In this document: piece after piece, positions 1 to 50,030 of the stretch
Layout: each line of letters begins with the position of its first letter
Numbering within the stretch: the stretch's first letter is position 1
Assembly (NCBI RefSeq): GCF_016888165.1
Contig: NZ_JACSWC010000393.1
Location: 1-50,030, forward strand
Direction: 5' to 3'
DNA: 50,030 bases
DNA from: Halomicronema sp. CCY15110
GTDB lineage: Bacteria; Cyanobacteriota; Cyanobacteriia; Phormidesmidales; Phormidesmidaceae
The notes under the pieces: model-generated
Databases searched by the model: none
Seen by the model: only the letters and a program-made list of their open reading frames with translations
Told to the model about the DNA's origin: nothing
Made by a program: the position numbers and the translations under genes

Positions 1-5
1 ATGAC

Positions 6-77
6 CCGAGTTTCGACTCCGCTCAACTCTCGATACTGGTAGGTTGAGCGAAGTCGAAACCGGATTGAACGGGTACT
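6..77 (+). repeat. 72-bp palindromic intergenic repeat, copy 1
   Basis: This 72-bp block recurs in reverse orientation at 10961..11032, with three mismatches by eye. The element is itself an imperfect palindrome: one arm carries GTTTCGACTTCGCTCA-like sequence and the other GAGCGAAGTCGAAAC, so it can fold into a long hairpin. It lies about 50 bases past the stop codon of the minus-strand sufS gene and could affect the 3' end of that transcript. No protein is encoded. The family (REP- or MITE-like) is not identified. Confidence 0.85.
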
Positions 78-127
78 CTTTTTGGTTGCAGATCCCTAGG
101 GGCGAGGCCATCAGGCGATCGCCCGCA

Positions 128-1402
128 TCAATCGTCATCAAACACGCTGGCGAAGAAATCGATTGTGTCCTTTAGCGCCGCGATGAACACGTCGATTTCT
201 GCGCGGGTGTTGTAGAAATAGAGGCTGGCCCGTGCCGTGGAGGTGACGCCCAAAAGGCGGTGCAGGGGTTGGGTGCAGTGGTGTCCAGAGCGAATGGCAA
301 TGCCCGACTGATCGAGCAGGGTCGAGAGGTCTTGGGCGTGGACGCCATCGACGGTGAAGGTTGCCAACGCGGCCCGACCGGAACCGTCCGCTTTCGGTTG
401 GGGACCGTACAGCGTCAGGTGGGGAATCTGGTTGATTTGTTGATACAGATAGGCAGTCAATTCGTGCTCGTAATCGGCAATTTTGTCCATGCCGATCGCG
501 TTCAAATAATCCACCGCCGCGCCCAGGGTGATCGCTTCACAAATTGCTGGGGTGCCCGCTTCAAACTTGTGGGGCAGTTCCGCATAGGTAGAGTGATCTA
601 AAAACACATCGGCAATCATTTCGCCGCCACCCAGGAAGGGAGGCATTGCCTTCAGCAGATCGAGTTTGCCATAGAGGAAGCCTGCGCCTGTGGGGCCGCA
701 CATCTTGTGACCAGACGCGACCAGCCAATCGCAACCCATCGCCTGCACATCCAGCGGCATGTGGGGCGTGCTCTGGCAGGCGTCAATCAGCACTCGCGCG
801 CCATAGCGATTGGCCAGGGCGACGATGTCTTCCACCGGGTTGACGCAGCCCAAGGTGTTGGAAACGTGGTTGACGGCGATGAGCTTGGTTTTGTCGGAGA
901 GGTGCGATCGCAGCTCATCCATATTCAGCGCCTGGGTGTCGGTCAGCCCGACAAACTTGAGGATGGCCCCCGTCCGCTGGGCGACAAACTGCCAGGGCAC
1001 CAAATTGCTGTGGTGCTCCATCACCGAGAGAATGATTTCGTCCCCGGCTTGCAGGGTATTCATGCCCCAGGCGTAGGCCACCAGGTTAATCGCCTCACTG
1101 GCATTACGGGTAAAGACAATCTCGTCCCGCGAGGCCGCGTTGATAAAAGCGGCAATTTTGTCCCGTGCCCCTTCGTAGGCGTCCGTCGCCCGCGCACTCA
1201 GAGCGTGCACCCCCCGGTGCACGTTGGCATTATCCAACTCGTAGTAGTGCTTGATCACATCCAGCACCGGCTTCGGTTTCTGCGAGGTGGCGGCGTTGTC
1301 AAAATACACCAACGGGTGACCGTTCACTTCCTGATGGAGAATCGGAAAGTCGTCACGAACCTTAGCAGCGAGGGACAGGTCTTGGGCTTGAGCCAGAGTC
1401 AT
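128..1402 (-). CDS. sufS: SufS cysteine desulfurase (group II)
   Basis: PLP-dependent cysteine desulfurase that takes sulfur from L-cysteine for Fe-S cluster assembly by the SUF system. The 424-residue protein has the expected length. The PLP lysine is K233 in the [10 protein letters not shown] motif, and the catalytic cysteine is C376 in RSGHHCTQP. The short active-site loop sequence (RSGHHC) marks group II (SufS/CsdB) rather than IscS. It is the last gene of the minus-strand suf operon, 110 bases after sufD. No SufE gene is visible in the window, so its sulfur acceptor must be encoded elsewhere. Confidence 0.96.
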
Positions 1403-1512
1403 AATGCCAGTTTCAATGAAAACGATGGAAGAGCTTTATCAACATACTAGGGAATTAGTTTTGAATTTTGAATTGTTTGACCAACGCGAAACTCAAAACT
1501 GACAACTATTCA

Positions 1513-2856
1513 CTATGAGGAACGCTGGGTCACGGTATCCGTGAGCAATTGCTTGAGGGAAGGAATGGGAATGCGATCGACAACGTCCATCGCAAAGCCG
1601 TAAATCAACAGCCGCTGAGCGGCCTCGGCATCAATGCCGCGACTTTGCAGATAGAAGACTTCGTTGGCGTCGAGCTGACTCACCGTGGCTCCGTGGGCGC
1701 ACTTGACGTTATCAGCGACGATGTCGAGTTCCGGTTTAGTATCGACCCGTGCCTTGCCTGACAGCAGTAGATTGCGATTGAGCTGACTGGCGTTAGTGAG
1801 CTGGGCATCACGGGGCACCCAGACTCGACCGTTGAAAACGGCGTGAGCGGAGTCGTCGATGATGGCTTTATGAAGCTGATCGGCAGTGCCGTGAGGATGA
1901 TTCATGGCGATCAGACTGTGGGTGTCGGCCAGTTGAGATTGGGCGATCGCCGTCAGGCCATACAAGTTCGTGTCAGTCTGCGGCCCGTTCTGGTACACCT
2001 CCAGGTTATGTCGGGAGAGCCGCGCGCCCAGCGTCACGGGGATCATGGTATAGCGGCTGTCGCGCCCTTGGGTGATGGCGGTTTTGCCGATGTGGAAGGT
2101 GCCTGCGCCTTCCCGCTGGAGGCGGACGTGGGTGACTTGCGCGTTGTCATCGGCCCACACTTCGGTGACGCTGTTGTTGCAATGGTCGCGATCGTGAGCG
2201 CCGAAGAAGTCTTCGACCACGGTCACGGCACTGCCGGATTCTGCGATGACCAGGCAGCGGGGGCTGGCGATGATGGGTTCACCCCGAGCCACCGAGAGGT
2301 ACACCACCTGAATCGGCTGCTCCACCACCTGATTGCGCGGCACGTAGACTACTGCCGCATCCTGAAAGCCAGCGGTATTTAGAGCGGTAAAGACTTCGTG
2401 ACCGCCGTTAGAGGTGGCAAGGCGAGCAGTAAGCGTTTCACCCAAAGCGCCGTCTTTAAGACTGGCGAGACTGCCGACCACTACACCTGTGGGCAGCTTG
2501 TCCACGTCGGACAGGGTGGCGTTGTATTGGCCGTTAACGAGCACGATACGGGCGATCGCTTCCGGCATCTGCACCGGACCCAGCGCCCCCATATCGATCT
2601 CAGCCGGACTCTCCGCCGCTTGGAAAGGCACGGCGAGCATCGGGCTTAAGTCAGTGAAGCGCCAGTCTTCGTCCCGATTCGAGGGAAACGTATGCTCGTT
2701 AACGATCGCCTCAGCTTTTGCCCGTAAATCGGCAAAGGCCAGCGTATCAGGCACGTTAGCCTGCGCGGTGCTGAGCAGGGACTTCAAATACGCTTCCCGC
2801 TGCTCGCGTTTCGTGGGCTGAGTCGCAGTTTCAGAATTGGGAACTTGAATCGCCAT
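1513..2856 (-). CDS. sufD: SufD, Fe-S cluster scaffold subunit
   Basis: SufD partners SufB and the ATPase SufC in the SufBC2D scaffold that builds Fe-S clusters. The 447-residue protein has the beta-helix-rich SufB/SufD core; its C-terminal third contains the family signature around CAHGATVSQLDANEVFYLQSRG. Its ATG overlaps the sufC stop by one base (TAATG), which implies translational coupling. Downstream, sufS follows after 110 bases. Nothing unusual is seen in the sequence. Confidence 0.96.
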   Translation of the reverse strand: MAIQVPNSETATQPTKREQREAYLKSLLSTAQANVPDTLAFADLRAKAEAIVNEHTFPSNRDEDWRFTDLSPMLAVPFQAAESPAEIDMGALGPVQMPEAIARIVLVNGQYNATLSDVDKLPTGVVVGSLASLKDGALGETLTARLATSNGGHEVFTALNTAGFQDAAVVYVPRNQVVEQPIQVVYLSVARGEPIIASPRCLVIAESGSAVTVVEDFFGAHDRDHCNNSVTEVWADDNAQVTHVRLQREGAGTFHIGKTAITQGRDSRYTMIPVTLGARLSRHNLEVYQNGPQTDTNLYGLTAIAQSQLADTHSLIAMNHPHGTADQLHKAIIDDSAHAVFNGRVWVPRDAQLTNASQLNRNLLLSGKARVDTKPELDIVADNVKCAHGATVSQLDANEVFYLQSRGIDAEAAQRLLIYGFAMDVVDRIPIPSLKQLLTDTVTQRSS

Positions 2857-3644
2857 TACACTGCCACCTCCGCTTTATGCTCTGCCATGATGTCTTCATA
2901 ACCTTCCGATTCCAGCCGCTCGGCCAGTTCTTTGCCGCCCGTGGTGATGATGCGACCGTCAGCCATCACGTGAACGTAATCCGGCACAATGTAGTTCAGC
3001 AAGCGCTGGTAGTGGGTAATCATGACCACGGCGTTGCCGGGATTTGCCAGCTGATTCACGCCCCCCGCCACGGTTTTCAGCGCGTCAATGTCCAGACCGG
3101 AGTCGGTCTCGTCCAGAATCGATAGCGTCGGCTCCAGCAGGGCCATTTGCAGAATTTCGTTACGCTTTTTCTCGCCGCCAGAAAAGCCTTCGTTGACGCT
3201 GCGATCCAAAAAGGCGGCATCCATTTTGACAACATCCAACTTTTCTTCGATCAGGTCGTCGAAGTCGAACACGTCCATTTCCTCTTCACCCTGAGATTTA
3301 CGGTGAGCGTTGAAGGCGACGCGCAAAAAGTCACGGTTGCTCACACCCGGAATTTCGAGGGGATATTGGAACGCGAGGAAAATGCCAGCGGTGGCGCGTT
3401 CGTGGGGTTCCAGTTCAGCGATGTCTGCGCCCTTGAACTTGATTTCGCCGCCCGTCATTTCGTAGTCGGGATGCCCCGCCAGCACTTTCGAGAAGGTGCT
3501 TTTGCCGGACCCGTTCAAGCCCATGATGGCGTGGATTTCGCCGGCTTTTACTTCTAGGTTGACTCCTTTCAGAATCTCTGTGCCATCGACGGTGGCGTGC
3601 AGATCCCGCACGGACAATATCACTTCGCTGTTCTCGTTAATCAT
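2856..3644 (-). CDS. sufC: SufC, ABC-type ATPase of the SUF complex
   Basis: Soluble ABC-family ATPase that drives SufBC2D. Walker A is GLNGSGKS, the signature is [10 protein letters not shown] and Walker B is [11 protein letters not shown], all typical of SufC. The reading frame is open to a TTG at 3662, but the ATG at 3644 is preferred because an AAGAG ribosome-binding sequence sits just before it and the resulting N-terminus ([12 protein letters not shown]) matches the family; this gives 262 residues. It ends in a one-base stop/start overlap with sufD. About 65 bases separate it from the protease-like gene upstream. Confidence 0.96.
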
Positions 3645-3709
3645 GGCTCTTGGGTCTAGCAATCCTAACTACGTCAAATCAATCATGATCAATGCCCGTG
3701 TGGGCAAGG

Positions 3710-4132
3710 CTATTTCAGCAACAGTCGGGCCTGATCAGGACTCTCTGGGTTTACCATCAGTCGTTCTCGTTTGGGGTCGATAATGACGTCCATCCCTTGC
3801 ATCGGCATCGCCCCCAGCAATACCTCTGTTTCGGCTTCAATGACAACCGCATCAACTGTTGCCCGCCGATTTTGAAATCGGACTTCCAACGGGCCTACCA
3901 CATCGGCTTGCATAATGTTGCCATTCGCAAGTTCTGTCTGCACTTCATCCATTTTGCGCAGATTCAGCAGCCGGACGAGCGATCGCGGGATGGCCAACAT
4001 GGAAGAACTGCTGTCTACGAGGGCCGCCACCTGTACTCGCCGGATTTGATCCTCGGTTAAATAGCCTTCCTGCACCAAGATCAGATCGGCGGCGCGAATC
4101 AGTTCGATATCGGCGTAGGTGATGCCCATCAT
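3710..4132 (-). CDS. Retropepsin-like (clan AA) aspartic protease family protein inside the suf operon
   Basis: A 140-residue protein resembling small clan AA aspartic-protease-fold proteins common in cyanobacteria. The region ALVDSSSSML (D40) corresponds to the active-site loop, which in this family is normally D-[ST]-G. Here the glycine position is serine, so catalysis is doubtful. The C-terminal stretch LLGAMPMQGMDVIIDP matches the second conserved family region. It starts four bases after the sufB stop and is followed by sufC, so it is very probably co-transcribed with suf genes. Its role is unknown: inactive chaperone-like fold, active protease or chance insertion are all possible. Confidence 0.8.
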   Translation of the reverse strand: MMGITYADIELIRAADLILVQEGYLTEDQIRRVQVAALVDSSSSMLAIPRSLVRLLNLRKMDEVQTELANGNIMQADVVGPLEVRFQNRRATVDAVVIEAETEVLLGAMPMQGMDVIIDPKRERLMVNPESPDQARLLLK

Positions 4133-4136
4133 GGTC

Positions 4137-5573
4137 TTAACCGACGGTATTTTCCAGCTTCAGGGCCATCAGCTTGTCGGCCTCAGCGGCGAACTCCATG
4201 GGCAGTTCGTTGAACACTTCGCGGCAGAAACCGCTGATGATCATCGACACCGCATCTTCGGGCGAAATGCCCCGCTGGGCGAAGTAGAACAACTGGTCTT
4301 CCCCGATTTTGGAGGTGGACGCCTCGTGCTCGACCTGGGCGGTATGGTTCTGCACCTGGATGTAGGGGAAGGTGTTGGCGTTAGAGGTATCACCAATCAG
4401 CATCGAGTCGCACTGAGAATAGTTGCGCGCCCCTGCCGCTTTTGGCCCAATTTTCACCAGGCCGCGATAGCTGTTTTTCGACTTGCCAGCGGAAATACCC
4501 TTGGACACAATGGTGCTGCGGGTGTTTTTGCCAATGTGCACCATTTTGGTGCCGGTGTCGGCCTGCTGCATGTTGTTCGTCAGCGCGACAGAGTAAAACT
4601 CACCGACGGAGTTGTCGCCGAGCAGCACGCAACTGGGGTACTTCCAAGTGATCGCGGAGCCCGTTTCCACCTGCGTCCAGGAGATTTTGGCGTTGGTGTG
4701 ACAAATGCCTCGCTTGGTGACGAAGTTGTAGATGCCGCCTTTGCCGTCCTTGTCCCCTGCGAACCAGTTCTGTACGGTGGAATATTTGATTTCTGCGTTG
4801 TCTAGGGCGACCAGTTCTACCACCGCAGCGTGCAGCTGGTTGCTGTCGTACATGGGGGCAGTGCAGCCTTCCAAGTAGGTTACGGAGCTGCCTTCTTCCG
4901 CCACAATCAGTGTCCGCTCAAACTGGCCGGAGTCACCGTTGTTGATGCGGAAGTAGGTGGACAAATCCATCGGGCACTTAGTGCCTTTGGGAATGTAGAC
5001 GAAGGAACCGTCACTGAAGACAGCGGAGTTCAATGCCGCAAAATAGTTGTCACCGACGGGCACCACACTGCCCAGGTATTTTTCGACGAGATCAGGATGC
5101 TCTTCTAGCGCTTCGGAGATGGAGCAAAAAATAACGCCGTCTTCTGCCAGCTTTTCTTTATAGGTGGTGCCGATGGAAACGCTGTCGAACACCGCGTCTA
5201 CGGCGACATTCGCTAACCGCTTCTGTTCCGACAGGGGCAACCCCAGCTTCTCAAAGGTCTCTAGCAGGGCTGGATCGGCTTCATCCAGACTCTTGAGCTT
5301 TTTCTTCTCTTGCTTGGGCGCAGAATAATAAATGATGTTTTGATAGTCGATCGCAGGATAACCCACGTTTGCCCAATCCGGCTCCGCCATAGTCAGCCAC
5401 TTGCGATAGGCCTTCAGGCGAAACTCCAGCATGAATTCCGGCTCTTCTTTTTTCGCGGAAATCAGCCGCACCGTGTCTTCACTCAGACCACGCGGAATCG
5501 TATCGGCTTCGATGTCAGTCTTAAAGCCGTACTTGTAGGGTTCGCTAACCAGTGACCGGACGGAAGTAGTCAT
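4137..5573 (-). CDS. sufB: SufB, Fe-S cluster scaffold subunit
   Basis: Core scaffold of the SUF Fe-S assembly machine (Ycf24 in plastids). The 478-residue length and sequence are those of cyanobacterial SufB, including the [21 protein letters not shown] region and the C-terminal [16 protein letters not shown] block that carries the conserved dimer and cluster-site residues. It follows ftrC after 84 bases. That gap contains a small hairpin (CCCTC/GAGGG) but no CAAC-N6-GTTG site, so transcription from the promoter upstream of ftrC is likely. No strong Shine-Dalgarno precedes the ATG. Confidence 0.97.
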
Positions 5574-5657
5574 AAACGTAGAAGGGGTATATCTACAAAT
5601 GGTGGACTCAGGATGAGCGATCGCCCCTCAGACAAGAGGGTGATCGCCCACAGACAA

Positions 5658-6020
5658 TCAGTACTTGTTGGTTTCAGAGCGAATTTCGTCGAACGAAATC
5701 TCCTGCTTATCTCCCGCAAAGGGATTGTCGTCTTTCAGGAACAACATGCAGTGGCATTCGTGGCGCTCCTGCATGGGCACACAGGGGCAATTCCAGTAGG
5801 TGGCCTTCGCTTCGGCTTCTTTATCTTCATAATGACGGCAAGGGCATAGCGGCGCACCCAAGTCGTCTTTATGCTTTGCCAACCCTTCCAGAACAACTGC
5901 AGTCACACCGAGATCGGCACAAAAATACGTTCCCGTACGCTTGGCGTAGCTTTGGGCAAAGTTGCGCATCAGCTCTAAATTCTTTTCGGTCGCTTGGGTC
6001 GTGGCTTGAGTGTCTTGCAT
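5658..6020 (-). CDS. ftrC: Ferredoxin:thioredoxin reductase catalytic chain
   Basis: Catalytic subunit of ferredoxin:thioredoxin reductase, which passes electrons from photosystem I-reduced ferredoxin to thioredoxins through a 4Fe-4S cluster and an adjacent disulfide. The 120-residue protein has the full cysteine set: C59, C78, C80 and C89 match the cluster ligands, and C61 and C91 match the redox-active pair (motifs CPCRHY, NCPC, HECHC). It is the first gene of the minus-strand suf cluster, directly behind the SufR operator array. The variable-chain gene (ftrV) is not in the window. Confidence 0.96.
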   Translation of the reverse strand: MQDTQATTQATEKNLELMRNFAQSYAKRTGTYFCADLGVTAVVLEGLAKHKDDLGAPLCPCRHYEDKEAEAKATYWNCPCVPMQERHECHCMLFLKDDNPFAGDKQEISFDEIRSETNKY

Positions 6021-6071
6021 CGGACTTTCTAAATTAGGTGGCGTCTTGACTGTTCAATCTTATAATTAAAA

Positions 6072-6085
6072 CAACTTGAAAGTTG
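6072..6085. promoter_or_regulatory. SufR operator, site 1
   Basis: Exact CAAC-TTGAAA-GTTG inverted repeat, matching the CAAC-N6-GTTG site described for cyanobacterial SufR. It is the site closest to ftrC. A TATAAG-like -10 element on the minus strand (6059..6064) lies just on its ftrC side, so a bound repressor would block that promoter. Confidence 0.85.
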
Positions 6086-6101
6086 TGTAAGTTACTCGAT
6101 T

Positions 6102-6115
6102 TAACTTTCAGGTTA
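6102..6115. promoter_or_regulatory. Degenerate SufR-like operator
   Basis: TAAC-TTTCAG-GTTA: the same 4-6-4 architecture as the three exact sites, with the outer base pair changed symmetrically (C/G to T/A). It lies between sites 1 and 2. It could be a weak fourth site or a decayed one. Confidence 0.5.
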
Positions 6116-6121
6116 CTTTAG

Positions 6122-6135
6122 CAACACAAATGTTG
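6122..6135. promoter_or_regulatory. SufR operator, site 2
   Basis: Exact CAAC-ACAAAT-GTTG inverted repeat. It begins 50 bases after site 1 and 25 bases before site 3, so it may be bound together with site 3. Confidence 0.85.
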
Positions 6136-6146
6136 TCAAAGTAAAA

Positions 6147-6160
6147 CAACCAAATTGTTG
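6147..6160. promoter_or_regulatory. SufR operator, site 3
   Basis: Exact CAAC-CAAATT-GTTG inverted repeat, the one closest to sufR (about 175 bases from its ATG). It is placed to affect sufR's own promoter as well. The remaining bases up to 6335 show no other clear element. Confidence 0.85.
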
Positions 6161-6335
6161 CTAAAGTAGCAGGCAAGCTACCATGCTGAGGGTGATTCTG
6201 GGCTCAGTATGCAGGTGTGCATAGAAGTTCAGGGCGATCGCTCGGCTGCCCCATGCGCCTAACTGATAGTCGGGAGTACGGCTATTGGTATCGCTTAAGT
6301 TCCCCGTCTGTCAGCGTTGAAACGGTTCCAATCCC

Positions 6336-7007
6336 ATGACTTCTCTCCAACCAGTCTCGACCAAGGACGATATCTTGCAATATTTGCTCAAGGAAGGGGA
6401 AGCCAGTGCGCAAACGCTAGCCGAATCGCTCGGCGTGAGTGCACAAGCGATTCGCCGACATCTCAAGGATTTAACCGCAGAAGCCCTCATTGAGCATCGC
6501 ACCGTGCAAGCTGGGATGGGGCGACCCAATTATCTGTATCAACTGAGCCGTAAAGGGCGCGATCGCTTCCCCGCCCAATACGACGAATTTGCCATTTCCC
6601 TACTCGATACCCTGGCTGAAACCGTCGGGCATGAGCAAGTTAGCACCATCCTGCAAAAGCAGTGGGAGCGCAAAGCCATCGACTATCGCCAACAAGTCGG
6701 GGAAGGCCCGATTGAAGAGCGGGTAGAGCACCTGGTCAACTTGCGCAAAGCAGAAGGCTACATGGCCGAATGGCACCGGGTCGAGCCGGACGAAAAGCGG
6801 TGCGCCACTGGCCCCTGCTTCATGATTACCGAATACAACTGCGCCATTTCCCACATCGCCGAAAATTTCCCTAGCGTCTGCGGTCACGAACTGGAAATGT
6901 TTCAGATGGCCCTGCCGGACTGCTCTGTGCAGCGCACCCACTGGTTGGTGGAAGGCGAACACCGCTGTGGATATCTGGTGCAGGCTGAAGCGAAAGTGAT
7001 CGGGTAA
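6336..7007 (+). CDS. sufR: SufR, Fe-S-sensing repressor of the suf operon
   Basis: Winged-helix repressor that uses its own Fe-S cluster to sense cluster supply. Residues 10-50 form an HTH (DDILQYLLKEGEASAQTLAE onward). The C-terminal half has the diagnostic spacing C169-X12-C182-X13-C196-X14-C211 of SufR; further cysteines are C156 and C161. The 223-residue length is normal. It diverges from ftrC-suf across a 315-base regulatory region with three exact binding sites, consistent with repression of the suf genes and autoregulation, as known for Synechocystis SufR. Confidence 0.96.
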   Translation: MTSLQPVSTKDDILQYLLKEGEASAQTLAESLGVSAQAIRRHLKDLTAEALIEHRTVQAGMGRPNYLYQLSRKGRDRFPAQYDEFAISLLDTLAETVGHEQVSTILQKQWERKAIDYRQQVGEGPIEERVEHLVNLRKAEGYMAEWHRVEPDEKRCATGPCFMITEYNCAISHIAENFPSVCGHELEMFQMALPDCSVQRTHWLVEGEHRCGYLVQAEAKVIG

Positions 7008-7177
7008 GCCCCATCCACGGTCAGAGGCCAGCTATTCTCAACCGCCAACCCTCGGTCGGGGTAAGGCCCTCTCAATAATGCGTTCTGGTCAAAACAGAGC
7101 AGGCCTCGCTCCTAGCGATCGATGAAATCTTGCGTAAAGATTAAAGCATCCATCACCGATATCCTGGGTTCGACGCC

Positions 7178-8098
7178 TTGACTGGCCTGCCGATCGTTTA
7201 CCACCCCGACTATGTGGCACCGTTGCCGCCCCAGCATCGCTTTCCGATGCCGAAGTTTGGCCTACTGAAAGACTTATTGGTGAGCGATGGTGTAGTCGCC
7301 GTTGACCAGATTTTTCAGCCTGGACCACCGCCGCAAAGCTGGATCGAGCAGGTGCATACGCCCGATTATGTGCAGGCTTATTGCACTGGCACTTTAGACG
7401 AAAAAGCCCAGCGCCGCATCGGTCTACCCTGGAGTCCAAATTTGGTGAAGCGAACGTGTACGGCGGTGGGGGGCACCATTCTCACAGCGAAGCTGGCCCT
7501 GAGTCACGGCCTTGCCTGCAATACGGCAGGCGGCACTCACCATGCCTTTCCGGCATACGGTTCAGGGTTTTGCATTTTTAATGATTTGGCGATCGCTGCT
7601 CGCATCCTCTTGTCCCAAACCCGAGTACAGCGCCTCTTGGTTTTTGACCTAGACGTGCATCAAGGCGACGGTACCGCCTGGATCTTTCGCGATGATCCCC
7701 GCGTGTTCACCTTTTCCATGCATTGTGAGGTGAACTTTCCGCGCCAAAAGCAAATAAGTGATCTGGATATTCCCTTGGCTGAAGGTCTGGAAGATGACGA
7801 GTATCTGTCAAAAGTTCGGGCTTATTTGCCTGATCTGCTGAGCCAAGTCAATCCTGATCTGGTGCTTTACGATGCCGGGGCTGATGTGCATCGGGGCGAT
7901 CGCCTCGGCAAGTTAGCCCTCACCAATAGCGGGCTGTATGAGCGCGATCGCTTTGTTCTAGAGACTTGTGTCGCGGGTGGTTATCCTGTTGCCTGTGTCA
8001 TCGGCGGGGGCTACGACAAAAATATGTCTGATTTGGTCTATCGACATTCTCTGTTGCATCGCGCGGCAGCCGAGATCTATCAGCAACATCGTTTGTAA
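7178..8098 (+). CDS. Histone deacetylase-family (acetylpolyamine/acetoin-type) hydrolase
   Basis: Zinc-dependent amidohydrolase of the arginase/deacetylase fold. Seen: the catalytic His pair H121-H122 in GGTHHAF, zinc ligands D159 and H161 in FDLDVHQGDGT, and D236 in DAGADVHRGD, followed by a GGGYD motif. The start is TTG at 7178; it is needed because the conserved N-terminal sequence IVYHPDYVAPLPPQHRFPMPK begins right after it. Prokaryotic members deacetylate small molecules or acetyl-lysine; the substrate here cannot be told. It is followed 54 bases later by trhO, possibly co-transcribed. Confidence 0.9.
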   Translation: MTGLPIVYHPDYVAPLPPQHRFPMPKFGLLKDLLVSDGVVAVDQIFQPGPPPQSWIEQVHTPDYVQAYCTGTLDEKAQRRIGLPWSPNLVKRTCTAVGGTILTAKLALSHGLACNTAGGTHHAFPAYGSGFCIFNDLAIAARILLSQTRVQRLLVFDLDVHQGDGTAWIFRDDPRVFTFSMHCEVNFPRQKQISDLDIPLAEGLEDDEYLSKVRAYLPDLLSQVNPDLVLYDAGADVHRGDRLGKLALTNSGLYERDRFVLETCVAGGYPVACVIGGGYDKNMSDLVYRHSLLHRAAAEIYQQHRL

Positions 8099-8152
8099 AA
8101 TAGAGATTGTCTAAATTTTGGGGCTAGGCCCATCCTCTAGCTCGCTTTTGCC

Positions 8153-9028
8153 ATGACTGTCGTTGTTGCCACGTTTTACAAATTTGTGACCGTTGAGGAT
8201 TGCGAAGAGTTGCAGCGATCGCTCCAACACCGCTGCGATGCCCTAGCCCTCCAGGGCACTATCTTGCTGGCATCTGAAGGCATCAACGCCACCGTCTCCG
8301 GCCCTTCAGAAAATATTAATCAACTACTGGCAGACTTGCGAAATGACCCGCGATTTACAGATTTAACCGCCAAGTTGTCCCATGCTGATGACCATCCCTT
8401 TGGGCGCATGAAGGTGAAAATCAAGCCGGAAATTGTCACCTTGGGGCAGCCCGACGCCGACCCTACGGTACAAGTGGGCACCTACGTCGCCCCCGCCGAA
8501 TGGAACCAAGTGATCAGCGATCCCGAAGTGGTGCTGGTGGATGCTCGCAACGACTACGAGGTGAATATCGGCACCTTTAAGGGAGCCTTAAACCCCCACA
8601 CCGACTCTTTTCGCGAACTGCCAGCCTCCCTGACGACCCAACTCGATGCCCAAAAACATCCCAAGGTTGCGATGTTCTGCACAGGCGGCATTCGCTGCGA
8701 AAAAGCCACGGCTTATCTGCTCAAGCAAGGCTTTCAAGAGGTCTATCACCTGCAAGGCGGCATCCTCAAATATTTGGAAGAGGTGCCCGAAACGGAGAGC
8801 CTATGGGAAGGGGAATGCTTCGTCTTTGATGAGCGGGTGGCCGTGCGTCACGGTTTGCAACCGGGTAGCCATGAGCTGTGCTATGCCTGTGGCAATCCTG
8901 TCAGTGAGCGCGATCGCGCCCATACCCACTATGTGCCCGGCGTCTCCTGTCCCCACTGCTATGACAGGATGACACCCGAAAAGCAGGCCAAGCAGGTCAT
9001 GCGCCAGCAACAGCGCCACCAGCCATAG
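8153..9028 (+). CDS. trhO: TrhO, tRNA uridine-34 5-hydroxylase (rhodanese-like, YceA family)
   Basis: Family of oxygen-dependent tRNA hydroxylases that make 5-hydroxyuridine at wobble position 34. The 291-residue protein has an N-terminal acylphosphatase-like domain (GTILLASEGINATVSG), a rhodanese domain with C176 in the loop CTGGIRC, and a C-terminal cysteine cluster (CYACGNPVS and CPHCYD) likely to bind zinc. Length and domain order are typical. It lies 54 bases downstream of the deacetylase-family gene on the same strand. Confidence 0.92.
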   Translation: MTVVVATFYKFVTVEDCEELQRSLQHRCDALALQGTILLASEGINATVSGPSENINQLLADLRNDPRFTDLTAKLSHADDHPFGRMKVKIKPEIVTLGQPDADPTVQVGTYVAPAEWNQVISDPEVVLVDARNDYEVNIGTFKGALNPHTDSFRELPASLTTQLDAQKHPKVAMFCTGGIRCEKATAYLLKQGFQEVYHLQGGILKYLEEVPETESLWEGECFVFDERVAVRHGLQPGSHELCYACGNPVSERDRAHTHYVPGVSCPHCYDRMTPEKQAKQVMRQQQRHQP

Positions 9029-9359
9029 TCTTGCCCTGCTGCTCCGCATCGCCAGTCAATGTCTGGGGATAAACTTTTGGCGCGACTTTGAAGATGAGCA
9101 TCCATTTTAAGGAATGACTGCATAGGATTAGAACCAACCAGACAATCGGGGGGAGTACGTCTCAGTTTTGGGGCGCAATCGCGGGCAAGCTGCCTGCCCT
9201 AAACCATCGATAAATTTAAAATTGGCGATCGCCCGCTGGGTTGTCCGGTCGTCTGCCCGCATCCTGCTGTAATCGCTGGGTATCCTCACGATTAGGGAAC
9301 TCTAATCAGCGATCGCTATTCCCCACCATCCGGTTCATCTCACTCATCTTGTGCTCAGC
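9029..9359. other. Intergenic stretch, no gene seen
   Basis: About 330 bases between trhO and the haem-domain protein. It carries a short inverted repeat (GGGCA/TGCCC near 9183) and HIP1 octamers. No convincing terminator, RNA or small gene was recognised. Confidence 0.5.
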
Positions 9360-10448
9360 ATGTTCAATCGTCTCAAACTCGCCCCCAAATTCACCATCAT
9401 TCTGCTGCTGATCTTTGTCGTGGGCAGTGCGATCGGGGGCCTCGCGCTGTCCAAAGCTCTGCGCTATCAAGCGGAAACCAAAGTCGCCGCCGAAGGTGTC
9501 ATGTTAATGGAGTCGATGCAGGCCGTGCGACGGTATACCGACCAAGAAGTCCTGCCCATTCTGGCGCGCTACGAAAATGACGATGAATTTTGGCCCGAGG
9601 TCGTGCCCGCATATGCCGCCCGTCGCACCTTCGAACTACTGTCAGAAGCGAATCAAACCTCTGGGAATTTTGACTCGGCAGACTTTGACCATCACTACAA
9701 AGAAGCCGTGTTGAACCCCACCAACCCCGATGACTTGGTAGACGAGTTTGAAGCGGCTTTGGTGCAAGATTACTCAGCTAATCCAGATATTGAGGTTCAG
9801 GCCGGCTATCGCGACGTGCCAGGCCAGGGCCGATATTTTTATAGCGCACTCCCGATCATCATTCGCAATGAGTCTTGCTTAGTTTGCCATAGCACCCCAG
9901 AGGCGGCTCCCCCGGCAATGTTGGCTCAGTATGGTCGCGAAAATGGGTTCAACTGGCCGCTCAACCAGGTGATCGGCACGCAGGTTGTCTACGTTCCTGC
10001 GGACGAGGTGTTTGACAGTGCTCAGCAGGCTTTTTCTGGGGTGATGGGGTTATTTATCTTATTCTTTGCGATCGCCCTTTTCGGTATCAATGTGCTGTTA
10101 AAACCGTTGGTGATCAAACCCGTCCAGGGACTCGCAAAGTTGTCTGAAAAGCTAGCCGCAGATGATATTCAAACAATTGAAGAGCTAGACACAGCAGAAT
10201 CGCGCAAACTGACTGCTGTGCTTAAGCGCCAGGATGAATTAGGCCAGCTCGGACAAGTCTTCCAAAAGATGGTCAACGAAGTGCTTGCTCGACAGCAACG
10301 GCTGCGCCAACAAATTCGTGATCTCAAAATTGAAATTGATCACTCTCGTAAGACTAAAGAAGTCGAAGAGATTGTCGAAACCGATTACTTTCAAAATCTG
10401 CAACAAAAGGCCAAGCAGTTTCGTAATCGTAAAACCGATGAAGATTAA
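9360..10448 (+). CDS. Membrane-anchored Tll0287-like haem domain protein with HAMP-like region
   Basis: Residues 9-32 form a membrane helix, followed by an extracytoplasmic domain of the Tll0287/DUF3365 type containing CLVCH (C173-x-x-C176-H177 from the ATG), the c-type haem attachment motif. A second membrane helix lies near residues 225-245, then a HAMP-like helical region and a basic coiled coil to the end. This is the layout of a chemoreceptor or histidine-kinase sensor half without an output domain. A GTG three codons upstream (9351) is an alternative start. Partner and signal are unknown; redox, gas or haem sensing is a reasonable guess. Confidence 0.85.
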   Translation: MFNRLKLAPKFTIILLLIFVVGSAIGGLALSKALRYQAETKVAAEGVMLMESMQAVRRYTDQEVLPILARYENDDEFWPEVVPAYAARRTFELLSEANQTSGNFDSADFDHHYKEAVLNPTNPDDLVDEFEAALVQDYSANPDIEVQAGYRDVPGQGRYFYSALPIIIRNESCLVCHSTPEAAPPAMLAQYGRENGFNWPLNQVIGTQVVYVPADEVFDSAQQAFSGVMGLFILFFAIALFGINVLLKPLVIKPVQGLAKLSEKLAADDIQTIEELDTAESRKLTAVLKRQDELGQLGQVFQKMVNEVLARQQRLRQQIRDLKIEIDHSRKTKEVEEIVETDYFQNLQQKAKQFRNRKTDED

Positions 10449-10707
10449 CCCGATCACCTGGCATGAGCTGAGTTCGACCGATCCCTTAGCCAGCAGATAG
10501 TGGGTATCATGGGTGATTGCCGCTGCCGTATCTCACCACGCAAAATATTCAGCCGCACTTGTGAGCCGTATCGGCACTGACCAAGCCAATGAAATCCAGA
10601 CACCGCAGATGATCCGCGCCATCAGGCCAGGTCAAAGAAATGTGGTCGCGCAATGTTGACAAAGGAATCGCTGTTTGAGATATTGATTAAACGCCTAAAA
10701 GGCAAAT

Positions 10708-10779
10708 GCGGGTATAGCTCAGTGGTAGAGCGTCACCTTGCCAAGGTGAATGTCGCGCGTTCGAATCGCGTTACCCGCT
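10708..10779 (+). tRNA. tRNA-Gly (anticodon GCC)
   Basis: A complete cloverleaf can be drawn by eye: acceptor GCGGGTA pairs with TACCCGC, D arm GCTC/GAGC, anticodon stem TCACC/GGTGA around the loop TTGCCAA, and T arm closing around TTCGAAT. The anticodon is GCC (glycine). The CCA end is not encoded. Confidence 0.97.
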
Positions 10780-10889
10780 TTCAAAAAACTGAAGTTAGTT
10801 TTCTATCATGTTGCGCTTTGCTTTAAGTGCAGATTGCGCAGACGCCTTCATTGTCATTGGAGCGGATTTCTGTAATATCCACCGACCAA

Positions 10890-10921
10890 AATAGTCAAGA
10901 GGAGTAATCCTCCTGACTATT
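10890..10921. other. Strong hairpin between tRNA-Gly and the palindromic repeat
   Basis: A 14-bp stem (AATAGTCAAGAGGA against TCCTCCTGACTATT, one mismatch) with a GTAA loop. No T-run follows on the plus strand; a short TTTGG follows on the minus strand. It could stop read-through or protect an RNA end, but it is not a classic terminator. Confidence 0.5.
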
Positions 10922-10960
10922 GATTAGATGTCGAACGGTTAGGGAACTGCAACTAAATAA

Positions 10961-11032
10961 AGTACCCGTTCAATCCGGTTTCGACTTCGCTCACCCTACC
11001 AGCATCGAGAGTTGAGCGAAGTCGAAACTCGG
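10961..11032 (-). repeat. 72-bp palindromic intergenic repeat, copy 2
   Basis: Reverse-complement copy of the element at 6..77, with three mismatches over 72 bases. It lies about 50 bases past the stop of minus-strand hemA, just as copy 1 lies past sufS. The same self-complementary arms (GTTTCGACTTCGCTC and GAGCGAAGTCGAAAC) are present. Confidence 0.85.
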
Positions 11033-11082
11033 TTTATGGGGATCTTTTTTTCGCGCAAGTCCCTTAACGTCTCCAATCGCCG

Positions 11083-12378
11083 TTAGCCGAACTTCTCATT
11101 AGATAGCGGCTCTAGATCAAACAGGGTGTGTAGCGTTGTCATAGCCTGCTTACGCGCTTCGATATCGCGCTGTGCCCGCAGCTGCACCATGGGGTCGTGG
11201 AGGATTTTATTGACGATGCCTCGGGTCAGGGCTTCAATCACTTCCCGTTGCTTTTTGCTACCAAACTCTTCACCCAAACGAGATAGGGCTTTTTCCAGCT
11301 CTTGCTCGCGGATAGTTTCGACTTTGCTGCGCAGGCTGCTGATGGTGAAGACGGTGTCGAGCGATCGCCACCAATCCATAAAGGCTTCCAGCTCTTCCTC
11401 AAGCAGCGCTTCGGCTTCCATCGCCATTTGCCGCCGGCTCTCCTGATTTTGCGCGACGACCGCCTTCAAGTCATCGACATTAAACGCGGCCACGTTATCC
11501 AGTTCATTCACATCGGTGTGAACGTTACGCGGCACCGAAATATCAAACAGCATCAGCGATCGCTTCGAAACTAGAGCATCGGTGAGCTTCGCCTTATCCA
11601 AGATGGGTTCCGTAGCCGAAGTGCAGGTAAAGACGACATCGGAGTTGCAGACAGTCTCCATCATGACGTCTAGGGTGCCCGTCTGAATGCTCGCGCCATT
11701 AAACTGAGCAGCCAGCTCATCGGCGCGTTCAACCGTGCGGTTGAGAATAGTGATTTGGCAAGAATCTTTGGAGAGCAGGTGCTGAACTAGCAGTCGAGCC
11801 ATTTTTCCGGCCCCCAAAATGCTGATGCGACACTCTTCTAGATCAGGGCGCTTCATTTTGGCGAGTTCGGCAGCAGCAGAACTGATGGAAACTGCCCCCG
11901 TCCCGATGCTGGTCTCAGTACGCACCCGCTTACCGGCGGTAATCGCCTGCTTCAGCAAACGGTTGAGAATGCGACTGACGCCTTTGTGCTGTTGCCCGAG
12001 CTTGTGGGCATGTTTGACCTGAGCCAGAATTTGGCCCTCACCCAGCACTAGGCTGTCGAGGCCGGCAGAGACGCGAAACAGGTGCATGACGGCATCTTGG
12101 TGCAGCAGAATGAATAGGTGCTGCCGGAGTTCGGCCAGCTCAACTTTGCCGTAGTCGGCCAGGAACTGGATAACTTCACGGACACCCTGATCAGCCTGAC
12201 TGGTGGCAATATGAATCTCCAGACGATTACAGGTGCTGAGGATCGAGACTTCTTCGATGTGGGGATAGCTGAGGAGCTGAGCGATCGCCTCGCCCGTCTG
12301 GGGGGTGGGGATACTAAGTTTTTCCCGTACTTCAACCGGGGCCGTTTTATGGCTCAAGCCCACGACAGCAATATTCAT
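11083..12378 (-). CDS. hemA: Glutamyl-tRNA reductase
   Basis: First committed enzyme of the C5 tetrapyrrole pathway: reduces glutamyl-tRNA(Glu) to glutamate-1-semialdehyde with NADPH, supplying haem, chlorophyll and bilins. Seen: STCNRLEIH with the catalytic cysteine, the conserved [12 protein letters not shown] block, and a nucleotide-binding loop ([10 protein letters not shown]). The ATG at 12378 is chosen because GGGAGGA precedes it and [14 protein letters not shown] is the usual N-terminus; the frame is open further upstream. The result is 431 residues, normal length. It is downstream of glpX but separated by a terminator, so it probably has its own promoter. Confidence 0.96.
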
Positions 12379-12590
12379 GCGTCCTCCCAACGAAATTATT
12401 TTGTAATTCGTCAAATAAAAAGAGCGGCCTTTTGGCAAACGTAAGGCCCAAAAGCGTTTTGCTTATTTACCAGCTCTTCTGAAGGTAAAGAATAAACGGG
12501 GTCGGACTCAAGAAAACTCAACAAAAGTCCATCAAATTCTTGCTCGTCTGAAGGGCGATCTCGCCCCCAAAGGCGGCAACTACTGACAGC

Positions 12591-12623
12591 AAAAAGCCAG
12601 AGATGAGTGCCCTCATCCCTGGC
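12591..12623 (-). terminator. Intrinsic terminator after glpX
   Basis: Read on the minus strand: a 12-bp stem (GCCAGGGATGAG against CTCATCTCTGGC, one mismatch), a GGCA loop, then TTTTT. It sits about 60 bases after the glpX stop, and it ends the glpX message before hemA. Confidence 0.85.
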
Positions 12624-12683
12624 CTTGCGCATACCCAAGGGCTAAGTGCTTTGTACAGCAACGTGTCTAGTTACCCACCTGGC

Positions 12684-13724
12684 TTACTTCACCTGAATGA
12701 CTTTGGGTTCTTCAAACATGTGGATCGTGTCCACGAACCGAGCCGTCTTAGACTGGCTGGAGATGACCAAGCTCTGAGTGCGAGCGCCACCGTGGAAGAA
12801 GCGTACGCCTTCCATCAAGTTGCCGGGCGTAATGCCACAGCCCGCAAACAGCACTGTTTCACCACAAGCAAGTTCAGCAGCATCGTACACCTTGTCAGGA
12901 TCGGTGATCCCCATCTCGGTCAAGCGAGCGATGTTAGATTCTTTGCTCTCACCAATCAAACCCGTTTTAACCACAGCGGGATCATAGATGAGCTGGCCTT
13001 GGAAGTGACCGCCAATGGCCCGCATAGCAGCGGCAGAAATCACGCCTTCGGGAGCGGCACCGATACCCATGAGCGCATGGGTGTTGGTACCGGAGAAACC
13101 GCAGGAAATTGCGGCGGAAACATCACCGTCGCTAATCAGACGGACGCGCGCACCGGCTTCCCGAATTTCCTTGATCAGGTCATCGTGGCGTTCACGCTTC
13201 ATCACCACCACCACGAGTTCGTCAATGGAACGATCCAGGCACTCGGCCAAAATCTTGAGGTTCTCAGTGGGGGACTTGCGAATATCGACTTTGCCTTTGG
13301 CAACTGGCGGTGCCGCCAACTTATTCATGTAGAAGTCAGGCGCATGGAATAAGCCACCCTTTTCGGAAATCGCTAGCACCGCCATCGCACCGGGCTGACC
13401 GTAGGCACAGAGGTTGGTGCCCTCGCAGGGGTCAACGGCAATATCAATTTCGATTAGTTCATCAGGGTTGCAGAAGTTTTTGGCGTCCGGTTGGGTACAA
13501 ATACCCACTTCTTCACCGATGTAGAGCATGGGGGCGTCATCGCGCTCGCCTTCACCAATCACAATGCGGCCCCGCATGTGAATCTGGTTCATGCGTTCCC
13601 GCATTGCCTCTACGGCCACTTGGTCGGCAATATCTTTTTCTCCCTTACCCATCCAGCGAGCCGACGCGATCGCGGCTTTCTCGACAACTTCAATAATTTC
13701 TAAACCGAGTGTGGTTTCTAACAA
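12684..13724 (-). CDS. glpX: Class II fructose-1,6-/sedoheptulose-1,7-bisphosphatase
   Basis: GlpX-type bisphosphatase that in cyanobacteria serves both Calvin-cycle steps (FBPase and SBPase). Seen: the metal and substrate motifs [32 protein letters not shown], and [14 protein letters not shown]. At 346 residues it has the length of cyanobacterial F/SBPase. Translation starts at a TTG (13724), supported by GGAGGA eight bases upstream; no ATG fits the conserved N-terminus. It is followed by an intrinsic terminator. Confidence 0.95.
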
Positions 13725-13904
13725 GACTTATATCCTCCAAAACTCCCGACTTTACGTGGGTCTGACCAGGTCGATCTCAGTTTTTCAGTCTATCAGAGGA
13801 GGGGATCAGGGGATAGTGGGGCGGGCGGTGTGAGGGCAGGGGGACAGTGCATAAGGCCGGCGCAAGGGGGTGTGACAAGATGGAGGTGCGGATTGGGGCG
13901 GAGT

Positions 13905-15146
13905 ATGACAAAGCGGCTAAAAGTACTGGTGATTGGGGGGGGCGCAGCGGGCTTTTTTGGGGCGATCGCGGCGGCTGAGGCGAACCCAGATGCACAAGTC
14001 ACTCTACTAGAGGCAGCGGCTCACCCCTTGGGTAAGGTGCGGATATCGGGTGGAGGGCGGTGCAATGTGACCCATCACTGCTTTGATCCGGCGCTGTTGG
14101 TGCAGCACTATCCTCGCGGGGGGCGGGCACTGCGGGGCGCGTTTACGCGCTTTCAGCCTCAGGACACGGTGGCTTGGTATAAACGGCGGGGGGTGCGGCT
14201 GAAAACGGAAGCGGATGGGCGCATGTTTCCCACAACGGATGACTCTGGCACGATTGTGGACTGTTTAATGCGGGAAACGCGGCGGGTCGGCGTCACGGTG
14301 CGGACTCGCACTGCGGTGAAATCGATGCGGTACGCGGGCGATAGTTTTGCCGTGGAGATGAAAGCGGGAGAGACTTTGACGAGCGATCGCCTCTTGCTCG
14401 CTACGGGCAGCAGTCCCCAGGGGCACCGTCTCGCGGCTAGTCTGGGGCATACCATTGTGCCGCCAGTGCCGTCGCTGTTTACGTTTAATATTCCCGATCG
14501 CGCCCTGCGAGAGTTGGCCGGGGTGGCGGTTGATCCGGTGGTGGCTAAACTCGTCGTGGCGGGCGCGAAGCCACTGACACAAACTGGTCCCCTATTGGTC
14601 ACCCATTGGGGGCTGAGTGGCCCCGCCGTGCTGAAGTTGTCGGCTTGGGGGGCACGGCAGCTACACGAGGCCCGTTACCAAGCCACATTGCAAGTGAACT
14701 GGTTGCCCTCGCTCAATGCGGAACAAGTTCGCCAAGGCCTGTTAGCGGCCAAGCAAGAAGTGTCCAAGCGGGCGATCACCAATCACTGCCCGTTTGATCT
14801 GCCCAAACGGCTGTGGCGTTATTGGGTGCAGCAGACAGGGCTGGATGACTCCGTGACCTGGGCAAATTTGTCCAAAAAGGCGACGAATCAATTAGTGGAG
14901 GCGATCGCTCGCGGCACCTTCAACATCCAAGGCAAGGGAGTATTCAAAGACGAATTTGTCACCTGCGGCGGGGTGAAACTGTCGGAAGTGAATTTTCAGA
15001 CGATGGCCAGTCGCTGCTGTCCGGGTCTATATCTGGCGGGTGAGGTGCTGGATGTTGACGGCGTGACAGGGGGCTTCAACTTCCAAAGTGCTTGGACGAC
15101 AGGTTGGTTGGCAGGGCAGGCGATCGCGGCTCCAGCGCCGAATTAG
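13905..15146 (+). CDS. NAD(P)/FAD-dependent oxidoreductase, HI0933/BaiN family
   Basis: Flavoprotein of the HI0933-like family. Residues 6-20 (VLVIGGGAAGFFGA) form the FAD dinucleotide-binding loop, followed by the family motif GKVRISGGGRCNVTH. The C-terminal segment GLYLAGEVLDVDGVTGGFNFQ is the second FAD-binding motif typical of the group. The ATG at 13905 is preferred to an in-frame GTG at 13830 because the flavin-binding motif begins immediately after it. The 413-residue length is normal. Physiological substrate unknown. Confidence 0.9.
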   Translation: MTKRLKVLVIGGGAAGFFGAIAAAEANPDAQVTLLEAAAHPLGKVRISGGGRCNVTHHCFDPALLVQHYPRGGRALRGAFTRFQPQDTVAWYKRRGVRLKTEADGRMFPTTDDSGTIVDCLMRETRRVGVTVRTRTAVKSMRYAGDSFAVEMKAGETLTSDRLLLATGSSPQGHRLAASLGHTIVPPVPSLFTFNIPDRALRELAGVAVDPVVAKLVVAGAKPLTQTGPLLVTHWGLSGPAVLKLSAWGARQLHEARYQATLQVNWLPSLNAEQVRQGLLAAKQEVSKRAITNHCPFDLPKRLWRYWVQQTGLDDSVTWANLSKKATNQLVEAIARGTFNIQGKGVFKDEFVTCGGVKLSEVNFQTMASRCCPGLYLAGEVLDVDGVTGGFNFQSAWTTGWLAGQAIAAPAPN

Positions 15147-15252
15147 CAATTTGGTGATCCTGGTTGCCACCAGGGCAGTCTGGAGCGGCGATCGCACAGC
15201 AACCGGATGGCTCGAAATCGCCCCTGGGCAGCTCGAACGCCTGACCTACCCG

Positions 15253-15468
15253 CTAGAAAATCATCAGGTCGAGTTCGGTATCGGTCAAGTTTTCGAAATC
15301 TACCAAGCGCATACGCACCGCCAAATAACGATGAGTGTAGATTTTGGACTGTTTGAAGCGCGGATTGGGTTGCCCTGCCTGGGCATCGGCTTCGGCGTAG
15401 GCTTCGAGATACTCTGGGGCGATCGCCACCGGGCGGCGAGGCAGCGACATCTCCTGAGATGTGGTCAT
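15253..15468 (-). CDS. Possible small hypothetical protein (71 aa)
   Basis: A short frame on the minus strand in the otherwise empty 640-base gap between the FAD oxidoreductase and the DUF302 gene. The product (SLPRRPVAIAPEYLEAYAEAD, then KIYTHRYLAVRMRL, ending TDTELDLMIF) has a protein-like composition, but I do not recognise it. There is no good ribosome-binding site before the ATG; an internal ATG six codons on has AGGAG directly against it. Treat as tentative. Confidence 0.45.
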   Translation of the reverse strand: MTTSQEMSLPRRPVAIAPEYLEAYAEADAQAGQPNPRFKQSKIYTHRYLAVRMRLVDFENLTDTELDLMIF

Positions 15469-15783
15469 GGGCAAGCAAAAATAGATTCTTGCTGTTCACG
15501 ATACTGATGCCCCCCTGGGTCGCTACCGGAATTTTCGGCAGCTTTAAGGAATCATCCAAGCGTTCACCCCATCCTGATGACGCTCGGGCAGTATATGGCC
15601 GCAGTTCAACAGTCCATCCCGGTCAGGGGGCGATCGCCTCGTGCTCTCTCAGCGAGTCCGGCACGTTCCGGTGGATACCCCGCAGTGCAGCGCAACCACT
15701 CTAATTTGGGGCTGTTGCTGCTGTGCGGTACGAAAATGACCTGTCCTCTATGATGGCCATATCCTGACGCGAAGGGCTTTGAG

Positions 15784-16281
15784 ATGAATCGGCAGCAAAA
15801 ATTTTGGGTGTGGGTAGCGGCGGTGGTGCTGTTCTGTGGCACGATCGCCACCGTGAATGTTCCTGTGGCGGCTCAATCTCCCATGACAGAAACCGGCTTA
15901 ATTCAGGTCAGCAGTGAGTTTAGCGTTGAGGAAACCAGCGATCGCCTTGACGCCCTATTAGCAGAACGCCATCTCAACGTTTTTGCCCGCATTGATCACG
16001 CGCAAAATGCCGCCTCTGTGGGCAAAGATCTGCGCCCTACGACACTCTTTATCTTTGGCAATCCGGCGGTGGGCACGCCGCTGATGCAGTGCCGTCAATC
16101 AGTGGCGATCGATTTGCCCCAAAAAATGCTGATCTGGCAGGATGCAGCCGATCAAGTTTGGCTGGCTTACAACGATCCGCAGTATCTCGGCGAACGACAT
16201 GACTTGGCTGGTTGCGAAATGATTCTCGATCGCATCGGTCAGGTACTCGGCGATATTTCGCAGCAGGCCACGCAAGCGTAG
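15784..16281 (+). CDS. DUF302 domain protein, exported
   Basis: 165 residues. An N-terminal signal peptide (hydrophobic stretch near residues 7-25, possible cleavage after VAAQ) precedes a DUF302 domain: SDRLDALLAERHLNVFARIDHAQNA, then TTLFIFGNPAVGTPLM, and a C-terminal helix. DUF302 proteins are small alpha/beta proteins of unknown biochemical role, often periplasmic. No operon partner is obvious; DUF3007 follows after 126 bases. Confidence 0.85.
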   Translation: MNRQQKFWVWVAAVVLFCGTIATVNVPVAAQSPMTETGLIQVSSEFSVEETSDRLDALLAERHLNVFARIDHAQNAASVGKDLRPTTLFIFGNPAVGTPLMQCRQSVAIDLPQKMLIWQDAADQVWLAYNDPQYLGERHDLAGCEMILDRIGQVLGDISQQATQA

Positions 16282-16407
16282 CTGGTCAGCAGCTAAGTTT
16301 GCTAACTTTTCTAGGGAAGGTAAAGCTGATGATCAAGTCTGCCCCAGCAACCGCCTACCGAGCCAACCCCTTAAAATGCCAAAGAGCGATCGCACCAAAG
16401 TGAAAGT

Positions 16408-16746
16408 ATGCGCAGAATTGATGTCATCGGCATTGGATTAGGGGTCTTTTTACTCGGCGGCGGCCTTTACGTCGGGTTTCGCTTCGCCGGGTTGGACGGC
16501 CTTTCGGCGGGCGTCTGGAGTCAGGTCATCTTCGTGACGGGGCTGCTCGGGTGGGTCGCGACCTACTTATTTCGGGTCGTCACGAGCGATATGACCTACG
16601 GTCAGCAACTACGGGACTATGAAAACGCCGTTTTGCAAAAACGTCTGGATGAAATGACACCGGAGCAGCTAGCGGCGCTAGAAGCCGAAGTCGCCGCCGC
16701 CAAATTGGCTGACGAAGAAGCCGCGGCCTCGTCTACTGACCCCTAG
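16408..16746 (+). CDS. DUF3007 family membrane protein
   Basis: 112 residues with two membrane helices (about 7-27 and 37-58: GIGLGVFLLGGGLYVGF and SQVIFVTGLLGWVATYLF), then a charged tail with the conserved DMTYGQQLRDYENAVLQKRL segment and an acidic end. This is the cyanobacterial and plastid DUF3007 family, which from memory is often found beside trpA and ndhL. trpA follows here after 91 bases; no ndhL was seen. Function not established. Confidence 0.85.
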   Translation: MRRIDVIGIGLGVFLLGGGLYVGFRFAGLDGLSAGVWSQVIFVTGLLGWVATYLFRVVTSDMTYGQQLRDYENAVLQKRLDEMTPEQLAALEAEVAAAKLADEEAAASSTDP

Positions 16747-16837
16747 AACTTCAGGCTGCCCTAGTAGACTCGGGCTCCGTCTTGCCCTAGATTGCTGTAT
16801 GGGTTGATGAACGGTCTAGCGTTAAGAGGATCAGGTT

Positions 16838-17641
16838 ATGAAGTCGGTTTCTGAGCAGTTTCAGGCACTCCGCGATCGCCAGCAATGTGCTCTGATTCCC
16901 TTTGTAACGGCGGGTGATCCCGATTTGGCGACAACCGCGATCGCCCTCAAAACCTTGGATCGTAACGGTGCTGACTTCTTAGAATTGGGGGTACCCTACT
17001 CCGATCCCTTAGCCGACGGGCCAGTCATTCAGGCCGCCGCCACGCGGGCACTACAGCAAGGGACGACGCTGGATGACGTGCTGGAACTGGTCAAAACCGT
17101 CTCCCCAGAGCTGCAAGCCCCCATCATTCTGTTCACGTATTACAACCCGATTTTGAATCGGGGCATCGACACGTTCTTCAAAGATATTGCCGCCGCCGGA
17201 GCGAAGGGCCTCGTCGTCCCCGATTTGCCGCTGGAAGAAGTCAGCGGCGTGCTGGAATCCGCGACTCAACATGGCATTGAAGTCATTTTGCTGGTGGCCC
17301 CGACCAGTCCGAAAGAACGGATTCAGGCGATCGCCGAAAAGTCCCAGGGCTTTATTTATCTGGTGAGCGTCACAGGCGTCACGGGTATCCGTACTGAAAT
17401 TCAGAGCCGCGTCAAAGAATTACTCGAAGAACTGCACAGTCTGACGGACAAGCCCATCGCCGTCGGCTTTGGGGTATCACAAGCCGATCAGGCCGCCCAA
17501 TTGCGCACCTGGGGTGCGGATGGCGTCGTAGTGGGCAGCGCGTTTGTCAAACGCTTAGCGAATACTGACGATCCGCAAGCTGGTCTTGCCGACCTGGAAG
17601 CCTTTTGCCAAGAACTCGGAAAGGCCGTTAAAGGGACATAA
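16838..17641 (+). CDS. trpA: Tryptophan synthase alpha chain
   Basis: Cleaves indole-3-glycerol phosphate to indole and glyceraldehyde-3-phosphate in the last stage of tryptophan synthesis. Seen: [19 protein letters not shown] with the catalytic glutamate (start of the motif), the conserved DLPLEE with the second catalytic acid, and the phosphate-binding GVSQADQ and [10 protein letters not shown] loops. 267 residues, normal. A GAGGA ribosome-binding sequence precedes the ATG. trpB is not adjacent, as is usual in cyanobacteria. Confidence 0.97.
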
Positions 17642-18018
17642 GTAGCCCCCTCCATCGCTTGAAGGGATCGGAAAATACGACTATTCACCGCTCAGGAACC
17701 TGATTCCGGAAGGGGCCGACCACTGCGTTGACTGTCTCTCCGGTCAGCGATCTTCTCTTGACCAGTGTCGTCACAATTTCACTGTAGTCAATTCACTTGG
17801 AGTCCCTGGCGGGCGGGGCATGTAGCGGTTGGGGCTGGGTCGTATAACCGAACTTCATCACACCAAAACGTCCACTCAACTGGCACAGATTCAAAGAGTG
17901 CCACAATATTACGCTGCTGATTTGGGCACTCTAGTTAAAGTAGGGTTACTTCTCAAGGGTTGATGATTGTTCTGCTTCAGGCGATCGCCCAACTCTGTTC
18001 TGTGCACTACCCAAGCTT
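17642..18018. other. Intergenic stretch upstream of hetZ, no gene seen
   Basis: About 375 bases. No clear terminator for trpA, no RNA, and no HetR-type palindrome recognisable by eye. Presumably contains the hetZ promoter. Confidence 0.45.
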
Positions 18019-19335
18019 ATGATGCGCTCAATATCTTCTATTTCTACTAATGCACCCCTGTGCGCGCAACAATCTCAACCACCGGCTGATCAATCGGCGA
18101 CCCGTAGCTTAGCCGTGGGTCATGGAGAGGTCATTGCGTCAGCTTCCGCCGCGCCCGCCGCTGAAACTGCCCCCCCGGCCCCGCCGCCGCCCGATCCAGT
18201 GTTTGTCGATTGGATTATGGCGGAATTTCAGCGCGAACTGCCGGAACGGGTCAGCAGCCTGAAGCAAGTGGCCACGCGCATTGCTAGCGAGGTCGATCGC
18301 ATTTGCCGCATGAGCCGCCGGATCCAATCGTCGGGCGAGGTGATTCACTGGCAGCGATCGCTGGCCCGTCATCGCATTACTAAATGTCTGAAATATTTTA
18401 ATCTGGGCTCCCAGCGGGGCCGGGTGGAACTGCACAGCACCCTCAGCGCGATCGCCTATCGTTACATCGCGCCGCGCCAGGCCCGACTCGGGTTTGAAGG
18501 GCGTTACACCCTGCTCGAAGACTTTTTACAAGGATTTTATATCGAAGCGCTTAAGGCTTTTCGGCGGGAAAACCCGGTTGATGCTGATTACTCGCCGAAG
18601 ACACGGCTGCAACTGTCGGAATACATGACGTTTTGCGAACAGTATGCCAAGCGGCGGATCACCATTCCGGGTGCGGTGAACCAGCAAATTATCGTCTTGC
18701 GGGCGCAGACCTTTGCCCGGCGGCAGCCCGATGAAACGTCGGTCGATATTGAACGCGCCATGGAGTCGGCCCGGTCAGACGAAATGGACAGCCAGAATCG
18801 TTCGCCCGCACTGCAACAGGTGCGCGAACAAATGGTCACAGAGGCCGACGATCCCGCTGATCAGGTGTTGCGCGATCGCATTATTCAAGAACTGATTGAA
18901 TATTTGGAAACCCAAGACCAGCACGACTGCATCGACTATTTTGTGCTGCGGTTGCAGGATCTCCCCGCCGCCGAAATTGATGAAATTCTCGACTTGACGG
19001 CGCGGCAGCGCGACTATTTGCAACAGCGCTTTAAGTATCATGTCGAGAAATTTGCCCAAGTCCACAATTGGCAGATGGTGCATCAGTGGTTGGGCATCGA
19101 CCTGGAGCACAATCTTGGCCTCTCTTCGGAAGAGTGGGATCACTTTGTGGCGACCTTGAATCCCCTCCAACAGCAACTTTTGCGACTGCGGCGGACGCAA
19201 ATTCGGGCGGGGCAGCAGGACATGGATGCGGGCGAACTGTCGGAACTGCTGCAATGTACGCCGAAGCGGGTGCACCGCACTTGGGGCCAAATCCTCAATC
19301 TTGCGTGGAAGCATCGCAACCAGCGCCAAGCCTAA
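18019..19335 (+). CDS. hetZ: HetZ-like heterocyst differentiation/patterning family protein
   Basis: 438 residues resembling cyanobacterial HetZ, a DNA-binding-type regulator that acts with HetR in heterocyst formation and is also present in filamentous species without heterocysts. Seen: the family region RYIAPRQARLGFEGRYTLLEDFLQGFYIEALKAFRRE (about 151-187) and a C-terminal helical region with a possible helix-turn-helix (ELSELLQCTPKRVHRTWGQI). Residues 1-65 are low-complexity and rich in Ala and Pro, unlike the conserved remainder. Assignment is by recalled sequence similarity, not by a search. No patU3 or other het gene is nearby. Confidence 0.72.
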   Translation: MMRSISSISTNAPLCAQQSQPPADQSATRSLAVGHGEVIASASAAPAAETAPPAPPPPDPVFVDWIMAEFQRELPERVSSLKQVATRIASEVDRICRMSRRIQSSGEVIHWQRSLARHRITKCLKYFNLGSQRGRVELHSTLSAIAYRYIAPRQARLGFEGRYTLLEDFLQGFYIEALKAFRRENPVDADYSPKTRLQLSEYMTFCEQYAKRRITIPGAVNQQIIVLRAQTFARRQPDETSVDIERAMESARSDEMDSQNRSPALQQVREQMVTEADDPADQVLRDRIIQELIEYLETQDQHDCIDYFVLRLQDLPAAEIDEILDLTARQRDYLQQRFKYHVEKFAQVHNWQMVHQWLGIDLEHNLGLSSEEWDHFVATLNPLQQQLLRLRRTQIRAGQQDMDAGELSELLQCTPKRVHRTWGQILNLAWKHRNQRQA

Positions 19336-19472
19336 TCGCTGACTGCTGCGATCGGTCACCACTAGGGATGCCGTTCTTCCCGTCAGGGCTTCACGGTATG
19401 CTAGGCGTATCGTTGGGCGGTACTTTGAGTATCCTTAAACGAAGCCTTCCCTAGAGTGTGATCGCGAGACCG

Positions 19473-22298
19473 ATGCGGCATCGTTTTTCCTTTTCCTTAA
19501 CTGAGTTATTGCGTGGCAGTGCGTTGGTGGCGCTGTGCCTGTTGGGGGGCGGCATCGTCCCCACTGTGAACCTGGCCCCCGCGATCGCCCAAAATGCCAC
19601 TGCCAACGAGCAAGCCGAACTCGAACGGCTCCAGCAAGAGGCCAACCTGGCCTTCACTCGCGCGACGACTCTAGTCGCGATTTTGCTGACGGCATTAGCA
19701 CTACTGCTGGTGTTGGGAGTCGCGATGCTGTGGTTTTTGCGCCGCTCCGTGGTGCAAGAGGTGGCGACCGCCGTTCGCACCCAGCTGAACCAAATGTCCG
19801 ATTTGGAGCATAAGATTCGCACCGCTACCCGCGAACTCAACAATGTCTTGAAAGACGCGGAAGACATTAGCGACGATATTGAGCAAGACGCTGAGAGTTT
19901 CAAAGATCTGCTCAACGAAAAGCGCCGCGTGCTCAATCAGGCTCTCTCCGAAATCAATGACTCCAAGGCGCATACCCTGGAAGACTGGCAAAAACAGGTG
20001 ACGCTGCTCTCCAAAACCTTGGCTGACTTAGAACGCAACGTTGAGGAGCAAGCCAGCCTAATTAAACAGCGCATGGAGGAGCGGGCCGCCACCATTGACA
20101 CCGATACCGCTGACCAGACGACTGCTGTACTCGCTTCGGTGCAGGCCAGCGCCCAGGAGTTTCAGCAGCAGTTGACGGCGATGACTGACCAGGTCGCGGC
20201 CACCCAGGGCGAAACCTTGTCCACAATGGCGGCCTCTTCTGATGACTTTGCGGCCCAAATGCGGGATTTAACGTCGACAGTTGAGGGAACGCGCGATCGC
20301 ACCCTCGCTGATTTAGACAAGTTACGCGAAGAGTTTGCCCCCTACTTTGAAACCCTGCGGGACAATTTGGAAGCGCAGCTTGAGCAGTATCAGCAGCGCG
20401 TCATGGATGCCATGAGCGATCGCCAGCAGTCGGTTGATCGCCAACTGGATGAGATGCAGGCCAGCACCCTGGGCCATCGCGACCTCGCTTTGCAAACGAT
20501 GGAGCGCTCCATCCAAGACTTTGAAGAACAGTTTCGCCAGATCAAAGACGAAGTGCTGGCCCAACGCGCCAATACCCTGTCCGATTTGCGGCGATCGCTC
20601 GACGACTTTTTGGGCCAATTCAGCAACTATCAAGGCGAAATTGACGCGGGCAAAGCCCAGATCTTGGCAGACATGCAGCAATCTGCCGATGACTTTCTCA
20701 ATCGCTTCACCCTCCTGCAAGATGAAGTGGATGATCAGAAGGCTGACGCCCTCAACCAGGTAACCGGCAGTGCCGAAGATTTCCGGCGTCAGCTCGGTGA
20801 CATGATGGCGGATTTGGACGAGAACAAAACAGTGACTTGGGACGCCGTACAGCAAACCGCCTCAGAGCTCTCGGCAACCCTAAAGCAGCTCCAGGGTGAA
20901 AGCCGCGATCGCGCCACCGTCGCCCTAGAAAGCCTGGCTCGGATGGAAGATGAAGTCGGGCGACAAATGAACGACGTGCGCGACATCATCTTTGAGCGGC
21001 GCGATCGCATGCTCGAAAAACTCGACGGCTTTGACCAACGCCTGACGGAACATGTCGGCGCGCTCGAAAGTGAATCCGCCACGCGCCAAGAACAGGCCCG
21101 ACAGCGCCTGACCGCAATTGAGACTGACTTTAGTAACCAATTGGCCGAGTTGCAGAAAGACATTGCCGCTGGTCGCACTGACGTCATTGCCGACCTCGAA
21201 GACGTCAAGCGCACTGTGCAAGAGCGACTGATCACCCTGCAAGCCGAAGCCCAGGGCGAAAAAGAAGCCATTATGCGACGGCTGGGCGAACTCGCCCCCG
21301 AATATGTAGCTAACAGCTTTATGGCGACGACACAGCAGCAGCTTGAAACCGTGTCGGGGCTGGTGCAGCGCCTGCGGGGTAATCGCCCCAATCTCTTCCT
21401 CTCTGCCGAGGAACGCATCGACGCGGCGAATCAATATCTCGCCGACGAAAACTACGCGGCCGCTTTAGAGCAATACACCGAAGCATTGACGATTCAACCC
21501 GATAACGCCGAAGTCTGGCTCAACAAAGCCCTGGCCTTAGTGGGGCTAGATCGCCAGGAAGAGGCGATCGCCGCCTTTGACCAAGTGCTCGAACTCGTCC
21601 CCGATCAGATTGCAGCTCAGTTCCAACGAGGTCAAGCGCTGAAAGACCTCAAACGGTATGAAGAGGCGCTGGAATCCTTCGACAAAGTGCTGATGCTGAA
21701 CCCCGAAGACGCCAAGGCCTGGGTCAACCGGGGCATGGTCTTGGGCCGACTCCGGCGACGGGAAGAAGCGATCGCGGCCTTTGACAAAGCCCTGACCATC
21801 AAGCCCGACTATCAAGAAGCCTGGGTCAATCGTGGCGTCTCTTACGGCGTTTTGCAGCAGCACACCGAGGCCTTTCAGTCCTTCGACAAGGCTACAGAAA
21901 TTCAAGCCAACGATGCGGTGGCCTGGCTAAACCGAGGGCTCGCAGCCCTGGAACTTGAACGTTACGAGGAAGCTCTGTCCTCGTTTGATAAGGCCACACG
22001 GTTCAATCCGCAAGTACCCAAAGCTTGGGACAATCAAGGACTCGCTTTGATGAAGTTGGGCCGGGATGAAGAAGCACTCACGAGCTTCGATCGCGCCCTC
22101 GACATTGACCCCGACTATGCCAAAGCGCTGTATCACAAAGCGCTTTGCTATACCCTGCAACGCGAATACGACATCGCCCTAGAAAACTTGCAGCTTGCCG
22201 TGCGGCTCGATCCCAACCTGCGGGCCGACGCCCAAATGGAAGACACCTTCACTGACCTTCGCAACGACGACTGGTTCCGCGAACTGGTCGGGCTGTAA
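19473..22298 (+). CDS. Large membrane protein: 29-residue coiled-coil repeats plus eight TPRs
   Basis: About 941 residues. The ATG at 19473 is chosen over a GTG at 19458 because it gives a clean signal peptide (hydrophobic core, then APAIAQ). A second membrane helix lies near residues 64-86. Residues 309-598 are ten back-to-back repeats of exactly 29 residues (pattern: hydrophobic, x2, L, x4, S/A, x2, D/E-F, x3, F/L, ending in a charged K/R pair), with two more at 218-275 and another at 167-195. Residues 648-919 are eight perfect 34-residue TPRs. Built as an anchored rod carrying a protein-binding platform; function unknown. It is not an SMC or chemoreceptor: no ATPase or signalling hairpin is present. 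Confidence 0.85.
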   Translation: MRHRFSFSLTELLRGSALVALCLLGGGIVPTVNLAPAIAQNATANEQAELERLQQEANLAFTRATTLVAILLTALALLLVLGVAMLWFLRRSVVQEVATAVRTQLNQMSDLEHKIRTATRELNNVLKDAEDISDDIEQDAESFKDLLNEKRRVLNQALSEINDSKAHTLEDWQKQVTLLSKTLADLERNVEEQASLIKQRMEERAATIDTDTADQTTAVLASVQASAQEFQQQLTAMTDQVAATQGETLSTMAASSDDFAAQMRDLTSTVEGTRDRTLADLDKLREEFAPYFETLRDNLEAQLEQYQQRVMDAMSDRQQSVDRQLDEMQASTLGHRDLALQTMERSIQDFEEQFRQIKDEVLAQRANTLSDLRRSLDDFLGQFSNYQGEIDAGKAQILADMQQSADDFLNRFTLLQDEVDDQKADALNQVTGSAEDFRRQLGDMMADLDENKTVTWDAVQQTASELSATLKQLQGESRDRATVALESLARMEDEVGRQMNDVRDIIFERRDRMLEKLDGFDQRLTEHVGALESESATRQEQARQRLTAIETDFSNQLAELQKDIAAGRTDVIADLEDVKRTVQERLITLQAEAQGEKEAIMRRLGELAPEYVANSFMATTQQQLETVSGLVQRLRGNRPNLFLSAEERIDAANQYLADENYAAALEQYTEALTIQPDNAEVWLNKALALVGLDRQEEAIAAFDQVLELVPDQIAAQFQRGQALKDLKRYEEALESFDKVLMLNPEDAKAWVNRGMVLGRLRRREEAIAAFDKALTIKPDYQEAWVNRGVSYGVLQQHTEAFQSFDKATEIQANDAVAWLNRGLAALELERYEEALSSFDKATRFNPQVPKAWDNQGLALMKLGRDEEALTSFDRALDIDPDYAKALYHKALCYTLQREYDIALENLQLAVRLDPNLRADAQMEDTFTDLRNDDWFRELVGL
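20397..21266 (+). repeat. Ten tandem 87-bp coding repeats
   Basis: The ten in-register 29-residue units inside the coiled-coil protein, conserved at protein level (hydrophobic spacing, S-x-x-DF core) but diverged in DNA, so an old expansion under selection for period. 29 equals 7+11+11, the spacing expected for a mixed heptad/hendecad coiled coil. Confidence 0.75.
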
Positions 22299-22467
22299 TG
22301 CTGGCGAGCAAAGCCCACAGCGACCACGGTGAATGCGGTTTGGTTCGCATATACTAAGGGACAACTGTTGGTCGTCATCCCGTTGGGAGTGACGCCAACT
22401 CCGCGTGAGAATTGGCGATCACTGGTTTAACGCCCTCACCGTTGCTCTTGTTCATCCTCTGAGTCTG

Positions 22468-22959
22468 ATGTCGTCACTTGCCCCCCGTCTCTCGGAAACT
22501 GAGCTGAGTCAACGTATCTTAGAGATGGCCAAAACCGGCGTCTATCGCGAATCGATCTTTGAGGCGTTTCGATCGCTGGCGACCAAACGGCAGATTCGTC
22601 AGGCGATCGCTCAGGCCAAGCAATTCGGCCTCTACTCCGTACGCGACCTGCGGGATGAGGAACTCGGCACGTACTACCAGATTGATCTCGCCAAGTACGA
22701 CTCCTTTCAAGCAGCGCTCAAAGCGGCCGTCCCGATGCCGCCAGGGGAGGATTTAGCCGCTCAAATGCTGGCGGCGACCCAGGCCATTCGCGCCATGGTG
22801 GCGATCGCGGGCAGTGGCACGTTTATCCTGTTCATCGCCGGCGGCTTTTTTCTGCTCACCGGCCACCTCCAAAGTGGCCGCCTGGCTTGGGTCAGCGCCG
22901 CGAGTGTCGGTGGCATCTGGCTGCTGCAACAGCGCTGGGCCAAAAACTATCGCCGCTAA
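22468..22959 (+). CDS. Hypothetical membrane protein
   Basis: 163 residues from the ATG at 22468 (an in-frame GTG at 22405 would add 21). The N-terminal two thirds are helical and soluble (SETELSQRILEMAKTGVY, then an RQIRQAIAQAKQFGLYSV segment), and the C-terminus has two membrane helices (about 113-134 and 138-155). The N-terminal part may be a small helical DNA- or protein-binding fold, but I cannot assign it to a family. It lies 170 bases after the TPR protein and is followed by a strong hairpin terminator. Confidence 0.7.
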   Translation: MSSLAPRLSETELSQRILEMAKTGVYRESIFEAFRSLATKRQIRQAIAQAKQFGLYSVRDLRDEELGTYYQIDLAKYDSFQAALKAAVPMPPGEDLAAQMLAATQAIRAMVAIAGSGTFILFIAGGFFLLTGHLQSGRLAWVSAASVGGIWLLQQRWAKNYRR

Positions 22960-22968
22960 TCTCAGATA

Positions 22969-23037
22969 CGCCAATGGATTTTCAGCGATCTCGATATTTG
23001 AGGCGATCGCTGAAAATTCATTGGCGCTAACTTTTTT
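22969..23037 (+). terminator. Long hairpin with T-run after the hypothetical membrane gene
   Basis: A 22-bp stem with one mismatch (arms 22969..22990 and 23005..23026, core CCAATGGATTTTCAGCGATC) and a 14-base loop, followed five bases later by six T residues. It sits ten bases after the stop codon. The stem is longer than usual for a terminator, and its loop-side arm carries a HIP1 octamer. Confidence 0.75.
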
Positions 23038-23846
23038 GATAACTGGCGCTAATAAAGCGGCTCCCGCCGCCATGACTTTGGGATCTTCAATCCTATTGAT
23101 TAAGTAAACCAAGACTGGTTTTTGAAATTTTTAAAACCCAGAAATCAGCTCCCAAAAAGTAGAACATGCTTACCAGAAAACAGAAGTCAAGGAGCAGTAG
23201 CTCACTGAATCCTGCATGGCTAAGCCTGTATATAACTCGTGCGCTTAGCCGATAATTGCTAATACTTCAAAAGGCTGAATCCCTTTCCCAACAGGGTAGA
23301 TCGATAGCTTGAACAAATCTTTTCATCTGTGAATCGGTGAGTTTAGTCCACATCAAGCCACGATCAATTAGGACAAATATACTGGTAAGTGAAGTTTATA
23401 TTGCAATCTCTAAGTGATTTTCTGGTTCTAAAACTAATTTCACAATTTAATGATGTCTACTTTGAAAATTTTGGCCTACTATTGCGTAAATTCCGAAATA
23501 CTGGAAACATGTCGTGTAATCAAAAAAGTCTACCGTCAGCAGGTTTGGTTGTTGCACAACAGCACCCATGTACTGCTGAAGTGATTCTGGTCTAGCGTGA
23601 ATGATTTTCGTGCCAATTGCTTGTGACACCGCTAATCAGGCGGGTAGGAAGCAGGCGCGATCGGCTAGCTGGGTGACCGATTCCCTCTTTTTTCCCTATA
23701 GATGACGATCTCGAGACCAGATTCTCAATTGGTTCATCGCCTTAGCCGCAGTTGTTTGCTAGGGATGAGCGTTGTAGCTCATGGCAAGTTACTGGTCGGC
23801 CACATGGCATTTCACCGTTTTTATGTTGTGGAGAAAAGAAAATTAC
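23038..23846. other. Long intergenic stretch, AT-richer than its neighbours
   Basis: About 800 bases with no gene I can support. Contents: an 8-bp inverted repeat GGCTAAGC/GCTTAGCC (23218..23250), a 6-bp palindrome ATGAGC-N6-GCTCAT (23765..23782), and short frames on both strands (23389..23595 plus, 23447..23629 minus) without ribosome-binding sites or recognisable sequence. It may hold a decayed gene. Confidence 0.4.
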
Positions 23847-24530
23847 ATGAATCTCGCTAAATTGCCCTGGCGCAAATCTATAGCTTTCTTGGGAATGGGT
23901 TTTTGGGCCAGCTCGTTAGCCCTGATTTCGCAGACGGCCCAAAGCTCCGGGCATAATGTCACGCCCTATTGTTTCAATATCGCAGTTGAGACCGAAATGT
24001 ACGCCCACCCCTCCTATCACTCAGAAGTGGTAGGTCGTTATGCGGTGGGCGATGTTGCCTACGCGACTACCAACCCCATCAAGTCTTATTGGTTTAGGGA
24101 TAAGACAAAAGACGGCAACTCATTTATCAAGGTTGCTGGTTTTGACGGCACGGTGGGTTGGGTGCCTCGGTTCCCTAAGGGAAGTGATACTCCCATCTTG
24201 GTTGACCTGGCAGATTGCCCGAACCCGGGTGTCAATGCGTCTGGTTTTCCCGGTGGCAGCGAGGATGATCGGGCTTGTTACTTTGTCTTATCGCCGACCA
24301 ATCTCTATGGGCGACCCGATTTTCATACACCACTGGATGCTAATTATGTGCCAACGGATATCGCCTATGCCAGCTATCCTTTGCATAAAGTCGTGGTAGA
24401 CCACGGTCGCAATGCTTTTGTATTAGTTGATATTTTTGAAGAAAACCAGGCTTGGGTGCCCTTCTTCTCCGAAGATTTGAATACCAAATTGGTGGAGCAG
24501 TATCCGCCGGAGGACTGTACGCGACCATAG
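23847..24530 (+). CDS. Secreted protein with two SH3-like repeats
   Basis: 227 residues. The ATG at 23847 is preceded by GAGAAAAG and gives a signal peptide (KLPWRKSIAFLGMGFWASS, hydrophobic to about residue 27). The mature part is a duplication: CFNIAVETEMYAHPSYHSEV, ending near DCPN, and CYFVLSPTNLYGRPDFHTPL, ending near DCTR, each with the D-[VI]-A-Y-A core of bacterial SH3-like folds. Each half begins and ends with a cysteine, suggesting one disulfide per repeat. Function unknown; such domains often bind peptidoglycan or peptides outside the cytoplasm. Confidence 0.75.
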   Translation: MNLAKLPWRKSIAFLGMGFWASSLALISQTAQSSGHNVTPYCFNIAVETEMYAHPSYHSEVVGRYAVGDVAYATTNPIKSYWFRDKTKDGNSFIKVAGFDGTVGWVPRFPKGSDTPILVDLADCPNPGVNASGFPGGSEDDRACYFVLSPTNLYGRPDFHTPLDANYVPTDIAYASYPLHKVVVDHGRNAFVLVDIFEENQAWVPFFSEDLNTKLVEQYPPEDCTRP

Positions 24531-24660
24531 CATTGGTCAGAGTCTTGTTGAAACTTAGGGGAACATTGGCTTCTCTGAGTTTATGAGGCGCTTCGTGTTA
24601 GCGAGGCGTCTTTTTTATTGGCGGCGATTTAGCACGGCGCGAGGCGATCGCGGATTCCCT

Positions 24661-25593
24661 TCAGTCCAGGGATGTATTGGCTTGGCGTAAGAACTCAGCG
24701 ACTTGCGATCGCGTGGGCATGGACGGCTGAGCTCCGGCTTGACTCACCGATAAGGCTGCGGTTGCCGATGCCCACATGACCGCCTGTTTGAGCGATCGCC
24801 CCTCGGCTAGCGCGACCGCCAGCCCCCCATTAAAGGCATCCCCTGCGGCGACGGTATCCACCACCGAGACGGGGAAGGCTGGAACATGAAACATTTCGGT
24901 CGGAGTGCCGCAGAGAACGCCTTGCTCGCCTAGTTTGATGAGGATAGTGGATGCACCTTGGCGTTGCAGGTGCGCGATCGCGGCCTCGGCTTCGGCCACG
25001 TTGTTCACAGGCAATCCCGTGAGTTGAGCGGCTTCGATTTGGTTGGGCGTCAGGATATCGATCGCTGAATAGATGGGCGTCAAATCAAAGGCTGGCACCG
25101 GAGCGGGATCAAGCATCACGGTAACGCCTGCTGCATGGGCGAGTTGGGCCGCCTGCGCCACCATCGCGGCGGGAATTTCACATTGCAGCAGCAGCAACTG
25201 GGCAGACGCTAAAGCGTTCTCCAGCGCAGCTAGATCTGTTGTATCTAGGCGGCTATTGGCTCCCGGCACAATGACGATCTGATTCTCTCCCGACTTGGCG
25301 ACAACGATCGCTGCGACGCCTGTGTGAGTCTCGGCATCGACCTTGACCGCATCAATATTGATCCCATCACCAGCGAGGGCATGGCGTAACTGGTGCCCAA
25401 AGTCGTCGGCCCCGACTCGGCCCATCATCGCTGTGGCAACACCCTGACGCGCGGCGGCCACCGCTTCGTTGGCTCCCTTACCACCGGGAATCGTAGCAAA
25501 GTCCCTGCCGGTCAAAGTTTCGCCGGGGTGCGGCAAGCGGGGAGATCGCACCACCAAGTCCATGTTCAAACTGCCCAATACCAAAATCGTCAT
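24661..25593 (-). CDS. rbsK: Ribokinase
   Basis: PfkB-family kinase converting ribose to ribose-5-phosphate with ATP. Seen: N-terminal GSLNMDLVVRSPRLPHPGET, the substrate loop PGGKGANEA (36-44), and the catalytic motif AAGDAFNGG with D252. 310 residues, normal. A ribokinase assignment fits better than adenosine kinase or fructokinase given the GSLNMDLV start. It lies five bases after the zinc-ribbon gene on the same strand and close to a nucleoside transporter, so it probably uses ribose released from nucleosides. Confidence 0.9.
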   Translation of the reverse strand: MTILVLGSLNMDLVVRSPRLPHPGETLTGRDFATIPGGKGANEAVAAARQGVATAMMGRVGADDFGHQLRHALAGDGINIDAVKVDAETHTGVAAIVVAKSGENQIVIVPGANSRLDTTDLAALENALASAQLLLLQCEIPAAMVAQAAQLAHAAGVTVMLDPAPVPAFDLTPIYSAIDILTPNQIEAAQLTGLPVNNVAEAEAAIAHLQRQGASTILIKLGEQGVLCGTPTEMFHVPAFPVSVVDTVAAGDAFNGGLAVALAEGRSLKQAVMWASATAALSVSQAGAQPSMPTRSQVAEFLRQANTSLD

Positions 25594-25598
25594 GGTCG

Positions 25599-25886
25599 CT
25601 AAAAGTCAAACGGGTCTTCGGTGATGTCTTCTGGCGCTGCTGAGTCACCACTCCAGACGGTGGGCGGGCGATCGCTACTCCAGGCCCACCACGCAGTTTG
25701 GCATTCGCCACATTGATAAAATTCTTGCCACTTACGCCGATGCCCCTCGGTATAAACGGGCGATCGGCGATTGATCCACACGGCTTCTGACTCTGAGATG
25801 CCAGCTCCACAACGAGGACAACCAAACTGATAGGCATGAACTGCGGACTCAGACCAGGTTGGCGGCATGGAAGAAAAGGGATTCAT
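25599..25886 (-). CDS. Small zinc-ribbon protein
   Basis: 95 residues with two CxxC knuckles (CPRCGAG and CGEC) about 34 residues apart, so a probable zinc ribbon, then a tryptophan-rich stretch and an acidic tail. It is five bases ahead of rbsK and probably translated from the same message. Family not recognised; no catalytic residues seen. Confidence 0.65.
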   Translation of the reverse strand: MNPFSSMPPTWSESAVHAYQFGCPRCGAGISESEAVWINRRSPVYTEGHRRKWQEFYQCGECQTAWWAWSSDRPPTVWSGDSAAPEDITEDPFDF

Positions 25887-26055
25887 AAATGCTGGGGAGG
25901 AACCATTTCCCTCATTATGGGTTGGGCATCGCCATCTCGTACACCCAAGGGTGAAATCTCGGCGTATTGCGATGCCTTACAAAGTCTTCGCTAGAACGTC
26001 GCGAATCGCGTTAACCCTTGTAGAATCGTGGCGTTAATCGGAAAAGGATGCGCCG

Positions 26056-27468
26056 ATGCTGAACTTACTGTCGCTGGTGGGTCTTGCGGGTCTGTGCTTT
26101 GTGGCTTGGTTAGGCTCAGAAGACCGCCGCCGGATTCCCTGGAAGCTGATGCTGTGGGGCATTGGGCTGCAACTGGTGCTGGGGCTGTTCATTTTTCGAG
26201 CGCCCATTACCCGCGACATTGTGGTGTGGCTTAGCGGCTTGCTCAATGCGCTGATCGATGCCTCAGAAGAAGGGTCAAAGTTTTTGTTTGGCCCGATCTT
26301 GGTGCCAGATTTAGGGGCACAGGTCGGGCCACAGGGGGCGGGGCGCTGGTTGGCGCGGGCCTTAACGCCGCCCTTCACCCCCGTGCCGGGCGATCGCCTC
26401 GGGGCGGATAATCTCAGCATGGGCTACATCCTGGCGTTTCGGGCCTTGCCCCAGGTCATTTTCTTCGCAGCCATTTTCAACCTGCTGTACAACCTCGGGA
26501 TTATTCAGCCGGTGGTGCGGGTCTTTGCCAAGTTTTTCCGCTCGGTAATGAATATCAGTGGTGCCGAGTCTCTGGCGGGGGCGGCCAATATTTTTGTGGG
26601 TATTGAGTCAGCGATCGCCATTAAACCGTTTCTCGAACGGATGACCCGCAGTGAGTTGTGCGCCATTCTAGCCTCCTGCTTTGGATCGATCGCCTCCACG
26701 GTGCTAGGGCTGTATGCCGGTTATTTGCGGGCCACTTTCCCCGCGATCGCCGGTCACCTGATGTCCGCCTCAGTGCTGACGATTCCTGCCGCCTTCGTGA
26801 TGGCGAAAATCCTCGTACCCGAACAAGAAGTCCCAGAAACCCTGGGGAAAGTGCCCGATTTATCCCAAATTGAAGAAGACCAAAAAAGTCCGATGGATGC
26901 CCTGATTTTGGGCGCTTTGGATGGGGTCAAAATGGCCGTCGGCATTGCTGCCTCGTTGATTGCAATTCTCGGCTTAGTCGCCTTGCTGAACCTGTGTTTT
27001 GCCTCCCTCGCCGGACTGCAAACCAGCAACATTGCCCTGCTGCGTCCCATCGGTCAAATTTTCAGCGTCATCACCCTCGACAACATTACGGGTGTGTTGT
27101 TTTTGCCACTGACCTTTTTGACTGGGGTGTCGTTGGACTGGAATGAACTGTGGACCTGCTCGGTGTTGATTGGGCAAAGATTGTTGAAAACGGCGATCCC
27201 CCCCTATATCGCTCTGGCAGATTTGGCCGCTGAGGGGGTACTGAGCGATCGCGCTTTAGTCATCGTCAGCTACGTGTTGTGCGGCTTTGCCCATGTGCCC
27301 TCTGTCGGCATTTTTGTCGGCGGCCTCGCTGGCTTGGTGCCCTCCCGCAGCCAAGATATTTCTTCTCTCGCCTGGAAATCCCTATGGGCAGGCACCTTAG
27401 CGACTTTAATGACGGGCTGCATCGCCGGTGTTTGGTTCTATGACGGTACCGCTGTGCTGGGCCGATAG
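26056..27468 (+). CDS. Concentrative nucleoside transporter (CNT/NupC family)
   Basis: 470-residue polytopic membrane protein of the CNT family, which imports nucleosides with H+ or Na+. Seen: N-terminal three-helix region, the gate/core motifs IFVGIESAIAIKPFLERMTRSE and SASVLTIPAAFVMAKILVPE, the conserved IPPYIALADLA region, and the C-terminal GFAHVPSVGIFVGGL motif. The start ATG follows a weak purine-rich site. Specificity (purine or pyrimidine) cannot be read off. It diverges from the ribokinase pair. Confidence 0.9.
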   Translation: MLNLLSLVGLAGLCFVAWLGSEDRRRIPWKLMLWGIGLQLVLGLFIFRAPITRDIVVWLSGLLNALIDASEEGSKFLFGPILVPDLGAQVGPQGAGRWLARALTPPFTPVPGDRLGADNLSMGYILAFRALPQVIFFAAIFNLLYNLGIIQPVVRVFAKFFRSVMNISGAESLAGAANIFVGIESAIAIKPFLERMTRSELCAILASCFGSIASTVLGLYAGYLRATFPAIAGHLMSASVLTIPAAFVMAKILVPEQEVPETLGKVPDLSQIEEDQKSPMDALILGALDGVKMAVGIAASLIAILGLVALLNLCFASLAGLQTSNIALLRPIGQIFSVITLDNITGVLFLPLTFLTGVSLDWNELWTCSVLIGQRLLKTAIPPYIALADLAAEGVLSDRALVIVSYVLCGFAHVPSVGIFVGGLAGLVPSRSQDISSLAWKSLWAGTLATLMTGCIAGVWFYDGTAVLGR

Positions 27469-27569
27469 GCGGCAAGTTGGGAATGCTGGCGTGTTTGGCT
27501 GAGGCACTTTGATCGCAGTCATCTCGTCATCTCATCGATGTCCATCTGACGATTTAAGGGAGTGGGATT

Positions 27570-28544
27570 GTGGTCAAGCGAGCAGGAAGAAGAGCCTGGA
27601 ACCGTTGCCAACAGCCGCTGCCCTGGTTGCTCGGCATGGGAATGATCGCGGGACTGGCGATCGCTCCGGCTCCTAACCCCGTCGTCATCATTGCTGCCGA
27701 CCGCGACCCCGCTGAAGCCGCTGCACCGACCGCTGCCCCCGAAGATCATTTTCTCTGGCAGATCGAGACCGCCAACAATACGGTTTATCTACTCGGCTCC
27801 GTTCACTTTTTAAATGCCGACAGCTATCCGCTGCCCGAGGCCATGCAGGCGGCTTTTAGAGACGCTGAAACATTGGTGTTAGAAGCAGATGTTGGCCCCG
27901 GCACCGAAGCCGAAGTCGCGGCTTTGCTATTGACCGCCGCCCAGCCTGAAGTCGGCGAATCTTTAACGGCAGTACTGAATGCGGAAACGTACGGTTTGGC
28001 GGCTCAAAAAGTTAAAGAACTGGGCCTGCCGATTCAGATGTTTGAACAATTTGAACCCTGGTTTTTAGCCATTTCGCTGACCTCTTTAGAACTCATTTCC
28101 CTGGGCTTTACGCCGGAATACGGCGTTGATCAACATTTTTATGAGCAAGCTCAGGTCAACGACAAACCCATATTGTTTTTAGAAACTGTGGAGCAACAGT
28201 TCAATTTATTTGAGCAGCTTTCTATCGAAGAGCAAAGCCTGTTTACCGAGCAAACTTTGGCAGAACTGGACTTATTTGAGGAATCTTTTAACGATATCGT
28301 GACGGCATGGGAGACGGGCGATCGCGATCGCATGGCGGAAATTTTGCTGACGGGCTTTGCCGACTATCCCGAAATGCAGGCGATTTTCCTCCGCGATCGC
28401 AACCGCGACTGGGCCACCCAAATCTTGCCCTGGCTGGAATCTGATGACGATTACCTGATCGTCGTGGGGGCGCTACACCTGGTCGGTCCAGATAATGTCC
28501 TCGACCTCTTAGCGGAAGAAGGTTACGAAGCGGAGCAACTCTGA
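27570..28544 (+). CDS. TraB/GumN (TIKI-like) family protein, exported
   Basis: 324 residues from a GTG at 27570, supported by AGGGAG upstream. An N-terminal signal or anchor (about 14-40) is followed by the TIKI/TraB fold: FLWQIETANNTVYLLGSVHFL with the first GxxH motif and YLIVVGALHLVGPDN with the second GxxH, plus the conserved ETVEQQFNLF stretch. Eukaryotic TIKI members are metalloproteases; bacterial ones are largely uncharacterised. Both GxxH motifs are intact, so activity is plausible. Confidence 0.88.
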   Translation: MVKRAGRRAWNRCQQPLPWLLGMGMIAGLAIAPAPNPVVIIAADRDPAEAAAPTAAPEDHFLWQIETANNTVYLLGSVHFLNADSYPLPEAMQAAFRDAETLVLEADVGPGTEAEVAALLLTAAQPEVGESLTAVLNAETYGLAAQKVKELGLPIQMFEQFEPWFLAISLTSLELISLGFTPEYGVDQHFYEQAQVNDKPILFLETVEQQFNLFEQLSIEEQSLFTEQTLAELDLFEESFNDIVTAWETGDRDRMAEILLTGFADYPEMQAIFLRDRNRDWATQILPWLESDDDYLIVVGALHLVGPDNVLDLLAEEGYEAEQL

Positions 28545-28654
28545 GTGGGGTGGGCCTGATGGCGGGGCGACTCTCTTTTGGTTGGGTGATCGCACCTGGT
28601 CTGTCGCTGGTTCATGTCTAAACTAAGATAACGATAGGGCTTGAGGCGCTGGTC

Positions 28655-29500
28655 ATGACTGATGGTGAACCCACACAAATTCGACAGAGTCAACTGCATC
28701 AAAAACTAGTGATTGACCTGGAAACGACGGAAGAACTCGGCAAACTGTCGCAGTTTTTGGTCGATGTCCAGCATCACCAAGTCGAAGGCTTTGTGTGCAA
28801 AAAGGGACTGCTGAGCCTTGAAACGGTGCCCATCATGTGGGTGCAGGTCGATTCTGTGGGGCAGGACTGTATTTTGGTGCGCCGCAATGGAGCGACCATT
28901 TCCGAGCGCTTGGATGCCGCGATCGCCCTCGACCGCCAAGCCATTTGGTCAGATGCGGGCAGCGAAGTCGGTCAACTGGTGGACTATTGCCTTGACCTCT
29001 CGACCGGGGCGATTACCCAATATCTGTTTACGGCTCCTGGCTGGCAGGGCCTGACAGATGGGCTGTACACGGTGGCCCCAGCAGCAGTCGTGAGTGTCGG
29101 CAAAAAGCGCATGATGGTGCAACAAGCCGCGCTGCAACAGGCGGAGCAATTTGTCCCCGGCATACAGGAACAGGTGCAGCAAGCCTGGCAGCAAGATCTG
29201 TCCCGCACACGCCAAGACATGCAAGGCGCGATCGACAGTACCCGCGAAGTGGCCGAGCAGGTGCAAACCCAGGCCCAAAAACTGACGGAACAGGCCCGTA
29301 GTCAGTTTGGGCAAGTGTTTGGTCAGGTCAAAAAGCGCAGCAAAGGTTGGCGATCGCAGGTGAATGATCGCTTTGCCGATGCGGCTTCTAGTGTTGATCA
29401 TGTGCGCCGACCCGGTGCGCCCCAGGTGCCCGGCAACACCATTGATGTGGATTCCGAAGAAATTTGGCCGGAGGAAGATGACGCCCCGAGGCAGCCGTAG
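28655..29500 (+). CDS. PRC-barrel domain protein with amphipathic tail
   Basis: 281 residues. Two PRC-barrel-like units (about 12-85: KLVIDLETTEELGKLSQFLV; and about 90-150: DAGSEVGQLVDYCLDLSTG), then a long Gln-rich amphipathic helical tail (155-240) and an acidic C-terminus. PRC barrels serve as protein- or RNA-docking modules. No membrane segment is seen. Cyanobacteria carry many such proteins of unknown function. It starts 110 bases after the TraB gene and converges on the TPR gene downstream. Confidence 0.82.
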   Translation: MTDGEPTQIRQSQLHQKLVIDLETTEELGKLSQFLVDVQHHQVEGFVCKKGLLSLETVPIMWVQVDSVGQDCILVRRNGATISERLDAAIALDRQAIWSDAGSEVGQLVDYCLDLSTGAITQYLFTAPGWQGLTDGLYTVAPAAVVSVGKKRMMVQQAALQQAEQFVPGIQEQVQQAWQQDLSRTRQDMQGAIDSTREVAEQVQTQAQKLTEQARSQFGQVFGQVKKRSKGWRSQVNDRFADAASSVDHVRRPGAPQVPGNTIDVDSEEIWPEEDDAPRQP

Positions 29501-29559
29501 CCTCTGAATAGGTTGGGCAGCAGCACGACCCATTGATTGTGGCTGACTTTGAGCGTGGC

Positions 29560-30831
29560 CTAAGCCGTTCGCGATGTGATGGCAGAAGTGCCCTGCTGCC
29601 CTCGCAGCCGCAACGCCCGCTGATAGTCGTGGAGTGCGCCTTCGGCATCATCGGCAGCGGCCCGAGCCTGCGCTCGACTGATGTAAGCGTCGGTCAAATT
29701 GGGGTCAAGCTGTAAGGCCCGAGTAAAGTCTTGCAAGGCGGCTTTGGCATTGCCTAACTCGTAGTACGCATTACCGCGATTGTTATAGGCTTCGGCGTAG
29801 TTGGCGTCTTGTTGAATCGCTTGATCAAAATCTTGAATCGCCGATTCATATTGGCCCGCCTGCAACCGTAAGACACCCCGTTCGTTGTAGGGGCGGGCTT
29901 TTTGGGGCTCAATGGAGAGGGCTTTGGTATAGTCAGCGATCGCCCCTTTGGGATCACCCAACTCGGCCCTGAGCTTGCCACGGCTGTGATAAATCTCCGC
30001 GAGTTGCGTCGCCGATGTCGACGTTTTTTCGTAGGTTTGCGTCATTCCGGAAGCCGTGCCATGGGGGTCGGCTAGCGCGGCCGGTGACGGCACTGGAGTA
30101 GCCGCATTCGAGAGCTCGGCAGTGAACTGCATGACTTGTTGATAATCATTCACCGCCCCCGCCGTATCGCCTAACTTATGGCGTAACAGGCCCCGGTTAC
30201 CATAGGCTTCCACGAACTGAGGATTCAGCTCGATCGCTTGATTCATATCGGCGATCGCTTGATAAAGATTGCCCAAATGCATATGGGCTAAACCGCGACT
30301 ATGTAAGGCATCGGCCAACGACGGTTTGTACGTCAAGGCTTGGTTAAAGTCAGCGATCGCCTGATGATAATCCTCTAAATGCAAATAGGCGCAGCCGCGC
30401 CAAAGGTAAACCTTGGCAAACTTGGGGGAATAGGTCAGGGCTTGCTCAAAGTCCCGGATAGCCGCCGCGTAGTGTGACTGCATCAAAGCCGTGAGCCCTC
30501 GCCCGCCATAGGCTTTAGCCGAAGTGGGATCAAGGCGCAAAGCCGCTTCAAAATCAGCCATGGCTGCGGCATAGTCGCCAATCTTGCGGTAGAGATTGCC
30601 TCGATTCAGGTAAGCGTTGACGTAATCAGGATTCAGTTGCAGGGCTTCCGAAAAGCTTTGTAAGGCTTCCTGCGCCCGCCCTAAATCACTCAAAGCACAG
30701 GCTCGGTTGTAGTGTGCCTTGCTATATCCTGGCTCCAGCTTTAAAACTTGGTCGAACAGAATCACGGCCTCGGCCAGTTCGCCCCGACGTGCCCGATCAA
30801 TCGCCTCATTGAGTATCGTTTTCCAATGCAT
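29560..30831 (-). CDS. Tetratricopeptide repeat protein
   Basis: 423 residues, made of about eleven TPRs in two blocks (roughly 4-240 and 275-410) joined by a Pro/Ala/Thr-rich linker. No signal peptide or membrane helix, so a cytoplasmic scaffold is likely. GAGGTG precedes the ATG. It shares no obvious operon partner. The TPRs are close to consensus, so partner identity cannot be inferred. Confidence 0.88.
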   Translation of the reverse strand: MHWKTILNEAIDRARRGELAEAVILFDQVLKLEPGYSKAHYNRACALSDLGRAQEALQSFSEALQLNPDYVNAYLNRGNLYRKIGDYAAAMADFEAALRLDPTSAKAYGGRGLTALMQSHYAAAIRDFEQALTYSPKFAKVYLWRGCAYLHLEDYHQAIADFNQALTYKPSLADALHSRGLAHMHLGNLYQAIADMNQAIELNPQFVEAYGNRGLLRHKLGDTAGAVNDYQQVMQFTAELSNAATPVPSPAALADPHGTASGMTQTYEKTSTSATQLAEIYHSRGKLRAELGDPKGAIADYTKALSIEPQKARPYNERGVLRLQAGQYESAIQDFDQAIQQDANYAEAYNNRGNAYYELGNAKAALQDFTRALQLDPNLTDAYISRAQARAAADDAEGALHDYQRALRLRGQQGTSAITSRTA

Positions 30832-31303
30832 GTTGGCACCTCAACCCTTAGAGGCCGATCCCAGTCATCTTCTTTGAATTGACGCCACCTTGCCAGAATG
30901 GCTCAGCTTCGGTATTCACGTACCTTACTACTAGCGTATCCCAACCCCAACAATCCCAAAAAACTGCGATTAGGAAGCGTCGCCAAAAGTAGCCCATCAA
31001 GCCTACCTGTAGAACCGGGAATGTATGAATTGCCAATATTTTGACCGCACACACTCGAATTTTCGCGATGTTTATAGACTAATCGAAAGGGGTCTAAAGC
31101 CAGGGGACAGGTTGGATTGGGTTCATACAATCTTCATAAAACAGCCTGAGATTCTGGATTCGCTCACAAAAATTGTCCGAAAAATCGGGAATATCTTGGG
31201 TTGCGATCGCCGATCAACGGTGCTAGTTATGACCAAATGTCCCCGGCCGCAGCACCAGTGGCTCGGCGATCGCTGTCCCAAGGATTGGCAATGGCCAGGA
31301 TCA
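30832..31303. other. Intergenic stretch, no gene supported
   Basis: About 470 bases between the start of the TPR gene and the end of the deaminase gene. A 98-codon plus-strand frame (31025..31321) has no ribosome-binding site and overlaps the deaminase end, so it is not called. No terminator or RNA recognised. Confidence 0.4.
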
Positions 31304-32671
31304 TTACCCAGCGGCAAGTAACTGCAACGCGGCCTGATTATGCCGTCGCGTCAGCGCCGGCAAGTCGACGGTGGTCAGCCGACCTTCATCCACGACCCGG
31401 CGACCGTTGATAAAGCTGTAGGCGACCTGATTCACATGGCAAAACAGGAGGGCCGCGACCGGATCATGCACCGCCGCCCCAGCGAGAGAAGGCTGTTCCA
31501 AATCAATCGCAATAAAATCAGCAGCCATATCAGGAGCCAGCGCCCCGATATCATCCCGGCCCAGCACGCGAGCCCCTCCCCGCGTGGCGATCGCTAAGGC
31601 GTCCCTAGCGGTCAAGGCTCCCGGCGCTTCGTCCCGCACCCGCGCCGCCAACATCGCCAGGCGGGCTTCTTGCATCAAATGGCCCGAGTCATTGGAGGCC
31701 GACCCATCGACCCCCAGCCCGACGGGAATTTGTAAGTTCAACATTTTGCGAATGGGAGCAATGCCGCTGGCTAACCGCATATTGCTGCAAGGGCAATGCG
31801 CGACTCCAGTCCCCGTCGCGGCAAACTTTGCCAAGGAACTGTCGCTCAATTTGACACAGTGGGCATGCCAAACATCGTCCCCAAGCCAGCCCACCGATTC
31901 CGCATATTCCCCCGGAATCTGCCCAAAGCGCTCCAGGCTGTAATTCACATCGCTCACATTTTCCGCCAGGTGGGTGTGCAGCCTGACGCCCGGATACGAT
32001 CGCGCCATGGCCGCAGATTCCCGCATTAAATCCTGAGAGACCGTAAACGGTGAGCAGGGGGCCAAGGTCATGCGCAGCATCGCGTAGCGCTCGTCATCGT
32101 GATATTGCTCAATCAGTCGCTGACTGTCTTTGAGAATAAAATCTTCGGCCTCAACCAAGCCATCCGGCGGCAGCCCGCCTTTGCTTTCGCCGATGCTCAT
32201 GCTGCCGCGATTGGCATGAAAGCGGAGCCCAGTTTCCTGTACGGCCTGGATTTCGTCGTCGAGGGTGCAGTCATTGGGAAATAAGTAGCTGTGGTCACTG
32301 GCGGTCGTGCAGCCGGACAAGATGAGTTCGGCGGCGGCCATTTGGGCGCTAGTACGCAAAATATCGGCGGTGATATTGGACCAGAGCGGATACAAACTCT
32401 GGAGCCATTGAAACAACTCATGATCTTGCGCAGCGGGAATGACGCGCGTCAGGGTTTGGAAGAAGTGGTGGTGGGTGTTGACGAGTCCCGGCAGCACGAT
32501 GTAGCGATCGCCCAAATCCAGCACTTCATCAGCCGTGTCAGGCAACTCAGCAGTCGTCCCGACTTGCTCAATCACGTTGTCGCGAACAAATAGCGCCCCC
32601 TGTCGAATTTCTCGCCGTTCATCATCAAAAGTTGCCAAGGTATGGATATTTTTGACCAACAAAGTTGCCAC
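31304..32671 (-). CDS. 8-oxoguanine deaminase (amidohydrolase superfamily)
   Basis: Metal-dependent hydrolase that deaminates 8-oxoguanine to urate (8-oxoG deaminase group) or a related purine. Seen: VNTHHHFFQTLTR with the HxH metal motif, LHTHLAEN, WHAHCVKL, and GVDGSASND with the metal aspartate; the SASND form is characteristic of 8-oxoguanine deaminases. The start is the GTG at 32671, with AGGAGG placed eight bases upstream; the frame is open another 96 bases but that part is not conserved. 455 residues. It diverges from a TetR regulator across about 200 bases. Confidence 0.85.
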   Translation of the reverse strand: MATLLVKNIHTLATFDDERREIRQGALFVRDNVIEQVGTTAELPDTADEVLDLGDRYIVLPGLVNTHHHFFQTLTRVIPAAQDHELFQWLQSLYPLWSNITADILRTSAQMAAAELILSGCTTASDHSYLFPNDCTLDDEIQAVQETGLRFHANRGSMSIGESKGGLPPDGLVEAEDFILKDSQRLIEQYHDDERYAMLRMTLAPCSPFTVSQDLMRESAAMARSYPGVRLHTHLAENVSDVNYSLERFGQIPGEYAESVGWLGDDVWHAHCVKLSDSSLAKFAATGTGVAHCPCSNMRLASGIAPIRKMLNLQIPVGLGVDGSASNDSGHLMQEARLAMLAARVRDEAPGALTARDALAIATRGGARVLGRDDIGALAPDMAADFIAIDLEQPSLAGAAVHDPVAALLFCHVNQVAYSFINGRRVVDEGRLTTVDLPALTRRHNQAALQLLAAG

Positions 32672-32838
32672 GCGATGTCCTCCTGAGTGGGTTGGCAGAT
32701 GCGATCGCCCCATCATACTGTCTGCCACCTGACGCGCTTTCGATGTATTGCATAACGCGAAACTCACCCTTGTTTAAGTTAGGACGCATGGTAGCTACGG
32801 GTGGTCGCGAATGAATATCGACGCTCTAGTCAGCGATC

Positions 32839-32872
32839 GTCTTTTTATATCGAACGCATGATATAAAAAGAC
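32839..32872. promoter_or_regulatory. Perfect 13-bp inverted repeat, probable TetR operator
   Basis: GTCTTTTTATATC, eight bases, GATATAAAAAGAC: a perfect palindrome whose right arm ends immediately before the ATG of the TetR gene. Bound protein would cover the ribosome-binding region and probably the -10 element (TATAT/ATATA). The divergent deaminase gene starts about 170 bases away, so it may also be controlled. Confidence 0.8.
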
Positions 32873-33490
32873 ATGCCTAAGATTGTTAACCACGATCGCT
32901 ATCGGCGAGAATTGCTCGCCCAATGCCTATCTCTGTTTGCCGAACAGGGATTTGGGGCGGTCACCATGCGGCAAATTGCCGCGAGCCTCAGCGTGTCAAC
33001 CGGGACGCTATACCACTACTTCCCCAACAAAGAGAGCATCTTTGTGCAATTAGTCGAAGAGTATTGCAGCAAGGATGTCGCCCAGTTTTTTGCCCAAGCG
33101 CCTACTGCCGCCACGACAGAAGAAAGACTGCAATATGTGATGGCTTTTTTTCTCCATAACTATGGGGCCTATCAGCAGCAGTTTTTGATTTGGATTGATT
33201 TCTATCAGCACTGTCAGCACACCGGCAAGGGCAGCGACACCGTACTACAGCAGTTTTGGCAACAAACACATCACCAGTTGGTGGCGTATTTACAGATCGC
33301 CCCCGAGGCAGTGGATTGTCTGTTGACTTATTTAGATGGCCTGCTGTTGCAATGCCTTTACGGACGGGGTGAGGCCGAAATTACCCGGCAGATCAACGCC
33401 TTTTGTCAACTCTATGCCAGGGGCTGGGTCGGCTTGGGCGCAACAGCGGTTCACCGTAAAAACGTTGTCAACGCCGGGGGTTGGTCATAA
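32873..33490 (+). CDS. TetR/AcrR family transcriptional regulator
   Basis: 205 residues. The N-terminal TetR HTH is clear: AEQGFGAVTMRQIAASLSVS, then TGTLYHYFPNKESIFVQL (residues about 22-60). The C-terminal ligand domain is not conserved enough to name a ligand. A perfect inverted repeat abuts the start codon, so autoregulation is likely. A DUF4336 gene begins 25 bases downstream and probably shares its message; the 8-oxoguanine deaminase is divergent. Confidence 0.92.
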   Translation: MPKIVNHDRYRRELLAQCLSLFAEQGFGAVTMRQIAASLSVSTGTLYHYFPNKESIFVQLVEEYCSKDVAQFFAQAPTAATTEERLQYVMAFFLHNYGAYQQQFLIWIDFYQHCQHTGKGSDTVLQQFWQQTHHQLVAYLQIAPEAVDCLLTYLDGLLLQCLYGRGEAEITRQINAFCQLYARGWVGLGATAVHRKNVVNAGGWS

Positions 33491-33514
33491 TGTGTCGCGG
33501 CAGGAATCAATAAG

Positions 33515-34264
33515 ATGCTGTTTTTAACCGAGATGGCTCCCGATTTGTGGACGGCGACTCAATTGCTGCGGTTTTTGGGCTTAGAAGTCGGCTGTCGCAT
33601 GACGGTGGTGCGATTGCCCAACCGTGAACTCGTGTTAATTTCACCGTTGCCTCTGAAGCATGGCGATCGCGCTCGTTTAGACGCTCTGGGTACCGTCAAA
33701 CACTTGATTGCGCCCAATCGCTTTCACCATCTTTATTTTGGCAATGCGCAGGCTCTCTATCCCCAGGCGCAGGCCTGGGGGGTGCAAGGACTAGCGCAAA
33801 AACGGCCTGATCTCAGGTTTGACGGTACCTTGAATGAGCCCGGCAGTTTTGCTGACGTCCTCCATTATTTACCGGTTGAGGGCTTTGGCAGCATTATGTT
33901 GCAGGGCGTGCAGCTAGCGCATGAAACCGTATTTTGGCATCAGCCCAGCCAGACGCTGATTCTCACGGATATTGCTTTTAATTTTGATGAAACGTTTCCC
34001 TTTACCTCACGGCTCGCGGCCCAGGTGCTCGGCAGCTATCAAACGCTCCGCCCGACCCGGCTCGAAAAATGGGGCAGTTTTGACAAAGATGCTGTTGAGC
34101 AGTCCATTCGCCAGGTGTTGCAGTGGGAGTTCGATCTCGTCATTCCGGGTCACGGCTCGATTATCGAGAACGACGCCAAAACCCAGCTAAGAGAGGGGTT
34201 TGAGTGGTTTTTGGGGCGATCGCTGGCCCCCGGTCAGCCCCTGACGATAGCCGGCAACAGCTGA
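33515..34264 (+). CDS. DUF4336 protein (metallo-beta-lactamase-like)
   Basis: 249 residues. Features of the family: LISPLPLKHGDRARLDALGTVKHLIAPNRFHHLYF near the N-terminus, LILTDIAFNF in the middle and VIPGHGSIIE near the end. These recall the metal sites of metallo-beta-lactamase-fold hydrolases (His in NRFHHL, Asp in LTDIA, His in PGHG), although the HxHxDH motif is not complete. Role unknown. It is 25 bases after the TetR gene, so the two are probably one operon. Confidence 0.82.
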   Translation: MLFLTEMAPDLWTATQLLRFLGLEVGCRMTVVRLPNRELVLISPLPLKHGDRARLDALGTVKHLIAPNRFHHLYFGNAQALYPQAQAWGVQGLAQKRPDLRFDGTLNEPGSFADVLHYLPVEGFGSIMLQGVQLAHETVFWHQPSQTLILTDIAFNFDETFPFTSRLAAQVLGSYQTLRPTRLEKWGSFDKDAVEQSIRQVLQWEFDLVIPGHGSIIENDAKTQLREGFEWFLGRSLAPGQPLTIAGNS

Positions 34265-34342
34265 GGCGATCGGATAACGCGCCAGTCACACACTCGCAAT
34301 CATTCACTGATAGGATCAGAGGCGATATTCACCCACAACATC

Positions 34343-34987
34343 ATGCTGACGATCGCCCTCCCCAAGGGAGCCCTGCTCAAAGAAAGTATTGCTCGGTTTC
34401 AAGCGATTGGCCTAGACTTTAGCGCCTTTCTCGACAAGTCCAACCGCCAGTTGCAAATCACCACGCCCAATGGCAAAGCACAAGGGCTGCTCGTGCGGGC
34501 GCAAGATGTACCCGTATATGTGGAGTATGGCCAAGCGCAACTCGGCATCGTCGGCTATGACGTACTCCGCGAAAAGCAGGCCGATGTGGCGCAGCTAGCA
34601 GATTTGGGCTTTGGACACTGCCGCATGTCGGTCGCGGTCAAAGCCACGAGTCCCTATCGTTCAGCGCTGGATTTGCCCGCCCACTGCCGGGTGGCGTCGA
34701 AGTTTGTGAACTGCGCTCGGGACTATTTCAACGGCATTGATTTGCCGGTGGATATTGTGCCGCTGTATGGCTCGGTGGAGCTGGGGCCGATCACTGGCAT
34801 GTCAGAAGCCATTGTGGATTTGGTTTCTACCGGGCGCACCCTCCAAGAAAATAACCTGGTGGAGTTGGAGGTGCTCTATCAAAGCACGGCTCGCCTCATT
34901 GCCCATCCCATCAGCTATCGGGTCAACTCCGATGGTTTGAGCGACATTATCCAGCAATTGCGATCGCCCGCCTTGGTCACGGCTTAG
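34343..34987 (+). CDS. hisG: ATP phosphoribosyltransferase, short form (HisG-S)
   Basis: First enzyme of histidine synthesis: joins ATP and PRPP. 214 residues, the short form that lacks the C-terminal regulatory domain and needs HisZ. Seen: [15 protein letters not shown], the [16 protein letters not shown] region and the PRPP loop [23 protein letters not shown]. hisZ is not in the window. It is followed by the ABC exporter after about 135 bases. Confidence 0.96.
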
Positions 34988-35123
34988 CCCCCGCCCCACC
35001 CCGGCGATCGCCCATGGGTTTTCGTCACCTGAGATACAGTGTGAAGAGGGCCAGTCCTCGCCAATGCGCTGGTCGGGCGTCGGCAATTCTGCCCCTTTAT
35101 CGGCGATCGCATTCCCCCGTTTT

Positions 35124-37039
35124 ATGACCTCAGCCACTGATACATCCAATCTTCCCACCGCCGCCGCCCCAAACAGTGACTGGCGGCTGTTTTTGCGGCT
35201 GTGGCCCTATATCCGCGCCCAGCGCCGCTACCTGTGGCTGCCGTTTGTGATGCTCGTGCCGCTATCACTGGCCAATGCCCTACAGCCGATTTTGATTGGT
35301 CAGGCTATTTCCTTGATTCGCCAAGAGCCCGTCGCCTGGTTTTTAGAAGAGCGCACCCTCCAAGGAGGGCTCAATTTACTGGTGGCGGTGCTGGTGGTAA
35401 CCGTAGCGGTGCGGCTGACCCTGGACGGTTGGCAAAGCTTTTTGGTGCAAAAAGTCGGCCAGCGCATCACGGCCAACATCCGCAACGATTTGTTTACGCA
35501 CGTAACGTCCCTGGCAGTCCGGTTCTTTGATCGCACTCCCGTCGGCAAGCTCATCACCCGCCTGACCAGTGATGTAGATGCCCTGGGCGATGTGTTTTCC
35601 ACGGGCGCTGTCGGCATTTTTAGCGACATTTTTTCCATTGGCGTGATTGCGATCGCCATGTTTTGGTTGCAGTGGCAGCTCGCGTTGATGCTCATGGGCA
35701 TGCTGATTCCCGTGACCTGGCTGATCATTTACTTTCAGCAGCAGTACCGCAAAGCCAACTACCGCGCCCGCGAAAAACTGTCCGAACTGAACGCCGCCCT
35801 GCAAGAAAACATCATGGGCATCGAAGTAGTCCAGATGTTTCGCCGCGAGCGCTTCAACTCAGAAATCTTTCGGGCCACCAATGAGCAGTATGTGCAGGCG
35901 ATCGATAAAACCATCTTTCACGACTCCGCCGTCTCTTCCACCCTGGAATGGATTGCCCTCGTGGCGATCGCGGGGGTGCTGTGGCTAGGGGGCTATCTGG
36001 TCATGCAGGAGTCGCTCACCTTTGGGGTGTTGGCCTCCTTCATTCTGTTCGCCCAGCGGCTATTTGACCCGCTGCGACAATTTGCCGATAAGTTCACCTC
36101 CATTCAGGCCGGATTTACTGCCGTTGAACGCATCACCGACCTGTTCAATGTCCCCGTCGAAATTCAAGATCCGGGGCACACACAGCTGCCTCAAATTGCT
36201 CCTGAGGCGGTGCCGGCCAATGCGCTGGTGAACGGCTCGGCCCATGCACCCGTGGCAGTGGCGATCGCGGCACAGCATGGCGATCGCGACAAGAGCGATA
36301 GCACCAAAGCGTCAGAAATCCGTTTTGAGCAGGTGCAATTTGGCTATAAGCCCGATGAGTATGTCCTCAAAAACCTGAATTTCACCATTCAACCCGGCGA
36401 AAAAGTCGCCTTGGTCGGCCCTACGGGCGCAGGCAAAAGCTCCATCATTCGCTTGCTTTGTCGACTTTATGACGTCACCCAAGGAGCCATCTTGTTGAAT
36501 GGCGTCAATATCCGCGATCTGCCCCAGGCAGAACTGCGCCGCCGCATGGCCGTGATTTTGCAAGACGGCTTTCTGTTTGCGGGCGATGTCAAAAGCAACA
36601 TCACCCTCGGCGAAGACTATCCCCTGGAGGCCGTGCAAGAAGCCGCCGCCAAAACCAACGTGGCATCCTTTATCGAACAGCTGCCCCAGGGCTACGACAC
36701 CTTGCTGCGAGAACGGGGCACCAACCTATCGGGCGGACAAAAGCAGCTCCTCGCCTTCGCCCGCGCCGCCATCCGCAACCCCGGTATTCTCATTTTGGAT
36801 GAGGCCTCTGTGCCAACCTCGATGTTGGCACAGAGGCCTTGATTCAAGATGCCCTTGAAAAGCTGCTGGAAAACCGCACCGCCATCATCATTGCCCACCG
36901 CCTCTCCACCATTCGCAATGTCGATCGCATCCTCGTGCTCAAGCAAGGCGAGTTGATTGAGCAGGGCAACCACGAGTCACTATTGGCGCAAAATGGCCTA
37001 TATGCCAGCTTGTACAAACTGCAAATGTTAGAGGGCTAA
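35124..37039 (+). pseudogene. ABC exporter (fused permease-ATPase), broken by a frameshift in the ATPase domain
   Basis: Half-transporter of the MsbA/MdlB type. The ATG at 35124 is preferred to one at 35064. Residues about 25-330 hold six membrane helices. Walker A is GPTGAGKS, the signature LSGGQKQLLAFARA and Walker B LILDEA. After DEA the frame should read into a D-loop (T/S-x-LDVGTEALIQD), but here it continues SVPTSMLAQRP and stops at 36842. The remainder (LIQDALEKLLENRTAIIIAHRLST...) is intact in another frame from 36839 to 37039. The break coincides with a perfect inverted repeat. The stop overlaps a TTG as TTGA, so a separately translated 66-residue C-terminal piece is conceivable but unproven. 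Confidence 0.85.
36802..36839 (+). repeat. Perfect 16-bp inverted repeat at the ABC frameshift
   Basis: AGGCCTCTGTGCCAAC, loop CTCGAT, GTTGGCACAGAGGCCT. Eleven bases (36807..36817) occupy the place where the family needs nine, and those eleven are the exact reverse complement of 36824..36834. This is the signature expected of a template-switch (quasi-palindrome) event or of a fold-back sequencing artefact. Confidence 0.9.
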
Positions 37040-37710
37040 AGTTGCGGCGGGCCTAGATTGGCGATTCAACCACGCTGGAGGGCGGAAAGCTTATCCACCA
37101 GCCAGATTGGCTAGCCCAAATCAGGGTGTATGCGAAGCACCCTGATATCGGTAATATTCACCATGGGTTCGGTTAACTTCATAAAAACTTTAAAGTAAGC
37201 TCCGTATTTTTCATGAAAACAATGAGTATGCCCACTTACGACGTTCTAAACGTTCAGCGTATACTTTTGCTAATAGTGTCACTTTTAATTATTGAATAGA
37301 GGTTATTCAATCAAGGCTATTTATCCCAGTATTTGTGAGCGATTTGTCTTTTTCTGCACTGAATATGCTGTCTTTCCTGCCTGACAATGATGGGATGCTT
37401 GGCCCATTCCCTCAAACTGAAAACTGCTATTCAGGCCTGAATAGCGCTCAATATCCTTTAATCAAGTCGCATTCTGAAAATAGGTTCAAGCCACTTTTAA
37501 GACTCGGGTACTGAAGCAAATTTCTGGACTGAAAGTTGATGAGACCCTTGAGGGTGAATATCTCATACACAAGCAGGCATCGCCAGCCTAAATCGGCATG
37601 GCCTAATGTGTTGATCGATAGTGACGATAAAAAACTGCTTTCAAAATCCAGAAAGGCATTGAACACCCTGAGAGTGCAAGGTTTTCAGAGCATTTGATCA
37701 ATTAACATTT
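37040..37710. other. AT-rich intergenic stretch with palindromes
   Basis: About 670 bases without a supported gene, AT-richer than the flanks. It holds an inverted repeat ATTGAATA-GAGGT-TATTCAAT (37291..37311) and a perfect 20-bp palindrome (37426..37445). A 72-codon minus-strand frame (37448..37666) lacks coding signs and is not called. Confidence 0.5.
37426..37445. promoter_or_regulatory. Perfect 20-bp palindrome upstream of the GH9 gene
   Basis: GCTATTCAGGCCTGAATAGC has no spacer and no mismatch. It shares the TATTCA/TGAATA hexamer with the nearby inverted repeat at 37291..37311. It could be a binding site for a dimeric regulator; there is no T-run for a terminator. Confidence 0.5.
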
Positions 37711-39630
37711 ATGGCAACATTTGCATCGATTCAATTTAGTTCCTTATTCGGTCGCCATCTGTTCGGTCGCCATCGGCGATGGCTGGTTATCTGCTTGGGC
37801 GTGCTTAGCACAATCGCGGTGATCGCTTTTGGCAGTTGCTCAGCGTTTCAATCATCGGCTCTAGCCTCACCTCCTAACATCTTGATCGATCAGTTTGGCT
37901 ACCGTCCTGGCGATCAAAAAGTTGCCGTAATTCAGCAAGCAAATGCGACCGAAGAGGATGACCCGAACTTATATCAGCATCTAAACGATACCTTTCAGGT
38001 CATCGATGTCGAAGCACCTGACGCCCCAGTTTATACCGCCTCAGCAGAAATTTGGGCCGACGGAAAAATCCACGACCAATCTGGCGATCGCGTCGCTTGG
38101 TTTGATTTTTCGACCGTGCAAACTCCAGGGAACTATGCGATCCAAAACACTCGTACGGGGGAAACATCGGCCCAATTTGCGATCGCTCCAGACGTTTATC
38201 AAAACGTGCTGAAAACGGCTACCCGCATGTATTACTACCAGCGCAGCGGTTTTGAGAAAGCACCGCCCTACGCCGATCCACGCTGGACGGATCGGGCGGC
38301 TTTTTTAGGCCCTGGTCAAGATCCGGAAGCCCGCTTTGTGGATGATAAAGACAATGCTGCGCTCGCACGGGATATGCGTGGCGGCTGGTTTGATGCGGGC
38401 GATACCAATAAATACGTCACGTTTGCGGCTCAGCCTCTACACTTACTGCTCAGCGCTTATTCCCAAAATCCTGACCGGTGGCCGGATGACTTTAATATTC
38501 CAGAGTCCAACAATGGCATTCCCGACCTGCTGGATGAAGTGCGGTACGAGCTAGATTGGTTTCAGCGCATGCAAGACGATGACGGCGGTGTTTTTATCAA
38601 GCTAGGGACTCTAGACCACAACGCTGCCAGTACGCCCGGTCGCGATCGCCGCCCGCGTTTTTATGGCCCCAAATGTTCTTCCTCTACGATTGACTTAGCG
38701 AGTACCTTTGCCCACGCGGCAGTGGTCTTTCGCGACTTTCCTGAATTGCAATCGGTAGCGGCGACTTTAGAGCAGCGATCGCTACAAGCTTGGGATTGGT
38801 TCAACCGCCACCCGATACAGACCGAGTGTGATAGCCAGGAAATCAAAGCAGGTGATGCTGATCGCGACCCAGCGGTGCAAATGGGAGGGGCGATTTTAGC
38901 CGCCGTCTATTTATCACAGCTACGGGACGACCCGCAGTTTCACACCTACATCCGCGACCATTACTCAGAGACGCGACCCTTCGATGATTCCATGGGTGTG
39001 TTGTATGCCTCGTCAGTGGTGGATGGTCTCATGACCTATCTTCAATCGGCTAACGCCCCCGCCGATCTCAAAGCCCAGATGGAGGCTGATTTCTCGACGC
39101 TCTTTTTCGACCAGTTATCCCCCTTTTTTAACGATATTGTGAACCTCGACCCGTATCGGGCCTACATGCCCGATGGGCAATATCACTGGGGTAGCAATGC
39201 CGTCAAAAGCAACTTTGGCAATATCAACCAAGCGATAAGCGCCGCGACGAATGACACCAGTGCCGCTCAAATGTATACAAATCAGGCCCTGGGCTATTTG
39301 CATTATTTACATGGGGTCAACCCACTCGGAATCGTTTATCTCACCAACATGTACGATGTCGGGGCCGAATACTCGGCAAACGAAATGTTCCATGCCTGGC
39401 TGGGCGATGGGATTTATAAAAATGCCCAAACCTCTCGTAGTGGGCCAGCACCTGGGTATGTTACTGGTGGACCCAATAACGATTACACCGGCCCGGCTGA
39501 GGGGATTGCCGAGCGTCCCATTATGCGAGCCTACTTAGATCGGAGTGATTCGGAGCTCTACATGTGGGAAATCACGGAGCCATCGATCACTTATCAAGCA
39601 CCTTATATCAGGCTTTTATCACGCCTTTAA
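37711..39630 (+). CDS. Glycoside hydrolase family 9 (cellulase-type), exported
   Basis: 639 residues. N-terminal membrane/signal segment (about 25-52, possible cleavage after ALA), then an immunoglobulin-like cellulase N-terminal domain (about 55-160, ILIDQFGYRPGDQKVAV) and a GH9 (alpha/alpha)6 domain. The DAGD motif (228-231, GGWFDAGDTNKY) supplies the catalytic base, and E623 in WEITEPSITYQAP aligns with the catalytic acid of NE-type GH9 motifs. Members act on beta-1,4-glucans. Adjacent to a glycosyltransferase; no carbohydrate-binding module or dockerin is seen. Confidence 0.9.
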   Translation: MATFASIQFSSLFGRHLFGRHRRWLVICLGVLSTIAVIAFGSCSAFQSSALASPPNILIDQFGYRPGDQKVAVIQQANATEEDDPNLYQHLNDTFQVIDVEAPDAPVYTASAEIWADGKIHDQSGDRVAWFDFSTVQTPGNYAIQNTRTGETSAQFAIAPDVYQNVLKTATRMYYYQRSGFEKAPPYADPRWTDRAAFLGPGQDPEARFVDDKDNAALARDMRGGWFDAGDTNKYVTFAAQPLHLLLSAYSQNPDRWPDDFNIPESNNGIPDLLDEVRYELDWFQRMQDDDGGVFIKLGTLDHNAASTPGRDRRPRFYGPKCSSSTIDLASTFAHAAVVFRDFPELQSVAATLEQRSLQAWDWFNRHPIQTECDSQEIKAGDADRDPAVQMGGAILAAVYLSQLRDDPQFHTYIRDHYSETRPFDDSMGVLYASSVVDGLMTYLQSANAPADLKAQMEADFSTLFFDQLSPFFNDIVNLDPYRAYMPDGQYHWGSNAVKSNFGNINQAISAATNDTSAAQMYTNQALGYLHYLHGVNPLGIVYLTNMYDVGAEYSANEMFHAWLGDGIYKNAQTSRSGPAPGYVTGGPNNDYTGPAEGIAERPIMRAYLDRSDSELYMWEITEPSITYQAPYIRLLSRL

Positions 39631-39711
39631 TCTTCCTAATACCTATTCATCAATGTCACTAAACAGTCCATAGTCGGTTAGTTTTTTCCCATTAATCATC
39701 AACGCTTTGTT

Positions 39712-40641
39712 ATGACAACCTCTATTTCAATCTGCATCGCCACCTACAAACGTCCTCAAGGGCTATTTCGACTGTTAGAAAGCATTAACACTCTAAGATT
39801 TAGCGAACTTGAAACTCCGACGATTGAAGTGGTCATTGCCGATAATGATAAAGCAGGATCAGCCAAGCAGATTTATGAATCAGTTAAGCCCACCTTTAAC
39901 TGGAAATTGGTCTATGGCATTGAGCCTCACCAGGGGGTAACGTTTGCGCGCAATCGTTCCCTTGCGTTAGCGTCCCCAGACGCTGATTTCTTCGTGTTTA
40001 TTGATGATGATGAAGTGCCTGATGCCTTATGGCTAGAGACGCTGCTAATTTGTCAAAAAGAATATGATGCTGATGTCGTAACGGGACCAATCACGCCTAA
40101 ATTTGAGGTCGCCGAAGTGCCAAGCTGGGTGCTCAAGGGCGGTTTTTTTGACCCTGTGCAACATGAAACTGGCAAGTTGATGGGAGTGGCATTTACTAAC
40201 AACACATTGGTAAAAAGCCAGCTAATACGGCAGATTGAAATTCCCTTCGATGACAAGCTGGCTTTTAAGGGGGCAGAAGATGTTGACCTATTTACCCGAC
40301 TTTTTGCTCAGGGAGCCAAAATTGTCTGGTGTAGTGAGGCAATGGTTTATGAGTTCATCCCAGAAAATCGTATGCGCGTCAAATGGCTACTAGACCGAAA
40401 TTATTACGGCTACAGTGCTCACAGTGTGACCGAAAAAAAATACTTTCCGTCTGTCTTGATTCAAGCGCAAAGAGTCCTTAAAGGTTTTTTGAATATTCTG
40501 CTGGGGCTATGTTTGCTGGCACCTGGTTTATTGCTCGGACGGCACCGGATTGCTCAATCTCTGATCTATGTTTACCGAGGATTCGGTAGTCTATCGGGCT
40601 TGGTGAATATCCGAGGAGCCTGGGGCGGCGCTCATCGTTAA
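39712..40641 (+). CDS. Family 2 glycosyltransferase
   Basis: 309 residues. GT-A fold signatures: SISICIATYKRP at the start, an acidic FVFIDDDEVPD triplet (98-100) for metal and nucleotide-sugar binding, and a catalytic-type ED in KGAEDVDLFTRL. A C-terminal hydrophobic segment (about 257-275) suggests membrane attachment. Donor and acceptor cannot be inferred. It follows the GH9 gene after 81 bases on the same strand. Confidence 0.9.
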   Translation: MTTSISICIATYKRPQGLFRLLESINTLRFSELETPTIEVVIADNDKAGSAKQIYESVKPTFNWKLVYGIEPHQGVTFARNRSLALASPDADFFVFIDDDEVPDALWLETLLICQKEYDADVVTGPITPKFEVAEVPSWVLKGGFFDPVQHETGKLMGVAFTNNTLVKSQLIRQIEIPFDDKLAFKGAEDVDLFTRLFAQGAKIVWCSEAMVYEFIPENRMRVKWLLDRNYYGYSAHSVTEKKYFPSVLIQAQRVLKGFLNILLGLCLLAPGLLLGRHRIAQSLIYVYRGFGSLSGLVNIRGAWGGAHR

Positions 40642-40800
40642 GGCGACACCTTTGCAGCCAAGGTGCGGTGCCCAAAATTTAAGCGCGCATTTCACAGCGA
40701 CTCATAGTTGCCTGCAGTCACCTTGCAAAGCTAGGAACCTGGTGTGGCGACAGCTTCACTTTTTAATTTGCCACTTTGCGATCGCTCTACCCTGGCAGTG

Positions 40801-41496
40801 TTAGTGCGGCAACAGGGCTTCGAGCTTGAGATCAGAAGCGGCCTGCACCAGCGCTGAAATATCGTCAGTCTGAGGCAGATAGGGCATCGCTCCCAAAACA
40901 GGGAGTTGGGTCAGACGCTCAATTAGGTCAATCGGAGCCCAGTTTTGTCGCTCTTCAGCAGTAAGCGGTGCCGTGCAGTTGAGGACGATGCCCCGAACTG
41001 ATAATTGATGCTGACGAGCTAAGGCCACGTTGGCCACGGTTTGAGCGATCGCTCCCAGCTTGACGGGTACTACCAACACGATGGGCAAATGCCAAGCAGC
41101 CGCAAGATCGGCGATCGTCCACTCATCCGTAACGGGCGACCCTAAGCCACCCAACGCCTCCACCAAGACAAATTGCCGCTCGGCTAGCAGTTGACTGAGA
41201 TAATGCCAAACAATTGTCAGGTCAATCCTTTTACCTTCTTGGGCGGCAGCGAGTGGGGGCGCTAGCGGGGCCGCAAAGCGCTGCGGCGTAATCGACTCAG
41301 CGGACTGCTTCAGGTCAAATAGCCGCGTGTAGGTTTCAAAATCGCCCAGGCCCGACTGTACGGGTTTCATCAGTCCCAAGGAGTCGGCGGCATGGTGCTG
41401 GAGCCAATAAGCCGCGATCGCGCTAGTGACGATGGTTTTACCCACATCCGTGTCAGTCCCCGTAATCAGCAAGCCATTCTTAATCGGAGTGCCCAT
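40801..41496 (-). CDS. bioD: Dethiobiotin synthetase
   Basis: ATP-dependent ring closure of 7,8-diaminopelargonate to dethiobiotin. Seen: P-loop GTDTDVGKT, the GLMKPVQSG motif, and VEALGGLGSPVTDE. The ATG at 41496 is preferred; it lies two bases past the stop of the kinase gene and gives 231 residues, the usual length. No other biotin gene is nearby, so it appears to ride on the kinase message. Confidence 0.94.
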   Translation of the reverse strand: MGTPIKNGLLITGTDTDVGKTIVTSAIAAYWLQHHAADSLGLMKPVQSGLGDFETYTRLFDLKQSAESITPQRFAAPLAPPLAAAQEGKRIDLTIVWHYLSQLLAERQFVLVEALGGLGSPVTDEWTIADLAAAWHLPIVLVVPVKLGAIAQTVANVALARQHQLSVRGIVLNCTAPLTAEERQNWAPIDLIERLTQLPVLGAMPYLPQTDDISALVQAASDLKLEALLPH

Positions 41497-41498
41497 CG

Positions 41499-43418
41499 CT
41501 ACCTTTTCAAAAACTGTAGGGTAAATTCTGAGTCGCCCGTGGCCGTCACATCGACCAGGTAATCTCCCCCCACAGGCGCAGCATCTTCCCACAGCTCTAC
41601 CGACGAAGCCAACGGATCGCCCGTCGGCAGTTTTACCGTAAAGCTCGTGGGGGCCGTCGACCGGGCCACTCGAATTTCAATCACTTCCCCTTCGCGGAGG
41701 TTAATGACATAACGACGGATGCGCCCCGGCCCGGCGCTGTTAGCGACCAATGTGGTATTTTGGCCCGCGGGAAATCTGACCCGCTGCTCGGAAATGATTT
41801 CTGGTTCGTCTGGTGGTTCCGGCGTTTCCGGCTCGATGGGGGGCTCGGGATCGGGCGTCTCCGGCTCCGTTGGCGCTTCGGGATCTTCCCCCTCAGATAA
41901 CGAGACATTGAGGCGATAGTCGCTCTGGCCTACGCCCTCAACGGGTCGCAGTTGCACCGTATAGTCGCCGGTCAGTTCCAGCGTGCCAGTCCATCCCAAC
42001 ACTCGGCGGGCCTGACGGTCTGGCGGATTGCCATTCGGGGCAAGCACAGTCATCAGTACGCCTTCGCCCTCTAATTGGGCGAGCAGGGTTTCGCCTTCGC
42101 GCCCCGCCACGATGTAATTCACGGTTTCATTGGCTTTCAGGCTACCCTCAACGGTGGTGGATTCGCCCGCGCGAATGTCTAAATTTTGCGTGAATTCCAC
42201 GGGCTCCGTTGGCGGTTCGGGGTCGGGGTCGGGGTCGGGCGTAGTGGGCGGCGTGACGGGACGGTCTGGATCAATTTCAATTTCCGGTACATCGGGCTGG
42301 TTGGTCGGTGCCCGATTGAGGGTCGTGACCAGGCCCCATCCCCCGAGTCCCGCCACCAGGGCTAACCCTAACGCCAAGGCTCCGATCGCCAGGGGATTTT
42401 CCCAAATCGAGCCCTCATCTTCGGTCAGCACGCCAGGCGTAGAGGGTCGATAGGTTTGCGGCGATTCTGGGCCGGCAATGGTAGTGGATTGGGGCGATCG
42501 CCCCACTGCTACCGTCCGCACTTGAGAAGCTGGGGCCACCGCTGGCGTAAACGGTGCCTGGGGTCGAGCCGTAGCAAAACTACCGACCGTGCCCAGGGCC
42601 TGGGCCATTTCACTCACGGTTTGATAGCGATCGCCCGGTCGATAACTGGTCGCCTTATCCAGCACTTGGGTCAGCCCCGGACTGACATCGGCATAATCAT
42701 GCCAATACCAGGTCAGATTCACATCATCAAAAATGTCCTGGGGTTCCCGCCCACTCAACAGCACGATCGCCGTCACGGCCAAAGCATACAGGTCACTACT
42801 GGGGTACGCCCGCCCGGACTGCATTTGCTCGCTCGGCGCATAGCCCGGTTTGCCTACGGTCGTCGCGTGATGGGTTTGCCCCGACATTTGCACCCGCGTC
42901 ACCACCTCTTTCACCACGCCAAAATCGATGAGCACGGGCAGGCGGTCTTGGTTGCGCAGCAAAATATTGTCCGGACTAATATCGCGGTGAATGATGCCCT
43001 TAGCGTGAATATGGGCCAGCACCGGCAGCATTTGCTGCAGAAATTGGCGGACTTCCGCCTCAGAGAACGTCGAATTTTGCAGGCGGCGCTGATTCAGCAG
43101 CTCGCGATAGGACGATCCTTCCACGTAATCCTGCACCAAAAACAGCCGCCCTTCCACCTCAAACGTGGCGCGAAACTGCGGAATCTGGGGATGCTGAATC
43201 TGATACAGAATGGTCGCTTCCCGCTGAAATAGTTCGGCAGACTTGCTAGAGAAATGATCTTCTCCCTGCTGCGGCAGAAATTCCTTGACCGCGCAGCGCT
43301 CATTAAAGCGATTCTGGTCTTGCGCCAGATAAGTCCGTCCAAAGCCCCCCTGGCCGAGCAGTTGAACGATCTGATAGCGCGACTGAAGGACAGTGCCAAA
43401 GGGGAGTGGAGAATACAT
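41499..43418 (-). CDS. Ser/Thr protein kinase with two PPC-like sensor domains
   Basis: 639 residues from the ATG at 43418. Cytoplasmic Hanks-type kinase at 1-260: LGQGGFGRTYLA glycine loop, VKEF lysine, HRDISPDN catalytic loop (aspartate kept; ISPDN replaces LKPEN, as in several cyanobacterial kinases) and DFGVVKE. Membrane helix at about 340-362. The outside part has two beta-rich PPC-like domains (about 410-510 and 540-639) separated by Pro/Glu-rich linkers. A receptor-kinase layout; ligand and targets unknown. bioD starts two bases after its stop. Confidence 0.9.
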   Translation of the reverse strand: MYSPLPFGTVLQSRYQIVQLLGQGGFGRTYLAQDQNRFNERCAVKEFLPQQGEDHFSSKSAELFQREATILYQIQHPQIPQFRATFEVEGRLFLVQDYVEGSSYRELLNQRRLQNSTFSEAEVRQFLQQMLPVLAHIHAKGIIHRDISPDNILLRNQDRLPVLIDFGVVKEVVTRVQMSGQTHHATTVGKPGYAPSEQMQSGRAYPSSDLYALAVTAIVLLSGREPQDIFDDVNLTWYWHDYADVSPGLTQVLDKATSYRPGDRYQTVSEMAQALGTVGSFATARPQAPFTPAVAPASQVRTVAVGRSPQSTTIAGPESPQTYRPSTPGVLTEDEGSIWENPLAIGALALGLALVAGLGGWGLVTTLNRAPTNQPDVPEIEIDPDRPVTPPTTPDPDPDPEPPTEPVEFTQNLDIRAGESTTVEGSLKANETVNYIVAGREGETLLAQLEGEGVLMTVLAPNGNPPDRQARRVLGWTGTLELTGDYTVQLRPVEGVGQSDYRLNVSLSEGEDPEAPTEPETPDPEPPIEPETPEPPDEPEIISEQRVRFPAGQNTTLVANSAGPGRIRRYVINLREGEVIEIRVARSTAPTSFTVKLPTGDPLASSVELWEDAAPVGGDYLVDVTATGDSEFTLQFLKR

Positions 43419-43661
43419 AAACCAACGTCTCTGGGCAAAAACACAAGCAAGCATACCTCAATCAAGGTAGCCTGCCTTCAAGATTTATCGATTGTAGAAT
43501 GTGCCAATCCCACTTGGCAGTCTTCGCAATTTGCGAATTTTCGCTATATTAAAAGCGCGGGTATTAAGCACCAAAGGATCTGTCTTAAGGTCTTGCTTTC
43601 CCGGTCCCAATACCCAGTGAAACTTTGGATAAGAAGGGCAGGGGCATAACCCAACATCTGA

Positions 43662-43964
43662 ATGCATGTAATTACAAAACTACGGTTGACCAAGTTTTGG
43701 CAGCGGCACCCTCAAGCGCAAGTTGGTTTATCTCTGTGGTACAAGTTGACCACAAGTGCTAAATGGCAAGATTTAGCTGAAGTCCGTAAGACTTTTGGAT
43801 CCGCCGATCAAGTGGCTAACTTTACGGTCTTTAATATCGGTGGCAACAAGTATCGTTTGATTACCTTCATTGACTACACCTATCAAAAGGTGTTTATCCG
43901 CGACATTTTGACCCATGCCGAATATGACCAAGAAAAGTGGAAGCAGAATAGCTGGTATCAATAG
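43662..43964 (+). CDS. higB: HigB-type toxin (mRNA interferase, type II TA)
   Basis: 100 residues of the RelE-like HigB family: MHVITKLRLTKFWQRHP, then DLAEVRKTFGSADQVANFTVFNIGGNKYRLIT and VFIRDILTHAEYD, including the R/K and H residues expected for RNA cleavage. It precedes its antitoxin, the reversed gene order typical of higBA. The antitoxin gene follows after 33 bases. Confidence 0.92.
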   Translation: MHVITKLRLTKFWQRHPQAQVGLSLWYKLTTSAKWQDLAEVRKTFGSADQVANFTVFNIGGNKYRLITFIDYTYQKVFIRDILTHAEYDQEKWKQNSWYQ

Positions 43965-43997
43965 GTCGGTTGTCAAACTTTGGTGACTTATAACGCT

Positions 43998-44417
43998 ATG
44001 TTTACAACGGAACCCAAGCCCTATCTCGAACTCCTGCAAGACTTTCCCCCTCGTCCAATTAAATCTGAACAGGATTATTGGGCTTTGCAAGCAGTGATCG
44101 ATCGCTTGCTGGATGCAGGAGAGCTGACCGCAGATCAACGCGACTACCTGAATCTATTGGGTCTACTTATTCAGGAATATGATGAGCAGCACGTCGCCAT
44201 GCCAGATTTAGCCGGAGTGGAGTTGCTCAAGGCCCTCATTGAAGAGTTTGACCTGAAGCAAAAAGATCTGGTGCCGATTTTCAAAACGGAGTCCATTGTG
44301 TCAGCCGTGCTCAACGGTCATCGCCGCTTGACTGTGGAACACATCGAAAAACTCGCCCAGTTCTTTTCTGTCTCACCTTCCGTCTTCTTTAACGCTAAAT
44401 CCCAAAATTTGGAGTGA
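43998..44417 (+). CDS. higA: HigA-type antitoxin (XRE HTH)
   Basis: 139 residues from the ATG at 43998 (in-frame TTG and GTG starts lie just upstream). The C-terminal half is an XRE-type HTH: LKQKDLVPIFKTESIVSAVL, then NGHRRLTVEHIEKLAQFFSV. The N-terminal half is the HigA extension that binds the toxin. Normally represses its own operon. Confidence 0.9.
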   Translation: MFTTEPKPYLELLQDFPPRPIKSEQDYWALQAVIDRLLDAGELTADQRDYLNLLGLLIQEYDEQHVAMPDLAGVELLKALIEEFDLKQKDLVPIFKTESIVSAVLNGHRRLTVEHIEKLAQFFSVSPSVFFNAKSQNLE

Positions 44418-44601
44418 TGGCCCGCTTGGGCTACTCGCCCAGCCCCACTCAAGTTGGTACAGCGAGTCAGACCCAGACCTGTTTCCACAGCAGGAAGGTG
44501 CTGCAGTCGGGTTGCCGTAATCTACAAAGCCCGATGAGGTCTTAAAATGAGAATGCTTAGCTTCTGACGTTAGCGAGCATGTTGGCATTTGCGGGGTCTG
44601 T

Positions 44602-46173
44602 GTGGTGGTGCGCAAGCTGCTTTTCGAACGTCCAATTTTGATCGGGGGGCTGGGCTTAGCTGCGACGCTGAGTTTGTTGGGCGGGTTGCAGGATGTCTTT
44701 GCCGACGGCACCACGGTGGCAGGGCTCGTTGCGACGGGGGCTGGGGTCTGGTGGTGGCGACGCCAACGTCCTGAGACTGCAACCGTTGAGATCAAGCCGA
44801 CGACGCCCGTTGAGCGGGAGCAAGTGGCGGCCGCGATCGCTACCCTCAAAGCTGACCTCGACGCCCTACAGCAAGAGTTGTCCGCTTTAGAAGCAGAGGA
44901 GCTGGTCGCGGCCACCATGGCCCGGTTCGAGCAGCAGCGCCAGGAACTTCTGACAGAGCTGGATAGAGCCGCGTTGAAGGTGGCGATCGCGGGCTATCCC
45001 CGCTCTGGCAAATCCTTGTTGCAGACATTTCTGACAGCCTTACCGTCAGCCTCCCCAGAGGCAACCGATGCAGGGTTAACGGTGGCAGAAATCGCCCTAA
45101 CCGCTGCAACCGCTCATCCTCAAGTCATGGCTGACTTGCTGCAACAGCAAGATGCCGTCATCTATTTAGTGACCGAAGACCTGACAGATTCGGTGTTTGC
45201 CGACTTGAAAACTTTAACGGCAGCGGGGCAGCGGGTACTGCTGTGCCTCAACAAACGAGATCATTATTTGCCCGACGAACAGACTGCAATACTGGATAAG
45301 ATGCAGGCCCAACTGCGATCGCTACCGCAGACTATTGCCTGTGTCGCCATCACCACCGCCCCGCGCCCCATCAAAGTGCGCACCCACGACGCGGCGGGCC
45401 AAGTGACCGAGCACCTAGAAACCCCAGACCCAGAAGTGGCTCCGATCACGACCCCAGTTCAACAATGGTGCGAGCAGGAAGTCCCGCATTTGGTGGCACA
45501 AACCGTCATGCGTCAGGTGCATCAATTCCGTCGCGACATTCAGACGACTTTGAATCAGGCACGCCATCGACAGGCCCTGCCCCTGGTCGAACAGTTGCAG
45601 TGGGCGGCGGCGGGTACCGCCTTTGCGAGTCCCGTGCCGTCGCTCGATTTGCTCGCCGCGATCGCCATCAACGGCCAACTGGTGATGGATTTAAGCAAGG
45701 CTTATCAACAACCCCTGGCGCTTGATCAGGCAAAAACCATTGCCGCTGAACTCGCCACCGTCGTGGTCAAACTCGGCGTGGTCGAAGTCTCCACTCAACT
45801 GCTGACTGCGGCCCTCAAAAGCCATGCAGCGACCTTTGTCGTGGGCGGCGGCGTCCAGGCGTTTAGTGCGGCTTATCTCACCCGCCTTTGTGGCGAAAGT
45901 CTGATGGCCTATTTTGAGGAGCGCGCCCTGTCGGGACAGGCCGAAACCGCCATCTCGGTAGACGCGATCGGGCAAAAGCTACAAGCCCTTATGCCCAGCA
46001 CCCAGCGCGCCGAGTTTTTGCAAACCCTCATCAACCAGGGGCGGCAAAAGCTTTCACCCAAAACCGCCCCAGCCCTGGCACCAGGGGAAACAGCCGCCCT
46101 GAACCTGTCTCAACCGACCCCTCAAATATTGTCCACTCAGATGGAGACGATATCCTCAGGTGAACTGGTCTGA
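44602..46173 (+). CDS. Membrane-linked GTPase-like protein with DUF697 domain, degenerate G motifs
   Basis: 523 residues from the first of three consecutive GTG codons (44602; 44605 and 44608 equally possible). N-terminal hydrophobic region (about 9-52), a coiled-coil stretch (70-122), then a G domain: P-loop GYPRSGKS (131-138) and NKRD (LCLNKRDHY) for guanine. No DxxG/DTPG switch II can be found between them. The C-terminal half is a DUF697-type helical domain. It is followed after 36 bases by a second, complete GTPase, so the two may work as a pair. Confidence 0.78.
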   Translation: MVVRKLLFERPILIGGLGLAATLSLLGGLQDVFADGTTVAGLVATGAGVWWWRRQRPETATVEIKPTTPVEREQVAAAIATLKADLDALQQELSALEAEELVAATMARFEQQRQELLTELDRAALKVAIAGYPRSGKSLLQTFLTALPSASPEATDAGLTVAEIALTAATAHPQVMADLLQQQDAVIYLVTEDLTDSVFADLKTLTAAGQRVLLCLNKRDHYLPDEQTAILDKMQAQLRSLPQTIACVAITTAPRPIKVRTHDAAGQVTEHLETPDPEVAPITTPVQQWCEQEVPHLVAQTVMRQVHQFRRDIQTTLNQARHRQALPLVEQLQWAAAGTAFASPVPSLDLLAAIAINGQLVMDLSKAYQQPLALDQAKTIAAELATVVVKLGVVEVSTQLLTAALKSHAATFVVGGGVQAFSAAYLTRLCGESLMAYFEERALSGQAETAISVDAIGQKLQALMPSTQRAEFLQTLINQGRQKLSPKTAPALAPGETAALNLSQPTPQILSTQMETISSGELV

Positions 46174-46209
46174 ATTGCTGAACGCCCATCGTTTGTAGAG
46201 AATCACACT

Positions 46210-47613
46210 GTGTCCACTTCTGCCATCAATCGGTTTCAGCAGGTGCGCCGAGCCCTGCGCCAGAGCGTGCAGCGATATGCGCCGACCTTGCAAAGATCGT
46301 GGTCAGATGGAGATCAACAAGCGCGAAAAGCAGCGGTGCAAGACGGCGTTAGTGCGCTGAGTGCCTTAGAAGCCCGACTGGCAAAACCGGTGCTGCGCGT
46401 GGCGGTGTTCGGCTTGGTGAGCCGGGGGAAATCGGCGGTGATTAATGCCCTGGTGGGGGAAGATATTTTGCCCACCGGGCCGCTGCACGGCGTCACCCGC
46501 TGGCCGCGATCGGTGTACTGGCGGCCCCCCATTGAGGCGGTTCACGATGTCGACGAACTGCCCCAAATTGAACTGATCGATACGCCGGGACTGGATGAAG
46601 TGGACGGCGAGGCCCGGGGGGCGATGGCCCAGGATGTGGCGCATCAAGCTGATTTAATTCTCTTTGTGGTGGCGGGAGACATCACCCGCACTGAATATGA
46701 TGCGTTGGTGACTTTGCAAGCCGCGAAGAAGCCGTTGCTGCTGGTCTTTAACAAGATTGATCTGTTTCCTGATACCGATCGCCAAGCCATTTATCAGGTG
46801 CTGACAAATTTATGGAAAACGACGAACCGCGATCGCCCCAATGCCGCCCTGGCTGTTGACGATGTGGTGATGGTGGCGGCCGCCCCAGCCCCCCTGCAAG
46901 TCCGGGTCGAGTGGCCCGACGGCAAAATCACCCATGAATGGGAACAGTTGCCGCCGCAAATGGACGGCCTGAAGCAAGCGCTGCTAACCATCGCTCGTCA
47001 AGATGGCACCACGTTAATCGCCCTCAATGCCCTGCGCGAAGCCGACTCCCTGGAAGCCGACATGGCCCGACGGGCGATCGCCCTGCACCACGAAGACGCC
47101 GAAGCCCTGATCTGGAAATTTGCCAAATACAAAGCTCTCGCTGTGGCCCTCAACCCCATCGCCGTATTGGATTTGGCAGGCGGTTTCGTCACCGACCTCG
47201 TCATGATTCGGACGCTTGCGAAACTCTATGGACTGCCCATCACCCAACACGAGGCAAAAAAACTGTGGCAGGCGATCGCCAAAAGTTCCGGTACTCTGCT
47301 GCTCAGCGAAGTCGGCACCGGATTGCTTTTAGGCACGGGCAAAGGAGCCGCCGCCGTGTGGAGCATGTTTGACAGTGCGAGCGGATTTTCGGCACTGCTT
47401 AGCGTTATGGCTGCTCAGGCTGGCGCTTCCGGCTACGGCACCTACGCCGTCGGCAAAGCCGCCCAAGTGTATTTAGAACAAGGCTGCACCTGGGGGCCTA
47501 ACGGCGTCAAAGCCGTCATGAAAGATATCCTCAGCCAGATCGACTCCGACTCTACCGTTTCCCGCCTGCGTCAAGAACTTGAAGCCCAACTGCTGGCTAA
47601 AAGCGATCGCTAA
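46210..47613 (+). CDS. Era/YcjX-like GTPase with DUF697 domain
   Basis: 467 residues from a GTG at 46210. All G motifs are visible: P-loop GLVSRGKS (68-75), DTPG (124-127, ELIDTPGLDE) and NKID (181-184). After residue 290 comes the DUF697 membrane-associating helical region (ALIWKFAKYKALAVALNPIA, then a glycine-rich hydrophobic stretch). Members of this group are often encoded in pairs in cyanobacteria and are thought to act at membranes. Direct role unknown. Its upstream neighbour has the same domain order with a degraded G domain. Confidence 0.82.
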   Translation: MSTSAINRFQQVRRALRQSVQRYAPTLQRSWSDGDQQARKAAVQDGVSALSALEARLAKPVLRVAVFGLVSRGKSAVINALVGEDILPTGPLHGVTRWPRSVYWRPPIEAVHDVDELPQIELIDTPGLDEVDGEARGAMAQDVAHQADLILFVVAGDITRTEYDALVTLQAAKKPLLLVFNKIDLFPDTDRQAIYQVLTNLWKTTNRDRPNAALAVDDVVMVAAAPAPLQVRVEWPDGKITHEWEQLPPQMDGLKQALLTIARQDGTTLIALNALREADSLEADMARRAIALHHEDAEALIWKFAKYKALAVALNPIAVLDLAGGFVTDLVMIRTLAKLYGLPITQHEAKKLWQAIAKSSGTLLLSEVGTGLLLGTGKGAAAVWSMFDSASGFSALLSVMAAQAGASGYGTYAVGKAAQVYLEQGCTWGPNGVKAVMKDILSQIDSDSTVSRLRQELEAQLLAKSDR

Positions 47614-48490
47614 CTGGCCCTCGTCTTTTGCCCGTGGCCAAGAAGACACATCATTAACCCTGCACTCAGCCCACAGTAGGGTGAGCATTTGCTTGCATAA
47701 CAAGCGTTTGTCTGGGCCAAACTCGACGACAGGCGATCGCAAGCCGCTGATTGATGGTCTCAGGCCCCTTAAAGTGCCAGAGGCCTTGTAATGCCAGGGG
47801 CTTACCTTTGAAGTTGGTAGGGCTTTGCCCTTCTCGAAGAGTACTTTGCCTTTTGAAGTTTGCGATGGCCCGAATACTACACGTTTTTTAATAGAAATAA
47901 TATTTGACGCTGGAAAAATCCGAGTTTCTGCGTAGAAGATGCCACACCCACTTGGGCAACTTGACATTAATCAATGCCTTGATCCGCCGCGATTAGATGG
48001 GCATCTACACAGCGCATGAACTTATGAAATTAATCAGCCAACCTCGACTGACCTTGCCGCATGATCACCCAGATCGGAGGCGTTGCCAAAGCGAGCAGGT
48101 TGCCAGTACCAACCGCTTTGAACAGTCTGATGATCGCCGCCAAATCCGACAGTTGCCAATTTCATCCCCCAACTCAGATTTATCAATCCCCTTCCCGTCG
48201 CACGATCAGAGACTACATGAGCCATCTTCCCGTCCTCGTTTAATCAGGTGAAGCGAGTCGAATACTTTGGCCTAAGGCTGCAAATCGGTTGAGATATCCA
48301 TTGCGCTTATCAGCGATTAACTCAACCCAGCCCAAACGAGGATTGATATGGGCAGGTTTATGGGGAACTGATTCGGACATTTCATCGGCGTTCCCAGCAC
48401 TCCACATCATCGAGCATTGGTGCAAGCGAACCAGCGGCACGAAGACTTAACACCACAATTTTCTCGGCAAACTTCACAGAGATATCTACC
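47614..48490. other. Long intergenic stretch, no gene supported
   Basis: About 875 bases. Short frames on both strands (47997..48251, 48034..48225, 48240..48440) lack ribosome-binding sites and recognisable sequence. A TTTTTTAATAGAAATAATATTTG tract near 47883..47905 is AT-rich and could be a promoter. No transposase remnant could be identified by eye. Confidence 0.4.
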
Positions 48491-49924
48491 ATGTCACTGA
48501 CTGCTGGCGATATTGGCTTTGTCCTATATAACTCCGACGACCCGGATGAAATTGGCTTTGTTGCCCTCGTCAAAATCAACGCTAATGTGGTGATTAATTT
48601 TACCGACCGGGGGTGGAAGAGTGACAACACCTTTCGGATCGGCGAGGGGGTCTTGACTTGGACGGCTCCCGCAGGTGGCATCAGCGCTGGCACTGTGGTC
48701 ACCATTACCGGAAATGGCGACTCGACCTCGGCAGGCACGGTTGTGAGGTCTGCTGGGTCATATGGCTTGTCAACAGCTGGCGACCAAATTCTTGCGTATC
48801 AAGGTACAGCCGAGGCCCCAACCTTTATTGCCGCACTCAATAATCAAGACTCCACATGGCAGGCTGACGCACCAGACACAAATAGCTCTGCCTTGCCCTT
48901 CGGCCTGACAGAAGGCATCCATGCCATATCCCTGAATGAAGTTGATAATGCTGTATACACAGGTTCCCTTTCCGGCGACAAAGCCACTCTACAAGCTGCC
49001 CTCTTTGACCCGAGTAACTGGACAACCGACGACGAAAATCAACAAATTTTTGCTGGGGGCAACTTCACCGTTACTGTGTCGGGGGGCAGCAGTGGCTCAG
49101 GGGGCAGTTCAGGAGACATCGGTGGTGTGGTGGGTGGCAGCGGTGGTTCAGGGGGCAGCATCACGCCTGTATCAGATGCGCTCTTTCTGCCGCTGAGCCT
49201 GTCTGCGCAAATTGGCTTGGCGGGTTTGGGGCAACCGGTAAAGACCTTTGGCTACGTGGTGAACGGCATTAATATCGAAAACATTTTTGACGAGGGGTAT
49301 TACTTAGCGACTAACCCTGATGTTAGGGCGGCGATCGCGGCTGGGGCGATTGAGTCAGGCTATATCCATTTTCTGAGTGCTGGTCTGGCAGAAGGCCGCG
49401 AGCCCTTCCAGTTTTATGACGAAGATTTCTACCTAGCCAACAATGCGGATGTGGCAGCAGCGGTGCAGTCCGGAGCCTTAGTGAGTGGGCTACAGCATTT
49501 TCTATTGTCGGGCCATGAAGAAGGGCGCGACCCTGCTGCGGTGTTTAATAGCAGCGACTATCTACTCAACAACCCCGATGTCAAGGCGGCGGTTGACGGC
49601 GGTGTCGTGGGCAGTGCGTTCGAGCATTTTGCTAACGCTGGTCTGGCTGAAGGCCGACTGGGTGGGCTGTTATTTGATGAAGGTTACTATTTAGCGAGTA
49701 ACGCGGATGTCGCCAAAGCAGTGACGGACGGCTTGATTAACTCAGGATGGGAGCATTTTCTCGCCTTTGGCCAAACCGAAAATCGTGATCCGAGCGCGGG
49801 CTTTGACCAAGATGCTTACTTAGCTATCCATGGTGATGTTGCTACGGCGGTGGCTGGCGGTAGCCTCAAGAGTGCTTTTGAACACTATGCAACCTTTGGC
49901 ATAGCAGAAGGTCGAGCAATCTAG
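48491..49924 (+). CDS. Surface/secreted repeat protein with five 43-residue repeats
   Basis: 477 residues with no N-terminal signal peptide. Residues 1-197 form a beta-rich domain (AGDIGFVLYNSDDPDEIGF, VVINFTDRGW) of the type found at the N-terminus of large cyanobacterial secreted proteins. A Gly/Ser-rich linker (198-223) follows. Five repeats then start at residues 265, 308, 351, 394 and 437, exactly 43 apart (pattern FD-x2-YYL-x2-N-x-DV-x2-A-x8-SG-x2-HF-x3-G-x2-EGR). Such repeats occur in proteins exported by type I systems or carried on the cell surface. Function unknown. Confidence 0.8.
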   Translation: MSLTAGDIGFVLYNSDDPDEIGFVALVKINANVVINFTDRGWKSDNTFRIGEGVLTWTAPAGGISAGTVVTITGNGDSTSAGTVVRSAGSYGLSTAGDQILAYQGTAEAPTFIAALNNQDSTWQADAPDTNSSALPFGLTEGIHAISLNEVDNAVYTGSLSGDKATLQAALFDPSNWTTDDENQQIFAGGNFTVTVSGGSSGSGGSSGDIGGVVGGSGGSGGSITPVSDALFLPLSLSAQIGLAGLGQPVKTFGYVVNGINIENIFDEGYYLATNPDVRAAIAAGAIESGYIHFLSAGLAEGREPFQFYDEDFYLANNADVAAAVQSGALVSGLQHFLLSGHEEGRDPAAVFNSSDYLLNNPDVKAAVDGGVVGSAFEHFANAGLAEGRLGGLLFDEGYYLASNADVAKAVTDGLINSGWEHFLAFGQTENRDPSAGFDQDAYLAIHGDVATAVAGGSLKSAFEHYATFGIAEGRAI

Positions 49925-49953
49925 AGTCTGAGCCTGAAACTGTCATCAAAATT

Positions 49954-50012
49954 CTAGGGCCTGTCATCATTTAGTCATCAAAGCCTTGCGGCAAAAGGAC
50001 GACAGGCCCTAG
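49954..50012. repeat. 59-bp palindromic element (MITE- or terminator-like)
   Basis: Arms 49954..49972 and 49994..50012 match over 19 bases with two mismatches; the outer twelve (CTAGGGCCTGTC) are perfect. The sequence ends are GGGCCTGTC inside a CTAG, resembling IS terminal repeats at a CTAG target. TTTATTT follows on the plus strand, so it could also terminate the repeat-protein gene 30 bases upstream. Confidence 0.6.
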
Positions 50013-50030
50013 TTTATTTCAGGAGTGCGG

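Follow-up and report, generated by a model that had tools for sequence, protein, structure and literature searches.

An ABC exporter gene of a cyanobacterium split by an inverted repeat that appears to be copied from its own neighbour

In the window (the whole 50,030-nt stretch of Halomicronema sp. CCY15110 DNA that was analysed), a gene for a half-size ABC exporter loses its reading frame inside a perfect inverted repeat. The locus raises two questions: how the repeat and the loss of frame came about, and whether they arose in the chromosome of the cyanobacterium or in the sequencing library. The gene was read in both frames, compared with orthologous exporters of related genomes, and searched for features that would favor one origin over another.

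The exporter gene, its two frames and the inverted repeat

The reading frame from 35064 passes through the coding region for the membrane domain and the ATPase, enters a short shifted tail and ends at TGA 36840-36842, while a second frame is open from 36803 to TAA 37037-37039 and encodes the conserved C-terminal part of the protein (Table 1). The loss of frame right after Walker B, with both parts of the gene otherwise open, was thereby confirmed as an earlier note on this DNA had described it. The translation start of the exporter may be ATG 35124, since the ORF of the closest orthologue aligns from this codon. Two Pfam families were found in the N-terminal part, ABC_membrane (PF00664, 1.6e-43, 149.8 bits) and ABC_tran (PF00005, 9.8e-31, 107.6 bits), and the best solved relatives by sequence include P-glycoproteins, 5mkk and TM_0288. 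The C-terminal part alone yielded no Pfam family at E <= 0.001; the NCBIfam model TIGR02203, which describes the MsbA lipid A exporter, matched it at 36821-37036 (5.6e-28), corresponding to the end of MsbA-type exporters. With the two parts scored apart, this model gave 288.9 bits for the N-terminal and 97.8 bits for the C-terminal part against a curated cut-off of 602, and the C-terminal score falls far under the cut-off because that part is a fragment.

Table 1. Coordinates of the exporter gene and its inverted repeat in the window
Feature	Position	Strand	Basis
N-terminal part of the type IV ABC exporter (membrane domain and ATPase to Walker B)	35064..36842	+	ORF reading, Pfam
Walker A, GPTGAGKS	36417..36440	+	read from sequence
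ABC signature, LSGGQ	36726..36740	+	read from sequence
Walker B, LILDEA; final codons ahead of the changed bases	36789..36806	+	read from sequence
Left arm of the repeat (recipient arm)	36802..36817	+	repeat search
C-terminal part, read in the second frame; includes the D-loop, the switch histidine and TAA	36803..37039	+	ORF reading, NCBIfam
Five bases at the place of the Thr codon of relatives; exactly complementary to 36830-36834	36807..36811	+	comparison, 97/97 relatives
GCCAAC, ancestral Ala-Asn codons, left side of the inner stem	36812..36817	+	identical in L039, L139
Loop CTCGAT; codes Leu-Asp of the D-loop when read in the C-terminal frame	36818..36823	+	sequence reading
Right arm of the repeat (donor arm); codes conserved VGTEA and the first base of the next codon, C-terminal frame	36824..36839	+	sequence comparison
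Switch histidine codon	36896-36898	+	in frame of the C-terminal part

The features of a type IV ABC exporter are present in the gene (a transmembrane region and an ATPase with Walker A, signature and Walker B), but the D-loop and the switch histidine are out of frame with Walker B, unlike in an intact member. Judged from its sequence, the gene belongs to the type IV ABC exporter family as a broken member. Its product would be expected to lack an in-frame D-loop and switch histidine, and it is predicted to be inactive as an ATPase because these two elements are not in frame, a prediction drawn from established knowledge of ABC proteins.

Fourteen matches to the ABC_membrane family were counted in the genome, 13 of them over the cut-off, and the best own-genome DNA match to the ATPase region outside the exporter gene has 71% identity. 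A HisG-family ATP phosphoribosyltransferase (34343-34987) lies directly upstream of the exporter, and close-together matches to both were seen in the loci of several relatives. On the other side, 37711-39630 encodes a family 9 glycoside hydrolase that carries a CelD_N domain; it adjoins a family 2 glycosyltransferase (39712-40641).

The frame is shifted by +2 just past Walker B. The perfect 16-bp inverted repeat reported at this point was verified, with 16/16 positions pairing between the two arms across a 6-nt loop. Folding of the repeat as DNA gave −20.6 kcal/mol, whereas shuffled versions averaged −5.88 (z −7.43) and 0 of 200 equalled it. In a 345-kb sample of the same genome, 11 perfect repeats had arms of at least 14 and loops of at most 12, versus none in three first-order Markov simulations; six of these 11 lay outside any stop-free frame of at least 100 codons, and the other five, the exporter repeat included, lay inside one. 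When arms of at least 11 were counted, the same sample held 17 repeats, divided into nine outside such frames and eight inside, again including that of the exporter.

Comparison with relatives and the age of the change

A relative entered the count when tblastn aligned it to the N-terminal part with at least 55% identity and the alignment came to within two residues of the conserved Ala codon. One genome per species made up the compared set; the 113 rows obtained were reduced to 97 distinct segments, with the four loci that cover the window's own location excluded. From the conserved Ala codon to the Asp codon, 12 nt were present in all 97 distinct segments versus 14 nt in the window. The earlier note had suggested an alignment with orthologous exporters, and this comparison returned the in-frame version throughout: the 97 relatives read without a stop as DEATA(N/S)LD (N in 49, S in 48), with a three-base Thr codon at the changed site where the window has five bases (36807-36811). 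The count of eleven bases in place of nine given earlier is right as a difference in length; as a copied tract it is too long, since six of the eleven (GCCAAC, 36812-36817) are ancestral and five suffice.

A variant fixed among relatives was rejected, as 97/97 carry the other length and the local sequence, searched as a pattern, occurred in 1/63 genomes of the order, namely the exporter's own. Set against these sequences, the longer form reads as the derived state, absent from the relatives compared. The nearest relatives by tblastn identity were L039 (91%) and L139 (87%). Both belong to the 12/97 relatives in which the altered site is flanked by GAGGCC on the left and GCCAAC on the right. The outer stem of the repeat was found in none of the 97 relatives and a perfect inner stem in one (L075), and the two never occurred together. 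In the first 20 of the 97 relatives, ordered by identity, DNA folding of the 54-base segments gave −2.8 to −10.7 kcal/mol, compared to the −20.6 kcal/mol of the window.

The C-terminal part was examined for constraint. Against L039, its 72 codons showed 4 nonsynonymous and 28 synonymous changes (dN/dS 0.024), and the 561 N-terminal codons gave a dN/dS of 0.051. Over nine relatives, the C-terminal dN/dS was lower than the N-terminal value in six, equal in L142 (0.084) and not computable for L069; in the comparison with L075 it was higher (0.141 vs 0.109). If the C-terminal part had evolved without constraint over the full length of this genome's own branch, it should have gathered about 84 nonsynonymous changes. 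The unconstrained time amounts to at most about 11% of this branch, based on the 95% upper limit on the 4 changes seen and on a rough clock in which the own branch is assigned half of a dS of about 1. The frameshift event looks recent, because the downstream part is still constrained relative to the nearest relative.

Origin of the repeat

The changed bases 36807-36811 are the complement of 36830-36834 in the facing arm, and by this complementarity the repeat has become more perfect (16/16 pairs). The right arm would be the donor, or template, because it still encodes the conserved VGTEA in the other frame. Copying would have switched out and back, because both flanks stay collinear. Parsimony suggests that, before the event, an inner stem of 6 bp and an outer stem of 5 bp were separated by a 3/5 bulge, which is a quasipalindrome and the setting known for quasipalindrome correction; parsimony is the ground for this state because no relative shows it, and this absence weakens the reading. 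The left letters of these stems are common to 12/97 relatives and the right stem codes conserved residues, and in no relative are both stems found. Among the lineages compared, both stems seem to be present in the exporter's lineage alone, given that the outer stem is absent from the 97 relatives and the perfect inner stem is confined to L075.

A sequence of steps can be proposed. During DNA synthesis, the growing strand, with the right arm just copied, would fold back over the short imperfect inverted repeat. The nascent strand would then copy a few bases from its own right arm, displacing the original left-arm bases, and synthesis would go back to the proper template within the outer GGCC stem. 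As an outcome, three bases would become five, the repeat would become perfect, and the exporter frame would be lost right after Walker B. The best explanation, and in our view a probable one, is that the cyanobacterial chromosome recently acquired a mutation by quasipalindrome correction, a short template switch. The claim of a recent templated mutation put forward earlier is supported by the exact complementarity, by a donor arm that is conserved coding sequence, and by a downstream part without decay relative to L039.

The main rival is a local library artefact, by which strands of a latent quasipalindrome would have paired with themselves at fragmentation or end repair, a polymerase would have filled the mismatch, and an assembly that was thin at this place would have taken the artefact as the consensus, with the gene intact in the cell. 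Taken as a whole, from library to assembly, this account is rather improbable, though it deserves more weight than any other alternative. Library artefacts are described, in the part of the source available, where the arms of inverted repeats or palindromes contain mismatched or gapped bases (PMC10908179). The genome is a draft in 443 contigs, and 14 of the 45 that were sampled, wholly or in part, fall below 1,000 bases. The artefacts treated in that same part of the source are low-allele-frequency calls in soft-clipped chimeric reads (PMC10908179), whereas both flanks continue here.

Counts of perfect repeats bear on the same question. Repeats with arms of at least 12 numbered 29 here versus 21 in a similar amount of congener sequence, an excess in the direction of an artefact that was not significant (p ~0.32); a first sample had given 16 in 345 kb versus 21 in 780 kb of congeners (p ~0.11). 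For arms of at least 10, the numbers were nearly the same, 56 in 782 kb of the own genome versus 55 in 780 kb of three congeners. Thus, no significant genome-wide excess of perfect repeats was found at either arm length against congeners G001, G003 and G005, in an own-genome sample that was non-random in that some contigs were picked because earlier searches had matched them. A crude screen for split frames flagged two sites in the own genome (the exporter and L153 13492-13524) and two in congeners; the two frames at the L153 site match no Pfam family.

Most of the window aligns collinearly with a contig of a congener. Mechanical ORFs of at least 120 aa from L167-L169 that match the window numbered 48, not all of which are genes, and one of them was split, that of the exporter, so a generally poor contig is unsupported and the assembly account loses ground. 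In the reverse comparison, 9 window ORFs matched in L167, 19 in L168 and 23 in L169, with one flagged (43254-43649); this 131-aa ORF shares part of its span with an oppositely oriented protein kinase gene and is probably not a gene.

Two or more ordinary small mutations, such as an insertion and a substitution, could have completed the palindrome by accident. The Thr codon ends in T in 36/97 relatives, and by our own reading one substitution and one 2-base insertion would then be enough. Even so, at least two changes would be needed inside five bases, all of them matching the facing arm, and the probability that a random five-base filler matches the complement of 36830-36834 is about 0.001. 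We regard such a coincidence as unlikely.

It is very improbable that the gene is functional, whether by yielding a full protein through hairpin-stimulated programmed −1 frameshifting or by making the C-terminal part through restart at TTG 36839-36841, which overlaps the TGA. The two frames do overlap over 36803-36839, the C-terminal part stays conserved, and as RNA the hairpin forms a very stable fold (−38.1 kcal/mol, z −8.34). Rescue by frameshifting is nevertheless unlikely because no X_XXY_YYZ heptamer occurs in frame from 36780 to 36841 and the overlap of the frames lies inside the hairpin, not upstream of it. The overlap also has no homopolymer of four or more, the arrangement is shared by 0/97 relatives, and the conservation of the C-terminal part is equally explained by the youth of the event.

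Two further candidates were rejected. A transcription terminator is contradicted by the lack of a T run after the hairpin and by its place inside a conserved domain. The hairpin is not a mobile or repeated element, because BLAST of a 251-base query against the own genome matched it only at its own place, on both strands, with no second copy. The hairpin part of this query is also covered by two matches to paralogous ATPases (71% and 67%). When an arm was searched with up to 3 mismatches, only the two arms themselves were found in the window; a scan that allowed up to 2 mismatches, run over another 65 loci of the genome that overlap in places and add up to 749 kb, gave one single arm, at L153 13193 with 2 mismatches, which by our estimate is about the chance expectation.

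Repeats of other kinds were also observed in the genome. Three similar perfect hairpins lie at separate places (L153:13492-13524, L157:997-1029 and L159:13363-13395), made up of AGAACTCCGGCTT with its complement, plus a variant. A stricter pattern of the AGAACTCCGGCTT-type hairpin matched two sites in the own genome and none in five congeners searched; these hairpins are possibly a species-specific palindromic repeat or terminator type. At L157, two perfect inverted repeats (6186-6211 and 6586-6613) fall within one 1592-codon stop-free frame.

Relation to known systems and meaning

Mutations of this class have been known for some time. Lovett and colleagues reportedly described a quasipalindrome-associated template-switch mutation at a hotspot in thyA, and a 2003 paper by van Noort et al. 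in Trends Genet on quasipalindrome correction concerns, going by its title, the same process. In E. coli lacZ QP reporters, the portion of the source at hand describes a quasipalindrome template switch by which the nascent strand is copied before synthesis returns to the template (PMC7202029). The exporter case is like these reporters in that an imperfect repeat would have become more perfect through nascent-strand copying, with a small length change that alters the frame (PMC7202029, same portion). It is unlike them in being natural and found by comparison, not measured, and in that the frame is lost, not restored. The homogenization of inverted-repeat arms in yeast, in the section of the paper available, likewise involves template switching between short inverted repeats in coding DNA and is inferred from phylogeny (PMC8604942). 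The changes in yeast, according to the same section, are multinucleotide substitutions and amino-acid replacements (PMC8604942), whereas in the exporter the frame is shifted and the gene is broken. A review on mutation bias, in the passage accessible, lists quasipalindromes as a known bacterial mutation hotspot (PMC10710837). No earlier report of the exporter case was found in the open-licence literature on quasipalindromes with frameshift and bacterial evolution, or with cyanobacteria. The case is a new instance of a known mutation class, and the understanding of the process is unchanged.

A broader reading would be that a quasipalindrome lies latent at the D-loop of ABC exporter genes, since in the conserved DEATANLDVGTEAL a near-symmetric centre is flanked by Glu-Ala on either side. 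Codon drift that completes both stems would then make the site a mutational hotspot, and for this reason lineages might repeatedly lose the exporter by the same templated frameshift. Other broken copies were seen in 0/97 relatives, which speaks against common loss by a hotspot, and we hold this broader reading to be quite unlikely.

The preferred reading, a recent templated mutation in the chromosome, makes this locus a clean natural example of a cyanobacterial templated frameshift in which donor, recipient and relatives are all readable, a tidy example and no surprise. It also represents a type of site at which artefacts of library preparation can look like genuine mutations. The locus further illustrates how a conserved transporter could be put out of action by one round of fold-back copying.
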